A DNA stretch of 64,000 bases from an uncultured Acidobacteriia bacterium (lineage in GTDB: Bacteria > Acidobacteriota > Terriglobia > Bryobacterales > Bryobacteraceae). This document shows, one piece after another, positions 1 through 64,000 of the stretch. Both the position numbers and the translations under genes were made by a program. The number at the start of each line of letters is the position of its first letter. The first letter of the stretch is position 1. Under the pieces are notes generated by a model. The model was not told the origin of the DNA, made no database searches, and saw only the letters and a list, made by a program, of their open reading frames with translations. Location: assembly GCA_903851195.1 (NCBI GenBank), contig CAINNJ010000064.1:124001-188000 (forward strand), read 5' to 3'.

Positions 1-824
1 AGCTGGTCCGGCGTGAGGTGCTGAAAATCGAAACTGGCGATGGCGGTGGAGGCGTCGGCGTCGATGTAGATCATGTCGCTGCCGGTGGCTTTGTCGTGGG
101 CGAGGCCGATGCGGGAGATGGGATTCCACTTGACGAATTGCTCGTTGTGGAGCCGCATGCCCTTGGCGTAGCGCACGCCGACGACATGGTACTTGAGGTT
201 GGTGATGACGAGCAGGGTGAAGGCAAGGCCGAGCAGGACGCTGAAGATGCGGCCGGGTTTGAAGCCATCGAGACTGAACCAGATGGCTCCGGCGGCGGCG
301 AAGAGGACACCCACGGAGATGACGGTGTTTTCGCCGCCGATGGAGGTGAGCAGGGCGACGAGAGCGAGGCAGCCGATGGCCGCGCCGAGGAGGTCGAAGA
401 AGTAGACCTTATCGACGCGGCGGATGGTTTCCGAGATGACGAGAGAGACGATGATACCGGCGCCGATGAAGGGGAGCGAGTTGGTGAAGTAGATGAGAGC
501 GAAATCCAGCGTGCCGACTTCGGCGCCGCGGGTGAGAACGACGAGGAGGCTGAGCAGGGCGAGCAGGGCGTTGGCGAGACTGAGCCAGCCGAGTTTGCGA
601 AAGAGGCGGCCCTGCCAGGCGAGGACGACGTAGGAGAGGACGCCGCCGACACCGAGTCCGAAGAGGGCGGTGGAGATGGCGAGGAAGGCGAAGTGGTAGT
701 AGAAGACGACGGAAAAGATGCGGGTGAGGGCGAGTTCGAGGAGGAGAGTTGCGCAGGTTGTGAGCGAAACGGCCAGGTAAAGCAGCGGCCAGTTGGACTG
801 GCGCGAGAGGGGGCTGTTGGGCAA
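1..824 (-). CDS. Spermidine-synthase-like integral membrane protein, N-terminal part (runs off the left edge)
   Basis: The minus strand reads open from a TTG at 822-824 to the window edge, giving the first 274 residues. About seven hydrophobic helices are visible, starting with WPLLYLAVSLTTC and continuing through LELALTRIFSVV and a Gly-rich GLGVGG turn. This pattern matches the N-terminal membrane half of acidobacterial proteins whose C-terminal half is a spermidine-synthase-like Rossmann domain; that half lies outside the window, so the role is inferred. The TTG start lies 8 nt after the stop of the HAD gene upstream, and no ATG or GTG precedes it, so the two are probably cotranscribed. The coding strand is very C-rich. 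Confidence 0.7.
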   Translation of the reverse strand, partial: MPNSPLSRQSNWPLLYLAVSLTTCATLLLELALTRIFSVVFYYHFAFLAISTALFGLGVGGVLSYVVLAWQGRLFRKLGWLSLANALLALLSLLVVLTRGAEVGTLDFALIYFTNSLPFIGAGIIVSLVISETIRRVDKVYFFDLLGAAIGCLALVALLTSIGGENTVISVGVLFAAAGAIWFSLDGFKPGRIFSVLLGLAFTLLVITNLKYHVVGVRYAKGMRLHNEQFVKWNPISRIGLAHDKATGSDMIYIDADASTAIASFDFQHLTPDQ

Positions 825-832
825 GGACTATT

Positions 833-1507
833 TTAGATGATGGACAGATCGAGCTGTGTCAGATCGTCCAGGAGATGGTCGGGGCGGGAGTGTTCGAGAT
901 CGGCGGGAGGGGTGATTCCGGTGCGGACGGCGATGGACTGGATGCCGTTTTCCTGCGCGGCTCGGACGTCCTGCGGGGCGTCGCCGATGAGGGTGATGCG
1001 GGATTGGGGGCCGATGAGGTTTTCGCGGCGGGCGCGTTCGATGGCGAGGCGGGCGAGGCCTCCGCGGGTGGGGGCCATTTCGCCGAAGGCACCGAAGCGG
1101 AAGTGGTGGTGGAGGCCGGCGCGTTCGAGTTTGCGCCAGCCGATGCGGGTGAGGTTGCCGGTGACGAGGGCGAGGGCGATGTCGCGGGTTTCGAGTTCGG
1201 CGAGGAGCGCCGGGACGCCGGGGCAGGATTTGTCGCGGAGGTCGGGGACGGAGGCGAGGTAGGCGTCTTCGGCCGCGGTCTGGATGGCGGGGAGGTGGGC
1301 GGCGATTTCGGGGGCGGGCAGGTTGGCGGCCTGGAGCATGAGGGTGAGGATATCGGGGTCGAGCATGCCGTGGACGGGGATGCCTTCGGTGGTGGTGGTG
1401 AGGCCGGTGATCTGGCGGATGGCATCGACGAGGGCCTGGCGGTGGTACGGGCCGGTGCGGCGGACGAGGGTGCCGTCGATATCAAAGAGGATGAGGCTGG
1501 GGTGCAA
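833..1507 (-). CDS. HAD-superfamily hydrolase, phosphoglycolate-phosphatase-like
   Basis: A 224-residue single-domain phosphatase. HAD motif I is FDIDGTL at residues 8-14, with Asp9 as the expected nucleophile and Asp11 as general acid; motif II is the Thr in LVTGN; motif IV is GDAPQD late in the protein. The cap region sits between motifs I and II, as in subfamily I phosphatases acting on small phosphate esters. The substrate cannot be told from sequence. The start is TTG at 1505-1507, directly before the conserved N-terminus. The upstream coiled-coil gene ends 8 nt before and the membrane protein starts 8 nt after, so the three probably form one transcription unit. Confidence 0.88.
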   Translation of the reverse strand: MHPSLILFDIDGTLVRRTGPYHRQALVDAIRQITGLTTTTEGIPVHGMLDPDILTLMLQAANLPAPEIAAHLPAIQTAAEDAYLASVPDLRDKSCPGVPALLAELETRDIALALVTGNLTRIGWRKLERAGLHHHFRFGAFGEMAPTRGGLARLAIERARRENLIGPQSRITLIGDAPQDVRAAQENGIQSIAVRTGITPPADLEHSRPDHLLDDLTQLDLSII

Positions 1508-1515
1508 GGTCAGGC

Positions 1516-2166
1516 TCAGGCGGCGCCGCGTTCGAGAAGGGCGATGCGGCGATCGTGAGTTTCGGCGATTTTGAGGAGCGCGTCGAGTCGGTCCTTCGTG
1601 CTCTTTTGTTCGCTTTCGGACTGCAGGCGGAAGTCGTTCAGCTTGTTTTCGGTGCGTTCGGAAGCATTGAGCGCGCGTTCGGAGGTGACGGCGAGGGCGG
1701 TCACGAATTCACGGATATCGCTCATCTGGCGGTCGGTGCGCTTCAGGTTGTCGTTTGTGCGTTCGGAATTCACGAGCGCCCGTCCGGAGGCGGCGGCAAG
1801 GGAGGTCACGAATTCCCGGAGATCGCTCATTTGGCGTTCGGTGCGTGCGTTATCTTGCTGCACGTGGGCGCGAAACTGTATCAGGTTTTCTTCGGTGCGT
1901 TCGGATTTGTCCAGCGCTTTCTCCGAAGCGATGAGGAGACGGACGGAGGTGTCGGCGATGGACCTAACGGAATCCCGGAGGTCGTTCAGTTCGAGACGGG
2001 CAAGAGCGGCGTCCTGCTCGCTTTTTTGTCTTCCCTCTTCAATGCGGAGGCGCAGTTCTTCGATGCTGCGACCGAGTTCTTCGGTGCGGCGACCGAGATC
2101 CTCCATGCGATGGCCGAAGAGTTCGAGGTTCATCGCGATCGCGTCGAGACGTTCTTCAAACGACAT
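1516..2166 (-). CDS. Coiled-coil protein with internal repeats, function unknown
   Basis: About 216 residues, almost entirely predicted coiled coil. A unit of roughly 35-40 residues recurs at least three times, each with an Arg-Glu/Asp-rich stretch, a short Ala/Ser-rich stretch and a SERT or similar ending (for example DLREFVTSLAAASGRAL, then DIREFVTALAVTSERAL). There is no signal peptide, membrane helix or catalytic motif. Two starts are possible: ATG at 2164-2166, with GAGGG just upstream, or ATG at 2173-2175; I chose the former. It is divergent from aguB and probably cotranscribed with the HAD gene. A structural or scaffolding role is only a guess. Confidence 0.75.
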   Translation of the reverse strand: MSFEERLDAIAMNLELFGHRMEDLGRRTEELGRSIEELRLRIEEGRQKSEQDAALARLELNDLRDSVRSIADTSVRLLIASEKALDKSERTEENLIQFRAHVQQDNARTERQMSDLREFVTSLAAASGRALVNSERTNDNLKRTDRQMSDIREFVTALAVTSERALNASERTENKLNDFRLQSESEQKSTKDRLDALLKIAETHDRRIALLERGAA

Positions 2167-2206
2167 TGCCCTCATTGTAACCAAACCGGCGGGGGCGAAT
2201 TCTAGA

Positions 2207-3097
2207 ATGGGAGGAGTGAACTCCGACAAATTCCGTATCGGGCTGGTGCAGATGGCGTGCGGTCTGGAACCCCAGGCGAATCTGGACCATGCCGTTGAAA
2301 AAATTCGAGAAGCGGCGGCCAAAGGGGCGCAGATTGTGTGTCTGCAGGAACTGTTCCGGTCGCAGTATTTCTGCCGGGAGGAGGACGCGCGGCTGTTCGA
2401 TCTGGCGGAGAGTATTCCGGGGCCGTCGACCGCCGTGCTTTGTCCGCTGGCGGCGGAACTGGGGGTGGTGATTATCGCTTCCCTGTTCGAAAAGCGCGCG
2501 ACGGGGCTTTATCACAATACGGCGGCGATTATCGACGCGGACGGGACGCTGCTGGGGATCTACCGGAAGATGCACATCCCGGACGATCCGCTGTTCTTCG
2601 AGAAGTTTTACTTCACGCCGGGGGATCTGGGATTCCGGGCGTTCGATACGAAGTTCGGCCGGATCGCCACGCTGGTTTGTTGGGATCAGTGGTATCCGGA
2701 GGCGGCGCGGCTGGCGGCGCTGACGGGCGCGAAGATCCTGTTTTATCCGACGGCTATCGGGTGGCATCCGGCCGAGAAGGCGGAACTGGGCGCGGCGCAG
2801 CACGATGCGTGGCGGACGGCGCAGCGGGCGCATGCGATCGCCAACGGGATTTATGTGGCGGCGGTGAACCGGATCGGATTTGAGGGGACGCCGGAGAACG
2901 GGCTGGAGTTCTGGGGGGCGTCGTTCGTGAGCGATCCGTTCGGGCGGGTGCTGGCGGAGGCGTCGCACGACCGGGAAGAGATTCTGATTGTGGATTGCGA
3001 TGTGAAGCAGATGGAAGAGACGCGGCGCGGCTGGCCGTTTCTGCGGGACCGGCGGATCGACGCGTACGGGCCGATTACGAGCAGGTTTCTCGCTTGA
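2207..3097 (+). CDS. aguB: N-carbamoylputrescine amidase (nitrilase superfamily)
   Basis: A 296-residue carbon-nitrogen hydrolase that would convert N-carbamoylputrescine to putrescine, CO2 and ammonia in the cytoplasm. The nitrilase triad is visible: Glu48 in CLQELF, Lys121 in YRKMHIPDD and Cys158 in TLVCWDQWYPEAAR. The YRKMHIPDDP and CWDQWYPE stretches are typical of AguB rather than of general nitrilases. The ATG at 2207 is used; a GTG at 2216 sits too close to the GGAGG. The next gene, agmatine deiminase, overlaps it by 4 nt, which supports the pathway assignment. Confidence 0.93.
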   Translation: MGGVNSDKFRIGLVQMACGLEPQANLDHAVEKIREAAAKGAQIVCLQELFRSQYFCREEDARLFDLAESIPGPSTAVLCPLAAELGVVIIASLFEKRATGLYHNTAAIIDADGTLLGIYRKMHIPDDPLFFEKFYFTPGDLGFRAFDTKFGRIATLVCWDQWYPEAARLAALTGAKILFYPTAIGWHPAEKAELGAAQHDAWRTAQRAHAIANGIYVAAVNRIGFEGTPENGLEFWGASFVSDPFGRVLAEASHDREEILIVDCDVKQMEETRRGWPFLRDRRIDAYGPITSRFLA

Positions 3098-4128
3098 GCA
3101 ATTCCGGGGGGACGCCGCGCGAACTGGGCTACCGGATGCCCGCGGAGTGGGAGGCGCACGAGGCGACGTGGATCGCGTGGCCCCACAACGAGGAAGACTG
3201 GCCGGGGCGGTTCGAGCCGATTCCGTGGGTCTACGGGGAGATCGTCCGCAAGCTCTCGCAGGTGGAGCGGGTGCGGATTCTGGTAACCGATCGGGTGGCG
3301 GAGGATTCGGCGCGTCCCGTTCTGGATAAATGCGGGGCGAACTGGGACGCGATCGAGTTTTTTAATGTCCAGACGGATCGGGTGTGGGCGCGGGATTTCG
3401 GTCCGCTGTTTGTAAAGGACGCCGCGGGCGCGGTGGCGGCGACGAAGTGGCAGTTCAACGGGTGGGCGAAGTATCCGAATCATCTGCAGGACGAGGCTGC
3501 GGGGCTGGCTATTCCGGGGCTGGTGGGGTTGCCGGGCTGGCAGCCGGAGATGGTGCTGGAGGGCGGGAGTATCGACGTCAACGGGGCGGGGCTGCTGCTG
3601 ACGACCGAGGAGTGTTTGCTGAGTCCGGTGCAGGCGCGGAATCCGGGGCTGACGCGGGAGCAGATCGAGGCGCGGATGCGGGAGTATCTGGGGATCGACC
3701 GGGTGTTGTGGCTGCGGAACGGGATTGCCGGGGACGATACGCACGGGCATGTGGACGATCTGGCACGGTTCACGGACGCGGAGACGGTGGTGCTGGTGGC
3801 GGAGGAGGATCCGGCGGATGCGAATTATGCGCCGTTAAGGGAGAATCTGGAGCTGATGCGGGAGTTTCCGGTGCGGGTGCGGACGCTGCCAATGCCGGCG
3901 CCGCTGGTGTTCGACGGGGTGCGGCTGCCGGCGAGTTACGCGAACTTTTATGTCGCGAACCGGCTGGTGCTGGCGCCGGTGTTCAACGATCCGAACGACC
4001 GGATTGCGCTGAATATTCTGGCGGAGTGTTTTCCGGGCCGGACGGTGGTGGGGATCAATTGCGTGGAACTGGTTTGGGGGTTGGGGACGCTGCACTGCAT
4101 GACGCAGCAGCAGCCGGCGGCGGGGTAG
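3094..4128 (+). CDS. aguA: Agmatine deiminase
   Basis: A 344-residue member of the peptidyl-arginine-deiminase-like (guanidino-group-modifying) fold, converting agmatine to N-carbamoylputrescine plus ammonia. The N-terminus GYRMPAEWEAHEATWIAWPH is diagnostic, and the catalytic cysteine is Cys335 in GTLHCMTQQQP near the C-terminus. HGHVDD in the middle carries the active-site His. The start is a TTG at 3094 inside the stop region of aguB (TTGA overlap), which suggests translational coupling; the next ATG at 3136 would remove the conserved GYRMP start. Together with aguB it makes putrescine from agmatine. Confidence 0.94.
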   Translation: MSNSGGTPRELGYRMPAEWEAHEATWIAWPHNEEDWPGRFEPIPWVYGEIVRKLSQVERVRILVTDRVAEDSARPVLDKCGANWDAIEFFNVQTDRVWARDFGPLFVKDAAGAVAATKWQFNGWAKYPNHLQDEAAGLAIPGLVGLPGWQPEMVLEGGSIDVNGAGLLLTTEECLLSPVQARNPGLTREQIEARMREYLGIDRVLWLRNGIAGDDTHGHVDDLARFTDAETVVLVAEEDPADANYAPLRENLELMREFPVRVRTLPMPAPLVFDGVRLPASYANFYVANRLVLAPVFNDPNDRIALNILAECFPGRTVVGINCVELVWGLGTLHCMTQQQPAAG

Positions 4129-4129
4129 G

Positions 4130-4699
4130 TCAGGAGGGCTGTTCGGCGAGGGCGCGACGGAGCCAGGCTTGGCCCAGGGTCAGGTCGCGTTTCATGGTCG
4201 CCAGCGAAATGGAGAGCGTTTCGGCGATTTCTTTGAGTTCCAGACCTCCGAAGTAACGCAACTCGACGACCTGCGCCACGCGCGGACTGTGGCTCCCGAG
4301 TTTTTCGAGCGCATCGTGCACGACGAGCATGTCGAGACCGCGGTCGGGGGCTCCGACATCGAGGTCGGCGTTGAGTTGCAGACAGCCGCCGGCGCCGCGC
4401 TTTTCGGAGTGGCGGACACGCGCGGCATCCACCAGGATCTGGCGCATCAGGCGGGCTGCAAGGGCATAGAAATGGGCGCGGTTGTGGAGCGTGCCGCCGT
4501 CCTGGCTGACGAGGCGGAGATAGGCTTCGTTGATGAGGGCCGTGGGCTGGAGGGTATGGTTGGGACGCTCATTGCGCAGGTACCGGGCGGCGATTCGGCG
4601 CAGTTCGGCGTAGACCACCGGAGTGAGCTGTTCCATGACGCGGGGCCGGTCGTTATCCCAGTCCTGGAGTATCAGGGTGATGTCCGTTCCGGAGGTCAT
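4130..4699 (-). CDS. RNA polymerase sigma factor, ECF subfamily (TIGR02999 type)
   Basis: A 189-residue sigma factor with region 2 around NHTLQPTALINEAYLRL and region 4 around VAQVVELRYFGGLELKEIA. HTLQPTALINEAYLRL is characteristic of the TIGR02999-type ECF group common in Acidobacteria and Planctomycetes, which often partners a Ser/Thr kinase; no kinase lies nearby. The ATG at 4697-4699 gives the family N-terminus; the frame extends 16 codons further to 4747 without similarity. It is convergent with aguA, with one base between the stop codons. No anti-sigma gene is adjacent, so its signal is unknown. Confidence 0.88.
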   Translation of the reverse strand: MTSGTDITLILQDWDNDRPRVMEQLTPVVYAELRRIAARYLRNERPNHTLQPTALINEAYLRLVSQDGGTLHNRAHFYALAARLMRQILVDAARVRHSEKRGAGGCLQLNADLDVGAPDRGLDMLVVHDALEKLGSHSPRVAQVVELRYFGGLELKEIAETLSISLATMKRDLTLGQAWLRRALAEQPS

Positions 4700-4786
4700 G
4701 GGCTGCGTCCCCTGAATTTTAGCAATGGCGGATGTGACAGATTGCACGCAGGACGATGCGGTTGCGGGGAAAGGGTGAGATATAGG

Positions 4787-5539
4787 TCAGGCCGGAAGTG
4801 ACCGGATCAGGTTGCAGGCCCAGGAGAGATGGGCGGCGTAGGTTCCGGTGCAGGGAGCGAGGTCGGATGCGATGCGGGGGTGGCCGTCGGGCGGGGGGCC
4901 GTAGTCTTTGCTGTTGGGTGTTATGAAGACGGCCGGCTGGTTGAACCCGCGCCGGCGGAGTGCGGTGAGGAGTTCGAGGAATTCTTCGAAGATTTCGCAG
5001 TCTTTGTATTGCTGACCGGATTTGGATGCAGGCGGAAGCGCTCCGAAGACGCGATTACGGGCTCTGAAAACACAGTCCGGGGTTCCCTCAAAGATAACGA
5101 GCGAGTCCGCCAGTTCATCCATCACCTTCAGCAGGCGATTTTCGACAAGGTCGGAAAGCCGATCCTGCACGGCAGCCTCTTCTCCGGCGGGAGATCCCGC
5201 GAAATGTTCGGGAAACAGAAGGGTGGCAACGGCGGAGAGCCGAGACAGCGCATGGTTCAAAGATTTCATGTGAGCCATGAGTTCGGCGGCGGCGCGGGTG
5301 CGAGCCGCCCCGAACTCCTGCAGAACATTTGCGGTACTAACAGCCCATACCTGCCTGGGGCCGGACCGGGCATCCCGCACGATCGTCGCGGCAGCAGTGA
5401 CGATGTCCGGTTGGAGTTCATGGCGTAAGGGAACGCGGATGACGTCCAGAATTGCAGCCGTGTCCAAAAACAGCAACGGCCGTGGACAGGCGAGTACGGA
5501 AGCAACAAGCTGCCCGCTTGAGAGCGGTACGCCCGACAT
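4787..5539 (-). CDS. PIN-like nuclease domain protein (PIN_12/DUF4935 type)
   Basis: 250 residues. The acidic positions expected of a PIN fold are present: Asp26 in LLFLDTAAILD, Glu75 in NVLQEF, Asp180/Glu182 in QYKDCEIFEEFLELL and Asp212 in VFITPNSKDYG. The KDCEIxEEFLELL and FITxNSKD strings resemble the DUF4935 PIN group. PIN proteins are metal-dependent ribonucleases, many of them toxins, but this one is long for a VapC toxin (about 130 residues). Its ATG overlaps the stop of the preceding gene by one base, so the two are translationally coupled. GC is visibly lower than in the flanking genes. The toxin role is inference. Confidence 0.6.
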   Translation of the reverse strand: MSGVPLSSGQLVASVLACPRPLLFLDTAAILDVIRVPLRHELQPDIVTAAATIVRDARSGPRQVWAVSTANVLQEFGAARTRAAAELMAHMKSLNHALSRLSAVATLLFPEHFAGSPAGEEAAVQDRLSDLVENRLLKVMDELADSLVIFEGTPDCVFRARNRVFGALPPASKSGQQYKDCEIFEEFLELLTALRRRGFNQPAVFITPNSKDYGPPPDGHPRIASDLAPCTGTYAAHLSWACNLIRSLPA

Positions 5540-6180
5540 CAGGCGGGCTGAGACTCGTAGACGTTCAGGAGGTCGCGGGCCCGTTCATAGTCACGGCCCA
5601 ACTCCGATGCCTGATCCTGACTCCAGCCTTCCTCCTCGACGAGCCAGCGCTCGAGTAAGGAACTGCTGAGGGTGGCCCCGTCGCGATGGGCAGCCGTCAC
5701 AAACTCGTTCCAGCGTTGGCGATCCGGGCGATACGGGAAAGACCGGTTAGCGAGTCTGGAAAAATTCCGTAACAAGGCCGCCGTGTCGACGGAAAGGAAG
5801 TCCTCTATGTGCGTTTCGGCAGGTCCGAGCCGCGCGTCGACACCGGTTAACCGTGCGGCCGGGGATACGAACCGGAGATAGAACTCCTGCAGGATACTGT
5901 TGTAGCGATCAAAACGGAGAGACGGATGTCTCGCGGACAAGATGTTACCGACGTATAAGTTCCCGTCGGGACGTTTCGCCAGCCACAGGTTACTTTCCGG
6001 GCGCGTTCCGGAAGCCGTGCAGTGGAAGCAATACATGTCGCCCAGCATGGAAATCAGGACTTCCTTTTCGAGAGGACGGGATCTTTCCCAGCCGTCGGAC
6101 AGGAGTTGCTCCAGTTGATCGATGAACCGGGCGAGTTGCTCGCGGGTGCCGGGAATATCGAGGTCCTGGTAAAGCTTCAT
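5539..6180 (-). CDS. Conserved-looking protein of unknown function coupled to the PIN-like gene
   Basis: 213 residues, soluble, with no signal peptide. I do not recognise the family. A single CxxC (Cys51 and Cys54, in MYCFHC) follows a helical N-terminus; the centre holds NLWLAKRPDGNLYVGN, which reads like a beta-hairpin; the C-terminal 80 residues are helical and charged. Its start lies 12 nt after the stop of msrA and its stop overlaps the PIN gene start by one base, so msrA, this gene and the PIN gene probably share a transcript. It could be the partner or antitoxin of the PIN protein, but nothing in the sequence proves that. Confidence 0.6.
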   Translation of the reverse strand: MKLYQDLDIPGTREQLARFIDQLEQLLSDGWERSRPLEKEVLISMLGDMYCFHCTASGTRPESNLWLAKRPDGNLYVGNILSARHPSLRFDRYNSILQEFYLRFVSPAARLTGVDARLGPAETHIEDFLSVDTAALLRNFSRLANRSFPYRPDRQRWNEFVTAAHRDGATLSSSLLERWLVEEEGWSQDQASELGRDYERARDLLNVYESQPA

Positions 6181-6192
6181 ACCGTGTCCGGT

Positions 6193-6729
6193 TTATGCCG
6201 TCTTGCGCTTGGCGGCGAAGGTTTTGCGGAATTTGGCGAGCTTCGGCGCCACTACGAAACGGCAGTAGGACTGGTTCGGGTTGTTGGCCAGATAGTCCTG
6301 ATGGTAGGCTTCGGCGGGCCAGAACTGCTGGGCGGGCTCGATGGAGGTGACGATGGTGTCGCTGTAGACTTTGCTCGCGGTCAGTTCCGCGATGAAGGCT
6401 TCGGCTTCCACCTGGTGGTCGGGCGTGTGGCAGAAGATGACGGAGCGGTACTGGGTGCCACGGTCGTTGCCCTGGCGGTTGAGGGTGGTGGGGTCGTGGA
6501 GAGTGAAGAAGATTTCGAGGATCTCGCGGTAGGAGATGACGTCGGAATCGAAGGTGACCTGCACCACTTCGACGTGGCCGGTTGTGCCGGAACATACGGC
6601 CTCATAAGTGGGATTGGGCCGGGCGCCGCCCATGTAGCCGGACACCGCCGATGCCACGCCCTGCGTTTCCCGATAGGGGGCTTCGAGGCACCAGAAACAC
6701 CCACCGCCCAACGTTGCGATCTGCTGCAT
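6193..6729 (-). CDS. msrA: Peptide-methionine (S)-S-oxide reductase
   Basis: 178 residues, the usual MsrA length. The active-site motif GGCFWC is at residues 9-14, with Cys11 as the catalytic nucleophile; GYMGG, the GHVEVVQV strand and the YHQDYLANNP segment near the C-terminus are all conserved. It reduces methionine-S-sulfoxide in free or protein-bound form using thioredoxin. Cysteines near the C-terminus (Cys in NQSYCRF) may resolve the sulfenic acid. Its start is only 18 nt from the divergent MetE-like gene, and it appears to lead a run with the unknown protein and the PIN-like gene. Confidence 0.96.
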   Translation of the reverse strand: MQQIATLGGGCFWCLEAPYRETQGVASAVSGYMGGARPNPTYEAVCSGTTGHVEVVQVTFDSDVISYREILEIFFTLHDPTTLNRQGNDRGTQYRSVIFCHTPDHQVEAEAFIAELTASKVYSDTIVTSIEPAQQFWPAEAYHQDYLANNPNQSYCRFVVAPKLAKFRKTFAAKRKTA

Positions 6730-6747
6730 ACATCCTCAGCATAGAAT

Positions 6748-7752
6748 GTGCAGGTGATCCTGACCACTACCGTAGGTTCTTACCCGATTCCCGAATGGCT
6801 GGCCGCATTGCCGAGCGAGCAGGCGCGCGAGGACGCGACGCGCGTCGTTTTCGATATTCAGAGGCGGGCGCGCATCGACCTGCCGACCGATGGGGAGCTC
6901 TATCGGTTCGACGTGAATCATCCCGATACGAACGGGATGATCGAGTATTTTGTGCGGCCGATGGAGGGGATCCGGACGCAGCTGGGGCGCGGCGATTGCG
7001 ACCGGTTCGCGCAGCTGGCGCAGATGCGGTTCCGGCGGAAACCGGCGGCGGCGGTGGTGAGCGCGCTGGGCGAGGGCGGGCTGAACCTGCTGGCGGATTG
7101 CGAGATGGCGGCGAAAGTGGCGGGCGGGCCGTTTAAGTTCACGGTGACCAGTCCGTATATGCTGTCGCGAACGCTGCTCGACCTGCATTACGGGGATTTC
7201 GAAGAGCTGACGATGGCGGTGGCGGGGGTGCTGGCGGAGCAGGTGCGCGGGCTGCCGTGCGACTGTGTGCAGATCGATGAAGCGAATATTCCGGGGAATC
7301 CGGAAGACGGGCCGCTGGCCGCGCGCGCGATCAATGTGGTGCTGGACGCGGTGACGTCGAAGCATCGGGCGGTCCACCTTTGCTTCGGGAATTATGGCGG
7401 GCAGACGATTCAGACCGGCGAGTGGGCGCGGCTGACGCAGTTTCTGAACGCGCTGCATGCGGATCATGTGGTGCTGGAGCTGGCGCGGCGTCCGGCGGGG
7501 GAACTGGAGGCGCTGCGGGATGTGGAGGCGCGGATTTCGCTGGGGATCGGCGTGGTGGATATCAAGGACAACCACGTGGAGACGGCGGAGGAGATCGCGC
7601 GGCGGATCGAGGCGGTGGAGAAGGTGGCGGGCGCGGGGCGGGTGGGATGGATCCATCCGGACTGCGGGTTCTGGATGCTGAAGCGGAGCGTCGCGGACCG
7701 GAAGATTGCGGCGCTGGCTCCGGGGCGGGATTTGTATTTGGGGAAGAGATAG
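6748..7752 (+). CDS. MetE-like cobalamin-independent methionine synthase family protein, C-terminal-domain form
   Basis: 334 residues, equivalent only to the catalytic C-terminal half of MetE (full MetE is about 750 residues). The TTTVGSYPIP start and all four zinc ligands are visible: His210 and Cys212 in VHLCFGN, Glu244 in VVLELARRP and Cys306 in HPDCGFW. VDIKDN near residue 270 matches the family. Such short proteins are methyltransferases using corrinoid or methyl-folate donors, but the donor is not clear here. The start is GTG at 6748 (a GTG at 6754 is an alternative). The 18-nt gap to msrA means the promoters must overlap coding sequence. Confidence 0.85.
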   Translation: MQVILTTTVGSYPIPEWLAALPSEQAREDATRVVFDIQRRARIDLPTDGELYRFDVNHPDTNGMIEYFVRPMEGIRTQLGRGDCDRFAQLAQMRFRRKPAAAVVSALGEGGLNLLADCEMAAKVAGGPFKFTVTSPYMLSRTLLDLHYGDFEELTMAVAGVLAEQVRGLPCDCVQIDEANIPGNPEDGPLAARAINVVLDAVTSKHRAVHLCFGNYGGQTIQTGEWARLTQFLNALHADHVVLELARRPAGELEALRDVEARISLGIGVVDIKDNHVETAEEIARRIEAVEKVAGAGRVGWIHPDCGFWMLKRSVADRKIAALAPGRDLYLGKR

Positions 7753-7816
7753 GGCGCGGGGGCGGCAGGCGTCTCGCATTTTTCAGCGCCGGCGGGAATT
7801 AAGGGCTGCTCAGAAT

Positions 7817-7863
7817 GGACACCCGCGCAAATGGCCGGGCGAACCGGACGACGCCGGGTGTCC
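7817..7863. repeat. Inverted repeat downstream of the AIPR gene
   Basis: GGACACCCG at 7817-7825 and its exact complement CGGGTGTCC at 7855-7863 can form a 9-bp stem around a 29-base loop, which itself is GC-rich. It lies between the MetE-like gene and the AIPR gene, which converge here. It may act as a terminator, but there is no T-run. Confidence 0.35.
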
Positions 7864-7887
7864 TCGCCTGTTCGGCGAACCTGCGAG

Positions 7888-9669
7888 TCAGAGTGGCTTG
7901 CGGGTCCACTTGAAGCGTTCGTAACCTTCATCCATACATCGCCTAAACAGCTCCTTTGTGCGCACGAAACTATAATTCTCGCTCTCGATCTTTTGTTGGT
8001 AGGCCTCAGAGCTGAGCACCGCTTTGAGGATCGGCGTCACTCTCGATGAAGCCAACTTCCGCGTTAGCTGGCGGAAATCGTTCTCCTTCTGAAGACCACG
8101 CCCGTAAAAGTCCAGGTAGTCGTTCACCTTCGTGTCGTTCAGCAGAGCCTGAATCATCAGGGCAAAAATGAGATTTCGCGCTTTACGCACGGCGATCCGG
8201 AGCTTCGCCGGCGCTTTGGTCTCGACTTCCTCCATCGGGCTGTTCAGCACCAGATTGACCTTATAGGCCAAAATGATTCTTCGGGCATCCGACTGGAGGT
8301 ATCCGTCGCTGAAAGTTTCTGAATAATATTTGGGATTATCAAACACTTCGCGCAAGCGCCAAATCCTGTCCAGTTCTCCCTGCGCCGCAAGAAACGTCTG
8401 AGCTAACCGCTTGATTTCAATGTCGCGGGAATCTCCGAATCCCATTTCAGCCAGTTCATTGTCGGACAGGCTCTGAAATGAATTTTCCTGTCTGGAGTAA
8501 AAAATCCCGAGTTCATCTTTAAACTTGTCGAAGAGATCGCACTGTCTTTTGTCGTTTGCCCGGAGATGCCAGGGTTCGACGGGGTTCTGCTGGTTGTTCG
8601 ACACGGTGATGTCACTCACGAAGGCGCTCATCGGATCGTGCTCGACAATTCTGGTGAGAACCTGAATCGCTTCGAGACGGCACACATTGGCTCTGAGCGC
8701 CGGATTGCCTTCATTGTCGTCGAGGAATCTGGCAAGGCTTGTGACGGTCTGGGCGCCATTCAGAAGCCGTGGGACCCGGAGGATAACCCGCCCATCGAGG
8801 AACTCTACTTTTCCGGCTGCGAGCGTGACCCCGTTGTGGTTAAACGTGAAAAGTTCGGGCGGTTTCTGCTCCTTCAGGACGATGTCCGACAGCGCTGCCC
8901 TTATTCGCTTGTTAGGAGGATTTTCAGCCGACAGGCCGGCACGAATGTTTCTATCCAGGAAAATCGGGCCAAGTTCCTTATGTATCCGGTGCAGGTCCAT
9001 GATCGGGACGAAACCAACGTGGAGCACCGTGTCCCGGTCAGGCATTCGCGCCGATACTGTGCCGGAGGTGAATACCACAGTGTGGGAATCGCGGGACGGG
9101 GGGACCGGAGTGGAACGCCGATCAGAGACGAATTCCGCGTCCTTCACGTCGACTTCGCGGCCTTTGAAGTACGCCCGGATGAACCACTTTTTCCCGGCAA
9201 GCCTTTCCCTCCGCTCCTGAAGCCCTTTACTGCTTTCGGCGGCGTTCAGGTCGCCTTTAAAGACGAAGTGAATGTAGACCCGATCGATTAAAGCCTGGTT
9301 CTCTTCAAGGTCGGCCTTCAGCCTCGCAAGGAGTTCATTTTGCGTGGGATCCTGGAACGGGTTGCCAAAGATGCGAGGGATTCCGGCGTCGGTAATGCGA
9401 TCCAGGGAATCCCTGAAAAGACCATGATTCTCCGACCACTTGAACTGATAAAGAAACAGATTCCGCCCGTTCCTGTCGATATGGTAGGCATCAATGCCGT
9501 AATCGTTATTGCCGAATGCAACGCAGCTAACGAAATCCTCCGCATGCCCGCCGAATTTTTTCGTCAGGTACAGCAGCGCGAAATAATCCTCTTTCAGGCC
9601 CCTGTACCGAGGGTAAAACTCCGAATGCAACTGATCCAGTTCCTGTTGATCCCGATTTGTGATTGCCAT
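7888..9669 (-). CDS. AIPR-family (abortive infection phage resistance) protein with PD-(D/E)XK-like N-terminus
   Basis: 593 residues. The central block IFLDRNIRAGL, then ELFTFNHNGVTLAAG and PRLLNGAQTVTSL (about residues 237-312) is the AIPR signature, seen in phage-exclusion proteins. The first 80 residues hold GNNDYGIDAYHID, then LFLYQFKW: Asp60 and the Gln75-x-Lys77 pair fit a PD-(D/E)XK restriction-like nuclease (GxD...QxK). The C-terminal 200 residues are helical. An ATG at 9667-9669 is used; a TTG three codons upstream is possible. GC is visibly lower than in neighbouring genes and it has no cofactor gene, which suggests acquisition as a single-gene defence module. Confidence 0.8.
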   Translation of the reverse strand: MAITNRDQQELDQLHSEFYPRYRGLKEDYFALLYLTKKFGGHAEDFVSCVAFGNNDYGIDAYHIDRNGRNLFLYQFKWSENHGLFRDSLDRITDAGIPRIFGNPFQDPTQNELLARLKADLEENQALIDRVYIHFVFKGDLNAAESSKGLQERRERLAGKKWFIRAYFKGREVDVKDAEFVSDRRSTPVPPSRDSHTVVFTSGTVSARMPDRDTVLHVGFVPIMDLHRIHKELGPIFLDRNIRAGLSAENPPNKRIRAALSDIVLKEQKPPELFTFNHNGVTLAAGKVEFLDGRVILRVPRLLNGAQTVTSLARFLDDNEGNPALRANVCRLEAIQVLTRIVEHDPMSAFVSDITVSNNQQNPVEPWHLRANDKRQCDLFDKFKDELGIFYSRQENSFQSLSDNELAEMGFGDSRDIEIKRLAQTFLAAQGELDRIWRLREVFDNPKYYSETFSDGYLQSDARRIILAYKVNLVLNSPMEEVETKAPAKLRIAVRKARNLIFALMIQALLNDTKVNDYLDFYGRGLQKENDFRQLTRKLASSRVTPILKAVLSSEAYQQKIESENYSFVRTKELFRRCMDEGYERFKWTRKPL

Positions 9670-9843
9670 TTTGACCAATCACCACATATATCGCCTCAAG
9701 ACTCCATCATGTGGCAGGGATGTCATCCGGCATTCGTGACGATAATTTCCGCACGAACTGTGGTTGTATCACCGATTTTAGTGCATCAGCCCCAACCTGT
9801 CGCAGAAAGCAGCGATCCACTACCGATTAACCGACGAGGGGCG

Positions 9844-12354
9844 TCAGGCGGCGATGCGGGTGGGCTTCGGGCTGCGCCCGCGCAGGCTTTCGACGATACC
9901 GCGCCATTTGCGCATGGCGAGTTCGATGAGGTTCAGTAACAGCGCGAGGGCGAGCAGGCCGGGCCAGAGGCGCAGGGTGGATTCGATGTAGTGGCCACCA
10001 TCGTCAAAGAGCTGGCGGGCGGAGGGATTGAAGCGTCCGCCGGTGGCGAGGGCGATGGATTTCAGCAGCGCCTCGTTCGAGCCGTAGTCGGAGAGTTCGG
10101 ATTCCTGGCGGTAGAGGCCGACTTCGGGGAAGGCGCGGGTTTCGTTGAGCGGGCGGACGCGGAAGAGGCCTTCGAGTGCACCGATGCGGATGCGGCCGCG
10201 GAAGTTGCCGGGGGAGACGCGGCTGACGTCGAGCGGTTTGCGGAAGTTGCCGGGGCCTATGACGTAGAGGTCCGGGGGGACGGTCGGTTCGAGGGCCTGG
10301 GTGGAGAGGTGGTAGTCGACGACGAGTTCCTCATTGGGAGCGTCATAGCGGGCGACCGCTTCGCTTTCGTTGCCGTGCGGGAGCAGATCGCGGAAGATGT
10401 TGGTCCAGAGGCGGTCGAAGCCGTTCCAGCCGACCCAACTGGCGGCCCAGCGGCTCTTGGCGTCGGAGGCGAAGACGGCGGAACGGCCGAGGCCGTACTG
10501 CCAGCGGACGAGGAGCGGGTCCTTTTCGTCGACTTCGAGGATCTGGTCGGCGGACGGCTTGGGGTCGAAGCGGACGTAGCCGGCGAGGACCGGGGCGGAG
10601 GGGATGTCGACCTTGTCGAGCAGGTCGGAGGGGTGGCGCACGAGGGCCTTGATGGGCTTCTCGATGGCGGTGGTGCCGGTGTGCTCCTTCACGTCTTTCA
10701 GCAGGATCTGTTCGAGGCCGGTGGGGTCATTCAGGAAGTACGACTTGCCTTTGGCGTTGGTGGCGATGTGTTCGAGGTAGGCGCGGTTGACGTCCTGCCC
10801 GAGGCCGACGGTGGAGATGGTCACGCGGTTGTTGGCGGCTTCGCGGGAAAGGGTGAGGCTGTCGCCTTCCTCCGAGATACCGTCGGTGAGCAGCACGATG
10901 TGCTTGTAGGTGGAGTTCAGGGGCGCGATGCGGTGGTAGGACTCGTTGAGGGCGGGCGCGATCTGGGTGCCGCCGTCCGGGGTGATGCCGCCGATGAGGC
11001 GCTTGAGCAGCGGCTTGTCGTCGGCTTTGCGGATGGGCACGGCCCACTGGAAGGAGTTGTCGAACATCAGGACGCCGACAAAATCGTCAGGGCGAAGGTT
11101 TTCCACCACGCCGATGGCGGCGGCGCGGGCGAGTTCGATCTTCTTGCCTTCCATGGAAGACGATTTGTCGATGATGAGGACGACGGCGGTGCCTTCGGGT
11201 GACCGGGGCGGGGCGAGTTTGGCGGGGAAGGTACGGTCGAGAGCGTCTTCGGGCTGTCCTTTTTTATCGACGTAGGCGCTGCGTTCGCCAGCGATCCAGA
11301 GAGCGCCGCCACCGCGCTGGACGAACGCTTCGACGCGCTGTTTGTCGGCGGGGCGAAGGGCTTCCATATTGTCGTTATTGAAAACCAGGAGCTGGGCGTC
11401 GTCGAGGTTCGCGGGCAGGGCTTTGGCTGGCGAGAAATCGAACTTGTTGGCGGTAAGCACGCCGACGATGTGCTCTTCGGTGCCGGCGGGGTCTTCAGAG
11501 ACCCAGACGACTTTGGGACGGCGTACGGCGACGGCGTTTTCGAAGCGGGACTCGCCCATGCCGGGGGCCTGGACTTTGCCGCTGAGGTCGATGGCGCCGG
11601 CGGCGTTGAGGCTGGCGCGGATGCGGACGCGATTTTCACCGGCGGCGAGGGCGACCTGATGGGTGCCGATGGTCTTGCCTTCGGCGGCGAGGTCGATGGT
11701 GGCCTGGGTGGCTTTGGGGGAGAAGATGGTGAGGTCAACGGGGAAACGCTCGCCGGTGAAGACGGCGCCGGGGACGCCGACGGCCTGGGTCTGGAGTTGG
11801 GGCTGGGTGCGTCCGGCGAGGGCGATGGTGTCGATGGGGATGCCTAACTGCTGGGCCTGCCAGGCGGCGCGGGTGGCGGCGCCTTCGTTTTCGTTGCCGT
11901 CACTGACAAGGACAAGGCGATGGATGGTTCCGGCGGGCAGTGAGGCGAGGGCGGAGCGGATGGGGGTTTCGAGGTTGGTGCCGCGTCCGTTGCTGCCGGT
12001 GGTGCGGCCGATGTGCGAACCGATTTCCTCTGCGGTGAGCGCGCGGGGAGTGCGGGCGAACGGGATGATGCTCAGGAGGTTGGAGCCGCGGGCGCTGTCC
12101 ATCTGGCGAAGCAGAGAGGCTTCGCGGGTCAGATCCTCGTCGGTAATGCTGGCCGAGGTGTCCATGAGGACCGCGAGGGCGACTTTGTGGTCGCGGGACT
12201 CGAAGACGGGTTCGGCGAGGGCGAGGACAACGGCGACGGCCATGCCGCCTTTGAGGAGCAGCGGGGCGTGGCGAAGCTGACGGCGCCATTCCCAGGCCAG
12301 CCAGCCGAGGGGCAGCGGGAGCAGGAGGAGTGCCCAGAGGCGTTCGAAGATCAT
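9844..12354 (-). CDS. Membrane protein with two von Willebrand A domains and a glutamine-amidotransferase-like domain
   Basis: 836 residues. Two N-terminal helices (WALLLLPLPLGWLAW and GGMAVAVVLALAEP) precede a first VWA domain with MIDAS motif DTSAS near residue 67; a class-I glutamine-amidotransferase-like segment without catalytic Cys follows (VQRGGGALWIAGERS); then a second VWA domain with DKSSSM and LLTDGISEEG; and a C-terminal helix (LWPGLLALALLLNLIEL). This is the last gene of the MoxR-DUF58-BatA operon, with a 4-nt overlap (ATGA). VWA proteins in such operons are thought to bind metal-dependent partners in envelope complex assembly; the client here is unknown. Confidence 0.88.
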   Translation of the reverse strand: MIFERLWALLLLPLPLGWLAWEWRRQLRHAPLLLKGGMAVAVVLALAEPVFESRDHKVALAVLMDTSASITDEDLTREASLLRQMDSARGSNLLSIIPFARTPRALTAEEIGSHIGRTTGSNGRGTNLETPIRSALASLPAGTIHRLVLVSDGNENEGAATRAAWQAQQLGIPIDTIALAGRTQPQLQTQAVGVPGAVFTGERFPVDLTIFSPKATQATIDLAAEGKTIGTHQVALAAGENRVRIRASLNAAGAIDLSGKVQAPGMGESRFENAVAVRRPKVVWVSEDPAGTEEHIVGVLTANKFDFSPAKALPANLDDAQLLVFNNDNMEALRPADKQRVEAFVQRGGGALWIAGERSAYVDKKGQPEDALDRTFPAKLAPPRSPEGTAVVLIIDKSSSMEGKKIELARAAAIGVVENLRPDDFVGVLMFDNSFQWAVPIRKADDKPLLKRLIGGITPDGGTQIAPALNESYHRIAPLNSTYKHIVLLTDGISEEGDSLTLSREAANNRVTISTVGLGQDVNRAYLEHIATNAKGKSYFLNDPTGLEQILLKDVKEHTGTTAIEKPIKALVRHPSDLLDKVDIPSAPVLAGYVRFDPKPSADQILEVDEKDPLLVRWQYGLGRSAVFASDAKSRWAASWVGWNGFDRLWTNIFRDLLPHGNESEAVARYDAPNEELVVDYHLSTQALEPTVPPDLYVIGPGNFRKPLDVSRVSPGNFRGRIRIGALEGLFRVRPLNETRAFPEVGLYRQESELSDYGSNEALLKSIALATGGRFNPSARQLFDDGGHYIESTLRLWPGLLALALLLNLIELAMRKWRGIVESLRGRSPKPTRIAA

Positions 12355-14288
12355 GCGGCGCTCCCTAAACCGGATTTTACGCTGGCCGATTTCACGACAT
12401 GGATGCGTGAGCTGGCGAAATTACCGTAGATAATCCACTCGGCAAGGAGCAGGCCGAGTCCCGCGAGGGCGAGCCAGGGCCAGATGGTGTGGCTGCGGCG
12501 GAAGGTGTCGGTCCAGGCGGGGACGCCTTTGCGGGCGTTGGTGGGCGCGGTCCATTTGGTGTCCCACATTTCCGGGAGGGTGAGGGAGAAGACGCGTTCG
12601 GAGTTCCCGGCGATGACGCGGACGCGGGCCGGTTCGCCGGCGAAGAACTGCACGGCGCGGTCGCGGATGTTGAAGGGGAGAACGGTGCCGTTATCGGTGA
12701 GGACCTGGACGGCGTTGCGTTCGGCGGGCCGGGTGAGCGCGGCGGGAACCGGGGCGGAGACGGCTCCGGTGCTTTGGGTGGCGACGTCAACTTCGCGGAA
12801 GACGCCCGGTTCCATCCAGCGCAGGATGTTGGCGAGCAGCAGCGGGGTGGTGAGTTCGTAGCGCATGGTGCCGGCGAAGGGGTTGAAGCCGATGACGACC
12901 GTGCGGGTTTTGCCGTCGTCGCTGGTGCGGGCGACGAGGACGGGACCTTTCTCAATTTCGGCAATGCGCTGGGTGCCCGGGCCCATTTCGAACACCGAGG
13001 CGGACTCGATCTGCGTGTTGCGGGCGCGGAGGCCTTCGGTGAGGGGCTGGTCGGGGATCCAGCGGAGACCTTCGGGTTTTTCGACGCGTTCGCGGATGGG
13101 GATGGGGGGCTTGTCGGACGGCGGATCGATCCAGAGTACGTTGCCCTGAGGGCTGGTTTGCGGGTGGAAGCGGTCGAGGATAACGAGGCCGTCGTTGGCC
13201 GGGGTGTATTGGGATTTGGGCCGGAATTCGGCGTTGACGCGCGGGTCGGAGGCGAGGGCGGGGCGCATCAGGTCGGGCTGGTCGGTGTAGGCGACGACGT
13301 GGAGGACGCGTTGTTCGGGGAGTTCGAGGGCGGCGTAGTTATCGGCGGCGAAAGCATCCTTCGGGTAGAGGCGGGCTTCGAGGATGCCGGCGGCGCGGGT
13401 GCGGACCTTGAAGACCGTTTCTTTCTCGGCGCCGGGCGCGAGCTCGAGGGGATGCAGGCCCATGGGGGCTTTGCCGAAGTTCAGAGTGACGTTGGCGAGT
13501 CGGGCGGTTTTGCCGTAGTTGCGGACGCGGACGAGGATGTCCCAGGTGCCCGGGTCGGTATCGGAACGGCGCGCGCCAACGCTGCGGAGACCGGCGTTTT
13601 CGACGGTGTCATCCACATTGAGGATGCGGAAGGCGGGAATGGGAGGCAGGCTCATGCTGTTGGCCTCCCGGGCGGAGATGCGGCCGGGCCCGGCGTAGAC
13701 GATTTCGCCGGCGGTGGCGCCGCTCTGGCGCTGGAGTTCGCGGGCGAATTCGAGGTTCTGGGAGAGATTGAGGGCGGTGGCGCCGGGCTGGGATTCGAGG
13801 ATCGCGCGGGCGATTTTGCGGCGGTCGGACTCCCAGGAGGTGGCGGGGGTGGCGAGGCCATCGGCGCGGACGACGAGGACGCGGTCGGAGGGAGGGACGG
13901 CGCGGAGCCAGCCGAGGGCGTTGGCGCGGACCAGATCCATGAGTGTGTTGCCGTTGTTGGCGCCGGGCAGAGAGGCGCCCATCCAGGCGCTGGTGTCGAG
14001 GACGAGGACGTGGTCGCGGCGTTTGTTCAGCGTGCCGCCGAACTGGAATTCGGCGATGGCGAGCAGGAGCAGCAGCATGCCGAGCAACTGGAGAAGTAAA
14101 GAGAGCGGCTGGTTGACCTTGCGGTTGCGGGAGACCGGGGCGGGCTGGCCGGGCGTGACCCAGAAGCGGAGGGTGGAGACGACCAGGCGGCGGCGGGTGC
14201 GGTCGAGCAGGTAGAGAGCGACGGAGAAGGCGGCGACGGCCCCGAAGGTGACGAGGAACTGCGCGAGGGTGAGGTTGAGGAACTCCAC
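12351..14288 (-). CDS. BatA-domain membrane protein with VWA-like region
   Basis: 645 residues starting at a GTG (14286-14288) directly after the DUF58 stop. The N-terminal two-helix BatA region (FLNLTLAQFLVTFGAVAAF and LLLQLLGMLLLLLAIAEF) is followed by a VWA-like domain beginning VLVLDTSAWMGA (DTSAW, a degenerate MIDAS DxSxS), then beta-rich CARDB-like and amidotransferase-like segments, and a C-terminal helix (WPWLALAGLGLLLAEWII). Both ends would anchor it in the cytoplasmic membrane with most of the chain in the periplasm. It shares its architecture with the next gene, suggesting they arose by duplication. Confidence 0.85.
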   Translation of the reverse strand: MEFLNLTLAQFLVTFGAVAAFSVALYLLDRTRRRLVVSTLRFWVTPGQPAPVSRNRKVNQPLSLLLQLLGMLLLLLAIAEFQFGGTLNKRRDHVLVLDTSAWMGASLPGANNGNTLMDLVRANALGWLRAVPPSDRVLVVRADGLATPATSWESDRRKIARAILESQPGATALNLSQNLEFARELQRQSGATAGEIVYAGPGRISAREANSMSLPPIPAFRILNVDDTVENAGLRSVGARRSDTDPGTWDILVRVRNYGKTARLANVTLNFGKAPMGLHPLELAPGAEKETVFKVRTRAAGILEARLYPKDAFAADNYAALELPEQRVLHVVAYTDQPDLMRPALASDPRVNAEFRPKSQYTPANDGLVILDRFHPQTSPQGNVLWIDPPSDKPPIPIRERVEKPEGLRWIPDQPLTEGLRARNTQIESASVFEMGPGTQRIAEIEKGPVLVARTSDDGKTRTVVIGFNPFAGTMRYELTTPLLLANILRWMEPGVFREVDVATQSTGAVSAPVPAALTRPAERNAVQVLTDNGTVLPFNIRDRAVQFFAGEPARVRVIAGNSERVFSLTLPEMWDTKWTAPTNARKGVPAWTDTFRRSHTIWPWLALAGLGLLLAEWIIYGNFASSRIHVVKSASVKSGLGSAA

Positions 14289-15173
14289 TTAGGCAATGCT
14301 CCGGGTTCGGGCCATGCTGCCGAAGATGGCTTCTTCGAGAGACAGGGAAGTGGGCAGGCCGGTGTACTTGCCGTTGTTCCGCATGGCAACGGTCTTGATG
14401 GACGCGGAGAACAGGTCGAAGGCCTCGGTGTAGTGACGCCGGGCGTCGGCATCGACGTGAATGTGGAGGCGGGCGTTGCTTTCGGCGTCCACGAAGTCGA
14501 ATTCGCCGGACCAGGGCGGGGTGCGGTCTTCGTCGGCCCAGAGCTGGATGAGCATCAGTTCGTTGCCGTAGTCGCCGATGTACTGGAGGGCCTTTTCGCA
14601 GCCGGCTTCGTCGAGGAAGTCGGAGATGACGATGACGAGGCCGCGCTGGGGGAAGTCATTGAGGAACTGGCGGGAGACCGCGAGGAAGTTCGTGGAGCCA
14701 GCGGGTTTCAGGCCTTCGAGAAAGCGGGAGAGCGGGGTAAAGCGATGGCGTCCGCCGCCGCAGGTTTTGCCTTCGTGGATGGCGTTCGAGAAGGGGAGGA
14801 CTTCGATGGTATCGAGGCGGACGAGGCCCACATAACAAAGAGACGCAGCTAACTGGAGAGCGTAATCGAATTTGTTGGGCGTGCCGGTGGCCGACATGGA
14901 CACCGAGGTATCGAGCAGCAGGCGGACGGGGACGCGCGGCTCGATCTGGAACATCTTGAGGAACATTTTGTCGAGGCGCATGAAGGCCCGCCAGTTGACG
15001 GCGCGGAGGTCGTCGCCACTGTGATAGTTCCGGTGATCGAGAAATTCCTGGCCTCCGCCGGCGAAGTTGGAACGGTTGTGTCCGCCCACAAGGCCTGGGA
15101 AGGAGCGCTGCCAGTGAATGGTCAGACGTTCGAGCCGTTCCAGAAAGTGCCGGTCGAGAAGCGGATTGGGCAA
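14289..15173 (-). CDS. DUF58 domain-containing protein
   Basis: 294 residues. The DUF58 signature is clear: GGGQEFLDHRNYHSGDD followed by RAVNWRAFMR, with a VWA-like fold downstream beginning LLLDTSVSM (a complete DxSxS MIDAS). No membrane helix. The start is TTG at 15171-15173, supported by GGAAGG seven bases upstream; no ATG or GTG gives the conserved N-terminus. MoxR ATPase, DUF58, BatA and VWA genes occur together in many bacteria, where the ATPase is believed to act as a chaperone loading the VWA partners. Confidence 0.92.
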   Translation of the reverse strand: MPNPLLDRHFLERLERLTIHWQRSFPGLVGGHNRSNFAGGGQEFLDHRNYHSGDDLRAVNWRAFMRLDKMFLKMFQIEPRVPVRLLLDTSVSMSATGTPNKFDYALQLAASLCYVGLVRLDTIEVLPFSNAIHEGKTCGGGRHRFTPLSRFLEGLKPAGSTNFLAVSRQFLNDFPQRGLVIVISDFLDEAGCEKALQYIGDYGNELMLIQLWADEDRTPPWSGEFDFVDAESNARLHIHVDADARRHYTEAFDLFSASIKTVAMRNNGKYTGLPTSLSLEEAIFGSMARTRSIA

Positions 15174-15206
15174 GCGAAACCTTCCGTAAATTTAGGTTCG
15201 CCCGGA

Positions 15207-16202
15207 CTACGCTGCGGCAGTCTGGGCGGATACTCCGGAAATGATCGAAGCCAGAATCATGTCTGGCGTCTTGCCGTCGGCGTGGGCGTCAAAATTCAAT
15301 ATCACACGGTGGCGGAGCACGGACACCGCGATTTCCTTAATGTCGTCGATGCTGAGGTGATAGCGGCCACGCATCAGGGCGAGGACGCGGCCGCACTCCA
15401 CGAGCGCCTGGGCACCGCGGGGAGAACTGCCATAGCGGATATATTTCTTCGTATCCTCGTGCGCTTCCTTCTGATCGGGCTGCGTCGCCATGACGAGGGA
15501 GACGGCGAAGTCCTGCACGTGGGGGGCGATGAGCACCTCGCGGCAGGTGGCGCGGAGTTCGAGGACCTGATCGCGGCCGAGGACGGCGTGCACGTGATTT
15601 TCCTCGCGGGCGATGGTGCGCTCCACGATCCGGCTCAGTTCGGCGCGGGAGGGATAGGGCACGATGATTTTCATCAGGAAGCGATCGAGCTGGGCTTCGG
15701 GCAACGGGTAGGTGCCTTCCATTTCGATCGGGTTCTGGGTCGCCATGACGAGGAAGGGCGATTCGAGCTCATGGGTGGTGGTGCCGCTGGTAACGGTACG
15801 CTCCTGCATGGCTTCGAGCAGGGCGGACTGCGTCTTGGGAGTCGCGCGGTTAATTTCGTCGGCCAGCACGAGGTTCGCGAAAATCGGCCCGGCCTGGAAA
15901 CGGAGGACTTTGTGGCCTCTTTCGTCGGTTTCCATGATCATGCTGCCGACGATATCGGCGGGCATGAGATCGGGCGTGAACTGGATGCGGGAGTAACGGA
16001 TGCTCAGCGCGCGAGAGAGCGTGCGGAGGAGAGTTGTTTTGCCGAGGCCGGGAACGCCTTCGAGCAGAACATGACCGGATGCAAGCAGGCAGATGAGGAC
16101 GCCGTCCACGACGCTCTGCTGCCCGACGATGATTTTGCCAATTTCGGCACGTACCTCATTGAGTTTCGCGACCGCCGGGTTAATGGCGGCTTCCGTAGCC
16201 AT
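15207..16202 (-). CDS. MoxR-family AAA+ ATPase
   Basis: 331 residues. Walker A is GVPGLGKTT and Walker B is LVLADEINR followed by ATPKTQSALLEAMQE, the standard MoxR signature. Sensor-1 is MATQNPIEMEGTYPLPEAQLDRF. It uses ATP to remodel partner proteins, expected here to be the DUF58/VWA products encoded immediately downstream (33 nt gap). ATG at 16200-16202. A 71-nt gap separates it from the STAS-fusion gene upstream on the same strand, so the sigma factor unit and the MoxR unit may be cotranscribed or have separate promoters in that gap. Confidence 0.95.
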   Translation of the reverse strand: MATEAAINPAVAKLNEVRAEIGKIIVGQQSVVDGVLICLLASGHVLLEGVPGLGKTTLLRTLSRALSIRYSRIQFTPDLMPADIVGSMIMETDERGHKVLRFQAGPIFANLVLADEINRATPKTQSALLEAMQERTVTSGTTTHELESPFLVMATQNPIEMEGTYPLPEAQLDRFLMKIIVPYPSRAELSRIVERTIAREENHVHAVLGRDQVLELRATCREVLIAPHVQDFAVSLVMATQPDQKEAHEDTKKYIRYGSSPRGAQALVECGRVLALMRGRYHLSIDDIKEIAVSVLRHRVILNFDAHADGKTPDMILASIISGVSAQTAAA

Positions 16203-16273
16203 AAGTTGATTCTATACGGGCGGTTCGCCCGACCGTTTGTTCCGTGAATTTCTGCACGGAATTGTATGAAGAA

Positions 16274-16801
16274 TCAGTTGCGGAAGCTCTTGACGGCGTC
16301 CTGCTCACTGGTGAAAGACGGGATCAGGCTGCTGATGCCGGTCATTTCGAGGAGCCTGGTAATTTCCGGGGTGGCGTTGACGACCTTGAGGCCACCCTGG
16401 TTGCGGACCAGGTGGGAGTAGCAGCTCATGAGCTGGCCGAGGCCGGCGGAATCGATTTTGGTGACGCGGCCGAGGTCGATGATGACGCGGGAGTCGGGTT
16501 GCTCCAGGACTTCGCGGCGAAGGTCGTCGAGGGTATTGGCGGCGTGGGTCAGTTCCGAGGCGTTCCGGAACTGGAGGACGGCGACGCCCTCCGTACTGCG
16601 CCAGGCCATGTTCGACTGCGACCGGCCGGGCGAATCGCGCAGATCCGCGGCGAGAAGTTCGCTGACGCGCAGTTCGTCAAAGCATTCGTCGCAACCGAGG
16701 TAGTGGCCTTCAAACTCCTCGACGGCATCGGAATCGAGGGATCGCGAAAGGTATTTCGCAATAATCTGTTCACGCTGAATCGGTTCCATCCTGCAGTTCA
16801 T
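16274..16801 (-). CDS. Zinc-finger (anti-sigma-type) / STAS fusion protein
   Basis: 175 residues from the ATG at 16799-16801, which has an AAGAAGAG ribosome-binding stretch upstream. Residues 33-40 read HYLGCDEC, a His-x3-Cys-x2-Cys zinc motif like that of ZAS anti-sigma factors. Residues about 68-172 are a STAS domain with VIIDLGRVTKIDSAGLG; the Ser after Asp sits where anti-anti-sigma factors such as SpoIIAA/RsbV are phosphorylated. One chain thus combines a domain that usually inhibits a sigma factor with one that usually relieves inhibition. It lies 43 nt downstream of an ECF sigma gene and probably regulates it. Confidence 0.82.
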   Translation of the reverse strand: MNCRMEPIQREQIIAKYLSRSLDSDAVEEFEGHYLGCDECFDELRVSELLAADLRDSPGRSQSNMAWRSTEGVAVLQFRNASELTHAANTLDDLRREVLEQPDSRVIIDLGRVTKIDSAGLGQLMSCYSHLVRNQGGLKVVNATPEITRLLEMTGISSLIPSFTSEQDAVKSFRN

Positions 16802-16844
16802 GCTCTTCTTCCATTCACAACGTGCCACTTCGACCCGCTTCGTT

Positions 16845-17333
16845 TCACCGGGGTCCGTAAGCTCTTCGAAAACGTTCCTTGGCCCGAAAGAGGACCACGC
16901 GGAACTGCGCATCCGACATATTCCATTCCTGGCATATTTCGTCCTTTTCCCTGCCCTCCAGATAGAGAGAGCGGAGGATGGCGCGATCCCGTTCGGCCAG
17001 TTCGGCGAGGCCATTGTCGATGGCGTCGCGCATTTCGAGAATTTCCGCTTCGGGGCGGATGCCGGTGTCGGGGATCGGCATATCCTGATCGAGATTCGGT
17101 TCGCGCCGCATGCGGCGGCGGTATTCCAGAATCACATTCCGGCAGACGCCGTTGAGGAAGGCGCCGAGTTCCTCGGTATTCCGGATTTGCTGGCGCTGGC
17201 CGGCGCGGATGAAGCGCGCGAGACTTTCCTGCACGAGATCGTCCACATCAGCGCAGCCGTGTCCGACGTGATAGAGGACCTTGTAACGAAGTTTAAGCCG
17301 GAGACGCTCTAAGGACGGTTCGCTGAGATCCAT
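16845..17333 (-). CDS. ECF-type RNA polymerase sigma factor
   Basis: 162 residues from ATG 17331-17333 (the frame stays open another 38 codons without similarity). Region 2 is HGCADVDDLVQESLARFI and region 4 is ERDRAILRSLYLEGREKDEICQEWNMSDAQ. It is followed after 43 nt by the zinc-finger/STAS fusion, its likely regulator. It should direct RNA polymerase to an unknown promoter set, which could include the operon downstream. No perfect promoter is visible upstream. Confidence 0.87.
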   Translation of the reverse strand: MDLSEPSLERLRLKLRYKVLYHVGHGCADVDDLVQESLARFIRAGQRQQIRNTEELGAFLNGVCRNVILEYRRRMRREPNLDQDMPIPDTGIRPEAEILEMRDAIDNGLAELAERDRAILRSLYLEGREKDEICQEWNMSDAQFRVVLFRAKERFRRAYGPR

Positions 17334-17493
17334 TGGGTTGTTAATGATGGTGGTTATTCTAAGGAACGCGGCAGAGAGGGGTAAGAGACCCCGGAAAAAC
17401 CGGTCCGGCTTTTGCCTAAGGATATTGCAAAGGCGTCGAAATCTCAAGGCACCTGAGAGCGGATGAAGATGGCGGGCCAGATGCAGCCGCGTT

Positions 17494-17805
17494 CTAACCG
17501 GCGGCGGCGCCCGTGGTTCGCCGGCTCTGGAAGCATTCCCGGCAGAAGACAGGGCGGCCCTGGGTGGGGCGGAAGGGCACGGTGGTGTCGCGTCCGCACT
17601 GGGAGCAGATGGCGGAAGTTTCGACGCGGCCGGGAGGTCCGCTGCGTTCCCCGGCGCCGGACTGGCGTTTGTTTTTGCAGGCCTTACACCGTTTGGGCTC
17701 GTTCCGGAAGTTTTTATCGTGGTAGAACTGCTGCTCGCCCGAGGTGAAGACGAAATCGGCGTCGCAGTCGACGCATTTGAGAACGCGATCCTGAAATTCG
17801 GCCAT
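17494..17805 (-). CDS. Double zinc-ribbon protein (zf-trcl/zinc-ribbon domain family)
   Basis: 103 residues. The first ribbon has CVDCDADF with FTSGEQQFYHDKNFRNEPKR between, then CKAC: the pattern of the probable zinc-ribbon domain that occurs with treble clef proteins. The second uses CSQC and CREC at the C-terminus. The linker SGAGERSGPPG is flexible and Arg/Gly-rich. A nucleic-acid or ribosome link is possible. ATG 17803-17805 is preceded by AGGA at good spacing; the in-frame ATG at 17812-17814 has its AGG touching the start. It lies just downstream of rpsU on the same strand, past the rpsU terminator hairpin. Confidence 0.85.
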   Translation of the reverse strand: MAEFQDRVLKCVDCDADFVFTSGEQQFYHDKNFRNEPKRCKACKNKRQSGAGERSGPPGRVETSAICSQCGRDTTVPFRPTQGRPVFCRECFQSRRTTGAAAG

Positions 17806-17865
17806 GGTACCCATCCTGCAAAATCCCGCTTTCGCTTTTTGCAAATCCGGGTTTGCGCCCGGAAT

Positions 17866-17904
17866 GGAAAAGGCGAAGCGACTGTAAGGCCGCTTCGCCT
17901 TTCC
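17866..17904 (-). terminator. Rho-independent-type hairpin after rpsU
   Basis: GGAAAAGGCGAAGCG (17866-17880) pairs with CGCTTCGCCTTTCC (17891-17904) around a 10-base loop. It begins 3 nt past the rpsU stop, and on the minus strand the 3' arm ends in CCTTTTCC. The T-run is short, so termination may be partial and let transcription through to the zinc-ribbon gene. Confidence 0.65.
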
Positions 17905-17906
17905 GG

Positions 17907-18104
17907 TTATTCGACTTCCCGGCGACTCTTCTTCCGGTTGCGTTTGCGGGCAAGCGCTGCCTTAACCCGCTTTTTCTCGCCCGGCTTCAAATAGAAAGAA
18001 TGCCGTTTGACCTCTTTAATGATGTCTTCCTGCTGCACTTTTCTTTTGAAGCGGCGGAGGGCGTTTTCCAACGTTTCCCCCTCCTGTAGCCTTACTTCAG
18101 CCAA
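17907..18104 (-). CDS. rpsU: 30S ribosomal protein S21
   Basis: 65 residues, typical of S21. It is very basic, with the conserved LENALRRFKRKV near the N-terminus, a Lys-Arg-rich KPGEKKRVKAALARKR stretch and a KKSRR tail. S21 joins the 30S platform near the anti-Shine-Dalgarno end of 16S rRNA and assists start-site selection. It has its own sigma-70-like promoter (18177-18204) about 70 nt upstream and a hairpin directly after the stop. Confidence 0.96.
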   Translation of the reverse strand: MAEVRLQEGETLENALRRFKRKVQQEDIIKEVKRHSFYLKPGEKKRVKAALARKRNRKKSRREVE

Positions 18105-18176
18105 TGAACCACACCCCCCAACTCATCCTGAATTGCCCTTCGCCAATTCTTAACAGAAACGGGCGAAGGTACTGAT

Positions 18177-18204
18177 ATCATATGGACTTGATCGCAAAAG
18201 TCAA
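18177..18204 (-). promoter_or_regulatory. Sigma-70-type promoter of rpsU
   Basis: On the minus strand, TTGACT (18199-18204) and TATGAT (18177-18182) are separated by 16 bases. Five of six bases match consensus in each box. It lies about 73 nt upstream of the rpsU start. Confidence 0.7.
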
Positions 18205-18307
18205 GCCCGATAAACTTTTTCGACGCCCGGCCGGTTTTTAATCGACCCGACCGGAGCCGCCCTGCCATGGAAAACCTCATCAGGAACTACCTAACGGGCA
18301 CAATCTC

Positions 18308-20860
<2,553 letters not shown>

Positions 20861-20861
<1 letters not shown>

Positions 20862-22399
20862 TGTCCAGGCACAAGCCACTGATTCTGACGATCCTCGACG
20901 GCTGGGGTTTTTCCCCTGCCGTGGAGGGGAATGCGATTGCGGCCGCGCGCAAGCCGACTTACGACATGCTGCTGCGGGAATTTCCGAATACGCTGGTGCA
21001 GACTTCGGGCCCGTCGGTCGGGTTGCCGGAAGGCCAGATGGGCAACAGCGAGGTGGGGCATCTGAATATCGGGGCGGGGCGCGTGGTCCACATGGACGTG
21101 ACGCGGATCGACCTGATGATCGCGACGGGCGAGCTGTATGAGAACCCGGTGCTCAAAGACGTGATGCACCATGCGCGCGCCGGGCGGCGGCTGCACATCA
21201 TGGGCCTGCTGAGCGATGGCGGGGTGCATTCGCTGCAGGAGCATCTCTACGCGATTCTGCTGATGGCGAAGAAAGAAAAAGTGGAGCAGGTGTTCGTGCA
21301 CTGCTTCATGGACGGGCGGGATACACCGCCGGAGAGCGGGATCGACCGGATCCGCGAACTGCAGCAGAAGATGCGGGAGCTGGGCACGGGGACGATCGCG
21401 ACGATTTCCGGACGTTATTACGCGATGGACCGGGACAAGCGCTGGGAGCGCGTGGAGCGGGCTTTCGACGCGATGGTGCTGGGCACGGGCGAGAAGGCGA
21501 CCGACGCGGTGGAAGTGATGAAGCGGTCGTACGCGAAGGGCGTGACCGACGAGTTCGTGGAGCCGGTGACGATGGTGGACGGCCGGAACGAGCCGGTGGG
21601 GCTGATCCGCGAAGGCGATGCGTGTTTCTTCTTCAATTACCGGGCGGACCGCGGCCGGGAGATGACGGAAGCGCTGACGAGCGCGACGCTGGAGCAGCCG
21701 GCGCGGAGTAAGGCTCCGCGGAACCTGAAGTTCGCGACGATGACGGTATATGACAAGTCGCTGAACATTCCGGCCGTGCTGATGCGTGAGCCTTTGAACA
21801 ACATCATGGGCTACGTGTGCCAGGAGCTGAACTGGAAGAATCTGCGCATCGCGGAGACGGAAAAGTACGCGCATGTGACGTACTTCTTCAATGGCGGGAT
21901 CGAGAAGCCGTTTACCGGGGAGGAGCGCGAGATGGTGGCGTCCCCGAAGGTAGCGACGTACGATCTGAAGCCGGAGATGAGCGCGGACGGCGTGACGCAG
22001 ATTGTGCTGGATGCCATGGGGAAGAAAGACTTCGACGTGATCGTGATGAATTTCGCGAACGCGGACATGGTGGGGCATTCCGGGAAGATGGAGCCGACGG
22101 TGCGGGCGGTCGAGAAGATCGACGAGTGCCTGGGCCGGATCTGGCAGCGTCTGAAGGAAAAGAACGGGCGCTGGGTGATTACGGCGGATCACGGGAACGC
22201 GGAGACGATGATCGATCCGATCACGAAGGGGCCGCACACGTATCACACGACGAATCCGGTGCCGTTCATTCTGGTGGACGACTCGGCGGATAAGTTACGG
22301 ATGGGCGGGTCTTTGCAGGATATTGCGCCGACGATTCTGGGGGTGCTGGGGGAACGGCAGCCGAAGGATATGACGGGGCGGGATTTGCGGATCCGGTAG
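20861..22399 (+). CDS. gpmI: 2,3-bisphosphoglycerate-independent phosphoglycerate mutase
   Basis: 512 residues, matching the family. [10 protein letters not shown] (metal-binding Asp), [15 protein letters not shown] containing the phosphorylated Ser, [23 protein letters not shown] and TADHGNAE are all present. It interconverts 3- and 2-phosphoglycerate using two Mn ions. The ATG shares one base with the stop of eno (TAATG). A strong hairpin-plus-T terminator lies 42 nt after the stop. Confidence 0.97.
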
Positions 22400-22440
22400 T
22401 CCGGGCGGAAGTTTTTTAGTTCCGCTGAAACGGTTGAGGG

Positions 22441-22476
22441 AAAGGCGCCGATGGCATCCGCTGTCGGCGCCTTTTT
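22441..22476 (+). terminator. Rho-independent terminator of the glgC-eno-gpmI unit
   Basis: AAAGGCGCCGA (22441-22451) pairs with TCGGCGCCTTT (22464-22474) around a 12-base loop, and the arm runs into five T residues. A weaker stem (GCGGAA at 22405, TTCCGC at 22420) precedes it. Confidence 0.85.
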
Positions 22477-22530
22477 GCGTTTGGATGGCGATGCAGTTGC
22501 ACGGTTTGGGTGCGAGGAGTAAAGAATTTT

Positions 22531-22839
22531 ATGAACTGGGATCAGGTGCACGGCAACTGGAAGCAGATGGGGGCGGTTTTACAGAAGAAGTGGGGCAAAC
22601 TGACGGGGAACGATCTGGCGGTGGCGAATGGCGACCGGAATCTGCTGTTGGGGCGGTTGGAGGAGCGGTACGGGCTGGAGAGGGAAGAGGCGGAGCGGGA
22701 GCTGAATGAGTTCGTGGGGGCGCAGGAGGAGGGGGCGGGTCCGTACGACAAGGAGGAAGTGGCGACGGAGGGGGCTCCGGTGGATATGAAGACGCTGAAG
22801 ATCGGGATGCACGGGGGCGGGTCGGGGGCGGAGAGGTAA
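22531..22839 (+). CDS. CsbD-family stress-response protein
   Basis: 102 residues. MNWDQVHGNWKQMG, KKWGKLTGNDLAV and GRLEERYGLEREEAE fit the CsbD fold of small helical stress proteins. The usual length is about 65, so the last 35 residues (Gly/Glu-rich, with HGGGSGAER at the end) are an extension. The ATG at 22531 fits the family; GAGGAG lies about 12 bases upstream, and a GTG at 22510 is an in-frame alternative. Biochemical function of the family is not established. Confidence 0.88.
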   Translation: MNWDQVHGNWKQMGAVLQKKWGKLTGNDLAVANGDRNLLLGRLEERYGLEREEAERELNEFVGAQEEGAGPYDKEEVATEGAPVDMKTLKIGMHGGGSGAER

Positions 22840-22947
22840 TGTTTTGAGTGGTTTGGGGGATGGCGGAGGGTGGTAAGGAAAAGGCGCGATTTGGTGGTGC
22901 GGGCGACGTGACGCGCGTGTTACTATGAAGAAGTTCCGACACATAGC

Positions 22948-23024
<77 letters not shown>

Positions 23025-23124
23025 AATCCTTCCTTTTTATCTTTTCAACAGTTCTTTATTTCTTCGACGAATTTCTTCGTCTTTTCCTTTTTGGTGTGAG
23101 CAGGTTGGGGTGTTGCGGAAGGAG

Positions 23125-23190
<66 letters not shown>

Positions 23191-23200
<10 letters not shown>

Positions 23201-23406
23201 GCGGGAAGGTGATGACGCGCTGCCTGAGGAAACGTCATGTGGTTCGGGTGGCAGTCTTCATGATACTGAACAGGTTCGCGCACTCGCGGGGCTGTTCCGG
23301 ATTGCGTTCGGCGCATGACGGAATCTCCCGCGGGGCAGACCACTTCCCGGCCTGACCCGCGTGCAAATCCGGCCTCATAGCAGACGCCTGCCCAACGTGA
23401 GATCAA
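23191..23406 (-). pseudogene. Possible fragment of a nucleoside 2-deoxyribosyltransferase-like protein
   Basis: The minus frame beginning at a TTG (23404-23406) reads WAGVCYEAGFARGSGREVVC, resembling the GVYFEAGFAxGLGxPVI core of deoxyribosyltransferase-like or TIR-like nucleotide-processing domains. The rest is degenerate and the frame runs into the tRNA-Ile2 gene. It directly follows the HTH-like fragment with overlapping TGA/TTG. Too short to be a working gene; the identity is tentative. The 23201-23634 stretch holds nothing else that I can support. Confidence 0.3.
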
Positions 23407-23580
23407 CTGCCGGCTGCACTCGCATACTCTTTCAGAGTTCGGATGGAAGGATTACTCCCTCCGCGTTTCAACCGAGCGACCACCGCCCAGGTCGTCTTCG
23501 TTCGGGCCGTTTGCTGCTCCTGAGTCAGTTCGGCAACTCCCGTCCGGAAGCCTTCTGAGTTTTCCTGATGAAGTCCGAAG
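23403..23580 (-). pseudogene. Remnant of an XRE-type helix-turn-helix (antitoxin-like) gene
   Basis: About 43 codons ending at 23403 read ELTQEQQTARTKTTWAVVAR, then RGGSNPSIRTLKEYASAAG: a recognisable helix-turn-helix of HigA/XRE type (typically LTQEELAxRxGTTQxVVARLE). The upstream half of the domain is missing; upstream of residue GFRTGV the frame is not conserved and overlaps the next gene, and no start codon with a ribosome-binding site is visible. Gln and Trp replace the usual residues in the recognition helix region. Probably a decayed regulator or antitoxin. Confidence 0.45.
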
Positions 23581-23634
23581 TACAAATGCCCGGCGTCCCT
23601 GGATCGTCCTGCATATTCGTCGTGGTTGGTCAGA

Positions 23635-25935
23635 TCACTTTGGCAGGCTCTGCCGAATGCTGTACTCGCTATACCAGTAAGGCGTTCGTCTGGCCCATTC
23701 CGACTTCGGAAATCTGCGGTGAAGGAGCTGAAAGGCGGATCGACTGATCTCCGGTGTAGCGATGTCGGCGCAACCGAGATGGGTCGCAACGACCACGCGG
23801 TGGAGAGCCTCCGCCACGCGGGTGTCTTCGGGGTGATCCTTCGCCCAAGAGAGCACGATTCGTCCGAGGAACTCCGGGGCATTGCCCTCCTTTTCGATGA
23901 GAGCGATTTCTAACGCGGCCGTGCCTGTTTCGAGGAAGTCGGGTTGGGGTGTCGTGCGGATGAGGAGACGGCGAAACTCCTCCTGACGACGTTGCAGGGG
24001 CTGGACGATATCCATGGGACACCACCAGTTGTCGCGATACGTGTCGAGGATGCCGGGTTTGGAGAGGCGGGAAATACCGGGTTTCAGGTAGGGTCTGGCT
24101 TCGGGCCGGCGCAGCAGGAGCAGGGCCGCCATGAAGCGTTTTTCTGCCGGGGTCGCGGCGGCCCCCCACTCCGCGATAGCTGGTTTCAGGTCCGGCGTGG
24201 CGGCCTCGAGGGCATTTGCGGTTCTAGTGAGGTCGCGGTTCAGCATCAGGCCGCGGACGAAGGCGGTCAGGGCAATTTCCTGTTGCAGTACAGTGGGAAA
24301 ACCGGCGGAGCGGGCCGCCTGTTCGAGGAGATCGAAGGGCGTGCTGAAATTCAGCAGGGTGGTGGCGTCGCGGTCCAGCGAAGCGTGCGGTGTCCACGCC
24401 GCGCGGAGGGAGTCGGCAGCCTTTTGGTCCGGCAATTCGCCCAGGTTGTCGCTGTAGACTACCAGGACCGGGTTGCGCAAGGCGAAGTGCAGGAACTCGG
24501 GGAAGTCCGCAGCGGCGACCATACGGAGGCTGAGAAAGAGATTCAACTCAGAGGGAAGATCCCGCAGTTCGGGAGAATTCAGCAGAGCGTCGAGTTCGCC
24601 GCGGCTTTCGGCGGCGCGGCCACGCTCCGCATTCAGACGGATTCGGTGCCAGGTTGCCGTGAGATATGCGGGGGATTGCCGCGGAATCAGGCCCGCAGCG
24701 TCGATGAGAGCGGGAGCGTCCGGCTCTTTGCCGTTTGCATGGGTCAACGCGGCGAGGAGCCAGGGGATGGAACGGGAGCGTTTCCATTCGGCAAGAGTTC
24801 GCGCATGAGCGGCGGGGTCACGAGACTGGAATGAATGGATCCAGTCGGTCATCGGGACCGAACGGAAGCGCTGTTCGTCGGGAGGTTGGTTATCCGGGCC
24901 GTACCAATACTCCCGGTTCGGATCGGCGGGACCGATGATGCTGTCGTAAATGTCGGTGTAATTCCAGAGCTCCTCACGGAAGCCATTGTCCTGCCCCGGG
25001 GAGGAGAGAAGGCGGGCCAACTCCATGAAGTAATTCTGGTCACGCTCGTGCAGCCCGGCGCGCTCCATGAGGTTCCACGTCATGCCATGGATTCCGGTGA
25101 GAGAGAGGTCCGCGAGAATTCGACTGACTTCTCCCTTCACCTCGGGCATACTGCCCAGACGGTAAAGAGTCCGGGCAATCAAATAGTTCGAGATTGCAGA
25201 CCAGGGCGATTTCTTTTCACTTGCGATGGCGCGGAAGCGTAAGAGGGCTTCCGGATAGTGCGCGGCGTAGAAGAGAGCCGCGGCGATCTGGTAGTCGCGG
25301 TCTTGCTGAATCACGACCGGAAGGTCCGCGGATGCCGTCACAGGCAGGAAGAGCCGGGTTCCATCGCAATTGGAAAAAACCGTGTCCTGAGCGGTCAGCC
25401 AGGATCGGAAGGCAGTGCTGGAGGCGCCGAAGCGGTTGCGGCGGCTATCGAAGGTATGAACGGCGGTCCGGAAGGCGTCCTCCGCGCAATTCAGCGAAAA
25501 CTGATGGGTGTCGGGATCGTACGCGATTTGGCCATTGGTGACCGGAGAAACTTTCGGGGGCGGCGGATTCGGGACTGAAGCGCGGAGTTGGCGCCATTTG
25601 GCCGGCCAGTTCTCGGTCTCTTTCACCCAACCCTGATAGAGGGAACCCTGCTGGCGGTCGCGATAATATGAACGCGCCTGCTCGGTTTCCGACGGTGACA
25701 TACCTGTCCCGTTCGTCCAGCGCCAGGCGACCACCAGCCAGGATCGGGCAAAGGTGGGTTGCACAACTCCGAGACGGCCGTTCAGGAAACGGGAAATCGG
25801 GAGGTTGGGATGTTTTCTGAAACTGAATACGGGGACGGGTTCTTCCACCGCGCAGGCTGCTGCGTACCAAGCCGCGGACAGGATGCCGGCTGTGAGGATC
25901 AGGGCCGAAATTGTCTTCGTGTAATGCCGTTCCAG
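23635..25935 (-). CDS. Large secreted or membrane-anchored protein of unknown function, partner of the DUF3142-type gene
   Basis: About 766 residues. An N-terminal hydrophobic segment (TISALILTAGILSAAWYAAA) acts as signal peptide or anchor. The rest is helical and Leu/Ala-rich with possible TPR-like pairs (YQIAAALFYAAHYPEALLRF), and a conserved-looking NREYWYGPDN and WCPMDIVQPL. The only start giving the signal peptide is CTG at 25933-25935, with GGAGG six bases upstream; no ATG/GTG/TTG lies in frame between the neighbour and that segment. It overlaps the upstream DUF3142-type gene by 37 nt. Visibly lower GC than the flanking tracts. Family not recognised. Confidence 0.7.
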   Translation of the reverse strand: MERHYTKTISALILTAGILSAAWYAAACAVEEPVPVFSFRKHPNLPISRFLNGRLGVVQPTFARSWLVVAWRWTNGTGMSPSETEQARSYYRDRQQGSLYQGWVKETENWPAKWRQLRASVPNPPPPKVSPVTNGQIAYDPDTHQFSLNCAEDAFRTAVHTFDSRRNRFGASSTAFRSWLTAQDTVFSNCDGTRLFLPVTASADLPVVIQQDRDYQIAAALFYAAHYPEALLRFRAIASEKKSPWSAISNYLIARTLYRLGSMPEVKGEVSRILADLSLTGIHGMTWNLMERAGLHERDQNYFMELARLLSSPGQDNGFREELWNYTDIYDSIIGPADPNREYWYGPDNQPPDEQRFRSVPMTDWIHSFQSRDPAAHARTLAEWKRSRSIPWLLAALTHANGKEPDAPALIDAAGLIPRQSPAYLTATWHRIRLNAERGRAAESRGELDALLNSPELRDLPSELNLFLSLRMVAAADFPEFLHFALRNPVLVVYSDNLGELPDQKAADSLRAAWTPHASLDRDATTLLNFSTPFDLLEQAARSAGFPTVLQQEIALTAFVRGLMLNRDLTRTANALEAATPDLKPAIAEWGAAATPAEKRFMAALLLLRRPEARPYLKPGISRLSKPGILDTYRDNWWCPMDIVQPLQRRQEEFRRLLIRTTPQPDFLETGTAALEIALIEKEGNAPEFLGRIVLSWAKDHPEDTRVAEALHRVVVATHLGCADIATPEISRSAFQLLHRRFPKSEWARRTPYWYSEYSIRQSLPK

Positions 25936-26660
25936 GGTTGTCCTCCATTGAATCGATAAATCCGAACGCCCGGTTTGGCGGGTATGTCGGAACTTGACTG
26001 CCTGATGCCAAGAGTTGTGCGGCAGCCTGGAAACGGGAATTCCCCGCCCCGCTTCAGCAGGGTCAGGACCGCGTCGCCGGATTGACCCATATCGAAAACC
26101 ATGGGCACGAATTCGTCGACCGGAAGGGAGGCCAGCCAGCTTTTTGGCTCCATGCACCAGGACGCCAAAGCGGTAATTGAGAGGTAAGTATTCCCCGGCA
26201 ATTGCGCACGGAGAGATCGCAGGAGATCCCGATAGAAGGGGCGAGCCGATTCGGGTGCGTCGAAATCAAGCTGGAGCGAGGTGGCGCCGGTGAGACGCAC
26301 CAGGTCCAGAATGCTTTGTTCGGCCTGGATGCGCTGGCGCGGATGCCAGGAAGAAATACCGGCAGGCGGGTATTCGGACGGCTCAAAATTGAAGCGGACG
26401 ACCGCCATTTCGTACATTCCGCGAGGGGTGCGCAGGCTGGCGGCGCGAGGTGCAACGGAGACACCGGAGCGGCTGAACTGCAGGCTCATGGCGAGCCAGG
26501 CGACGCCGGTTCCGGATGGGGCGGCGGGGCGGAAGTCATCCTCGGCGAACCAGGACCAGAGCATATTCTGCGGGGGAGAGAGGCGTGCCGGAGGCTCGGC
26601 GCTCCCGGCCACGGCAATCAACGGCAGCGCGATAAGGAGACAGAGGCTGCAGCGAGACAT
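25899..26660 (-). CDS. DUF3142-type secreted protein
   Basis: 253 residues with a signal peptide (CLLIALPLIAVAGSAEP). SLQLDFDAPESARPFY, TYLSITALASWC and LPVDEFVPMVFDMG match what I recall of DUF3142, a TIM-barrel-like family with acidic residues (Asp in QLDFDA) suggestive of a glycosidase fold; the enzymatic role is not established. ATG at 26658-26660. It overlaps the next large secreted protein by 37 nt, so the pair is probably one functional unit. Confidence 0.7.
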   Translation of the reverse strand: MSRCSLCLLIALPLIAVAGSAEPPARLSPPQNMLWSWFAEDDFRPAAPSGTGVAWLAMSLQFSRSGVSVAPRAASLRTPRGMYEMAVVRFNFEPSEYPPAGISSWHPRQRIQAEQSILDLVRLTGATSLQLDFDAPESARPFYRDLLRSLRAQLPGNTYLSITALASWCMEPKSWLASLPVDEFVPMVFDMGQSGDAVLTLLKRGGEFPFPGCRTTLGIRQSSSDIPAKPGVRIYRFNGGQPWNGITRRQFRP

Positions 26661-26884
26661 CGGCGCGGGGACTGATGAAGAGTATAGCGCTGTGGGGGGA
26701 AGAGGCAGGCTTTCAGGATGGCTTAGCCCGGAAGTCGGCTGGCGTCGAGAGACAGATGCGATTACAGACCTGAGTATTTCCGATAGCCCGCTTGGCAGTG
26801 ATCCTGTTTGGCCGGTTCTCAGTGATCACTGAGGAGCATGGGATCCAGCCCTGCCGAGCCTCTCGGAAATCTGCGGAAAGCCGC

Positions 26885-26918
26885 GGGCGCCGGATAACGG
26901 TCATCGCATCCGGCGCCC
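26885..26918 (-). terminator. Hairpin after the PEP-CTERM gene
   Basis: GGGCGCCGGAT (26885-26895) is perfectly complementary to ATCCGGCGCCC (26908-26918) around a 12-base loop. It lies 15 nt beyond the stop of the minus-strand PEP-CTERM gene and has no T-run. The rest of the 26661-26932 gap holds no gene that I can support. Confidence 0.5.
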
Positions 26919-26932
26919 CCAGGCTCAGGGGA

Positions 26933-27442
26933 TCAGCGGCGGCGGTAACCGGCGAGCAGCATTCCGGCGGCGGCGAAGGTGAGGAGGCCGAAGGTTGCCG
27001 GTTCGGGTGTGGCAGCCTCAACCTGCAACTGGAATGAGTCGGCAGTCGGGCCGGTTCCCCATGTCCAGGTGTAGGTTCCCGGCGTGAGTCCCAGACCCGC
27101 GATGGTTTTGTCGGAGTAGGTTGAAGTATTGGAAAGCGCCTCGCCGGAAACGTAGGTGGTTGGCAAATAGAAGCCCAGATTGGCGATCAACACCAACGGT
27201 GTCGCCGCTGCCCGAAGACGTGGTGCTAAGGGGCCCGCGCCGAAACTGGCAGGGCCGGAAATACCGGACCAGGCTTCCAAGGTCAGCGAATCGGTCGGGC
27301 CACCGACAATGCCACTGCCGAGGGGAAGGGATGGATACACGAGGCTTCTGATGATCGACGTGCCTCCGTCGGAAAGAGCGGTCAGGTTGAGGGTACCACT
27401 GCCGTTCTCCACGACGTCGGTTCCTTGCTGCTGGATTGTCAT
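26933..27442 (-). CDS. PEP-CTERM protein, interrupted: the signal peptide is separated by an amber codon
   Basis: The open part (169 residues from ATG 27442) ends in TPEPATFGLLTFAAAGMLLA with a YRRR tail: a PEP motif, a hydrophobic helix and an Arg-rich tail, i.e. the exosortase/PEP-CTERM sorting signal. Such proteins need an N-terminal signal peptide, which is absent from this frame but present immediately upstream, cut off by an in-frame TAG (see 27461-27535). The body is Gly/Ser/Thr-rich, as in extracellular matrix proteins. Either this is a recent pseudogene, or the amber is suppressed or a sequence error. No exosortase gene is in the window. Confidence 0.75.
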   Translation of the reverse strand: MTIQQQGTDVVENGSGTLNLTALSDGGTSIIRSLVYPSLPLGSGIVGGPTDSLTLEAWSGISGPASFGAGPLAPRLRAAATPLVLIANLGFYLPTTYVSGEALSNTSTYSDKTIAGLGLTPGTYTWTWGTGPTADSFQLQVEAATPEPATFGLLTFAAAGMLLAGYRRR

Positions 27443-27460
27443 GATGAATCCGGCTTGTGC

Positions 27461-27535
27461 CTACGGCGAGGCCGTGAGGAAGGCAGCGACGGCGACGAGG
27501 GAGGTGGCTAGGATACGGTTAAGGGGTAATCGCAT
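27461..27535 (-). other. Signal-peptide exon-like start of the PEP-CTERM gene ending in an amber codon
   Basis: From ATG 27533-27535 the minus frame reads MRLPLNRILATSLVAVAAFL, then TASP and TAG (27461-27463), then AQAGFIMTIQQ in the same frame as the PEP-CTERM body. This is a normal Sec signal peptide; a CAG-to-TAG change at codon 25 would explain the stop. No clear ribosome-binding site precedes the ATG. Confidence 0.75.
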
Positions 27536-27739
27536 ACGGAGGATTGTACCGCCGAATGTGAATATTCTTACTTTTTGGAATTCACCTGAGGCTCAGGCGA
27601 ACGCTGTACTTGCCGGATCAGTACGCGCTGCTGACGACGGCCGGAGCGGAGGTGGACGGCGCGGCCTGAATCCGCAGCGATAAACGTTTCAGCATGGCGG
27701 CGAGTGGCCGAAATTACTGGCTGCGTGGATTGAAAACAA

Positions 27740-27815
27740 TGGTGAGCCGGGCGGGGCTCGAACCCGCGACCACCGCATTAAAAGTGCGATGCTCTACCAA
27801 CTGAGCTACCGGCTC
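27740..27815 (-). tRNA. tRNA-Lys (TTT), CCA encoded
   Basis: On the minus strand: acceptor GAGCCGG/CCGGCTC, D-arm AGCTCAGTTGGTAGAGC, anticodon loop CTTTTAA (anticodon TTT), T-arm GCGGGTTCGAGCCCCGC, discriminator A and an encoded CCA at 27740-27742. Confidence 0.95.
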
Positions 27816-27954
27816 TCTCTGGAGAGGATTGAAGACGAAGACACCCGGAGGGGCCTGCTTCAGTCAGATTAGCATAGCCCTTCCATTCGGGCTGTTCCGC
27901 CCCGTCCGTTGCTATAATTCAATCGACGCTGTGCTCGTTTTTCGGCGGCATCGC

Positions 27955-28041
27955 GCGAACGTGGCGGAATTGGCAGACGCTCTGGATTTAGGTTCCAGCG
28001 CCCGAAAGGGCATGGGAGTTCGACCCTCCCCGTTCGCACCA
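27955..28041 (+). tRNA. tRNA-Leu (TAG), CCA encoded
   Basis: Acceptor GCGAACG pairs with CGTTCGC, the anticodon loop is TTTAGGT (anticodon TAG) on CTGGA/TCCAG, there is a long class-II variable arm (GCGCCCGAAAGGGCAT), a T-loop TTCGACC, discriminator A, and an encoded CCA at 28039-28041. Confidence 0.95.
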
Positions 28042-28135
28042 TCGATCTCTTGTTTCAAACCGGTAACCACCCCGCCTCCGCAAACGCCTTGCAGAGATTG
28101 CCGCGCCCTGCGTTAGCCTGAATTCCAAAGGAAAA

Positions 28136-30130
28136 ATGACGAAACTCCTCTCCCTCTGTCTGGCGAGTCTAATGCCCGCGATCTCCGCCAGCCCCGCCGC
28201 GCCCGCCAAGGTCAAAGCTTCGAAACCCTCCGGCCCGGCACTTCCGGCCTTCGGCAACGCGGAAGCGATCAGCGAGGAGCAACTCAGAATTTACTTGTAC
28301 TTCCTTGCCTCCGACCCTCTGGAGGGCCGCAATCTGCCGTCGCGCGGCTTCGACACCGCCGCTCTTTATGTGGCCAGCCACCTCGCCGAATGGCATCTCA
28401 AACCCGGCGGGAGCATGACCGGCACCACCGGCCCGCTGCAGCCTTACCTGATGCCGCTGGAACTCCAGAGCAAACAAATTGTGCCGGCGGAAAGCAAGGC
28501 ATCCATCACCGCGCCCGCGGCGGGTGGCGGACGGGGAGGCCGCGGTCCGGCACCCGCTTCCGGTACCGCCGCCGCGCCCACGCCGCGCACGACCGAACTC
28601 GAGTATGGCCGCGACTGGAGTGTTGCCGCCGGTGGGCGCGGCGGAGCGCCTCTCGAACCCTTCGACATCTCCGGCAACCTTGTCTTCGCCGGCAATGGTT
28701 ACGTGATTCCGAAGACGAATACCGATCCGTTTGCGGGCCTCGATGTGAAAGGGAAGATCGTGGTCGTTGCAGGCCTTCCGGCTGAACTGGCGCGGCAGCA
28801 GAATGCCGCGCAGGGCCGCGGCGGCGCGGGTGGCGGGGGACGCGGCGCGCCGAATCCGCTCGGCGAAAACTGCACCGACTTCCTGACGCCCGAGCAGGCT
28901 GCCGCCAAACAGGGCGCGCTGGCCGTTATCACGGTTGCCGGCTTTCAGGAACTCAGCGCGCTGGCGAATCCCAATGCGGCGTTTGGCTTCGGGGGCGGCG
29001 CGGGCGCGGGACGTGGCGGCAACGCACTGAACGGCCCCGCGTACCGGGTTCCGAAACTGCAAGCCTCGGCGGCGTGCCCGGCGGTGCCGGTGGTCACGGC
29101 CGCCCTCGGCATGACGAACGCTTTGTTTCAGGGAGAGAAATCCACCGCGTCACAGATCTTTTACGGCGCCGGTTCCAGCACCAAACTCGACTCGTTCGCG
29201 TTCACCGCGGCGAAGAAGATCAGCCTCAAACTGGTGACGCGGAGCGAACAGTCGCATGGCGAGAACGTCGTGGGCATTATCGAGGGCGGCGACCCGGTTC
29301 TTAAGAACGAGTACGTCGTGATCAGCGCTCATCTCGATCACACCGGTCTGGCCGCTCCTCAGCCCGACGGCCACAATATCAATAACGGCGCCGATGACGA
29401 CGGGTCGGGTTCGGCGGGCATGCTCGCCATGGCGAAGGCGTATGCGGAAGGCGCGGCTCAAGGCATGCGCCCCAAACGCAGCATCATCTTCCTCTGGAAT
29501 GCGGGCGAAGAAAAGGGCCTGTGGGGCTCCCAATATTTTGCCGAGTACCCGCCCTTCGATATCACCAAAGTGGTGGCGAATCTCAACATGGATATGATCG
29601 GCCGCACGAAGGGTCCCGGCTATACGGATCCGGATCCTACCCACGTGCTGGTGAATCCCGGCGAGGTGCTGGTGGTGGGACCGCAGATCAGCAGCGACGA
29701 TCTGGGGAAGACGATCGAGACCGTAAACAGCGGCTTCCAGAAGCTCACGCTCAATCATTTCTACGACACCACGGCGCCCGACGCGACGCACGACAATCTC
29801 GGCCCTCAACCGAACGGCCAGCGTATTTTCTATCGCAGCGACCACTACAATTTCGCGAAAATGGGCATCCCGATTGCGTTCTTCACAACGGGGCTCCATC
29901 CCGATTACCACCGGCCCACGGATACCGCGGATAAGATCGATTACAAGGAAATGGCCGCCGTATCGAAGACCGTGGCGGCCGTGGCCTGGGTGCTGGGGAA
30001 TCAGGACGGCCGTCCGCAGATCAATGCAAAGCTGCCGGATCAGCTGAAGAAGGACATGAAAGCCGCGAAGGATCAGGGCTGGGGTACGCTGACGCCGGTT
30101 CTGGCGCCGTTACCGGGCATGCCGCGATAG
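28136..30130 (+). CDS. M28-family zinc aminopeptidase with PA-type insert, secreted
   Basis: 664 residues. A signal peptide (LLSLCLASLMPAISASPA) precedes an N-terminal region, a PA-like domain, and the M28 catalytic domain: SAHLDHTGL (zinc His and Asp), NNGADDDGSGSAGML (bridging Asp), NAGEEKGLWGSQYF (catalytic Glu), and a C-terminal DHYNFAKMGIPIAFF. It releases N-terminal residues from peptides in the periplasm. Gly/Arg-rich low-complexity stretches (AGGGRGGRGPAP, AQGRGGAGGGGRG, GAGAGRGGN) are inserted in the PA region and are unusual. ATG at 28136; two genes follow on the same strand. Confidence 0.9.
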   Translation: MTKLLSLCLASLMPAISASPAAPAKVKASKPSGPALPAFGNAEAISEEQLRIYLYFLASDPLEGRNLPSRGFDTAALYVASHLAEWHLKPGGSMTGTTGPLQPYLMPLELQSKQIVPAESKASITAPAAGGGRGGRGPAPASGTAAAPTPRTTELEYGRDWSVAAGGRGGAPLEPFDISGNLVFAGNGYVIPKTNTDPFAGLDVKGKIVVVAGLPAELARQQNAAQGRGGAGGGGRGAPNPLGENCTDFLTPEQAAAKQGALAVITVAGFQELSALANPNAAFGFGGGAGAGRGGNALNGPAYRVPKLQASAACPAVPVVTAALGMTNALFQGEKSTASQIFYGAGSSTKLDSFAFTAAKKISLKLVTRSEQSHGENVVGIIEGGDPVLKNEYVVISAHLDHTGLAAPQPDGHNINNGADDDGSGSAGMLAMAKAYAEGAAQGMRPKRSIIFLWNAGEEKGLWGSQYFAEYPPFDITKVVANLNMDMIGRTKGPGYTDPDPTHVLVNPGEVLVVGPQISSDDLGKTIETVNSGFQKLTLNHFYDTTAPDATHDNLGPQPNGQRIFYRSDHYNFAKMGIPIAFFTTGLHPDYHRPTDTADKIDYKEMAAVSKTVAAVAWVLGNQDGRPQINAKLPDQLKKDMKAAKDQGWGTLTPVLAPLPGMPR

Positions 30131-30158
30131 CCGATGAACGTGATAAATTCACGTTCGT

Positions 30159-30698
30159 ATGCGATGGCGGAGTGGTGTTTGTCTGCTTTTCTGCCTCGCG
30201 GCGCTCGGCGCCTCCGCAACGGATTCGGCGGAGGAGGCCCGGAAGGAAATCGTCACGGCGTACCAGCATTCACTCGATGCCCTGCGCCGGGGCGACGCCG
30301 ACGCCGCCATGGAAATCGACACCGCGGACTGGATCAGTATCACGGCGGGCCAGAAGCCGAGAACGCGCCAGGAACTGGAACCGTTTACTCGGCGCGATAT
30401 CGCTTCCATGAAGCCACCACCCGGCTGGTCCGCCACCTGGAAGCCGGATTATGAACACACCGGGACGCTTACGGGGATTCAGATCTACGATTTGAAGCGG
30501 GATGGCGACAGCGCCATCGTGCTGTGCCTTGTTGGCGGAACAAGAACCGAGGTGATTGACGGCGTGCCGCATGCCGTCTGGAGCGGCTCTCATGTTCGCG
30601 ACACGTGGATCCGGACGAGCGCTGGCTGGCGGCGCAAAATGCACGAAAAGCTGACCGTCAATGAACGGATGATCGACGGCCATCCGGCCTCGCGTTGA
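30159..30698 (+). CDS. Secreted NTF2/SnoaL-like (DUF4440-type) protein
   Basis: 179 residues. Signal peptide (GVCLLFCLAALGASATD) followed by an NTF2-like cone-fold domain: VTAYQHSLDALRRGDADAAM, then beta strands and DTWIRTSAGWRRKMHEK at the end. The family includes ketosteroid-isomerase-like proteins and binding proteins; no catalytic residues can be assigned. It starts 28 nt after the M28 peptidase stop, so possibly cotranscribed. Confidence 0.7.
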   Translation: MRWRSGVCLLFCLAALGASATDSAEEARKEIVTAYQHSLDALRRGDADAAMEIDTADWISITAGQKPRTRQELEPFTRRDIASMKPPPGWSATWKPDYEHTGTLTGIQIYDLKRDGDSAIVLCLVGGTRTEVIDGVPHAVWSGSHVRDTWIRTSAGWRRKMHEKLTVNERMIDGHPASR

Positions 30699-30747
30699 AA
30701 AGAATTCGATGTGGCGAATGGCGGCTTATTCCTGCCATACTGCCGGA

Positions 30748-31284
30748 ATGTCTGTTCATCTGCGGGTGGCGGTTCCGGCGGATTTTCCTGCCGTTGTGCG
30801 GCTCATGAACGTCGCGTATCGGGGCTCCGGGCCCGGCGCGAGCTGGAACACGGAGAGCACGTTCCTTGCCGGGGATCGCACGAGCGAAGCGTTGCTTCGG
30901 GAAGAGTTGTCCGCCAGTCCTGACGCGGCGCTGCTGGTTATTGACGATCCGGAAGACGCTGCGGTGAAGGGCTGTGTCTTTCTCGAACCGGTCTCTGGCG
31001 GCGTGTGGTACCTGGGCTCTCTGACCGTGGATCCGCGTCTGCAGGCCCAGGGTCTGGGCCGCCAACTGCTTCACGCGGCCGAGCAGTGGGTCGCTCAACA
31101 GGGCGCACGCACCATCCGGATGAAAGTGATCCACGTTCGCGATACGCTGATTGCCTGGTATCTGCGCCGCGGGTATCTGCTGACCGGGGAAACGCACCCG
31201 TTTCCCTACGGAGACGACAGGTTCGGCATTCCCCTGCGCGACGATCTGACCTTCGTGGTGCTGGAGAAAAGACTGGCTGGCTAA
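30748..31284 (+). CDS. GNAT-family N-acetyltransferase
   Basis: 178 residues. VHLRVAVPADFPAVVRLMN at the N-terminus, the GNAT motif A (VDPRLQAQGLGRQLLHAAE, acetyl-CoA pyrophosphate loop Q-x2-G-x-G) in the middle and a TLIAWYLRRGYLLTGE C-terminal strand. It transfers an acetyl group from acetyl-CoA to an unknown amine. ATG at 30748 gives the family start; an in-frame ATG at 30709 would add 13 residues without similarity. It is followed by the ABC ATPase in the same frame. Confidence 0.85.
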   Translation: MSVHLRVAVPADFPAVVRLMNVAYRGSGPGASWNTESTFLAGDRTSEALLREELSASPDAALLVIDDPEDAAVKGCVFLEPVSGGVWYLGSLTVDPRLQAQGLGRQLLHAAEQWVAQQGARTIRMKVIHVRDTLIAWYLRRGYLLTGETHPFPYGDDRFGIPLRDDLTFVVLEKRLAG

Positions 31285-31305
31285 AATAACGACAGAGCCC
31301 CCACC

Positions 31306-31983
31306 CTGTCCCCAGCCGCCCCCATCATCAGAATCCAGAACGTCACCAAAGCCTATGAAGGCGGTGTCGAAGCGCTCCGCGGCGTCTCGTTCGACTTCCC
31401 CGCGGGCAAGGTTACGGCGCTGCTCGGGCGCAGCGGTTGCGGGAAGACCACGCTGCTGAATCTTTGCGGGGCCATGGATTTCCCGACCACGGGCGAGGTG
31501 CTGATCTCGGGGAAGCCCACCGCGAAACTGACGGATGGCGAACTCACCGCACTGCGGCGACAGGAGATTGGATTCGTCTTCCAGTTTTTTCAGCTGCTGC
31601 CCTCGCTCACGGCGCTCGAGAACGTCGAACTGCCGCTGCTGCTTTCGGGCGCGAAGAACACGGCGGCTACGGCTCGTGAGCGGCTGCGATGGGTGGAACT
31701 CGAAGGCAAGACGGGTTCCCTGCCCTTCCAGCTTTCGGGCGGCCAGATGCAGCGCGTCGCGATCGCGCGCGCGCTGGTTCACGATCCGAAAATTCTGGTG
31801 GCCGACGAGCCGACCGGCAACCTCGACACCGCAAGCGGCGACCACGTACTGAAGCTGATCCGGCGCGCGGCCGACGAGTTCGGCGCCGCTGTCGTGATGG
31901 CCACACACAGTGCCGAAGCCGCCGCTATCGCCGACATCCGCGTCCGCATGCGCGACGGACGCATCGAGAGCGTGGATTGTTGA
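31306..31983 (+). CDS. ABC transporter ATP-binding protein (LolD/MacB-type)
   Basis: About 225 residues. Walker [11 protein letters not shown]-loop [21 protein letters not shown], signature [15 protein letters not shown] and Walker [17 protein letters not shown] are complete. The reading frame starts after the GNAT stop (31284) and has no ATG, GTG or TTG before the Walker A; the first ATG (31474) is past it. The likely start is therefore non-standard, with CTG 31306 the best candidate, so the left end is approximate. The permease follows with a 4-nt overlap. Role: energising a lipoprotein- or lipid-type FtsX-fold permease. Confidence 0.85.
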
Positions 31984-34475
31984 AGCTCTTCCGCCGGCTG
32001 ATTCTGCGCCCGCTGCGCGCCGACCTCACCCGCTCCCTGCTGACTCTGATTTCGATCGCGCTCGGCGTGGCGGTGGTGATCGCGATCGAACTTGCGGGCG
32101 ACGCGGCGACCGGGTCGTTTCAATCTTCTCTGACCACACTGGTGGGCAAAGTCGATTTCGATATTACGGCGAACGGCAGCGTGGACGAGCGGTATATCGG
32201 ACAGCTCGCAGTGCTTCCGCTGAACGCGAGATTCGCTCCGGCGATTGAGCAGCCCGTCGTGATCGCGGGCCACGGGTCCACGACACTATACGGCATCGAT
32301 GTGATTGCGGCGGGAATTCAGGGCAGTGGCGGGGCTGCGTCCGGATCGCTCGAAAATTCGGCCGTCGTTTCGAGCGACCTCGCCGCTCGGATCCATGTGA
32401 AGCCGGGCGACCCGATTACGCTGCGGGGCCGCCGCCGTTCGCAGACCTTCACGATTCAGAGCATTGCCGCTGAACAGAACACCGGCTGGGTGGGGATCGA
32501 TATCGCCGCGGCGCAGACATTGTTGGATATGTACGGGAAGCTGGACCGCATCGAGGTTTTCCTGGGACCCGGTGAAGATCCGGAGGCGGTGGGCGCGGCG
32601 ATCCGGCACATCGTTCCCGATACTTACAACGTCCAGACACCGGGGGCGCGCAGCGAAGAGAACCGGCGCATGCTGCGGGCATTCCGGTGGAACCTTCGCA
32701 TTCTCAGTTATATTTCGCTGCTGGTGGGCGCGTTTCTGATTTACAACACGATTGCGGTCAGCGTGGTTCGACGCCGCACGGAAATCGGGATCCTGCGCGC
32801 CATCGGCACCAGTTCGCGGGGCGTGCTGGCGATGTTCCTCGGGGAAGCGGCGATGCTGGGGCTGGCCGGTTCGGTGCTTGGCGTGGCCCTTGGCCGGGTG
32901 CTCGCCGCGGCCATTCTCGGCATGATTTCGGATACAGTGAACGCGCTGTTTACAACGAGCGCGCCCGGTGCGGTGCAGTTGGACTTTGCGTCGATTGCAA
33001 CGGCCCTGCTCACCGGTACCGGAGTGGCCTTCTTCTCGGCGCTGATTCCGGCGCGTGAAGCCGCACGGGTCGCTCCGGCCGAAGCGATGCGCCGGGAATC
33101 GCGTGAGCACGAAACGCGGGTCCACTCCACCCGGGATCTGGCGTTCGCCGCTCTGGCCGCTTTGCTTGCCGTGATTCTCTGCCAGTTCGGGCCGATCGCT
33201 GGACGCCCGGTTCTCGGCTATGTTGCGACTCTGCTGTCGGTGGTCGCCACGGCACTGGTCGCGCCTTCGTTTGTGAAGGTCACGATCGCGGTTCTGGGCG
33301 GCACGCTGAAGCGCACCATGGGCGCGGCGGGGCTGATCGCGGGACGGAGCCTGGTCGCGGCGCTCGCGCGGACTTCCATCGTAGTTACGGCGCTGGCCAC
33401 CGCGGTCTCGATGATGATCGCGGTCGGGATCATGGTCGGCAGTTTCCGCGAGACCGTTCAGGTCTGGCTGGACAGCCAACTGCGCGCCGATATCTACCTG
33501 CGCGCCGCCGGACCCGCCACGGCCGGCATTTATCCGCCGATCGATCCGCAGGTGCCGGCGCTGATTGGGGCCACGCCGGGCGTGGAGGCCGTCGATATCT
33601 TTCACGCGTTTCCGTTCCGTTATGAAGGCACGCAGGCGACGTTTGGCGCCGGGGTGATGGAGATTGTCCGGCGCAAACGTTCGCTGCGGTTCCTTTCGGG
33701 AGACGCTTCGGAAATTCTGGCGTCGTTACCCGGCCGGGACCGCGCGATTGTCAGTGAGCCTTTCGCGAATAAACACCATGTTCGGGCGGGTCAGGTGCTG
33801 CGAATTCCGCTGGGCGCTACCACGGTTTCGTTGACTGTCGCCGGCATCTACTACGATTACGCGAACGATCGCGGCTTTGTCCTGACCGACCGCCAGACGC
33901 TGCTCCGCTATCTGCCGGATCAGCCCGTCACGAATATTGCGGTTTACGTGAAGCCCGGGGCCGACGCTCAAAAAGTCCGCGGCGATATGGAAGCGCGGCT
34001 CGCCGACTTCCCCCTGATGATCGCTCCGAACGAAGTTCTGCGGAACGGCGCGATCAAGGTATTCGACCGTACTTTTGCCGTCACTTATGCGCTGGAAGGC
34101 GTTGCGGTTCTGGTGGCCATGCTGGGCGCGGCATCCGCACTGCTAGCATTAGTATTGGATCGCCGCCGCGAAATCGGCCTGATCCGATACCTGGGGGCCG
34201 CCCAAAGTCAGGTCCGTAACATGATTCTGACCGAAGCCGCGCTTCTCGGTTTGCTGGCAGGATTGCTGGGGCTGGTGCTGGGCACGGCTCTTTCGCTCGT
34301 CCTGATTTACGTGGTGAACAAGCAGAGTTTCGGGTGGACGATTCAGTTCCATCCTCCGGTGATTCTGCTCGGCGCCGCATTGCTGCTGGTCTGGGCTTTT
34401 ACAGTCCTGGCGGGCGTCTGGCCCGCGCGGTTTGCCGCAAGGCTCGAACCGGCCGAAGTCGTTCACACCGAATAA
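31980..34475 (+). CDS. ABC transporter permease, FtsX/MacB-like duplicated
   Basis: 831 residues from a TTG at 31980 (TTGA overlap with the ATPase stop). An N-terminal helix ([18 protein letters not shown]) and a periplasmic domain precede the first FtsX bundle of three helices ([15 protein letters not shown] and neighbours); a second periplasmic domain (about residues 490-690) and a second FtsX bundle ([42 protein letters not shown]) end the chain. Duplicated FtsX permeases export or extract lipoproteins, lipids or toxins across the envelope. Substrate not determinable. Confidence 0.9.
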
Positions 34476-34489
34476 ACATAGACTCCAAA

Positions 34490-36277
34490 ATGAGTGAAAA
34501 CATCCGCAATATCGCCATCATCGCGCACGTCGATCACGGCAAGACCACGCTCGTCGATGCCCTGCTGAAACAGAGTGGCATTTTCCGCGCCAACGAAGCC
34601 GTGGAGGATCGCGTCATGGATTCCAACGACCTCGAAAAGGAGCGCGGCATCACCATCCTTTCGAAGATCACCGGCGTGCGCTATAAGGGCACCAAGATCA
34701 ACATTGTCGACACGCCCGGACACAGCGATTTCGGCGGCGAAGTCGAGCGCGCCCTCAAGATTGTCGACGGCGTGATGCTCCTGGTGGATGCCAGCGAAGG
34801 GCCTCTTCCGCAGACGCGTTACGTTCTGATGAAAGCGCTGGAAGCGAAGCTCAAGCCGATTGTCGTCATCAACAAAATCGACCGTCCGGACGCGCGCCCG
34901 CAGGAAGTTCTCAACGAAGTCTACGACCTGTTCATCGATCTGGAAGCCCAGGAAGATCAGCTCGATTTCCCGGTGCTCTATGCGGTTGCGAAAAACGGCG
35001 TCGCAAAGGCCACTCTGGAAGACCCGTCGGAAACGCTGGAGCCTCTGTTTGAAGCGATCATCAAACACATTCCCGTGCCGGCCGGCGATCCGGATGCGGT
35101 GCTGCAGTCTCTGGTGGCGAACCTCGACTACAGCGAATATCTCGGACGGCTCGCGATCGGCCGCGTGTTCCAGGGAACGCTGCGCCACGGCGACGAAGTC
35201 GCCATCTGCCATCTGGACGGAAGCATTCAGAAAACCCGCATCACCAAGCTCTATTCGTTTGAAGGCCTGAAGCGCGTGGACGAAACCATCGCGCGGCCCG
35301 GCGACATTATGGCCGTGGCCGGCGTGGAAGGCATCACGATCGGCGAAACCATCACGAGTGCCGTTACCCCGATGCCGATGATGCGGATCCAGATCGACGA
35401 GCCGACCATCGGCATGACGTTTACGGTCAACACGTCGCCGTTCGCGGGCAGAGAAGGCAACTTCGTGACGTCGCGCAATATCCGCGATCGTCTGGACAAA
35501 GAACTCCTCACCAACGTTTCGATCAAGGTGGAATCCACCTCGCCCGAGACCTTCCGCGTGATGGGCCGCGGCGAACTGCAACTGGCGATTCTGATCGAAA
35601 TGATGCGCCGCGAAGGGTTCGAGCTTTCCGTAGGAAAACCGGAAATTCTGACGAAGACCATCGATCACAAGCAGATGGAGCCGAACGAACTTCTGGTTAT
35701 CGATTGTCCGGAAGCGTACATCGGCGTGGTCATCGAAAAGCTCGGCAGCCGCAAGGGCAAGATGAGCAAGATGGTGAACAACAGTTCCGGCCGCGTTCGC
35801 CTGGAGTTCCACATTCCGTCGCGCGGGCTGATCGGGCTGCGGAGCGAGATTCTGACGGACACCCGCGGCACGGCCATCATGAACTCGCTGTTCGACGGTT
35901 ACATCGAGTGGCAGGGCGACATCCCCACGCGCCCCACCGGAAGCCTGGTTTCCGACCGGGCCGGCAAAGCCACCGGCAACGCCATCTGGAATCTGCAGGA
36001 GCGCGGAGAGATCTTCCTGACGCCCGGCACCGAGGTTTACGAGGGGATGATTGTCGGCGAAAACGCCCGGCACTCCGATCTGGACGTCAACATCGTGAAG
36101 GAAAAGAAACTGACCAACATGCGCGCTTCCAGCGCGGATGAGGCGATGCGTCTGGTTCCGCCGCGGCTGCTCAATCTGGAACAGGCGATTGAGTTCATCC
36201 GCGAAGACGAGATGGTGGAAGTCACCCCCGTTTCCATTCGTCTTCGCAAGAAGATCCTCAAAGCCAACCAGCGTTAG
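34490..36277 (+). CDS. typA: Ribosome-associated translational GTPase TypA/BipA
   Basis: 595 residues, the usual size. G1 is [13 protein letters not shown]3 [12 protein letters not shown]4 [12 protein letters not shown]; the C-terminal domain includes [25 protein letters not shown], characteristic of TypA rather than LepA or EF-G. It binds the ribosome in a GTP-dependent way and supports large-subunit assembly under stress and cold. ATG at 34490 gives [17 protein letters not shown]. Its stop region overlaps the convergent VOC gene by 4 nt. Confidence 0.97.
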
Positions 36278-37062
36278 GCCGTTTCGCCCGACCGTGCCGG
36301 CTGAAACAGGGCGAAGACCGCGCCCTGGGGATCGGCCAGCACGGTCAGAGTTCCCGCGTTCGGAATCTCCACCGGACCTGCGAAGATGCTGGCGCCCAGT
36401 TCCTTTGCTTTCGCGGTGCTGACCGCGGAATCCTCAACCTGGATGTAAACCAGCCAGTGCGGCGGCGCGTTCGGGTCGCGCTGCGCGGCCGCGAGCATGC
36501 CGCCAATAAACGCTTCGCCGTTCCGGATATGCAGATAGCCGCCTTCGCCGGGAGGCAGTGTGTACCCGAACAGGTCCCTATAGAACGCCGCGGCGGTGGC
36601 CTGATCCGGCGTGCTCAAATCCGCCCAGCAGACCGCTCCGGGCTCGCCGACGAGGCTCACGCCGGGATGGTCGCCCGCCTGCCAGACGGAGAACGCGGCA
36701 CCGGTCGGGTCGGCTATGAAGGCCATGCGGCCGTGGGTGGAAACGTCGAACGGTCCGCCGAGCACTTTCCCATCCAGTTCCAGGGCGCGCGCCACGGCCG
36801 CGTCGGCGCTTTCAACCGCGATATAGAGGTTCCAGTGCGGGGGCACACCGATGGCGAGCTGATCTTGCTGGAGCGTATAGGTGGCTCCGACCTTTTGTCC
36901 GTCGAGCTGGAAGGTCGTATAGAAGTCGTTCGGGCCCATGGGGCTGTCGTAGAACGTCCACCCGAAAAGGGAGGTGTAGAAGTGTTTGGCGGCGTCCTGA
37001 TCCGTGGTGGCCAGTTCAAACCATGAAAACGATCCGGGTGCGTGGTGCGCGACAGTTGGCAT
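36274..37062 (-). CDS. VOC-superfamily (glyoxalase/bleomycin-resistance-like) protein, two domains
   Basis: 262 residues made of two tandem VOC modules. Each begins with a recognisable strand-helix ([20 protein letters not shown] and [20 protein letters not shown]) and ends with a VLADPQGA-type or IADPTGA strand. Metal-binding residues cannot be assigned with certainty. VOC proteins bind small metabolites or antibiotics or isomerise dicarbonyls. Convergent with typA. ATG at 37060-37062. Confidence 0.88.
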
Positions 37063-37161
37063 CGAACAAAGTATACGCCCGGAATCGGTTCAATTCAGCC
37101 ACTCCAACCACCGGCCATTCTGCTCTACGCGCGCGAAGTGCGGAGCCGGCGGCCCTTTGAA

Positions 37162-37178
37162 TTGGCACGGTAATTGCA
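37162..37178 (+). promoter_or_regulatory. Sigma-54 (-24/-12) promoter of the BON-domain gene
   Basis: TTGGCACG GTAA TTGCA fits the RpoN consensus YTGGCACG-N4-TTGCW, with GG and GC separated by 10 bases. The expected start of transcription is near 37189, 14 nt before the ATG. A sigma-54 promoter implies an enhancer-binding activator; none is seen in the window. Confidence 0.85.
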
Positions 37179-37202
37179 TTTAGGCAGGCGAGGTGTTGAA
37201 TT

Positions 37203-37793
37203 ATGAACAAGTCCGTCTTCAAGATGCTGGCCGGTCTCACTCTCGCTGCGTTCGCGGCAGCCGCTGAAAAAGATCAGCCGAAGGTACCGCAGCATCAGGA
37301 TCCCTACGTTAACGGAGCCACGGATGAGAGCCGGATCGCGCGCGAGGTGCGGCACCAGTTAGTGACGCTGCCGTATTTCGGCGTGTTCGACGATCTCGGT
37401 TTCACGGTCAACGGCGGCACCGTCACGCTGGTGGGCGAAGTAACCAGGCCGACGCTGAAATCCGACGCAGGCAACGTGGTGAAGAAAGTCGAAGGGGTGA
37501 CCGAAGTGATCAACAATATCGAGGTTCTCCCGCTTTCTCCCAACGACGACCGCGTCCGGATCGCGGCTTATCGGGCCATTTACGGCGATCAGGTCTTATC
37601 GATGCGCTACGGGTTTCAGGCTCTGCCGTCCATCCATATTATCGTGAAGAACGGGAATATTCGCCTGGAAGGCGTGGTCGCGAACGAAGGCGATAAGAAT
37701 ATCGCGGGCATTCGGGCCAACGGCGTTCAGGGGGCATTCTCGGTGGTCAACGACCTGCGAATTGAGGGTAAAAGTAATCCGGGTGGCAAGTAA
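37203..37793 (+). CDS. Secreted protein with two BON domains
   Basis: 196 residues. Signal peptide (FKMLAGLTLAAFAAAAE). BON modules about residues 45-105 (REVRHQLVTLPYFGVFDDLG, then VNGGTVTLVGEVTRPT) and 115-190 (IHIIVKNGNIRLEGVVANEGDKN). BON domains are thought to bind phospholipid or the outer membrane, as in OsmY and Kbp. The gene has its own sigma-54 promoter with the start about 25 nt upstream of the ATG, and GCGAGGTG lies before the start codon. It is followed by a GC-rich hairpin. Confidence 0.9.
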   Translation: MNKSVFKMLAGLTLAAFAAAAEKDQPKVPQHQDPYVNGATDESRIAREVRHQLVTLPYFGVFDDLGFTVNGGTVTLVGEVTRPTLKSDAGNVVKKVEGVTEVINNIEVLPLSPNDDRVRIAAYRAIYGDQVLSMRYGFQALPSIHIIVKNGNIRLEGVVANEGDKNIAGIRANGVQGAFSVVNDLRIEGKSNPGGK

Positions 37794-37805
37794 GGGCGTC
37801 AGTAA

Positions 37806-37829
37806 GCGGCGCGGGAAGGCCCGCGCCGC
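37806..37829 (+). terminator. Hairpin after the BON gene
   Basis: GCGGCGCGGG (37806-37815) pairs exactly with CCCGCGCCGC (37820-37829) around the loop AAGG. No T-run, so termination is uncertain. The rest of 37830-37996 holds nothing else that I can support. Confidence 0.5.
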
Positions 37830-37996
37830 CGCTCGTCGACTTCGGCGTCCGTAAACTACGCGCGTCCGCCCGCGTGAGACACTGAGAGAGGAGTGCGGAG
37901 TCCGGCATCCGGCGCTTCAGCCCAGGACCCGCAAGCCATTGCGATCAAATCCAGACCATACTGACTGCAGTGACGATATCCGCTTCTCATGAATCT

Positions 37997-40036
37997 ATGG
38001 CTTCTTATGAATCCGGGGCTGACAACCCGCTTCTCTCGGTCAACTATTCCATTCCGTTCGATCGCATTACAGCCGCGCACGTAGAACCGGGCGTTCGGCA
38101 ACTGATCGGCGATGCCGCTCGCCGGATTGCCGCGATCGTGGAAGACACGGCGCCGCGGACCTACGAAAATACCCTTCTCGCTCTGGAACAGGCAACGGAG
38201 AATCTGGATTTCGCGCTGGGCGTCGTCAGACATCTCGAAGCCGTGGCGACCAGCCCCGAGATGCGCGCGGCGTGGAATGCCGTAGAACCGGAATCGAGTG
38301 CGTTCTATTCTCAGATTCCCCTTAATGAAGGTCTCTGGCGGCAATTGAAGAGGTATGCCGAAACGTCCGAGGCGAAGGGGCTGACGGGCCCCAAACTCCG
38401 CTTTCTCACGAAAACGATCGACTCTTTCCGCCGGCATGGCGCGGACCTGGACGCGGCTGGTAAGGAGCGTCTGGCTGCAATCGACGTGGAACTCTCGCGC
38501 GTGACGACGAAGTTTTCCGAGAACGTTCTCGATTCGACCAACGCGTTCGAACTGATTATCGAAGACGAGGCAAAACTCAGCGGTCTGCCTCCGAGCGCGC
38601 GCGACGCCGCGAAGCAGAGCGCCGAGTCCAAGGGTGTCGCGGGCTGGCGCTTTACACTGCAGGCGCCGAGCTATGTTCCGGCGATTACTTACCTCGATGA
38701 CGAACAGATCCGCGAGCAACTGTACCGCGCTTTTTCGGGCCGCGCCACCGAACCCGAGCGCGACAATCGCCCGCTGATTGCCACTATTCTGGAACTGCGC
38801 CGCGAGAAAGCGCAACTGCTTGGTTTTGCCGACTTCGCCGACTTCGTCTTACAGGACCGGATGGCGCATCGCGGAGAACGCGCCGCGCGGTTTCTGGAAG
38901 AGCTGAAAGCGAAAACCGTTCCTTTCTACGAGAAGGAAAATGCCGCTCTGGAAGCTTTCGCCGGCCGCAAAGTGCAGCCCTGGGATATCAGCTACTACGC
39001 CGAAAAGCAGCGGCGCGCGCTCTACGATTTCGACGAAGAACAGCTACGGCCCTATTTTCCCGCGGGCAAGGTTGTGGACGGCATGTTCGATATCGTCCAG
39101 CGGCTGTATGGTATTCGCGTGGAAGCGCGCGACGGCGTGCCGCTCTGGCATCCCGATGTCCGGTATTACGAGGTAAAAGATCTCGACGGCGTGCTGCTCG
39201 GCGCTTTCTATGCCGACTGGTTTCCGCGGGAAACCAAGCGCGACGGGGCGTGGATGGACGCCTTCCTTACCGGTGTCGAGAAGCCGGAAGCGCCCGAGCC
39301 GCACCTCGGCTGTATTTGCGGTAATCTGACGCCGCCCATCGGCGATAAGCCCGCTCTTCTGACGCACCGCGAAGTCGAGACCATTTTCCACGAATTCGGG
39401 CATCTGCTCCATCACGTTCTCAGCCGCGTGCCCGTGAAAAGCCTGGCCGGCACGGCGGTGGCGTGGGATTTCGTGGAACTTCCCAGCCAGATCATGGAGA
39501 ACTGGTGCTGGGAGCGCCAGGCGCTGGACCTTTTCGCGCGGCACTATGAATCGGGCGCGCCGATACCCGAGGAACTGTTCGGGAAGATGGTGCGGGCGCG
39601 CACCTACCGCGGCGCGAATGTGCAGATGCGGCAACTTGGCTTCGGCATTGTCGATCTTCAGCTGCACCGCGAGTTCGACGCGTCCCGGGATGGCGACGTG
39701 GTGGCGTACTCACGCGCCATTCTGCAGTCGTTCGTCCCCGCCGAGTTGCCGGACAATTACGCGATGATCGCGTCGTTCTCGCATCTTTTCTCCAGCCCGG
39801 TCGGCTATGGCGCCGCTTATTACTCCTACAAATGGGCGGAAGTGCTGGACGCCGATGCGTTCACGCGCTTTCGGGATGAAGGCATCTTCAGCCCGGAAAC
39901 CGGCGCCGCTTTCCGGGAGAATATTCTCTCGAAGGGCGACAGCGAGGATCCCGCCGAGCTCTACAAGCGCTTCATGGGACGCGACCCCGATCCGGACGCT
40001 TTGCTCGTCCGGTCCGGTCTGATCGCCGTCGGCTGA
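37997..40036 (+). CDS. M3-family oligopeptidase (thimet-oligopeptidase-like, OpdA/PrlC type)
   Basis: 679 residues, close to E. coli oligopeptidase A. The zinc motif [10 protein letters not shown] (HExxH) and the following [29 protein letters not shown], with the third ligand Glu in FVELPSQ, are typical. It cleaves short peptides in the cytoplasm, for example processed signal peptides. Two starts are possible: GTG 37970, and ATG 37997, which I chose; neither has a clear ribosome-binding site. A small ATPase follows 14 nt later. Confidence 0.92.
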
Positions 40037-40050
40037 TATTCTGGGCTTGG

Positions 40051-40650
40051 ATGCTGCTCAAGATCCTCGCCCACCCGATTTTCACGAATCTGAACTTCCA
40101 CATGCCGATGCTGGTGGATCTTTCGCACCCGCTCATCATGTTGTCCGGTGAGAACGGGTCGGGAAAGTCGACCCTGCTTCACTCAATTCAGTACGCGCTG
40201 CGCAGCGAGGCTGCGCCGGGCTTTCTGTATACGATGGACTGGCGCGGAACGAAGCAGGGCAAAGTGTTTCTCTTTGACGCCGAACAGCACAATCCGCGCA
40301 TGCAGCTGGAGCTGTTTAAAGATCAGCCGGAAATGCTGGAATTTCTGCAGCTCGCGAGCCACGGGCAGGTGATGCTGGCCATGTTCCAGCAGAACTTCCC
40401 GGCGCTCGATCGCGGGATCACGCTGCTGCTGGACGAGCCGGAGATGGCGCTTTCCGTGTCCAACCAGCGCCGCATTCTGAAGATGATGATGGAACTGGTC
40501 GACAAGCGCGATTTCCGCATCATCTGCGCCACGCACTCGCCCGTCCTGCTGGACGCGCCCGAGACTTACGTGATCAATCTGGACCGCCACATTAACCGGA
40601 ATGTGGTCACGGAGTCGATGGGTGTCGAAGGCGCCAGCACCATTCAGTAG
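40051..40650 (+). CDS. Small ABC-like/AAA ATPase of unknown role
   Basis: 199 residues. Walker A GENGSGKST at about residues 33-41, Walker B ITLLLDEPEMALS and a switch His in ICATHSPVLLDAP. It resembles the minimal ATPase domain of SMC/RecF/OLD-like proteins, but the ABC signature LSGGQ is missing or replaced by LASHGQVM. No nuclease domain follows, and there is no operon partner other than the M3 peptidase. Confidence 0.7.
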   Translation: MLLKILAHPIFTNLNFHMPMLVDLSHPLIMLSGENGSGKSTLLHSIQYALRSEAAPGFLYTMDWRGTKQGKVFLFDAEQHNPRMQLELFKDQPEMLEFLQLASHGQVMLAMFQQNFPALDRGITLLLDEPEMALSVSNQRRILKMMMELVDKRDFRIICATHSPVLLDAPETYVINLDRHINRNVVTESMGVEGASTIQ

Positions 40651-40676
40651 CAGACAGCTACATTTCCAACGAGCAT

Positions 40677-40712
40677 AAAAAAAGCCGCGCTCCCCGTAGT
40701 GGGAAGCGCGGC
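40677..40712 (-). terminator. Rho-independent terminator of the TonB-receptor gene
   Basis: On the minus strand a 12-bp stem (GCCGCGCTTCCC with GGGGAGCGCGGC) is followed by seven T residues (A-run at 40677-40683). It lies 22 nt beyond the receptor stop. A textbook intrinsic terminator. Confidence 0.9.
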
Positions 40713-40734
40713 CAGAAGTAACTCCCGCTACAGG

Positions 40735-43700
40735 TCAGAAGTGGAGTTTCATCGCGAACTGCAGAATGCGCGGATCCGACGCGGTCAGGATTCGCCCGAA
40801 GTTCGAAGAACTCAGACTCGTCGTCGGATTGCTGAAGTTGCCGTGGTTGATCGAGTTGAATGCTTCCGCCCGAGCTTCCAGTTTGAAGCGTTCGAGGATC
40901 GGGAACGTGCGCGAGAGGGACATGTCGACGTTGACGATCACGGGACCGCTGATGGTGTCGCGCCCCAGATTCCCGAAGGTCTGCGCCGCGGGTGTTGCGT
41001 ACGCGCCCGGATTCAGCCACAGACCGCTGGAACCTACGCTGCGGGTATCGGAATACTGGCTGGTCCCCGCCTTATAGTCCGGACGATCGAGGCCAATGCC
41101 GGTCAGGGAAACGTCTTTGCCGAGAGTCACGTTCAGGGCGATGCCGCTGCGCACCGAGAAGATCGGCGCCAGTTGCCAGTCTTTGAGCACTTTGCCCGCA
41201 AAGCCGTTGCCGTGAATCGGGCTGGTCACAATCAGCGAGGTGTTGCTGTTGTGGCGCACGTCGAAGTTGCAGCGGCCGCGATCCTGCGCGCGACTGAAGG
41301 GGTTCATGTACTGTGAAGCCGCCAGTTCGCCGGTGAAATCGACGTCGCTGATGCAATGCGACCAGGTGTAGTTGCTGAGGAGGGTGAAGCCGTTCGCGAA
41401 GCGGTGCTGGATGCTGCCCAGCAGGCCGTTGTAGTTGCTGTTGCCGTTCTGGTCGCTTTGCGTGATGCTCGAATAGGCCGCTCCGGCGGTGGGGTTGGCC
41501 AGGTACAGCGGGCGACGCTGGTTCTCATTAGCCAGCGTGGCGCTTGCCGAGTAGACGGGCACGTTAATGTCCTCGCCTACCCAGAGATGGGTGGTCTTGT
41601 TACCCAGGTAGCTGAGGGAAGCCAGCCAGTTGGCGGTCAGTTGCCGCTGGTAGCTCACGTTCCACTGCGTCATGTAAGTGGGCTTGGTGGTGAGCGGCAT
41701 GTTGACGTAGACGCCGGCGGAGGCCGGGAAAACGGCGGTGCCGGGGAACGGATTGCCGCCCGGATAGCCCTGGTAGGGATTCGTCAGACCACCGGCCGGG
41801 GCCGGAATGTCGATGGCGGAGGCGTAGGGGGCGTTCGTGGTGAGACGCTCCGGATAGAAGAGTTCGGCGGTGTCGCGGAGAATGGCGGCGGACACACGCA
41901 GGGTCTGCTTGCCGTCGCCGGCCGGATCAAAGACCATGCCGAAACGCGGCGAGAACAGGGCGAGGTGACCCTTTGAGAAGGCTTTCGGAATATTGGGGTC
42001 GCCGTAGAACAACAGGCCCACCGGCGCATTTTTGAAAACGGAACTGCGCTGGCCCGCGTTGAATGCCGACTGGGAGAACGAGTCGCCGTTGGCGAAGTAA
42101 TCGTAAGCGGGAATCGAAGGCTCCCAGCGGATGCCGACATTTATGTTGATGCGCGAAGAGAGCTTGAAGCTGTCCTGCGCGTAGGCCGCGAAGACCGGCA
42201 CGCGCGTTGCGTTCTGCAGCGGATTGCTCTGCGCAAAATCGCTCAGCCTGCCCAGCATGAAGTCCGCCAGCGAATCCCCCGTGAACGTTCCGTTCGCGGT
42301 AAACGAACCGTTCTGCTGGTAGCCGTTGATGACATTCATCTGGTCGCGAATGAAGTTCACGCCAAATGCCATCTGATGGCGTCCGCGGATCACATCGACG
42401 TCGTCGGAATAGTGGAAGGAATTGACGTTGAAGTGTCCGGGCGCGCAGGTGCCGCAGCCGACGCTGAAGTAGTTGCTGACGGCGATCTGCACAAAGTTCG
42501 GAATGCCGCTGAACGTATTGATTCCCAGCGCTGTCGGGTTGGTGATGCCGGAAGCGACACCGCGGTTATCGCGCCGCCGCGTGACCGTGGCGTGCGCGGA
42601 ATTGACGATCGACGGGCTGACGGTAAACGTGTCGCCCAGCGTCAGGGTCTGCGCCCGCTCTTCGTTACCGGGAACGGTGGTGGTCAGCAGGTTTTTGCCG
42701 TCGTACACCGGCGGGTTCACATAACCGGAGGTGAAATAGCGGCCATAGATGGAGTGCCGCGCGCTCTGCACGTAATCGATGCGACCGATGTACTGATCTT
42801 CGTCGCCGGTCGTCGGAATGCCGTACGTCAGCTTGCCGCAGGGGTCGGCGGACTGCGGAACATATTTCTGAACGAAGTTCAGAGCCTGCGCATTAAAACG
42901 CGAGACGGGGATGATGTTGCCGGCGAAGATCGCGCCGGTATTGGCCGGATCGGCCAGGATTTTGGCCTTGCCGCCGGACACGCACGAGCCGGAATCGATG
43001 GCGCTGAAATCGCCCTGCAGCGTTGCCGCGGTGGGCACGAAACTGACGGTCTGCGGCGGGTCGCTGCGGTTGCGCGTCCCCTGGTAGCCGCCGAAGAAGA
43101 AGAGCTTGTCGCGTTTGATTCGGCCGCCGAACGTGCCGCCGAACTGATTGCGCTTCAGCGTGTCGTGCGCGGGCGCGAAGTAGTTGCGGGCGTTCACGTC
43201 GCCGTTGCGAAGAAACTCGAAGGCGTCGCCATGCCAGGCGTTGGTGCCGGATTTCGTCACGGCGTTCACCACGCCGCCGGGATGCAGACCGCTTCGGGCG
43301 GGCAGGCTGCTGGTCTGGACGCTGAATTCCTGCAGGGCGTCGGGGAACGGGATGGGCAGGTTCACGTTCGAGAACGAGTCGTTGTTGTCGCCGCCATCGA
43401 GCAGGTAATTGATGCCGTTGGCCTGACCGCCCGCCACGGAAATCGTGGTGGAACTGAAGAAGCTCTTGGTGCCGGTCATGCCGCCGCCGGGGGTGGTGAG
43501 AGCCGCGCCCGACAGCAGAATCAGCTGCGTCGGCTGGCGGCCGTTCAGCGGGAGATCCACAATGCGCTTTTCGTCGATCACCTGGGAGATGGTGGTTTCC
43601 CGTGTCTCGACCATGCCCGCGCTGGCGGTGACTTCCACGCTTTCGGAGACGGAACCGACCTGCATGATCACGTTGATGGTCACGTTGTTGCCGACCTGCA

Positions 43701-43992
43701 GTTCGATGCCGGACTGTTTATAGCCTTTGAAGCCCGGAGCGGAAACTTCCAGCTGATAAGGCCCGACCGGGAGATTGGAAAGTGTGTACCGGCCCTGGCC
43801 GTCGGAAACGGCCGTGCGGACCAGTTGCTTTTCCGTCTCGGTCATTTTGACCTGTGCGGCCGCGATGGCGCTGCCGCTCTGATCGGAGATGGTGCCGCTG
43901 GCCTCGGCGATCGCGACCGCCTGGCCGAATGCCGTGCCGGCGAAACTCAGGCACAGGCCGAAAAAGACTGCAAGTCGATCAACTCGGATCAT
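40735..43992 (-). CDS. TonB-dependent outer-membrane receptor with carboxypeptidase-regulatory-like domain
   Basis: 1085 residues. Signal peptide (LAVFFGLCLSFAGTAFG) then a beta-sandwich of the carboxypeptidase-regulatory/CNA-B type, residues about 30-110 (GTISDQSGSAIAAAQVKM, GRYTLSNLPVGPYQLEVSA); a plug region (DLPLNGRQPTQLILLSG); and a long barrel ending in the aromatic FAMKLHF expected for BAM recognition. This Oar-like architecture is hugely expanded in Acidobacteria and handles polysaccharide or peptide fragments. A TATAAT -10 and a CCCTATTAGGG palindrome precede the gene; a strong terminator follows. Confidence 0.93.
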   Translation of the reverse strand: MIRVDRLAVFFGLCLSFAGTAFGQAVAIAEASGTISDQSGSAIAAAQVKMTETEKQLVRTAVSDGQGRYTLSNLPVGPYQLEVSAPGFKGYKQSGIELQVGNNVTINVIMQVGSVSESVEVTASAGMVETRETTISQVIDEKRIVDLPLNGRQPTQLILLSGAALTTPGGGMTGTKSFFSSTTISVAGGQANGINYLLDGGDNNDSFSNVNLPIPFPDALQEFSVQTSSLPARSGLHPGGVVNAVTKSGTNAWHGDAFEFLRNGDVNARNYFAPAHDTLKRNQFGGTFGGRIKRDKLFFFGGYQGTRNRSDPPQTVSFVPTAATLQGDFSAIDSGSCVSGGKAKILADPANTGAIFAGNIIPVSRFNAQALNFVQKYVPQSADPCGKLTYGIPTTGDEDQYIGRIDYVQSARHSIYGRYFTSGYVNPPVYDGKNLLTTTVPGNEERAQTLTLGDTFTVSPSIVNSAHATVTRRRDNRGVASGITNPTALGINTFSGIPNFVQIAVSNYFSVGCGTCAPGHFNVNSFHYSDDVDVIRGRHQMAFGVNFIRDQMNVINGYQQNGSFTANGTFTGDSLADFMLGRLSDFAQSNPLQNATRVPVFAAYAQDSFKLSSRININVGIRWEPSIPAYDYFANGDSFSQSAFNAGQRSSVFKNAPVGLLFYGDPNIPKAFSKGHLALFSPRFGMVFDPAGDGKQTLRVSAAILRDTAELFYPERLTTNAPYASAIDIPAPAGGLTNPYQGYPGGNPFPGTAVFPASAGVYVNMPLTTKPTYMTQWNVSYQRQLTANWLASLSYLGNKTTHLWVGEDINVPVYSASATLANENQRRPLYLANPTAGAAYSSITQSDQNGNSNYNGLLGSIQHRFANGFTLLSNYTWSHCISDVDFTGELAASQYMNPFSRAQDRGRCNFDVRHNSNTSLIVTSPIHGNGFAGKVLKDWQLAPIFSVRSGIALNVTLGKDVSLTGIGLDRPDYKAGTSQYSDTRSVGSSGLWLNPGAYATPAAQTFGNLGRDTISGPVIVNVDMSLSRTFPILERFKLEARAEAFNSINHGNFSNPTTSLSSSNFGRILTASDPRILQFAMKLHF

Positions 43993-44007
43993 AAGCTTCT
44001 GTAATAA

Positions 44008-44027
44008 CCCCTATTAGGGCGATTATA
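44008..44027 (-). promoter_or_regulatory. -10 box and palindrome upstream of the TonB receptor
   Basis: On the minus strand TATAAT (44022-44027) is perfect, but no good -35 lies at 16-18 bp, which suggests activator dependence. CCCTATTAGGG (44009-44019) is a perfect dyad placed at the expected transcription start, so it might be an operator. The divergent spermidine-synthase-like gene starts at 44066. Confidence 0.5.
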
Positions 44028-44065
44028 TGGCACTACGATGTAAGGCTGTGTAAAAAAGTTACGGG

Positions 44066-46432
44066 GTGTATGATGCAGGGATTCTGATCCTCCTGTTCCT
44101 CGCCAGCGGCGTGTCGGCCCTGATCTATGAAGTGGTCTGGCTGCAGTTGCTGCAGCTCGTCATTGGTTCCTCGGCGGTTTCGATGGCGGTGCTGCTCGGC
44201 ACGTACATGGGCGGGTTATGTCTGGGCAGCGTGGGGTTCGCGCGCCTGTTTTCAAGGCAAGGGAATCCGCTGCGGGTCTATGCGGTGCTGGAAGCGGGCA
44301 CCGGAGTCTGTGGCCTGGCGGCGCTGGCCGGCCTGCCGCTGGTGGAGAACCTGTACTTTTCCGCCGCTGAAAACGGGATGGCCGGAATCGGTCTGCGGGG
44401 GCTCGCGTGCGCGGTGTGTCTGCTTCCCGCGACGATGCTGATGGGCGCGACACTGCCGGCGCTCGCCCGGTGCATCCGGGCGTCGTCCCTCGGTCTTTAC
44501 TATGCGGCGAATATCGCGGGCGGCGTTCTCGGTTGCCTGCTGTCCGGGTTTTGGTTGCTGCCCCGGTTCGACATGACGGTCGCCGTGTACGTCGCGGCCG
44601 GTTTGAACGGCGGCATCGCCGTGCTGGCACTGATCGCGTCCGGACGACACCGGGTTCCGGTTGGGGAGAAGCGGATGCCTGGCGAGTGTCAAAGGATTCC
44701 GCGGGCGGTCTTCGCGGTGACCGCTCTTTCCGGCTTTAGCGCTCTGGGCGCGGAGGTGATCTGGACGCGACTTCTCTCGCTCACGCTCGGCCCGACGGTG
44801 TACACGTTTTCGCTGATTCTTGCCGTGTTTCTCGCCGGACTTGGCATCGGGAGCGCCTTGGTGCCCGGACTGCTCGCCCGCTACCGGGGCCAAGCTCGCG
44901 GCTTCCTCGCGGCCAATCAGTTTTTGCTGCTCGGCGGTATTTGGTGGGCGGGATACCTGATTGCCGACCGCCTGCCGTGGTGGAACCGGGATACCTCCGT
45001 TCACGCCGAGCCGTGGCGCGGCTTCCTCTTCGATCTGGCGTGCAGCGCCGCCGCCTTGCTGCCGGCTGCGGTTCTGTGGGGCGCCAGTTTTCCGTTGGCC
45101 GTCCGAAGCGCCCTGCGGGAAGGTGAGGATTCGGGCCATGTGACCGGGGAGATCTACGCGGCCAACACGGCGGGCGCCATCGCCGGTGCGCTGCTGTTCA
45201 GTCTGGTAATGATCCCCTGGCTCGGGTCGCAGGATTCGGGGCGACTGCTGGTGGCTCTGACGGGAATCGCGGTTTTGACCGCTTGCGTCGCTTTGACCGG
45301 GTACGACGCCTGGCCGCGCCGCCGGATGCAGCTGGTTTTGGCACTGGCCACGGTGGCCGCGGTTTGGGCGATGCCCGCCATCCCCTGGAAGCTGATCGCC
45401 TTCGGCCGTCGTCTGTCTTTTGAAAACGGCCCGTGGAAGAACCTTTACACTGCGGAAGGCCGAAACTCTTCGATCGCTTATTCCGAATGGGTGGATAAGC
45501 GCCGTTTCTTCCACGTCGCCGGGAAGGTGGAAGCGTCGAGCACGCCGGCCGATATGCGTTTGCAACGGATGCTGGGACATGTTCCGGCGCTGCTCCATAC
45601 GAATCCGAATTCGGTTCTGATTGTCGGGTGCGGCGCAGGCGTGACGGCGGGGTCGTTTGTGGTGCATCCGGAAGTGCAGCGGATTACGCTGTGCGAGATT
45701 GAGCCTCTGATTCCGCCCGCCTCCGACCGTTTCTTCGGCAAGGAGAATCATGGCGTGGTCCGCGACCCGCGCACGCACCTTGTTTCCGACGACGCCCGGC
45801 ACTATGTCCGCACGGCGCGCGAGAAGTTCGACATCATTACCTCCGACCCGATTCATCCCTGGGTGAAAGGCGCCGCGAGTTTGTATTCGAAAGAGTATTT
45901 CGAGGCGTGCCGGGCGCATCTGAAACCCGGCGGGCTGGTCACGCAGTGGGTGCCGCTTTACAGCAGCGATTTCGAGACCGTGAAGAGCGAGATCGCGACG
46001 TTTTTCGAGGTCTTTCCGGATGCCGCCGTGTGGGGCAACGTGGATGATTTCGATCAGGGGTACGATCTGGTGCTGCTGGGATCCACCGGGCCACTGCGCA
46101 TCGATGTGGATGCGACGCAGGCGAGGGTGATGGCGGCGCCTCGGGTTGTCGAGTCGCTGGGTGAGGTGGGCTTCCGCTCGGCGGCCGATTTGCTGGGGAT
46201 GTACGCGTCGCGTCCGGCCGATCTGCGCGAGTGGCTGCGCGGGGCGGCGGTGAATCGCGACCGGAATCTGCGTCTGCAGTATCTGGCCGGGCTGTCGCTC
46301 AACCGGTCCGTGGCGGGAGCGATCTACGGGCAGATGCAGCAGCGCAGTCCGTTTCCCGAAGGGTTGTTCATCGGTTCGCCGGCGGGTATCGCGGCGGTCC
46401 GTAGAGTGTTCGACGCGTGGCGTTCGCTTTAG
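44066..46432 (+). CDS. Membrane-bound spermidine-synthase-like methyltransferase-fold protein
   Basis: 788 residues. Twelve or so hydrophobic helices fill residues 1-430, beginning LLFLASGVSALIYEVVWLQL and including ATMLMGATLPALARCI, which is typical of the MFS-like half of fused spermidine synthases. The C-terminal Rossmann domain has VLIVGCGAGVTAGSFVV, TLCEIEPLI, DDARHYV and FDIITSDPIHPWVKGAASLYS, resembling polyamine aminopropyltransferases. No proof of substrate. GTG start at 44066; it diverges from the TonB receptor. A related truncated protein lies at the left window edge. Confidence 0.85.
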   Translation: MYDAGILILLFLASGVSALIYEVVWLQLLQLVIGSSAVSMAVLLGTYMGGLCLGSVGFARLFSRQGNPLRVYAVLEAGTGVCGLAALAGLPLVENLYFSAAENGMAGIGLRGLACAVCLLPATMLMGATLPALARCIRASSLGLYYAANIAGGVLGCLLSGFWLLPRFDMTVAVYVAAGLNGGIAVLALIASGRHRVPVGEKRMPGECQRIPRAVFAVTALSGFSALGAEVIWTRLLSLTLGPTVYTFSLILAVFLAGLGIGSALVPGLLARYRGQARGFLAANQFLLLGGIWWAGYLIADRLPWWNRDTSVHAEPWRGFLFDLACSAAALLPAAVLWGASFPLAVRSALREGEDSGHVTGEIYAANTAGAIAGALLFSLVMIPWLGSQDSGRLLVALTGIAVLTACVALTGYDAWPRRRMQLVLALATVAAVWAMPAIPWKLIAFGRRLSFENGPWKNLYTAEGRNSSIAYSEWVDKRRFFHVAGKVEASSTPADMRLQRMLGHVPALLHTNPNSVLIVGCGAGVTAGSFVVHPEVQRITLCEIEPLIPPASDRFFGKENHGVVRDPRTHLVSDDARHYVRTAREKFDIITSDPIHPWVKGAASLYSKEYFEACRAHLKPGGLVTQWVPLYSSDFETVKSEIATFFEVFPDAAVWGNVDDFDQGYDLVLLGSTGPLRIDVDATQARVMAAPRVVESLGEVGFRSAADLLGMYASRPADLREWLRGAAVNRDRNLRLQYLAGLSLNRSVAGAIYGQMQQRSPFPEGLFIGSPAGIAAVRRVFDAWRSL

Positions 46433-46440
46433 AGCCCGCT

Positions 46441-47406
46441 TTAAAAACCCTGATTCAGAAGTCCCGCGAGCCGGTAGCCGGCCTTTGCCAGTTGTTGGCG
46501 GATGACCGGCATGGTGGCGTTCATGTAGTCGTCGCCGACGGTGACGTGCAGGGCTTCCACGGCGCTCCGGCCCACATTGCAGCCGGCTCGGTCCACCTGG
46601 CCCAGGGCCGGATCCGCCACCGGGATGGCCGGGTTCAGCTTGCCATAGGTCACCCGTGCGGAGATCTCGTGACCTTCCCAGGCCCAGGCGTTCACGTCGG
46701 TTTTCGCAGTGCCCCAGGCCTGCCAGTTCTTCCCGAATTCGCGGTCGAGACCGGCTCCGTACTGTTCTGCCGTCGCGTGATGCGCCGCGAGCTCCCGGGA
46801 GAGCAGTCTGTCGTCCCAGATGCCGTGCAGATTTTCCGGCTTCTCCTGGCCGAAAAACCCGATCCTGGTGCAGTTGCCGCCCTGGTCGTGATTGTCGCTA
46901 TCATGGAGGGGTTGGGACAGGTCGCCCATGAAGTGCACAAGATATCGAAGCGCTTTGGCCCGCTCGGCGCCGGGCTGGCTTTTGTCGCGCAGAATGCTCC
47001 ATTCGTAAGCAATTGCCGTTGTGACACAGCCGGGGCGATCCTTCCCGTCGATTGAAGGCCCGATCGGCTCGCACCAGCGGGATACATCCGTGTCACCCGG
47101 GCTGTTTTGTTTTGCGCCCAACGGAATGTCGACAAAGTGCCAGGTAAAGGTCTTGTCGACGCTCTTCATGTCGTCCGCCCAGGAAGCGACGTCGGCCATG
47201 GGATCTTCAAGACGATTCTGGCAGTACCGTTTCGCGGCGGGATCCAGCGGGTACGCCTGCAGCAGTTGATCCACCGCGGCGGAAGTGGCCGGCGTGAGAT
47301 GCGCGCGGGCAATCAGCCCGACCATTTGATGCCCGTCGCAGCCCCACCCGAACAGCGAACCGGAGAGCAGCGGGAGGCCGCAGAAAAGCGTGAGGAAGAG
47401 TCGCAT
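46441..47406 (-). CDS. S1/P1-type nuclease, secreted
   Basis: 321 residues. Signal peptide (LFLTLFCGLPLLSGSLF) followed by GWGCDGHQMVGLIA: the N-terminal Trp whose free amino group binds zinc in P1 nuclease would be Trp after cleavage, and the first His/Asp ligands are in DGHQ, MADVASWADD, and FMGDLSQPLHDSDNHDQGG (HxxxD-type). The trinuclear zinc enzyme degrades single-stranded nucleic acids and phosphoesters. Convergent with the spermidine-synthase-like gene (8 nt between stops). Confidence 0.93.
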   Translation of the reverse strand: MRLFLTLFCGLPLLSGSLFGWGCDGHQMVGLIARAHLTPATSAAVDQLLQAYPLDPAAKRYCQNRLEDPMADVASWADDMKSVDKTFTWHFVDIPLGAKQNSPGDTDVSRWCEPIGPSIDGKDRPGCVTTAIAYEWSILRDKSQPGAERAKALRYLVHFMGDLSQPLHDSDNHDQGGNCTRIGFFGQEKPENLHGIWDDRLLSRELAAHHATAEQYGAGLDREFGKNWQAWGTAKTDVNAWAWEGHEISARVTYGKLNPAIPVADPALGQVDRAGCNVGRSAVEALHVTVGDDYMNATMPVIRQQLAKAGYRLAGLLNQGF

Positions 47407-47466
47407 CAGAGGCCATTGTAGCCGCCGGTGCCGCTCCTGGTGGTTACGATTCCATTATTTCGCCCT

Positions 47467-48285
47467 TTACTTCACCTGCCGTCGCAGTGTAAACGCGTTC
47501 GCGCGGCCGTTTTCCCGTTCCAGTTTCTTCCAGTCATCCTGCACGTAGAGCAGTTTGCCGGTGATGTGATTGGAGCGTTCGGAGGCCAGGAACAGGGCCA
47601 GTTGTGTCTGCTTTTCCGGCAGCACGCCGCCGGTGAGACGGACCTGCTCGGCATCCTCCACCTCCGCCGTTCCGGCGCGGAGCCCGGCACGCAGAATGTC
47701 GTCCGTGATGCTGGTATAGCACTGCCCGGGGAAGAGCGAATTGATCTGCACGTTGTGATCGCGGTTTTCTTCCGCCAGACTCTCGGCGAATCGCGCCACG
47801 GCGGCCTGGGTGGCGGCGTAAGCGGCGAAATTGGCGCGTGGGGTGGCCGCGCCGGGGCCGGAAATCAGGATCATCTTGCCGGAGCGCCGCTTGACCATCT
47901 GCGGCAGGACCGCGCGGCAGCAGTTGAGAACGCCCAGCAGGTTGGTGTCGAAAACCTCCTGCCAGTCGCGGGGACGATTCTCGGAGAAAGGACCGATGGG
48001 ACCCTGGACGCCGGCGTTCGCCACCAAAACGTCCACTCCGCCCCAGGTGGAGTTCATTTTGTCGACGGCGGCAGACACCTGGTCGTAAGCGGAAACGTCG
48101 GCGCGGATCCGGATGGCCACGCCGCCCGCGTCTTCGATCTCCAGTTTGGTGACATCCAGTTCGCCCTGGCTGCGCCCGAGGAGCCCGACCCGGAAACCCG
48201 CTTTTGCGAAGCCGATGGAGAGTCTCTTGCCGATCCCGCGTCCGGCGCCGGTGATCAGAGCAGTTACGTTCTGCGTGGAAAGCAA
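47467..48285 (-). CDS. Short-chain dehydrogenase/reductase-like protein with altered active site
   Basis: 272 residues. The Rossmann signature TGAGRGIG (residues 12-19), VANAG (88-92) and Ser142/Tyr156 are present, but the Tyr-x3-Lys motif reads YAATQ: Gln160 replaces the catalytic/NADP-binding lysine. The spacing Ser142-Tyr156 is 13 residues. It may be inactive, use another mechanism, or act as a binding protein. A C-terminal tail ([11 protein letters not shown]) is basic. ATG at 48283-48285. Confidence 0.85.
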
Positions 48286-48373
48286 ACGGTTAGTCTATAC
48301 CTCAAATCCGGGCCACGCGCAGGCCAACTGGTCCGAACCGGACCGCATTCCGATCTGCGACCATGAATTCGGA

Positions 48374-49420
48374 ATGAGTCTGTCTGAACTGCCCCCGCAG
48401 CCACATCGCCGCTGGAATCCGCTGACCCGCGAGTGGATCCTGGTTTCGCCCCACCGCGCGTTGCGCCCGTGGCAGGGACAGGTGGAAAATGTGCCGCGAC
48501 CGGCAGGCGTGGCTTACGATCCTGCGTGCTATCTCTGCCCCGGGAACGCACGCGCCGGAGGGGTGAAGAACCCGAACTACGCGGCCACCTTCGTTTTCGA
48601 TAATGATTTCGCCGCTCTGCAGCCCGGCGTTCCGGAGTGGGATCTGCGGGACGGGGAGTTGTTGCGCGCCGTCGGCGAGTCCGGCACGTGCCGCGTGGTG
48701 TGCTTCTCGCCGCAACACGATCTCACGCTGGCCCGGATGCCGGTCGCGGAGATCGCGCGCGTGGTGGACGTCTGGACGGAGCAGTTTCTGGAACTCGGGG
48801 GGCTTCCCGGCATCAATTCCGTGCAGATCTTCGAGAATCGGGGCGAGATGATGGGCAGCAGCAACCCGCATCCGCACGGACAGATCTGGGCCAACCACAG
48901 TTTGCCCGGCGAACTGGTGAAGGAATGCGGCGCGCAGGGCGATTATTTCAGCGCGCATTCCTCCACGTTGCTCACCGATTATCTGCGGCTGGAACAGAGG
49001 CGGGCCGAGCGACTGGTGTGCTCCAACGAGCACTTCACGGTGCTGGTCCCGTTCTGGGCGGTCTGGCCGTTCGAGACTCTGCTGATCGGCCACCGCGCGG
49101 TTTCGGGGCTGGACGAACTCACCGCGGAAGAGCGGGTTGCCCTGGCCGATATCCTGCACCAGATCACCGTCCGTTACGACAACCTCTTCCGCACACCGTT
49201 TCCTTACACGATGGGCTTCCACCAGCGGCCCACCGACGGCGCAGACCACCGGGCGTTTCAGTTGCACGCGCATTTTTACCCGCCGCTGCTGCGTTCGGCC
49301 ACGGTGAAGAAGTTCATGGTCGGGTATGAGCTGCTGGCGATGCCGCAGCGGGATATTACGCCGGAAACGGCGGCCCGTCTGCTGCGGGAACTGCCGGATC
49401 GCCACTATCTGGCCGGGTAA
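48374..49420 (+). CDS. galT: Galactose-1-phosphate uridylyltransferase
   Basis: 348 residues. The active-site HPH motif appears in [14 protein letters not shown], with zinc ligands [12 protein letters not shown] in the N-terminal part; [22 protein letters not shown] and [13 protein letters not shown] are diagnostic. It exchanges UMP between UDP-glucose and galactose-1-phosphate in the Leloir pathway. ATG at 48374; the frame is open further upstream but without similarity. The next gene (M20 peptidase) is convergent, 3 nt away. No galK or galE in the window. Confidence 0.95.
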
Positions 49421-49423
49421 CCG

Positions 49424-50977
49424 CTACATCGAGATCAGGGCCGCCATCAGTTCGATACCGTCCCAGAGATTCTGCACACGGATGTTTTCGTTGAAACTGT
49501 GCTGGCCGTTGTCATGGTTGGCGATGGGCACGCTGATGGTGTGAGTTCCAACGGCGCGTTCAATGGCGTCGAGGGGGACGCTGCCGCCCATGGTGGGCAC
49601 TTTCACGACGGGGCCGCGCGCGCTTTCCACCACGCGGAGCACTTCGCGCGAGATGGGCAGATCCATCGAGGTGCGGACGGCGTTGTACCCGAAGCCGCTC
49701 GCGGTGACCAGCGCCACTTTCGGATGCGCCATCCGGACGTCGCCACCCGGTTCGGTGTCCACCACGAAGAAGCCTTGCCTGCGGATATGCTCCCGGAGGC
49801 GTTCCACCGTTTGCAGATGGTCCATGCCCTTCACGAGCCGCATGTCAATAGTGGCGGTCGCGCTGGACGGAATCACATTGGAGGCCTGGGCGCCGGTTCG
49901 CGAACTCGCCATCCCGCGGATGTTCAGGGACGGCTGCTGGAGGAGTTCGATGAGCTTCTTCGGCGAGCCCTCGGTGCCCCCGAGCCACAGTTCTTTCATC
50001 AGATCGGCGTCGGGGACCGGGGCTTCGGCAATGGCGCGCTTTTCGGTTTCGCTCAGCGGGGCGATACCGTCGTAGAAGTGGTCCACCAGCACTCGGCCGT
50101 TATCGTCTTTCATCGACGTCAGCAGCCGGGCGAGCGCCATGGCAGGGTTCGGCGCCCAGTTGCCATAGTGGCCGCTGTGCAGTTCGCGCCGGGGTCCGTA
50201 GACCGTGATGTTGACGGTGGTGACGCCGCGAGCCCCGAACGCGACCAACTGCTGGCGGTTCTGCGCTACCGGACCGTCGCAGATCAGCCAGACATCGCCG
50301 GTGAACAGCTCTTTGTTGGCGGCCAGAATCTTTTCGAGATTGGTGGAGCCCGCCTCTTCCTCGCCTTCGAACACAAACCGGATGTTCGAGTGCAGCCGCA
50401 GCCCGGCGGCGTGGAGGGCATCGAGCGCGGTCATCATCGCGAGTATCGGCGCTTTGTCGTCGGAGGCGGAACGCGCATACAGGCGGGCTTCCGGATTCAG
50501 AGGGTATTGCGCGGCCGGCCAGGGGATCACCTGCCCGTCCTTCTCGATCAGGCGATCGCGCAGCACGGGCGTAAAGGGGGGCGTTGTCCATTCCTTCGCG
50601 TCGAGCGGCTGCCCGTCGTAGTGCGCGTAGAGCACGATGGTGCGGGTGGCGCCGGGCGTTTTCAGCTCTCCGTAAACGACCGGATTCGCGCCGGGAATCC
50701 CGACCAGCTTCGCCGCAACGCCCCGCTTCCGCATCATCCCCAGGATGGTGTCCGCATTGCGCCGGATGTTGGCGGTGTCGGTGGTTACGTTGGGGATTGC
50801 CAGCAGATCCACGAACTCGCCCATGATCGCCTGTTCATGGCTTTGGCGCCATTGCCGCGCGGCTCTGGTGGTGGCGGAAGGGACCGGCGCGGGGTTCGGC
50901 TGTGCAGCGGCGAACCCCGCGAGAGTGGTCAGGATCGGGATGATGACGGCGGTTCGGACCATAGAGGGATGGTCCAT
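49424..50977 (-). CDS. Secreted M20-family metallopeptidase
   Basis: 517 residues. Signal peptide (VRTAVIIPILTTLAGFAAAQ), then the M20 zinc motifs YAHYDGQPLD (His and Asp), SASDDKAPILAM (bridging Asp), EGEEEAGSTNL (catalytic Glu and ligand), plus the lid domain and a C-terminal NHDNGQHSFNENIRV. It removes residues from peptides or acylated amines in the periplasm. Convergent with galT. ATG 50975-50977 chosen; ATG 50962 is possible. Confidence 0.92.
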   Translation of the reverse strand: MDHPSMVRTAVIIPILTTLAGFAAAQPNPAPVPSATTRAARQWRQSHEQAIMGEFVDLLAIPNVTTDTANIRRNADTILGMMRKRGVAAKLVGIPGANPVVYGELKTPGATRTIVLYAHYDGQPLDAKEWTTPPFTPVLRDRLIEKDGQVIPWPAAQYPLNPEARLYARSASDDKAPILAMMTALDALHAAGLRLHSNIRFVFEGEEEAGSTNLEKILAANKELFTGDVWLICDGPVAQNRQQLVAFGARGVTTVNITVYGPRRELHSGHYGNWAPNPAMALARLLTSMKDDNGRVLVDHFYDGIAPLSETEKRAIAEAPVPDADLMKELWLGGTEGSPKKLIELLQQPSLNIRGMASSRTGAQASNVIPSSATATIDMRLVKGMDHLQTVERLREHIRRQGFFVVDTEPGGDVRMAHPKVALVTASGFGYNAVRTSMDLPISREVLRVVESARGPVVKVPTMGGSVPLDAIERAVGTHTISVPIANHDNGQHSFNENIRVQNLWDGIELMAALISM

Positions 50978-50987
50978 TGTAATTCCG

Positions 50988-53900
50988 TTAAGGTTTTGCT
51001 TTGACCGGCAATACCGTGGCGTTCGCCGGCTGCCCGTCCTGCGAGAGCACCAGGGCCAGGTCGCCGTTCTTCGCCGAAGCGGGCACGGTGAAGTTGATCT
51101 GGTAGATGCCGACCGTTCCGGGTTGCAGTCCGGCAAAGAGGATCGCGGCCGGATCGCCGTCGATGGTCAGGGTGGGCATGGACACCGCATTCGCGAGGGG
51201 ATCGGCGGGAGAAACCGCGCCATCGGCCACCGCCGTGTCGGTCAACCCGAGGCCGGCGCCGAGCATCACGAGCGTTTCGCCGGGCGCCGCGGGCGCCATT
51301 TCGGTGACGGCGCTCCCGTCGAGGTGCATCGCCGCCACCAGGCCGCCCGTGACCGTCGCGAGTCCGGGCGAGGTGCCGGAGAGTTGAACCGTATCCGGCG
51401 TCGTCAAAGCCCCGTTGGCGCTGACCAGGATCTGGTACTGCATCCCGGGCGTCAGCCCAAACGGTAACTCCGCGGCGATGGATACGGGGCTCACCAGGGA
51501 GAGCGGGGCCGGGATGCCGCCGATGAGCACCTGGGTGCCGTTCAGCGTGGTCGGCAGAGCTCCGGGGGGAGCCGCCATCGCTTTCGAGGACAGGCCCGTG
51601 CCGGACACCTGCACGAGCGTGCCCGGGGCCAGTGCTCCGGCCGCCAGCGGATTGAACATGTGCTGCGTACTGTTGCGCGCGAGCAGGGGCGCGGAATTGG
51701 GTGTCACGGAGCCGGAAATCTGGGTCGTAACCGACGTGAAGCCGGGGGCCGTCGCCCGCATCGTAATGGTGGTCTGCTGCGCGGTGCGGCGCGGCGTCCA
51801 GGTGCCGGAGTAGAGGCCGGAACTGCCATCCGCCAGGGTAAGAGGCAGCGGCGGATCTCCATTGGTAAAGGCCGCGACAATCTGACCGTTCGCCACCGGA
51901 CTGCCGCAATCGTCAACGAGGCGCAGTTCGAGAGGAGTTGGCCATGCTGTGGGCTGCGAGAAGTTGGTCACCAGTCCGGTCTGAGCCGCCGCCATCAGTT
52001 TCGGCGCGCAGGTCGCCGCCGCGTCCTTTGGGGAAAGACCGGTGACGAAGGCCGGTTTCGGGGTGGTGCCTACAATCAGCGTGACGTTGACGGTGCGCAC
52101 CGCCAGCCCCGTATAGGCGTAGCTGACGCCGCCGGTATAGACGCCGGGAGCCAGCTTCGACGCGTCCACCGATACTTTCGTGAGCAGGGGATTTCCCGGC
52201 TGTGCCGATCCCGTGGACGGGGTTACCGACAGCCATTTGGCGCCATCCGAAGTCGCGGCGGAAACCTGTACCGTCACGGGCGAGACGGAACTGGTGGAAA
52301 TGGTCACGGTCTGCGGAGGTGGAGCGACGGTCGCCGAACCGATGAACAGGAGTCCGGCGGGCGAGGGGTTCGGCCGCTGCACATTTCCGGCTGGCGCTAC
52401 GTTCAGCACCACCTGGAAATCCTGCGGTGAATTCACAACCCCTGTCGACGAAATCCGTATGGTGGCGTAATAGGTCTGCGGGGGCAGCGCGGCGATGACG
52501 ACGGGATCGAGCGCGAACGTCACCTGTCCCGGCTGACTGGCCGTGGCTGTCCCGGAGGTCGTTGGCACGGACAGCCAACTGGCGCCGGGCAAGACGCTCG
52601 CGGACCAGTTCACCGGGGCGGATCCCGTGACATCGATCAGAAACGACGGGTTCTGTCCATTGGGTACGCCTCCGGCCTGGGAAAGGAACTGCTGTCCGGC
52701 AGGCTGCAGCGAAAGCGAGGGCGTTGCCGAGACGAACAGGGTGACCGGTATGGAAGTGGTGCCGGTGGAAGCCTTGACGGTCAGCAAAGTCCGGTAGTAG
52801 CCACTCGTGAGCGCGGAGGGGTCCGCCGAAACCGTAACGGTGGCCGTCTGACCCGCCTGAATCGAGCCCGGCGTGCCGGTCACACCGCACCAGCTTGCCC
52901 CGCAGGAAACGGAGGCGAATCCGATGCTGCCGCCACCTGCGTTCTGTAGTCCGAGAGGCTGCGTCAGCATCTGGGCCGTTCCCGGAATGGACGAGAACGA
53001 GATCAGATCGCTCTGCACATTCAGTTGAGGAGGCAGGGTTTTCACGGTGAGATTGACGGCGATCGTCTGGGAGTTGGTCGGGCACGGCGCCGGCGGCATG
53101 CAGCCGAGCGAGATGGTTCCGTGATAAGCGCCCGCGGCAAGTTGCGGCGCTTTGCCGGTGAGAGCGATGGAGAGGCTTCCCGGAGTGGCAGCGGAGGAGC
53201 CGGGCGTCACCGTAAACCAGTCTGCGGAAGCAGGTCCGGCGGAGATCGAGAAGGGGATCACTACGGTCGGCGTGCTCGACTGCACATTGATCGTCTGCGG
53301 CATCGGCAAACTCACCGACCCGGTGGTTAGCTGGAAGTCAACTGAGCCCCCGGACAGGACAAGGTCGATGGAGAAGGGCGCGACCGTCAGAGTCAGCGAT
53401 GCGGTGGCCGCCGTGCCGGCCGTGTCCGTCGCGGTGACCATGAAGGAAAACGTGCCGCTGGCGTTCGGGAATCCCGAGAGCGTGCCGTTCGGGTCGAGCC
53501 GAAGTCCTGCCGGCGTGTTGGCGGAGGTGAAGGTGTAGGGCGGCACTCCGCCCGTGGCCGTGATGGTCTGCGACGCATATTCCACCGAGATCAGCCCTTT
53601 GGGCAGCGCGGGGGCGACGATTGTCAGGGGAATCGGCGCGATGGTCAGGGTGGCGGCGCCCACGACTGAAGCGCCGGTCACGTCGGTGGCGCGCACGCCG
53701 AAACTGAATACGCCTGCGCGCGAAGGCAGACCGGCGATGTTGCCGCCGCCGCGCAGGCTCAGGCCGTCCGGCAGGGCGCCGGACGCGAGGCTCCAGGTAT
53801 ATGGAGGGGCGCCGCCGCCTGCTCCGCTCACAACCTCCGAGTAGATCTGCCCCACCATGCCTCCGGGCAGCGTGATGGCGCCAACTGATAAAGGCGGAGG

Positions 53901-54329
53901 AACCGTAAACGTGAGGGAAAGAGTTTTCGACACCATGACGCCGTTTGCGTCCGTGACCGCGACAACGACGTTCCACGAGCCGGGTTTGGTCGCGGTCCCC
54001 ACCACCGCCCCGGACGAATTGCCGACTAGTCCCGCCGGCAGCCCGGAGAAAGAATACGTGTAGGGCGCCGTGCCGCCCGCGACGGTCAAAGGCGCGAAGT
54101 ACGGAGAAAAGGGGATCCCGGGCGGGAGCGCGGCGTCCAGAATTCCGAAGACGTTGAAACTGACGGTTCCCGACGCGGAGGCGCCCGCGGCGTCAGAGAC
54201 CTGCAGTCTTACGGTGTAACGTCCCGGTTGTACAGGAATGCCGCCAATCCGGCCCGCGCCGCCGGCGCTGATTCCCGCCGGTAATGCGTCGGGCGGCGGT
54301 GAAGAAATAGGGTGGCGTGCCCCCGGCAA
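50988..54329 (-). CDS. C-terminal part of a frameshifted secreted multi-domain protein (Ig, BACON-like, TIGR03437)
   Basis: 1113 residues of open frame from TTG 54329, but the true N-terminus is in the overlapping ORF 54193-55173. Three more He_PIG-type Ig repeats (GGTAPYTYSFSGLPAGL, GGAPPYTWSLASGALPDGL, GGVPPYTFTSANTPAGL) follow the one at the junction; then about four BACON-like all-beta repeats with YxxTIxI or similar (each with WLSVTP-type motif), an invasin-like Ig module, and the C-terminal Ig-like domain of TIGR03437 (SPVSIAAELPFGLTPG, TLTIDGDPAAILFAG). Secreted, glycan-binding-like; function unknown. Confidence 0.8.
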   Translation of the reverse strand: MPGARHPISSPPPDALPAGISAGGAGRIGGIPVQPGRYTVRLQVSDAAGASASGTVSFNVFGILDAALPPGIPFSPYFAPLTVAGGTAPYTYSFSGLPAGLVGNSSGAVVGTATKPGSWNVVVAVTDANGVMVSKTLSLTFTVPPPLSVGAITLPGGMVGQIYSEVVSGAGGGAPPYTWSLASGALPDGLSLRGGGNIAGLPSRAGVFSFGVRATDVTGASVVGAATLTIAPIPLTIVAPALPKGLISVEYASQTITATGGVPPYTFTSANTPAGLRLDPNGTLSGFPNASGTFSFMVTATDTAGTAATASLTLTVAPFSIDLVLSGGSVDFQLTTGSVSLPMPQTINVQSSTPTVVIPFSISAGPASADWFTVTPGSSAATPGSLSIALTGKAPQLAAGAYHGTISLGCMPPAPCPTNSQTIAVNLTVKTLPPQLNVQSDLISFSSIPGTAQMLTQPLGLQNAGGGSIGFASVSCGASWCGVTGTPGSIQAGQTATVTVSADPSALTSGYYRTLLTVKASTGTTSIPVTLFVSATPSLSLQPAGQQFLSQAGGVPNGQNPSFLIDVTGSAPVNWSASVLPGASWLSVPTTSGTATASQPGQVTFALDPVVIAALPPQTYYATIRISSTGVVNSPQDFQVVLNVAPAGNVQRPNPSPAGLLFIGSATVAPPPQTVTISTSSVSPVTVQVSAATSDGAKWLSVTPSTGSAQPGNPLLTKVSVDASKLAPGVYTGGVSYAYTGLAVRTVNVTLIVGTTPKPAFVTGLSPKDAAATCAPKLMAAAQTGLVTNFSQPTAWPTPLELRLVDDCGSPVANGQIVAAFTNGDPPLPLTLADGSSGLYSGTWTPRRTAQQTTITMRATAPGFTSVTTQISGSVTPNSAPLLARNSTQHMFNPLAAGALAPGTLVQVSGTGLSSKAMAAPPGALPTTLNGTQVLIGGIPAPLSLVSPVSIAAELPFGLTPGMQYQILVSANGALTTPDTVQLSGTSPGLATVTGGLVAAMHLDGSAVTEMAPAAPGETLVMLGAGLGLTDTAVADGAVSPADPLANAVSMPTLTIDGDPAAILFAGLQPGTVGIYQINFTVPASAKNGDLALVLSQDGQPANATVLPVKAKP

Positions 54330-55173
54330 TCACAAGAGCACCCGAAATACCCTGTCCCAGAGCCACCGTGCCCAGATCGACCGACGTCACGGTAAGCGGT
54401 CCGCCGTTCGAAGGCGGAGGAATGGTGACGGTTCCGTTGCGGACCTCGAAAACGTACCTGCCCGGTGTTGTGGAGTTTCGGCTGTTCGAGACCAGCGCGT
54501 TCGGGCCGCCATCGATCAGCGCGCCGTTGACCATGGAGCCAGGAAGCCGAAAATAGACATTCGCGTCGCCCGTCAGACCGTTCGAAAAACCGGCCTCCGC
54601 GGATGTGCCTCCCAGGCCGTTGCTCCCTCCGCTGGCGTCGCCCGTGTCCCAGAGGATCTGGTTGTAATTCAGCTCGATATCGAAATTGCCCGGACCGGTG
54701 TCGGAGCGGTCCAGCAGAACAATCTGGAACGAGTTGAGTTTGTCGTTGTGCTCCCCGTAATATCCGACCCCGACGTAGTTGACCACGAACGCCTGGTAGC
54801 TTCCGATTGTCGCGTTGCCGTACATGACGGGCGAGCTGTTCCGGGTATCCACATCGGCGAAAAAGGGAGCGATAATCGGCTGCCCCACACCGGTTTTCAG
54901 CCCTTCCGGAGTGTAGGTTTCAGAAGCGCTTTCAAAGGTTATATTGCCGTTGTTATTCACGTAGACCCGGGTGAATTTTTGCCCAAAGAAGTTGATTCCG
55001 GATTCTCCGCCGATTCGCAGCGGAATCGCGTCCGTGGATCCGTCATCATTCCCGGGCAGCGTATTACTCAGCGTCACCTGCCGAACGGCACCGGCGGGCC
55101 CGGCCAGCGCCGCGGAAACCGACAGTTGGTAAAGAGCACAAACTCCGAAAAACGAAATCAACAGACGAGTCAT
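54193..55173 (-). CDS. N-terminal part of the same protein: signal peptide, NIDO domain and start of the first Ig repeat
   Basis: 326 residues in this frame. Signal peptide (LISFFGVCALYQLSVSAALA), then a NIDO-type domain: YVNNNGNITFESA, IIAPFFADVDTRNS, FQIVLLDRSDTGPGNFDIEL, and GGTSAEAGFSNG. The frame goes through IAGGTPPYFF and then turns into Arg-rich nonsense, whereas the frame one base over continues SPPPDALPAGISAGGAG. So the coding sequence has a net +1 (or minus 2) shift at about 54296-54310, in TATTTCTTCACCGCC. The original protein would be about 1395 residues. Confidence 0.8.
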   Translation of the reverse strand: MTRLLISFFGVCALYQLSVSAALAGPAGAVRQVTLSNTLPGNDDGSTDAIPLRIGGESGINFFGQKFTRVYVNNNGNITFESASETYTPEGLKTGVGQPIIAPFFADVDTRNSSPVMYGNATIGSYQAFVVNYVGVGYYGEHNDKLNSFQIVLLDRSDTGPGNFDIELNYNQILWDTGDASGGSNGLGGTSAEAGFSNGLTGDANVYFRLPGSMVNGALIDGGPNALVSNSRNSTTPGRYVFEVRNGTVTIPPPSNGGPLTVTSVDLGTVALGQGISGALVIAGGTPPYFFTAARRITGGNQRRRRGPDWRHSCTTGTLHRKTAGL

Positions 55174-55210
55174 AGAGCGTCACGTACTACTACAGCGCGG
55201 TTCGGGATAG

Positions 55211-55244
55211 GAAATCTATATTCCCTTTGTGGAGGGAGGGATAC
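55211..55244 (-). promoter_or_regulatory. Candidate regulatory motif upstream of the NIDO-protein gene
   Basis: On the minus strand: CCCTCC, a short spacer, AAAGGG, then TATAGAT, about 38-70 bases before the ATG at 55173. The same elements, more tightly spaced, precede the 60273 operon. TATAGAT could be a -10; the CCCT/AGGG dyad could be an operator. Confidence 0.4.
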
Positions 55245-55294
55245 GCCACCCTGTGACTTGGCTCAATGATTTGTTACAAAGCGTACGAAAAAAG

Positions 55295-56377
55295 CTACTG
55301 CAGTTTGCCGCGTGCTTCCACGTTCCAAACTTCTTCGACCACGCCATTGCGCACGCCGTAGACATACTCGTGCAGGTTCACGACCACGCAAACGTGGTTG
55401 GGGATGATCCGGATTTTCTCTCCGATCTGAAAAGTGCGCTCGGCCCTTTCCAGATCAATGAACCCGTGCTCTTCATTCATCTTGTGGAAAACCGCGCCGG
55501 GCGCTTCCATGACGCGGCCATGTCCCGGACCGCCGGAGGACAAGCGATCGGACGAGAATGTTTTGGACCCGCCGTCGACGATCATCCGGCCGGGTTCGGC
55601 GTGGGAAATCACGGTGGCGAGCACGGAGGCCGCGCAATCCTCCAGCGCGCACCCGCCGCCGGCCACGGTGTTCAGGTCGTTGAAAACATAGGTTCCTGGC
55701 CTGATCTCGTTCAGCCCCTGCACTTTGTGGGAATGGAACAGCAGGGGCGTGGAACCGCCGCTCACGATTTCCGGTTTCAGCCCCACCGCTTCGAACGATT
55801 CCAGCAGGGAACCGATCACCTGGCTGAGTTCCGCGACTTTCGCCTCGTTCTGATCTTTGATATGGCCGGGGTAAAACGTTATCCCGCGCCACTCCAGCCC
55901 CGGCAGTTTTTGGATTTCCCGTGAGAGGTCCAGCGCATCGGAAGGGGCCACGCCGACCCGGCCGAGGCCAACATCGGTCTCCACCAGAATGCCGAAGCGG
56001 ACCCCGGCCGCGACCGCGGCGGCCGATAACTGCTGAGCGCCGTACAGGCTGTCGATGGCGACGGTGATCCGGGTAATCGCGGCCAGAGAACTCAGCCGTC
56101 GTAACTTCGGCTCACCGATGACCGGGAACGCCACCAGCAGATCGCGCGGTTCGGCCCCGAGCATGACTTCCGCCTCGCCGGTTTTGGCCACGGTAAGCCC
56201 CGCCGCGCCCAGACCGAGTTGCCTGCGGGCGATAAGGATGGATTTGTGCGTCTTGGTGTGGGGCCGGAGCCGCAGATTGTGCGCGGCCGCGTAGTCCGCC
56301 ACGCGACGCAGATTGCGCTCCATGATGTCGAGATCGATCAGAAGAGCCGGAGTATCGAGATCCTGTATTTGCGTCAC
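55295..56377 (-). CDS. D-threonine-aldolase/D-serine-dehydratase-type PLP enzyme
   Basis: 360 residues of the alanine-racemase N-terminal fold. The PLP lysine is in RPHTKTHKS near residue 40, the phosphate-binding loop is SGGSTPLL, and the zinc-type pair sits in NHVCVVVNLHEY. The family (D-TA or DSD1-like) uses PLP and a divalent metal on D-beta-hydroxy amino acids. The ATG overlaps the stop of the upstream gene by 4 nt. Confidence 0.87.
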   Translation of the reverse strand: MTQIQDLDTPALLIDLDIMERNLRRVADYAAAHNLRLRPHTKTHKSILIARRQLGLGAAGLTVAKTGEAEVMLGAEPRDLLVAFPVIGEPKLRRLSSLAAITRITVAIDSLYGAQQLSAAAVAAGVRFGILVETDVGLGRVGVAPSDALDLSREIQKLPGLEWRGITFYPGHIKDQNEAKVAELSQVIGSLLESFEAVGLKPEIVSGGSTPLLFHSHKVQGLNEIRPGTYVFNDLNTVAGGGCALEDCAASVLATVISHAEPGRMIVDGGSKTFSSDRLSSGGPGHGRVMEAPGAVFHKMNEEHGFIDLERAERTFQIGEKIRIIPNHVCVVVNLHEYVYGVRNGVVEEVWNVEARGKLQ

Positions 56378-57021
56378 CGGAATTGCATCCTGAGTTTTCC
56401 TGAAGTCGTGGTGTAGATGAGCGCCAGATGCTTCGGCTTTTCTTTATCGAGCGGGAAGAATAACAGTCCCGTTACGGTTTCCGTGACCGTTCTTTCAGCC
56501 AGAATCTTCCGTTTGAGCGCGCTCAGCATCGGGTCTTTTTCGGTGCTTTCCTTCATTTCCACTTTGCTGCGGTCGCTGGTATCGGGCGCGCCCATGGCGC
56601 CGCCGCCCATCATGATCCCGCCGAAGCCGCCGGAGAACCCGCCCTTACTCCGGGGAGGATCGCCGCGCTTTACCACCAGGGCGCCCTGCCCGGCAATCTG
56701 CGCGGCCGCGAGCGGTCCGGTGTGTTCTCCGGACATGTCGGATCGCAGCAGGAAATCGTCGAGGCGGACATCCAGAGGTTTGCCGCCTTTCGGCGTCAGC
56801 GTCACCTCGATCACGGCGTAACCGTTGTTGAAATCCGATCCGAAAGTCTGCTTGAGCTGCTCGGAATCGAGCGCAGTAGCCAGGATCTGAACCACGTCGT
56901 TACCCGCTTCGCCGGACGGGAGCTTCTTTTCCTTGCCGGACAGAAGAGATCCGAACGAGAACGCGAACAGCAGCAAGGCCGCCACGGCGGGTTTGCTCGT
57001 CCGAAAGCGGGAAATCCACAT
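56374..57021 (-). CDS. Small secreted or anchored protein with Gly-rich segment, coupled to the D-threonine-aldolase-type gene
   Basis: 215 residues with an N-terminal hydrophobic segment (AALLLFAFSFGSLL). A beta-rich body (YAVIEVTLTPKGGKPLDVRL) is followed by a Gly/Met-rich stretch (GGFSGGFGGIMMGGGAMGAP) and a charged C-terminal domain. I do not recognise the family. Its stop overlaps the start of the PLP enzyme by 4 nt, so cotranslation is likely even though the location (envelope versus cytoplasm) differs. Confidence 0.7.
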   Translation of the reverse strand: MWISRFRTSKPAVAALLLFAFSFGSLLSGKEKKLPSGEAGNDVVQILATALDSEQLKQTFGSDFNNGYAVIEVTLTPKGGKPLDVRLDDFLLRSDMSGEHTGPLAAAQIAGQGALVVKRGDPPRSKGGFSGGFGGIMMGGGAMGAPDTSDRSKVEMKESTEKDPMLSALKRKILAERTVTETVTGLLFFPLDKEKPKHLALIYTTTSGKLRMQFR

Positions 57022-57189
57022 GCGAAAATTATAGACTGTGTCCCGCCAGGGGAAATGGCGGCGTTGAAGTCCTGTGGCAGATTGAGGTCGCGCGCGCGTC
57101 GTCTACAGAGCCCGTTCCGCCCTCCCCGGTGTTGCCCGGAGGTAAGTCCCGCAACGAGAACGGATACCACCGTGTGAAAATCGGTAGGA

Positions 57190-58329
57190 ATGAAGACACT
57201 CGAGCTGGTGTTCTTCGATGCCGGAGGCGGGCATCGCAGCGCCGCGAACGCGCTTTGCGAAGTAGTGAAACGGGAAGAACGGCCCTGGGAGATGCAATTG
57301 ATGAATCTTCAGGAGCTGCTCGATCACATCGACATCTTTCGTAAGATGACGGGGATTCGCCTGCAGGATGTATACAATCTGATGCTTCAGCGGGGGTGGA
57401 CGCTCGGCTCCGCCCAGTTGCTTCCTTTCATGCATGGCCTGATCCGGGCCTACCATCCCCAGCAGGTGAAACTGCTGGTCGACTACTGGAAGGACAAGCG
57501 GCCGGAACTGGTGGTTTCGGTGATTCCCAACTTCAACCGGGCCTTGTTCGACGCCATGAGCCGGGCTCTCCCCGGCGTCCCGCTGGTCACCATTCTCACC
57601 GACATGGCGGATTATCCGCCGCACTTCTGGATCGAGAAACAGCCCCAGTATCTGATCTGCGGGACCCGAAAGGCCTACGATCAGGCTCTTCGGATGGGAC
57701 ACACGGCGGATCGCGTGTTCCTGACTTCCGGCATGATTCTGAATCCCCGGTATTACGAGCCGGTCGCCGTGGAAAAGGACTGCGACCGCGAGGCATTTGG
57801 CCTGGAACCGGACCTCACGACGATTCTGATGATGTTCGGCGGCGAGGGTTCCACCAAGATGCTCTCGATCGCGAAGCAGCTGAACGACAGCGATCTGCCC
57901 CTCCAGATCATCGCCATTTGCGGCAAGAACGAGAAGCTCCGGCAGGACCTGAGCGCCATGCCGCGGCGCATCCCGCTGCACGTGGAAGGTTTCACGCGCG
58001 AGGTGCCGAAATTCATGCGCCTCGCCGACGTTTTCATCGGGAAACCCGGCCCCGGCAGCATCAGCGAAGCGGTCGCGATGGGTCTTCCGGTGATTGTGGA
58101 GAGCAACTCCTGGACGCTTCCGCAGGAGCGTTACAACGCCGAATGGGTGACCGAACAGGGCGTCGGCATCGCGCTCCGCAGCTTTCGGGGGGAGGTGGTG
58201 GGAGCGGTCCGCCGCATGATCGATCCCGGGCAGCGGCGGAAGTTCGCCTGCCGCGTCGCGGCGCTGAAGAACCGCGCTGTCTTTGAGATTCCCGATATTC
58301 TGGCGGAAATCCTGCAGCGCCATGCGTAG
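57190..58329 (+). CDS. Glycosyltransferase of MGDG-synthase/MurG type (GT28)
   Basis: 379 residues. FFDAGGGHRSAANALCE is the N-terminal glycine loop of diacylglycerol glycosyltransferases; MFGGEGSTKMLSIA, CGKNEKL, and VFIGKPGPGSISEAVAMGLPVIV (UDP-sugar-binding) are also typical. It would add hexose to a lipid acceptor at the cytoplasmic membrane; the acceptor is unknown. AGGA lies just before the ATG. It overlaps the esterase gene by 8 nt. Confidence 0.88.
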   Translation: MKTLELVFFDAGGGHRSAANALCEVVKREERPWEMQLMNLQELLDHIDIFRKMTGIRLQDVYNLMLQRGWTLGSAQLLPFMHGLIRAYHPQQVKLLVDYWKDKRPELVVSVIPNFNRALFDAMSRALPGVPLVTILTDMADYPPHFWIEKQPQYLICGTRKAYDQALRMGHTADRVFLTSGMILNPRYYEPVAVEKDCDREAFGLEPDLTTILMMFGGEGSTKMLSIAKQLNDSDLPLQIIAICGKNEKLRQDLSAMPRRIPLHVEGFTREVPKFMRLADVFIGKPGPGSISEAVAMGLPVIVESNSWTLPQERYNAEWVTEQGVGIALRSFRGEVVGAVRRMIDPGQRRKFACRVAALKNRAVFEIPDILAEILQRHA

Positions 58330-60118
58330 GTTGGTTTTCGTCTTCGCCCTCGCCGCCATCTCGCAGGCCCAAACGCCGGAGTCTCCGGAGAAGGCGCTGA
58401 CGGGCTGGATGAACCAGACCGCGCAGAGGCAGCTGAGCGAGCGGGAAGCGAAGGTGCGGGCAATCCGGAACGTGACGGATGCGCGGGCGCGCCAGGCCGC
58501 CGTCCGCGCGAAAATTCTGGACCTGCTGGGCGGCCTGCCGGACTACGAGGGGCCGCTGAACGCGCGTGTCACCGGCTCGATCCGCCAGTCCGGTTACACC
58601 ATCGACAAAGTCATTTTCGACAGTCTGCCCGGCTACCACGTCACCGCGAACCTCTACCTGCCGGGCACTGCCGGCAAACACCCCGCTGTGCTCTACGCGA
58701 TCGGGCATTGGGAGGAAGGGAAACCGAACGGCCAGCAGATCGCCGGGAATCTCGCGCTCAAGGGCTTTGTGGTCCTCACCTTCGATCCCGTCGGTCAGGG
58801 CGAACGGGTGCAGGCGTTCAATCCGCTTGTGCAGACCTCGCTGCTGGGCGGTTCCACCGAACAACATACAACTCTGGGAGCCCAGTCCATCTGGCTGGGC
58901 CAGAGTTTCGCCCGCTATCGGATCCGGGACGCAAAACGGGCTCTCGACTATCTGGTGAGCCGTCCGGAAGTGGATGCCGACCGGATTGGCGCGACCGGCT
59001 GCTCCGGCGGCGGCACGGTAACCACTTACATTTCCGCTCTGGACCCGCGGGTCAAAGTGGCCGCTCCCGCCTGCTATATCAACACGTTCCGGGAAGTCTT
59101 TCCCGGTCCCACGGGCGACGCCGAGCAGAGCGTCCCCGGATTCCTGGAAGCGGGGCTCGATATCGCGGACTACATCGAACTGTTTGCGCCCAAGCCCTGG
59201 CTGATCGGTTCCACGCGCGAGGATTTCTTCCCCGTGGCGGGCGCGCAACAAGCTTTCGAGGAGGCGCAACGCTGGTACGGCTGGTTCGGCGCGGACGACC
59301 GGATCAAGTGGGCGGTCGGACCGGGCGGCCACGGCACGCCGGTGGAAGTCCGGGAGGCGATCTACGGCTGGATGCAACGCTGGCTGGGCAATCCGTCGGC
59401 CGACGCTCACGATGTCCCGGTAAATCTGCTGCCCGACTGGCAATTGTGGGCCACGGAAAGCGGTCAGGTGGACGGTCGGCAGCTTTACGAGTATCTGCGC
59501 GACGAGTATAAACGCCTTCACCGGCCATTGGGCCGGGAGGCCCTGGCCGCCGAAATCCGCCGGATCGCCACCGGCCCGGTCGCGGTGGGCACGGATTTCG
59601 TGCCGGTTCCGAAATTCGACTTTTCCGCCGGCGGCGATCAGATTCTCATCCGGGCCGGGGACCGGGTGCTGCTCTTCAAGTCCGTGGTGCCTCGCGCGTT
59701 TACGGGCAACTGGATTCTCGCTTTGCGAGCGCTGCTGATCGGGGAAACGCTTCCCGGGATCCGAATTCGGAGCATCCGCGCGGCCATCGACTCGCTCGGC
59801 GCCGACAAAGTCGAGATTGCCGCCCGCGGCATGCCTGCGGTCTGGGCCGCGGCCGCCGCACTGATCGATCCGCGTATCACCCGGCTCTCTCTGGACCGCA
59901 TGCCCGTCAGCGTAGCGTCCGCCTTCGAAACTCCGGTGCTTCGGAACCCGCTCGATGCCCTGCTCTTCCTCGGCTTCGCCCTGCACTGGGATCTGGCGGA
60001 TCTTCTGGACTCCCGGGCGGTCCTGAGCGATCCGGTTGACTGGACCGGCACGATCGTTCCGCGCCGAGCCGGTGTTCGCTATCACGCCACCAGCGAAATC
60101 GAAACGATCCTGTTCTAA
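58322..60118 (+). CDS. Secreted acetyl-xylan-esterase-like alpha/beta hydrolase
   Basis: 598 residues from ATG 58322, 8 nt inside the upstream gene. Signal peptide (LVFVFALAAISQAQTP). The core fold shows LPGYHVTANLYLPG, PAVLYAIGHWEEG, FDPVGQGER, and the nucleophile elbow GATGCSGGGTVT (Ser in GCSGGG). A His late in the sequence (GGHGTP) and Asp (FAPKPWLIGSTREDFF) may complete the triad. Similar to acetyl-xylan or carbohydrate esterases. The last 150 residues form an extra domain of unclear function. Confidence 0.85.
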   Translation: MRRLVFVFALAAISQAQTPESPEKALTGWMNQTAQRQLSEREAKVRAIRNVTDARARQAAVRAKILDLLGGLPDYEGPLNARVTGSIRQSGYTIDKVIFDSLPGYHVTANLYLPGTAGKHPAVLYAIGHWEEGKPNGQQIAGNLALKGFVVLTFDPVGQGERVQAFNPLVQTSLLGGSTEQHTTLGAQSIWLGQSFARYRIRDAKRALDYLVSRPEVDADRIGATGCSGGGTVTTYISALDPRVKVAAPACYINTFREVFPGPTGDAEQSVPGFLEAGLDIADYIELFAPKPWLIGSTREDFFPVAGAQQAFEEAQRWYGWFGADDRIKWAVGPGGHGTPVEVREAIYGWMQRWLGNPSADAHDVPVNLLPDWQLWATESGQVDGRQLYEYLRDEYKRLHRPLGREALAAEIRRIATGPVAVGTDFVPVPKFDFSAGGDQILIRAGDRVLLFKSVVPRAFTGNWILALRALLIGETLPGIRIRSIRAAIDSLGADKVEIAARGMPAVWAAAAALIDPRITRLSLDRMPVSVASAFETPVLRNPLDALLFLGFALHWDLADLLDSRAVLSDPVDWTGTIVPRRAGVRYHATSEIETILF

Positions 60119-60218
60119 GAAGCCGCTCGGGTTGTAGCGGCCGGACTCGGCTGAACCGGTGGCTCCCCGGTCAGACGGCGCTGCGCCCGGCGTCTCCCGG
60201 GCTCTTGAGTACCTCCGA

Positions 60219-60240
60219 TACCCTCCAAAGGTATAGATGA
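60219..60240 (+). promoter_or_regulatory. Candidate regulatory motif upstream of the secreted-protein operon
   Basis: TACCCTCCAAAGGTATAGAT lies 33-54 bases before the ATG at 60273. It has the dyad TACC/GGTA around CCCTCCAAAGG and a TATAGAT like that upstream of the NIDO-protein gene at 55211-55244. A second dyad (TTCGGA/TCCGAA) and CATAAT follow between here and the ATG. Confidence 0.4.
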
Positions 60241-60272
60241 ATACCGTTCGGAATATGCCATAATCCGAACTA

Positions 60273-60863
60273 ATGTGTCAAATAGTCCGATTTCGCGCCT
60301 TTAGCGTCGTTCTGGGCGTGTCTTTGTTAACGTCAGTACTGCCTTCGGCTCGCGCAACTATGGTTCCCCGGCTGTCGTTCGAAGAACTGACAGACTCGTC
60401 CGATCTGGTCGTTTCCGGTTCGATTATTCGGTCCTGGGCCGCCTGGGATTCCGGTCATAAGTACATCTGGACTCATTACGAAATCTCCGTGGCCTCCGCG
60501 CCCAAGGGAAAGACAGCGTCTACGGTTGAGTTCGCGGAACCGGGGGGCACGCTCGGCGGCGTGGCGCACGCGATAGCGGGCTCCGTTTCCTACCGGCCCG
60601 GCGAACAGGTGGTTGTGTTCCTGCAGAAAATGCCGAACGGCTACCTGCGCACCACCGGCTGGGGACAGGGCAAGTACAGTCTGGATTCCGCCGGCCGGGT
60701 GCACGGGTCCGCATTGCGCGCCGCCGAGGTGGTCGGCTTGCGTCAACCCTCCCGGGCGTCCACATCGCTCGAAACGCTTGACGGCATGAGTCTTCGCGAT
60801 CTGGCGCTTCGCGTTTCCGCCCGTGTTCGCGGAACGGCGCCGACCGCGGGAGGTGCAAAGTAA
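60273..60863 (+). CDS. Secreted protein of unknown function, first gene of a protease operon
   Basis: 196 residues. A signal peptide (FSVVLGVSLLTSVLPSARA) leads into a soluble beta-rich domain with LTDSSDLVVSGSI and GEQVVVFLQKMPNGYLRTTG. I do not recognise the family. It shares one base (TAATG) with the start of the matrixin-like gene, so the two are translationally coupled; it could be an inhibitor, chaperone or secretion partner of that protease, which is inference only. Confidence 0.7.
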   Translation: MCQIVRFRAFSVVLGVSLLTSVLPSARATMVPRLSFEELTDSSDLVVSGSIIRSWAAWDSGHKYIWTHYEISVASAPKGKTASTVEFAEPGGTLGGVAHAIAGSVSYRPGEQVVVFLQKMPNGYLRTTGWGQGKYSLDSAGRVHGSALRAAEVVGLRQPSRASTSLETLDGMSLRDLALRVSARVRGTAPTAGGAK

Positions 60864-63073
60864 TGTTTCACAAGGGAATCTACCGCCGCCGGAGTATTTT
60901 TGCCGTGACATCCGCTCTGGTCTGCGTACCGGCGGCGTTCAGCTATATCCGGCAGTCCTATACCGACCCGTCGGGGTCCGTGCTTTACAACCGACCGGAT
61001 GCCGCCGGCATCCAGTTTATGATCAACGACAAGATTGCGCCGGGTGAAGTCACCACGTCGGTGGGCGCGCCGTTTACCGTAGTCACCGCTGGCAGTAACC
61101 CGGTAGCGGCCGCCCGCGCCGCTCTGGCTTCGTGGAGTAACGTGCCGGGCTCGAAACTCCGGTTCCTTCCTCTGAAATCCACCCCGGCGGCGCACGACGC
61201 GAACGATTACCAGAATGTGATTACTTTTGCCTCGACGGACGACCTGAGTATGCTCGGCTTCGTGCCCGGCAAAGCGGTCGGCGCCATCGCGGTCACCTTC
61301 AACAGCCTCGCCCCGGCGGACGGCCCTCTTTCAAACGGCGTGGTCGCGAAGAAAGGTGACATCATCGATTCCGATATCGTGCTGAACGCTTCTCTGGCGT
61401 TTTCCACGGATGGCACCACCGGCTACGACATACAGGGCGTGCTGACTCACGAACTTGGCCATGCCTTGGGCCTGAATCATTCGGCGCTGCTGGGTGCCTC
61501 GATGTTCCCCTACTCCTCGATCACGACTACGGGACAGGATGCAACGCCGCTGCTGAACCAGCGCTTTCTTTCCACCGATGAAGTCGGCTTCGCGGTTTCG
61601 AGCTATCCCGCCGCGAACGCGCCGAAACTCGGTACCCTCAGCGGAAAAGTGATCGCCTCGGACGGAAGCCCGGTTAAGTTCGGTTCCGTGACTCTGGTGG
61701 ACAGCGCCGGGGGAGCCAGCTACGGTACCCTCACCGCAGCCGACGGCACGTGGTCTCACCAACTCCCCGCGGGAACCTACAACGTGTTCGTGCAGCCTCT
61801 CTCGCTCACCTCTGTGGTGCAGGCAGCCAACATCTACACGTCCTCGGGGTCGCTGGACCCCGCCCAGACAACGACGAATTTTCAGCCCTCTATGCTGGGC
61901 GGGTCCAATCCGACCGCGATAGCGGTCACGGCGGGCGGGACGGCCACCACACCCGATCTGACGGTCACGGCGGGCGTCAGTTCACTGAAACTGCCGTTCT
62001 TCAACTTTGCGCCGGCGGGCGGCACGGGAGGCAGTGACATCGCCGGTTTCCCCGGGATCGCCGGGCCGCGCAGCCTCACCTCGGGCCAGACGCTCGATCT
62101 CATCTTCCTCGGCGGCGGGATGGACGGCACGGAAACCATCCAGGTCATGGGCGGCGGCATCACGCTGAAAGCCGGCACTCTCCGCATTATCAAGAACAGC
62201 AACGACCCGACTTCCCCGCTGATTCGTGTCACGGTGGACGTGAAAGCTTCCCAGACGGCGGCGCTCGCCAGCCTGTTTATTTCGAAACCCTCGGGAACGC
62301 TCGCGCTGGCCGGCCTGATCGTGGTAACACCGCCCAAGCCGGTATTTACCTCGAAGAGCGTGGTCAGCGCGGCGAGTTTCAAAGGCGTGAACGGCGATGG
62401 CGCCGTCTCCGCCGGGGGAATTTACTCGATCTACGACACGATGACTACCAGCCTGGGTCCCGTCGCCTTCGCGCAGCCCCCGGGGTACGACGTTTACGGC
62501 AATCTCGCCACGACTCTCGGCGGCGTCACGGTGACGTTCGACGGCGTGCCGGCTCCGCTTTACCTTTCCTACGCGGGGCAGCTCAATCTGCAGGTGCCGT
62601 TTGAAGTGGCGGGCAAGTCTTCCACCAAAGTGGTGGTGAACTTCTTCGGCAGCCAGAGCGACGCCGTCAGCATTCCGGTGGTGCCCGCCCAGCCCGCGTT
62701 CTTTACGTTTACCCCGGCCGGCACGGATGCGATTATCCAGAACTTTCCGGATTTCTCGCTGAACTCCGCTTCGAATCCGGTCGCAAAGGGAGGCATCACG
62801 CTGCTTTACGGCACGGGGCTGGGGAAACTGAACTACGCGCTCGCCACCGGACAGCCCGGTGTCGTTCCGCCCTCCACCTACGCCAGCACGTACTCCTGCT
62901 CGTTCGGCGGTAAGACGTCGAGCGCCTATGTTTACTGGAACTACGGTTTCGTCGGCGAGGCCATCTGGACCGCTACGATTCCGGCCGATGCCCCGACGGG
63001 GGCCGTTACGTTCACCTGTACCGATTCCGCCACCGGAGCGTCCACACAGCCTGGTACCATCTACGTCAAGTAG
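60863..63073 (+). CDS. Secreted matrixin-like (metzincin) metalloprotease with Solibacter-type C-terminal domain
   Basis: 736 residues. Signal segment (SIFAVTSALVCVPAAFS). The zinc motif HELGHALGLNH (His196, Glu197, His200, His206) is complete metzincin. A carboxypeptidase-regulatory-like sandwich (residues about 258-315), an Ig-like region, and a C-terminal domain of TIGR03437 type (LGGVTVTFDGVPAPLYLSYA, LNLQVPFEVAG) follow. It would degrade extracellular protein. The N-terminal 60 residues may act as a propeptide. Its ATG overlaps the preceding gene by one base. Confidence 0.87.
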   Translation: MFHKGIYRRRSIFAVTSALVCVPAAFSYIRQSYTDPSGSVLYNRPDAAGIQFMINDKIAPGEVTTSVGAPFTVVTAGSNPVAAARAALASWSNVPGSKLRFLPLKSTPAAHDANDYQNVITFASTDDLSMLGFVPGKAVGAIAVTFNSLAPADGPLSNGVVAKKGDIIDSDIVLNASLAFSTDGTTGYDIQGVLTHELGHALGLNHSALLGASMFPYSSITTTGQDATPLLNQRFLSTDEVGFAVSSYPAANAPKLGTLSGKVIASDGSPVKFGSVTLVDSAGGASYGTLTAADGTWSHQLPAGTYNVFVQPLSLTSVVQAANIYTSSGSLDPAQTTTNFQPSMLGGSNPTAIAVTAGGTATTPDLTVTAGVSSLKLPFFNFAPAGGTGGSDIAGFPGIAGPRSLTSGQTLDLIFLGGGMDGTETIQVMGGGITLKAGTLRIIKNSNDPTSPLIRVTVDVKASQTAALASLFISKPSGTLALAGLIVVTPPKPVFTSKSVVSAASFKGVNGDGAVSAGGIYSIYDTMTTSLGPVAFAQPPGYDVYGNLATTLGGVTVTFDGVPAPLYLSYAGQLNLQVPFEVAGKSSTKVVVNFFGSQSDAVSIPVVPAQPAFFTFTPAGTDAIIQNFPDFSLNSASNPVAKGGITLLYGTGLGKLNYALATGQPGVVPPSTYASTYSCSFGGKTSSAYVYWNYGFVGEAIWTATIPADAPTGAVTFTCTDSATGASTQPGTIYVK

Positions 63074-63078
63074 GTTTG

Positions 63079-63891
63079 GTGAAACGGATCCTTTTGAGTC
63101 TGCTGATCTCCTGCGCGGCGCACGGGCAGGAGATCGGCATTTATTCCGAGTTCCTGCGCTTTAACCCGTACGGTGAAGTGGTGCGGCCGGACCGGGAGTG
63201 GACCCCGCGGGAAATCCTTTCGCCGGCGGTACCCCGCAACGGACATCTCTCGGTCCATGTCGTTGTCACGGTTCCGACCGGAACCAACTACTTTCTTTAT
63301 GCCGGCCAGAGTCCGTCCGACACGGTGGACATCAAGGTCTATCGGGAGCATTTCGTCCCCTGCGGGGTGGATTACTGCCCGGAATGGCTGACGGAGCAAC
63401 GTTTACCGTCGTTCGGCGCCATGCCGGAATCCATTTACCGAATCCCGGGCCAGACCACCCGCTGTTACCTGTTCGACATTCATGTGCCGCGCGACGTGCC
63501 ACCGCGCCGCGTTCGCGTGGAAGCGCTGCTGAAGGTGGGCTACTGGCTGGTGGCGCCGATGGAACTGCGCGTCATTGCGCCCGAACTGCCGGACACGGGC
63601 ACACTTCCGCGGTCCGAAGATCTCGCGCCGCTGGAAGCGCGCTCCAGCGATACTGCGCTTCGCCAGCTCAACAGGTACCTGTTCGGCCTGCCTCCGGAGA
63701 TACCTCCGGCCATCCTGCGAGTGCGCGACATTCTGCAGCGCAACGCAGCCGAGGACATGCTGCTCGCGAAGAATTTGGGCTATCGCAATCCGCAACTGAA
63801 TCTGCTCGCCGCCACGCCTCTTGTCTACCCCCAAACCGGGGCGGAATGGTATCTCCGCGTTCGGGATCTGATTTATCGCTATACGCATTAA
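63079..63891 (+). CDS. Secreted protein of unknown function downstream of the matrixin-like gene
   Basis: 270 residues from GTG 63079 (TTG 63076 is the alternative), 5 nt after the protease stop. Short signal peptide (RILLSLLISCAAHG). A beta-rich domain (SVHVVVTVPTGTNYFLYAG) with a pair of cysteines (VPCGVDYCPEW) and a helical C-terminal third (LRQLNRYLFGLPPE). No recognised family. Probably part of the same operon. Confidence 0.7.
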   Translation: MKRILLSLLISCAAHGQEIGIYSEFLRFNPYGEVVRPDREWTPREILSPAVPRNGHLSVHVVVTVPTGTNYFLYAGQSPSDTVDIKVYREHFVPCGVDYCPEWLTEQRLPSFGAMPESIYRIPGQTTRCYLFDIHVPRDVPPRRVRVEALLKVGYWLVAPMELRVIAPELPDTGTLPRSEDLAPLEARSSDTALRQLNRYLFGLPPEIPPAILRVRDILQRNAAEDMLLAKNLGYRNPQLNLLAATPLVYPQTGAEWYLRVRDLIYRYTH

Positions 63892-63931
63892 CGGTCGCGA
63901 TACGCACGAACGACCGATACAATCGGTTTTA

Positions 63932-64000
63932 GTGCCTCCAAGTCCTGAAGAACAATTGACCTACCTCCGCAAGGGCCTCGCAGAGGTGATTCGCGAGGAG
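63932..64000 (+). CDS. tyrS: Tyrosine--tRNA ligase, N-terminal fragment (runs off the right edge)
   Basis: Only 23 codons, from a GTG at 63932. The frame reads PPSPEEQLTYLRKGLAEVI, matching the opening helix of bacterial TyrS (xxxEEQLxxLxxGxxEII). The catalytic HIGH and KFGKS motifs lie beyond the window. A GATACAAT just upstream could be a -10. Confidence 0.7.
   Translation, partial: MPPSPEEQLTYLRKGLAEVIREE

What the first reader, a model, noticed from the sequence alone, without database searches (positions are those of the whole stretch)
7888..9669. Single-gene defence candidate: AIPR domain fused to a PD-(D/E)XK-like nuclease
The first 80 residues contain GIDAY (Asp60) and YQFK (Gln75-x-Lys77), the GxD...QxK core of restriction-like nucleases, followed by the AIPR signature (FLDRNIR, NHNGVTL, LLNGAQTVTSL). 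AIPR proteins are known from phage-exclusion systems. The gene is alone, lower in GC than its neighbours, and lies between housekeeping genes on the other strand. A nuclease-plus-AIPR arrangement in one chain suggests abortive infection without partner genes.
Basis: partly seen in the sequence, partly recalled or inferred. Interest (0 to 1): 0.72.

Follow-up and report, generated by a model that had tools for sequence, protein, structure and literature searches.

The report
Stand-alone AIPR nuclease-switch defence gene
A foreign-looking bacterial gene encodes one protein that appears to combine a DNA-cutting module with a module shaped like a nucleotide-operated switch; it is a new copy of a known phage-defence protein family, and its parts suggest a switch-controlled DNA cutter.

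Summary

Most likely it is a nucleotide-gated DNA-restricting nuclease. Catalysis, nucleotide use and abortive infection are untested. Of 9 close relatives, 4 lie near type I restriction, DUF262 or BREX genes.

The parts
7888..9669 (-). AIPR-family gene, 593 aa, ATG at 9669, stop at 7888-7890
   Evidence: ORF; PF10592 74.4 bits; start supported by the 52%-identical relative L010, which aligns from residue 1
9055..9669 (-). residues 1-205: predicted Mrr-like PD-(D/E)XK nuclease domain
9439..9513 (-). catalytic-type motif G53..D56-x-G-I-D60 ... Q75-x-K77
   Evidence: D60 33, Q75 30, K77 28 of 43 rows; all three in 27 of 42 rows with an N-terminus
8425..9051 (-). residues 207-415: AIPR core, predicted ParB/sulfiredoxin-like fold
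8941..8949 (-). AIPR motif N241-x-R243
   Evidence: both residues in 43 of 43 rows
8830..8835 (-). AIPR motif N279-G280
   Evidence: both residues in 43 of 43 rows
8746..8760 (-). AIPR motif N304-G305-A306-Q307-T308, in the register of DGQHR/DGQQR of DndB/DUF262
   Evidence: N304, G305, Q307 in 43 of 43, T308 in 40 of 43 rows; register in weak profile alignments
8587..8595 (-). AIPR motif N359-x-Q361
   Evidence: 42 of 43 rows, the other a gap
7891..8424 (-). residues 416-593: helical C-terminal region
   Evidence: predicted mostly helical with high pLDDT; role unknown

Best explanation
A horizontally acquired, stand-alone AIPR protein that acts as a nucleotide-gated DNA nuclease against invading DNA. 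Residues 1-205 form an Mrr-like PD-(D/E)XK nuclease using D60, Q75 and K77. Residues 207-415 form a ParB/sulfiredoxin-like domain of the DndB/DUF262 kind that binds a nucleotide and/or a feature of foreign DNA, and a helical C-terminal region probably oligomerises or contacts DNA. By analogy with SspE, recognition would drive nucleotide turnover in the ParB-like domain, which then licenses the nuclease. Supported here: family, motif, predicted folds, foreign composition, defence-type neighbours of some relatives. Inferred: catalysis, nucleotide use, target and trigger.
Confidence: 0.55

Rival explanations
1. Abortive-infection effector, the first reader's reading: the nuclease is held off until infection and then cuts host DNA or RNA, killing the cell.
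For: Family name and PADLOC/PHROG labels (AbiU 1.6e-18; 'Abi alpha-like' 2.9e-26). Structural matches include nucleases of defence systems: Avs4, HamA, Can2, Card1.
Against: The Abi names go back to a few lactococcal cases (recalled). 4 of 9 close relatives lie near type I RM, DUF262 or BREX genes. No adjacent antitoxin-like partner was recognised.
Confidence: 0.25
2. RNase toxin through an N-terminal HEPN domain, as stated for AIPR proteins in PMC3506569.
For: Printed statement (passage seen). Rx4-6H occurs somewhere in the N-terminus of 18 of 43 rows, with no test of shared position.
Against: This protein has no Rx4-6H in residues 1-205; its only one is at 212. The N-terminus is predicted alpha/beta with the D..QxK strands, not all-helical, and the family profile matches Mrr.
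Confidence: 0.05
3. Accessory or regulatory ParB/DndB-like protein in which the nuclease is vestigial.
For: One AIPR clade and L014 lack the triad, and the clade lies with other nuclease-type genes, so AIPR proteins can do without it.
Against: This protein keeps all three residues, as do 26 of the 32 comparison loci outside that clade.
Confidence: 0.15

Closest known systems
AIPR family (PF10592), incl. AbiU, phrog_1841 and MzaE
   Same: Shared AIPR core and invariant N-x-R, NG, NGxQ, NxQ residues
SspE / BrxU / GmrSD (DUF262 + DUF1524)
   Different: Here the nuclease is first and Mrr-like, not C-terminal HNH; NGxQT replaces DGQQR; DUF262 sequence match not above shuffles
DndB (PF14072, DGQHR domain)
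   Same: Weak profile match over 147 columns with NGxQT on DGQHR; PMC3506569 puts the DndB N-terminus in the AbiU1/AIPR family (passage)
   Different: No PF14072 match up to E 1 in hmmscan of this protein
Mrr type PD-(D/E)XK nucleases
   Same: D-x-G-I-D ... Q-x-K register; PDB chain 4f0p, 'Restriction endonuclease' (MspJI, recalled), residues 328-378, aligns at that motif with a motif-selected profile (E 0.16)
   Different: Joined to an AIPR/ParB-like domain; AIPR is the only Pfam family found in this protein

Membership tests
AIPR (PF10592) | profile score above the curated cut-off | tested here: met
   74.4 bits against 25, residues 238-442, profile 1-205 of 308
AIPR (PF10592) | invariant N-x-R, NG, NGxQ residues of the family | tested here: met
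   present here and in 43 of 43 aligned rows
PD-(D/E)XK nuclease superfamily, Mrr-like | D ... (E/Q)-x-K on adjacent strands | tested here: met
   D60 next to strand 61-65, Q75 and K77 on strand 70-77 of the model; register with Mrr
PD-(D/E)XK nuclease superfamily, Mrr-like | sequence-profile relation to a known family | tested here: met
   42 AIPR N-termini against Mrr_cat: E 6.4e-6, probability 85%; the 9 closest alone not significant
PD-(D/E)XK nuclease superfamily, Mrr-like | alpha/beta nuclease core fold | tested here: inconclusive
   [not shown]
PD-(D/E)XK nuclease superfamily, Mrr-like | DNA cleavage in vitro | not testable with these tools
   needs protein
ParB/sulfiredoxin fold | core fold | tested here: inconclusive
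   [not shown]
ParB/sulfiredoxin fold | nucleotide binding or hydrolysis | not testable with these tools
   the usual arginine of DGQQR/DGQHR is T308 here
HEPN RNase | Rx4-6H in the N-terminal domain | tested here: not met
   none in residues 1-205; one at 212
[not shown]
   the neighbours scanned are VWA, methionine-synthase-like, MsrA, PIN_12-like (below cut-off) and one without a match
GmrSD / SspE / BrxU | GmrSD_N (DUF262, PF03235) match | tested here: not met
   no PF03235 match up to E 1
Abortive infection system | death or arrest of infected cells | not testable with these tools
   phenotype

The most novel reading that the evidence does not exclude
Probability: 0.45. Interest if true: 0.65.

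Novelty: new member of a known kind. Interest (0 to 1): 0.45.

Why it matters
AIPR proteins turn up in many genomes (in this phylum sample 23 of 396 genomes match this protein at E 0.001 or better), and no measured mechanism appeared in the search listings and passages seen here. If the two-domain reading is right, it gives solitary AIPR genes a testable mechanism with named residues. It links the family to the ParB/Srx NTPases used in phosphorothioate and modified-DNA defence, and it offers a reason why one clade lacks the nuclease residues.

Tried and rejected
Rejected or weakened. HEPN N-terminus: motif absent from residues 1-205. Defence hotspot at the VWA gene: of 10 relatives' downstream regions listed, 3 had candidates that I scanned: L087 (Eco57I methylase, ResIII), L096 (Schlafen AlbA_2, uracil-glycosylase superfamily) and L093 (PIN). 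The other 7 looked ordinary by eye and were not scanned, so a hotspot is not claimed. DUF262 as a sequence relative of AIPR: the only aligned stretch is NGAQT on DGQQR, but the score is within shuffles. PDB sequence search with the whole protein: one chance match, E 2.1. Foldseek against PDB: no E of 0.001 or better. Among viral predicted structures three matches pass E 0.001, the best an AIPR protein at 8.6e-10; GmrSD N-terminal-domain proteins follow at 0.019 and 0.030. Two designed repeat proteins scored and are treated as artefacts. Searches of phage records and viral contigs with this protein found no relative; plasmids gave 7 records, none covering 80%.

Full report
Observation. The stretch 7888-9669 encodes one intact protein of 593 aa on the minus strand. 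It is an AIPR protein by Pfam (PF10592, 1.7e-20, residues 238-442), by PADLOC (AbiU, 1.6e-18) and by PHROGs (phrog_1841, 2.9e-26, residues 53-404). NCBIfam gives only a weak MzaE match (20.9 bits against a cut-off of 1050). It is the only PF10592 match in its genome. GC is 53.3% against 62.4% for the window, and 2 of 623 equal-sized windows are lower. The neighbours are a methionine-synthase-like gene on the + strand and a VWA gene on the same strand as the AIPR gene.

Foreignness. In the 19 genomes of the genus that were searched (own included), a relative over nearly the whole length was found in one other genome, at 40% identity, and partial matches in a third. The closest relative met is 52% identical, in a contig titled Planctomycetota MAG. 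The VWA gene is present in 18 of 19 genomes of the genus. In 12 fetched regions around it, some cut short by contig ends, tblastn found no AIPR gene. The msrA/methionine-synthase pair is conserved in 7 fetched relatives, again without an AIPR match in the regions taken. The gene therefore sits at a junction not seen in these relatives.

Disagreement with print. PMC3506569 also says that AIPR proteins carry an N-terminal HEPN toxin domain. For this protein that is not borne out: no Rx4-6H lies in residues 1-205, and the predicted N-terminus is alpha/beta.

Mechanism. Shown or supported: family, motif, family-level profile match, predicted folds, foreign composition, defence-like neighbours of some relatives. 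Inferred: a foreign-DNA cue and a nucleotide are read by the ParB-like domain, which then releases the nuclease. The nearest worked example is SspE, for which PMC13251355 (abstract) reports recognition, GTP hydrolysis and then nuclease activation. Whether the outcome is restriction of the invader or death of the cell cannot be told from sequence.

Verdict. A genuine, probably functional defence gene of a known family; ordinary as an AIPR protein. Its interest lies in the family-level reading: an Mrr-like nuclease plus a ParB/DndB-like switch, with the nuclease given up where a partner nuclease is present.

Noticed in passing
window 4125-6193: A two-gene stretch (250 aa with a sub-threshold PIN_12 match, 25.5 bits against 32, and a 213 aa protein without a Pfam match; ORFs touching end to end) has no match in genome G011, where the conserved flanks lie about 10 bp apart. 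It looks like an insertion here or a deletion there, perhaps toxin-antitoxin or defence.
   Followed up: partly
L087 (G009) 837-5621: In the relative with the nearest VWA gene (86% identical), the place downstream of it holds an Eco57I-type methylase and a T5orf172/ResIII protein, so a restriction-type system.
   Followed up: partly
L044 11435-12490: Downstream of the same-genus AIPR relative lies a gene with an FRG domain (7.8e-11).
   Followed up: no
[not shown]
   Followed up: partly
L126 3319-5562 and 5621-7348: An AIPR gene whose motif lysine is threonine lies directly behind a large ORF (748 aa) with a Walker-type GSGKT stretch seen by eye, a possible two-gene unit.
   Followed up: no
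[not shown]
   Followed up: no
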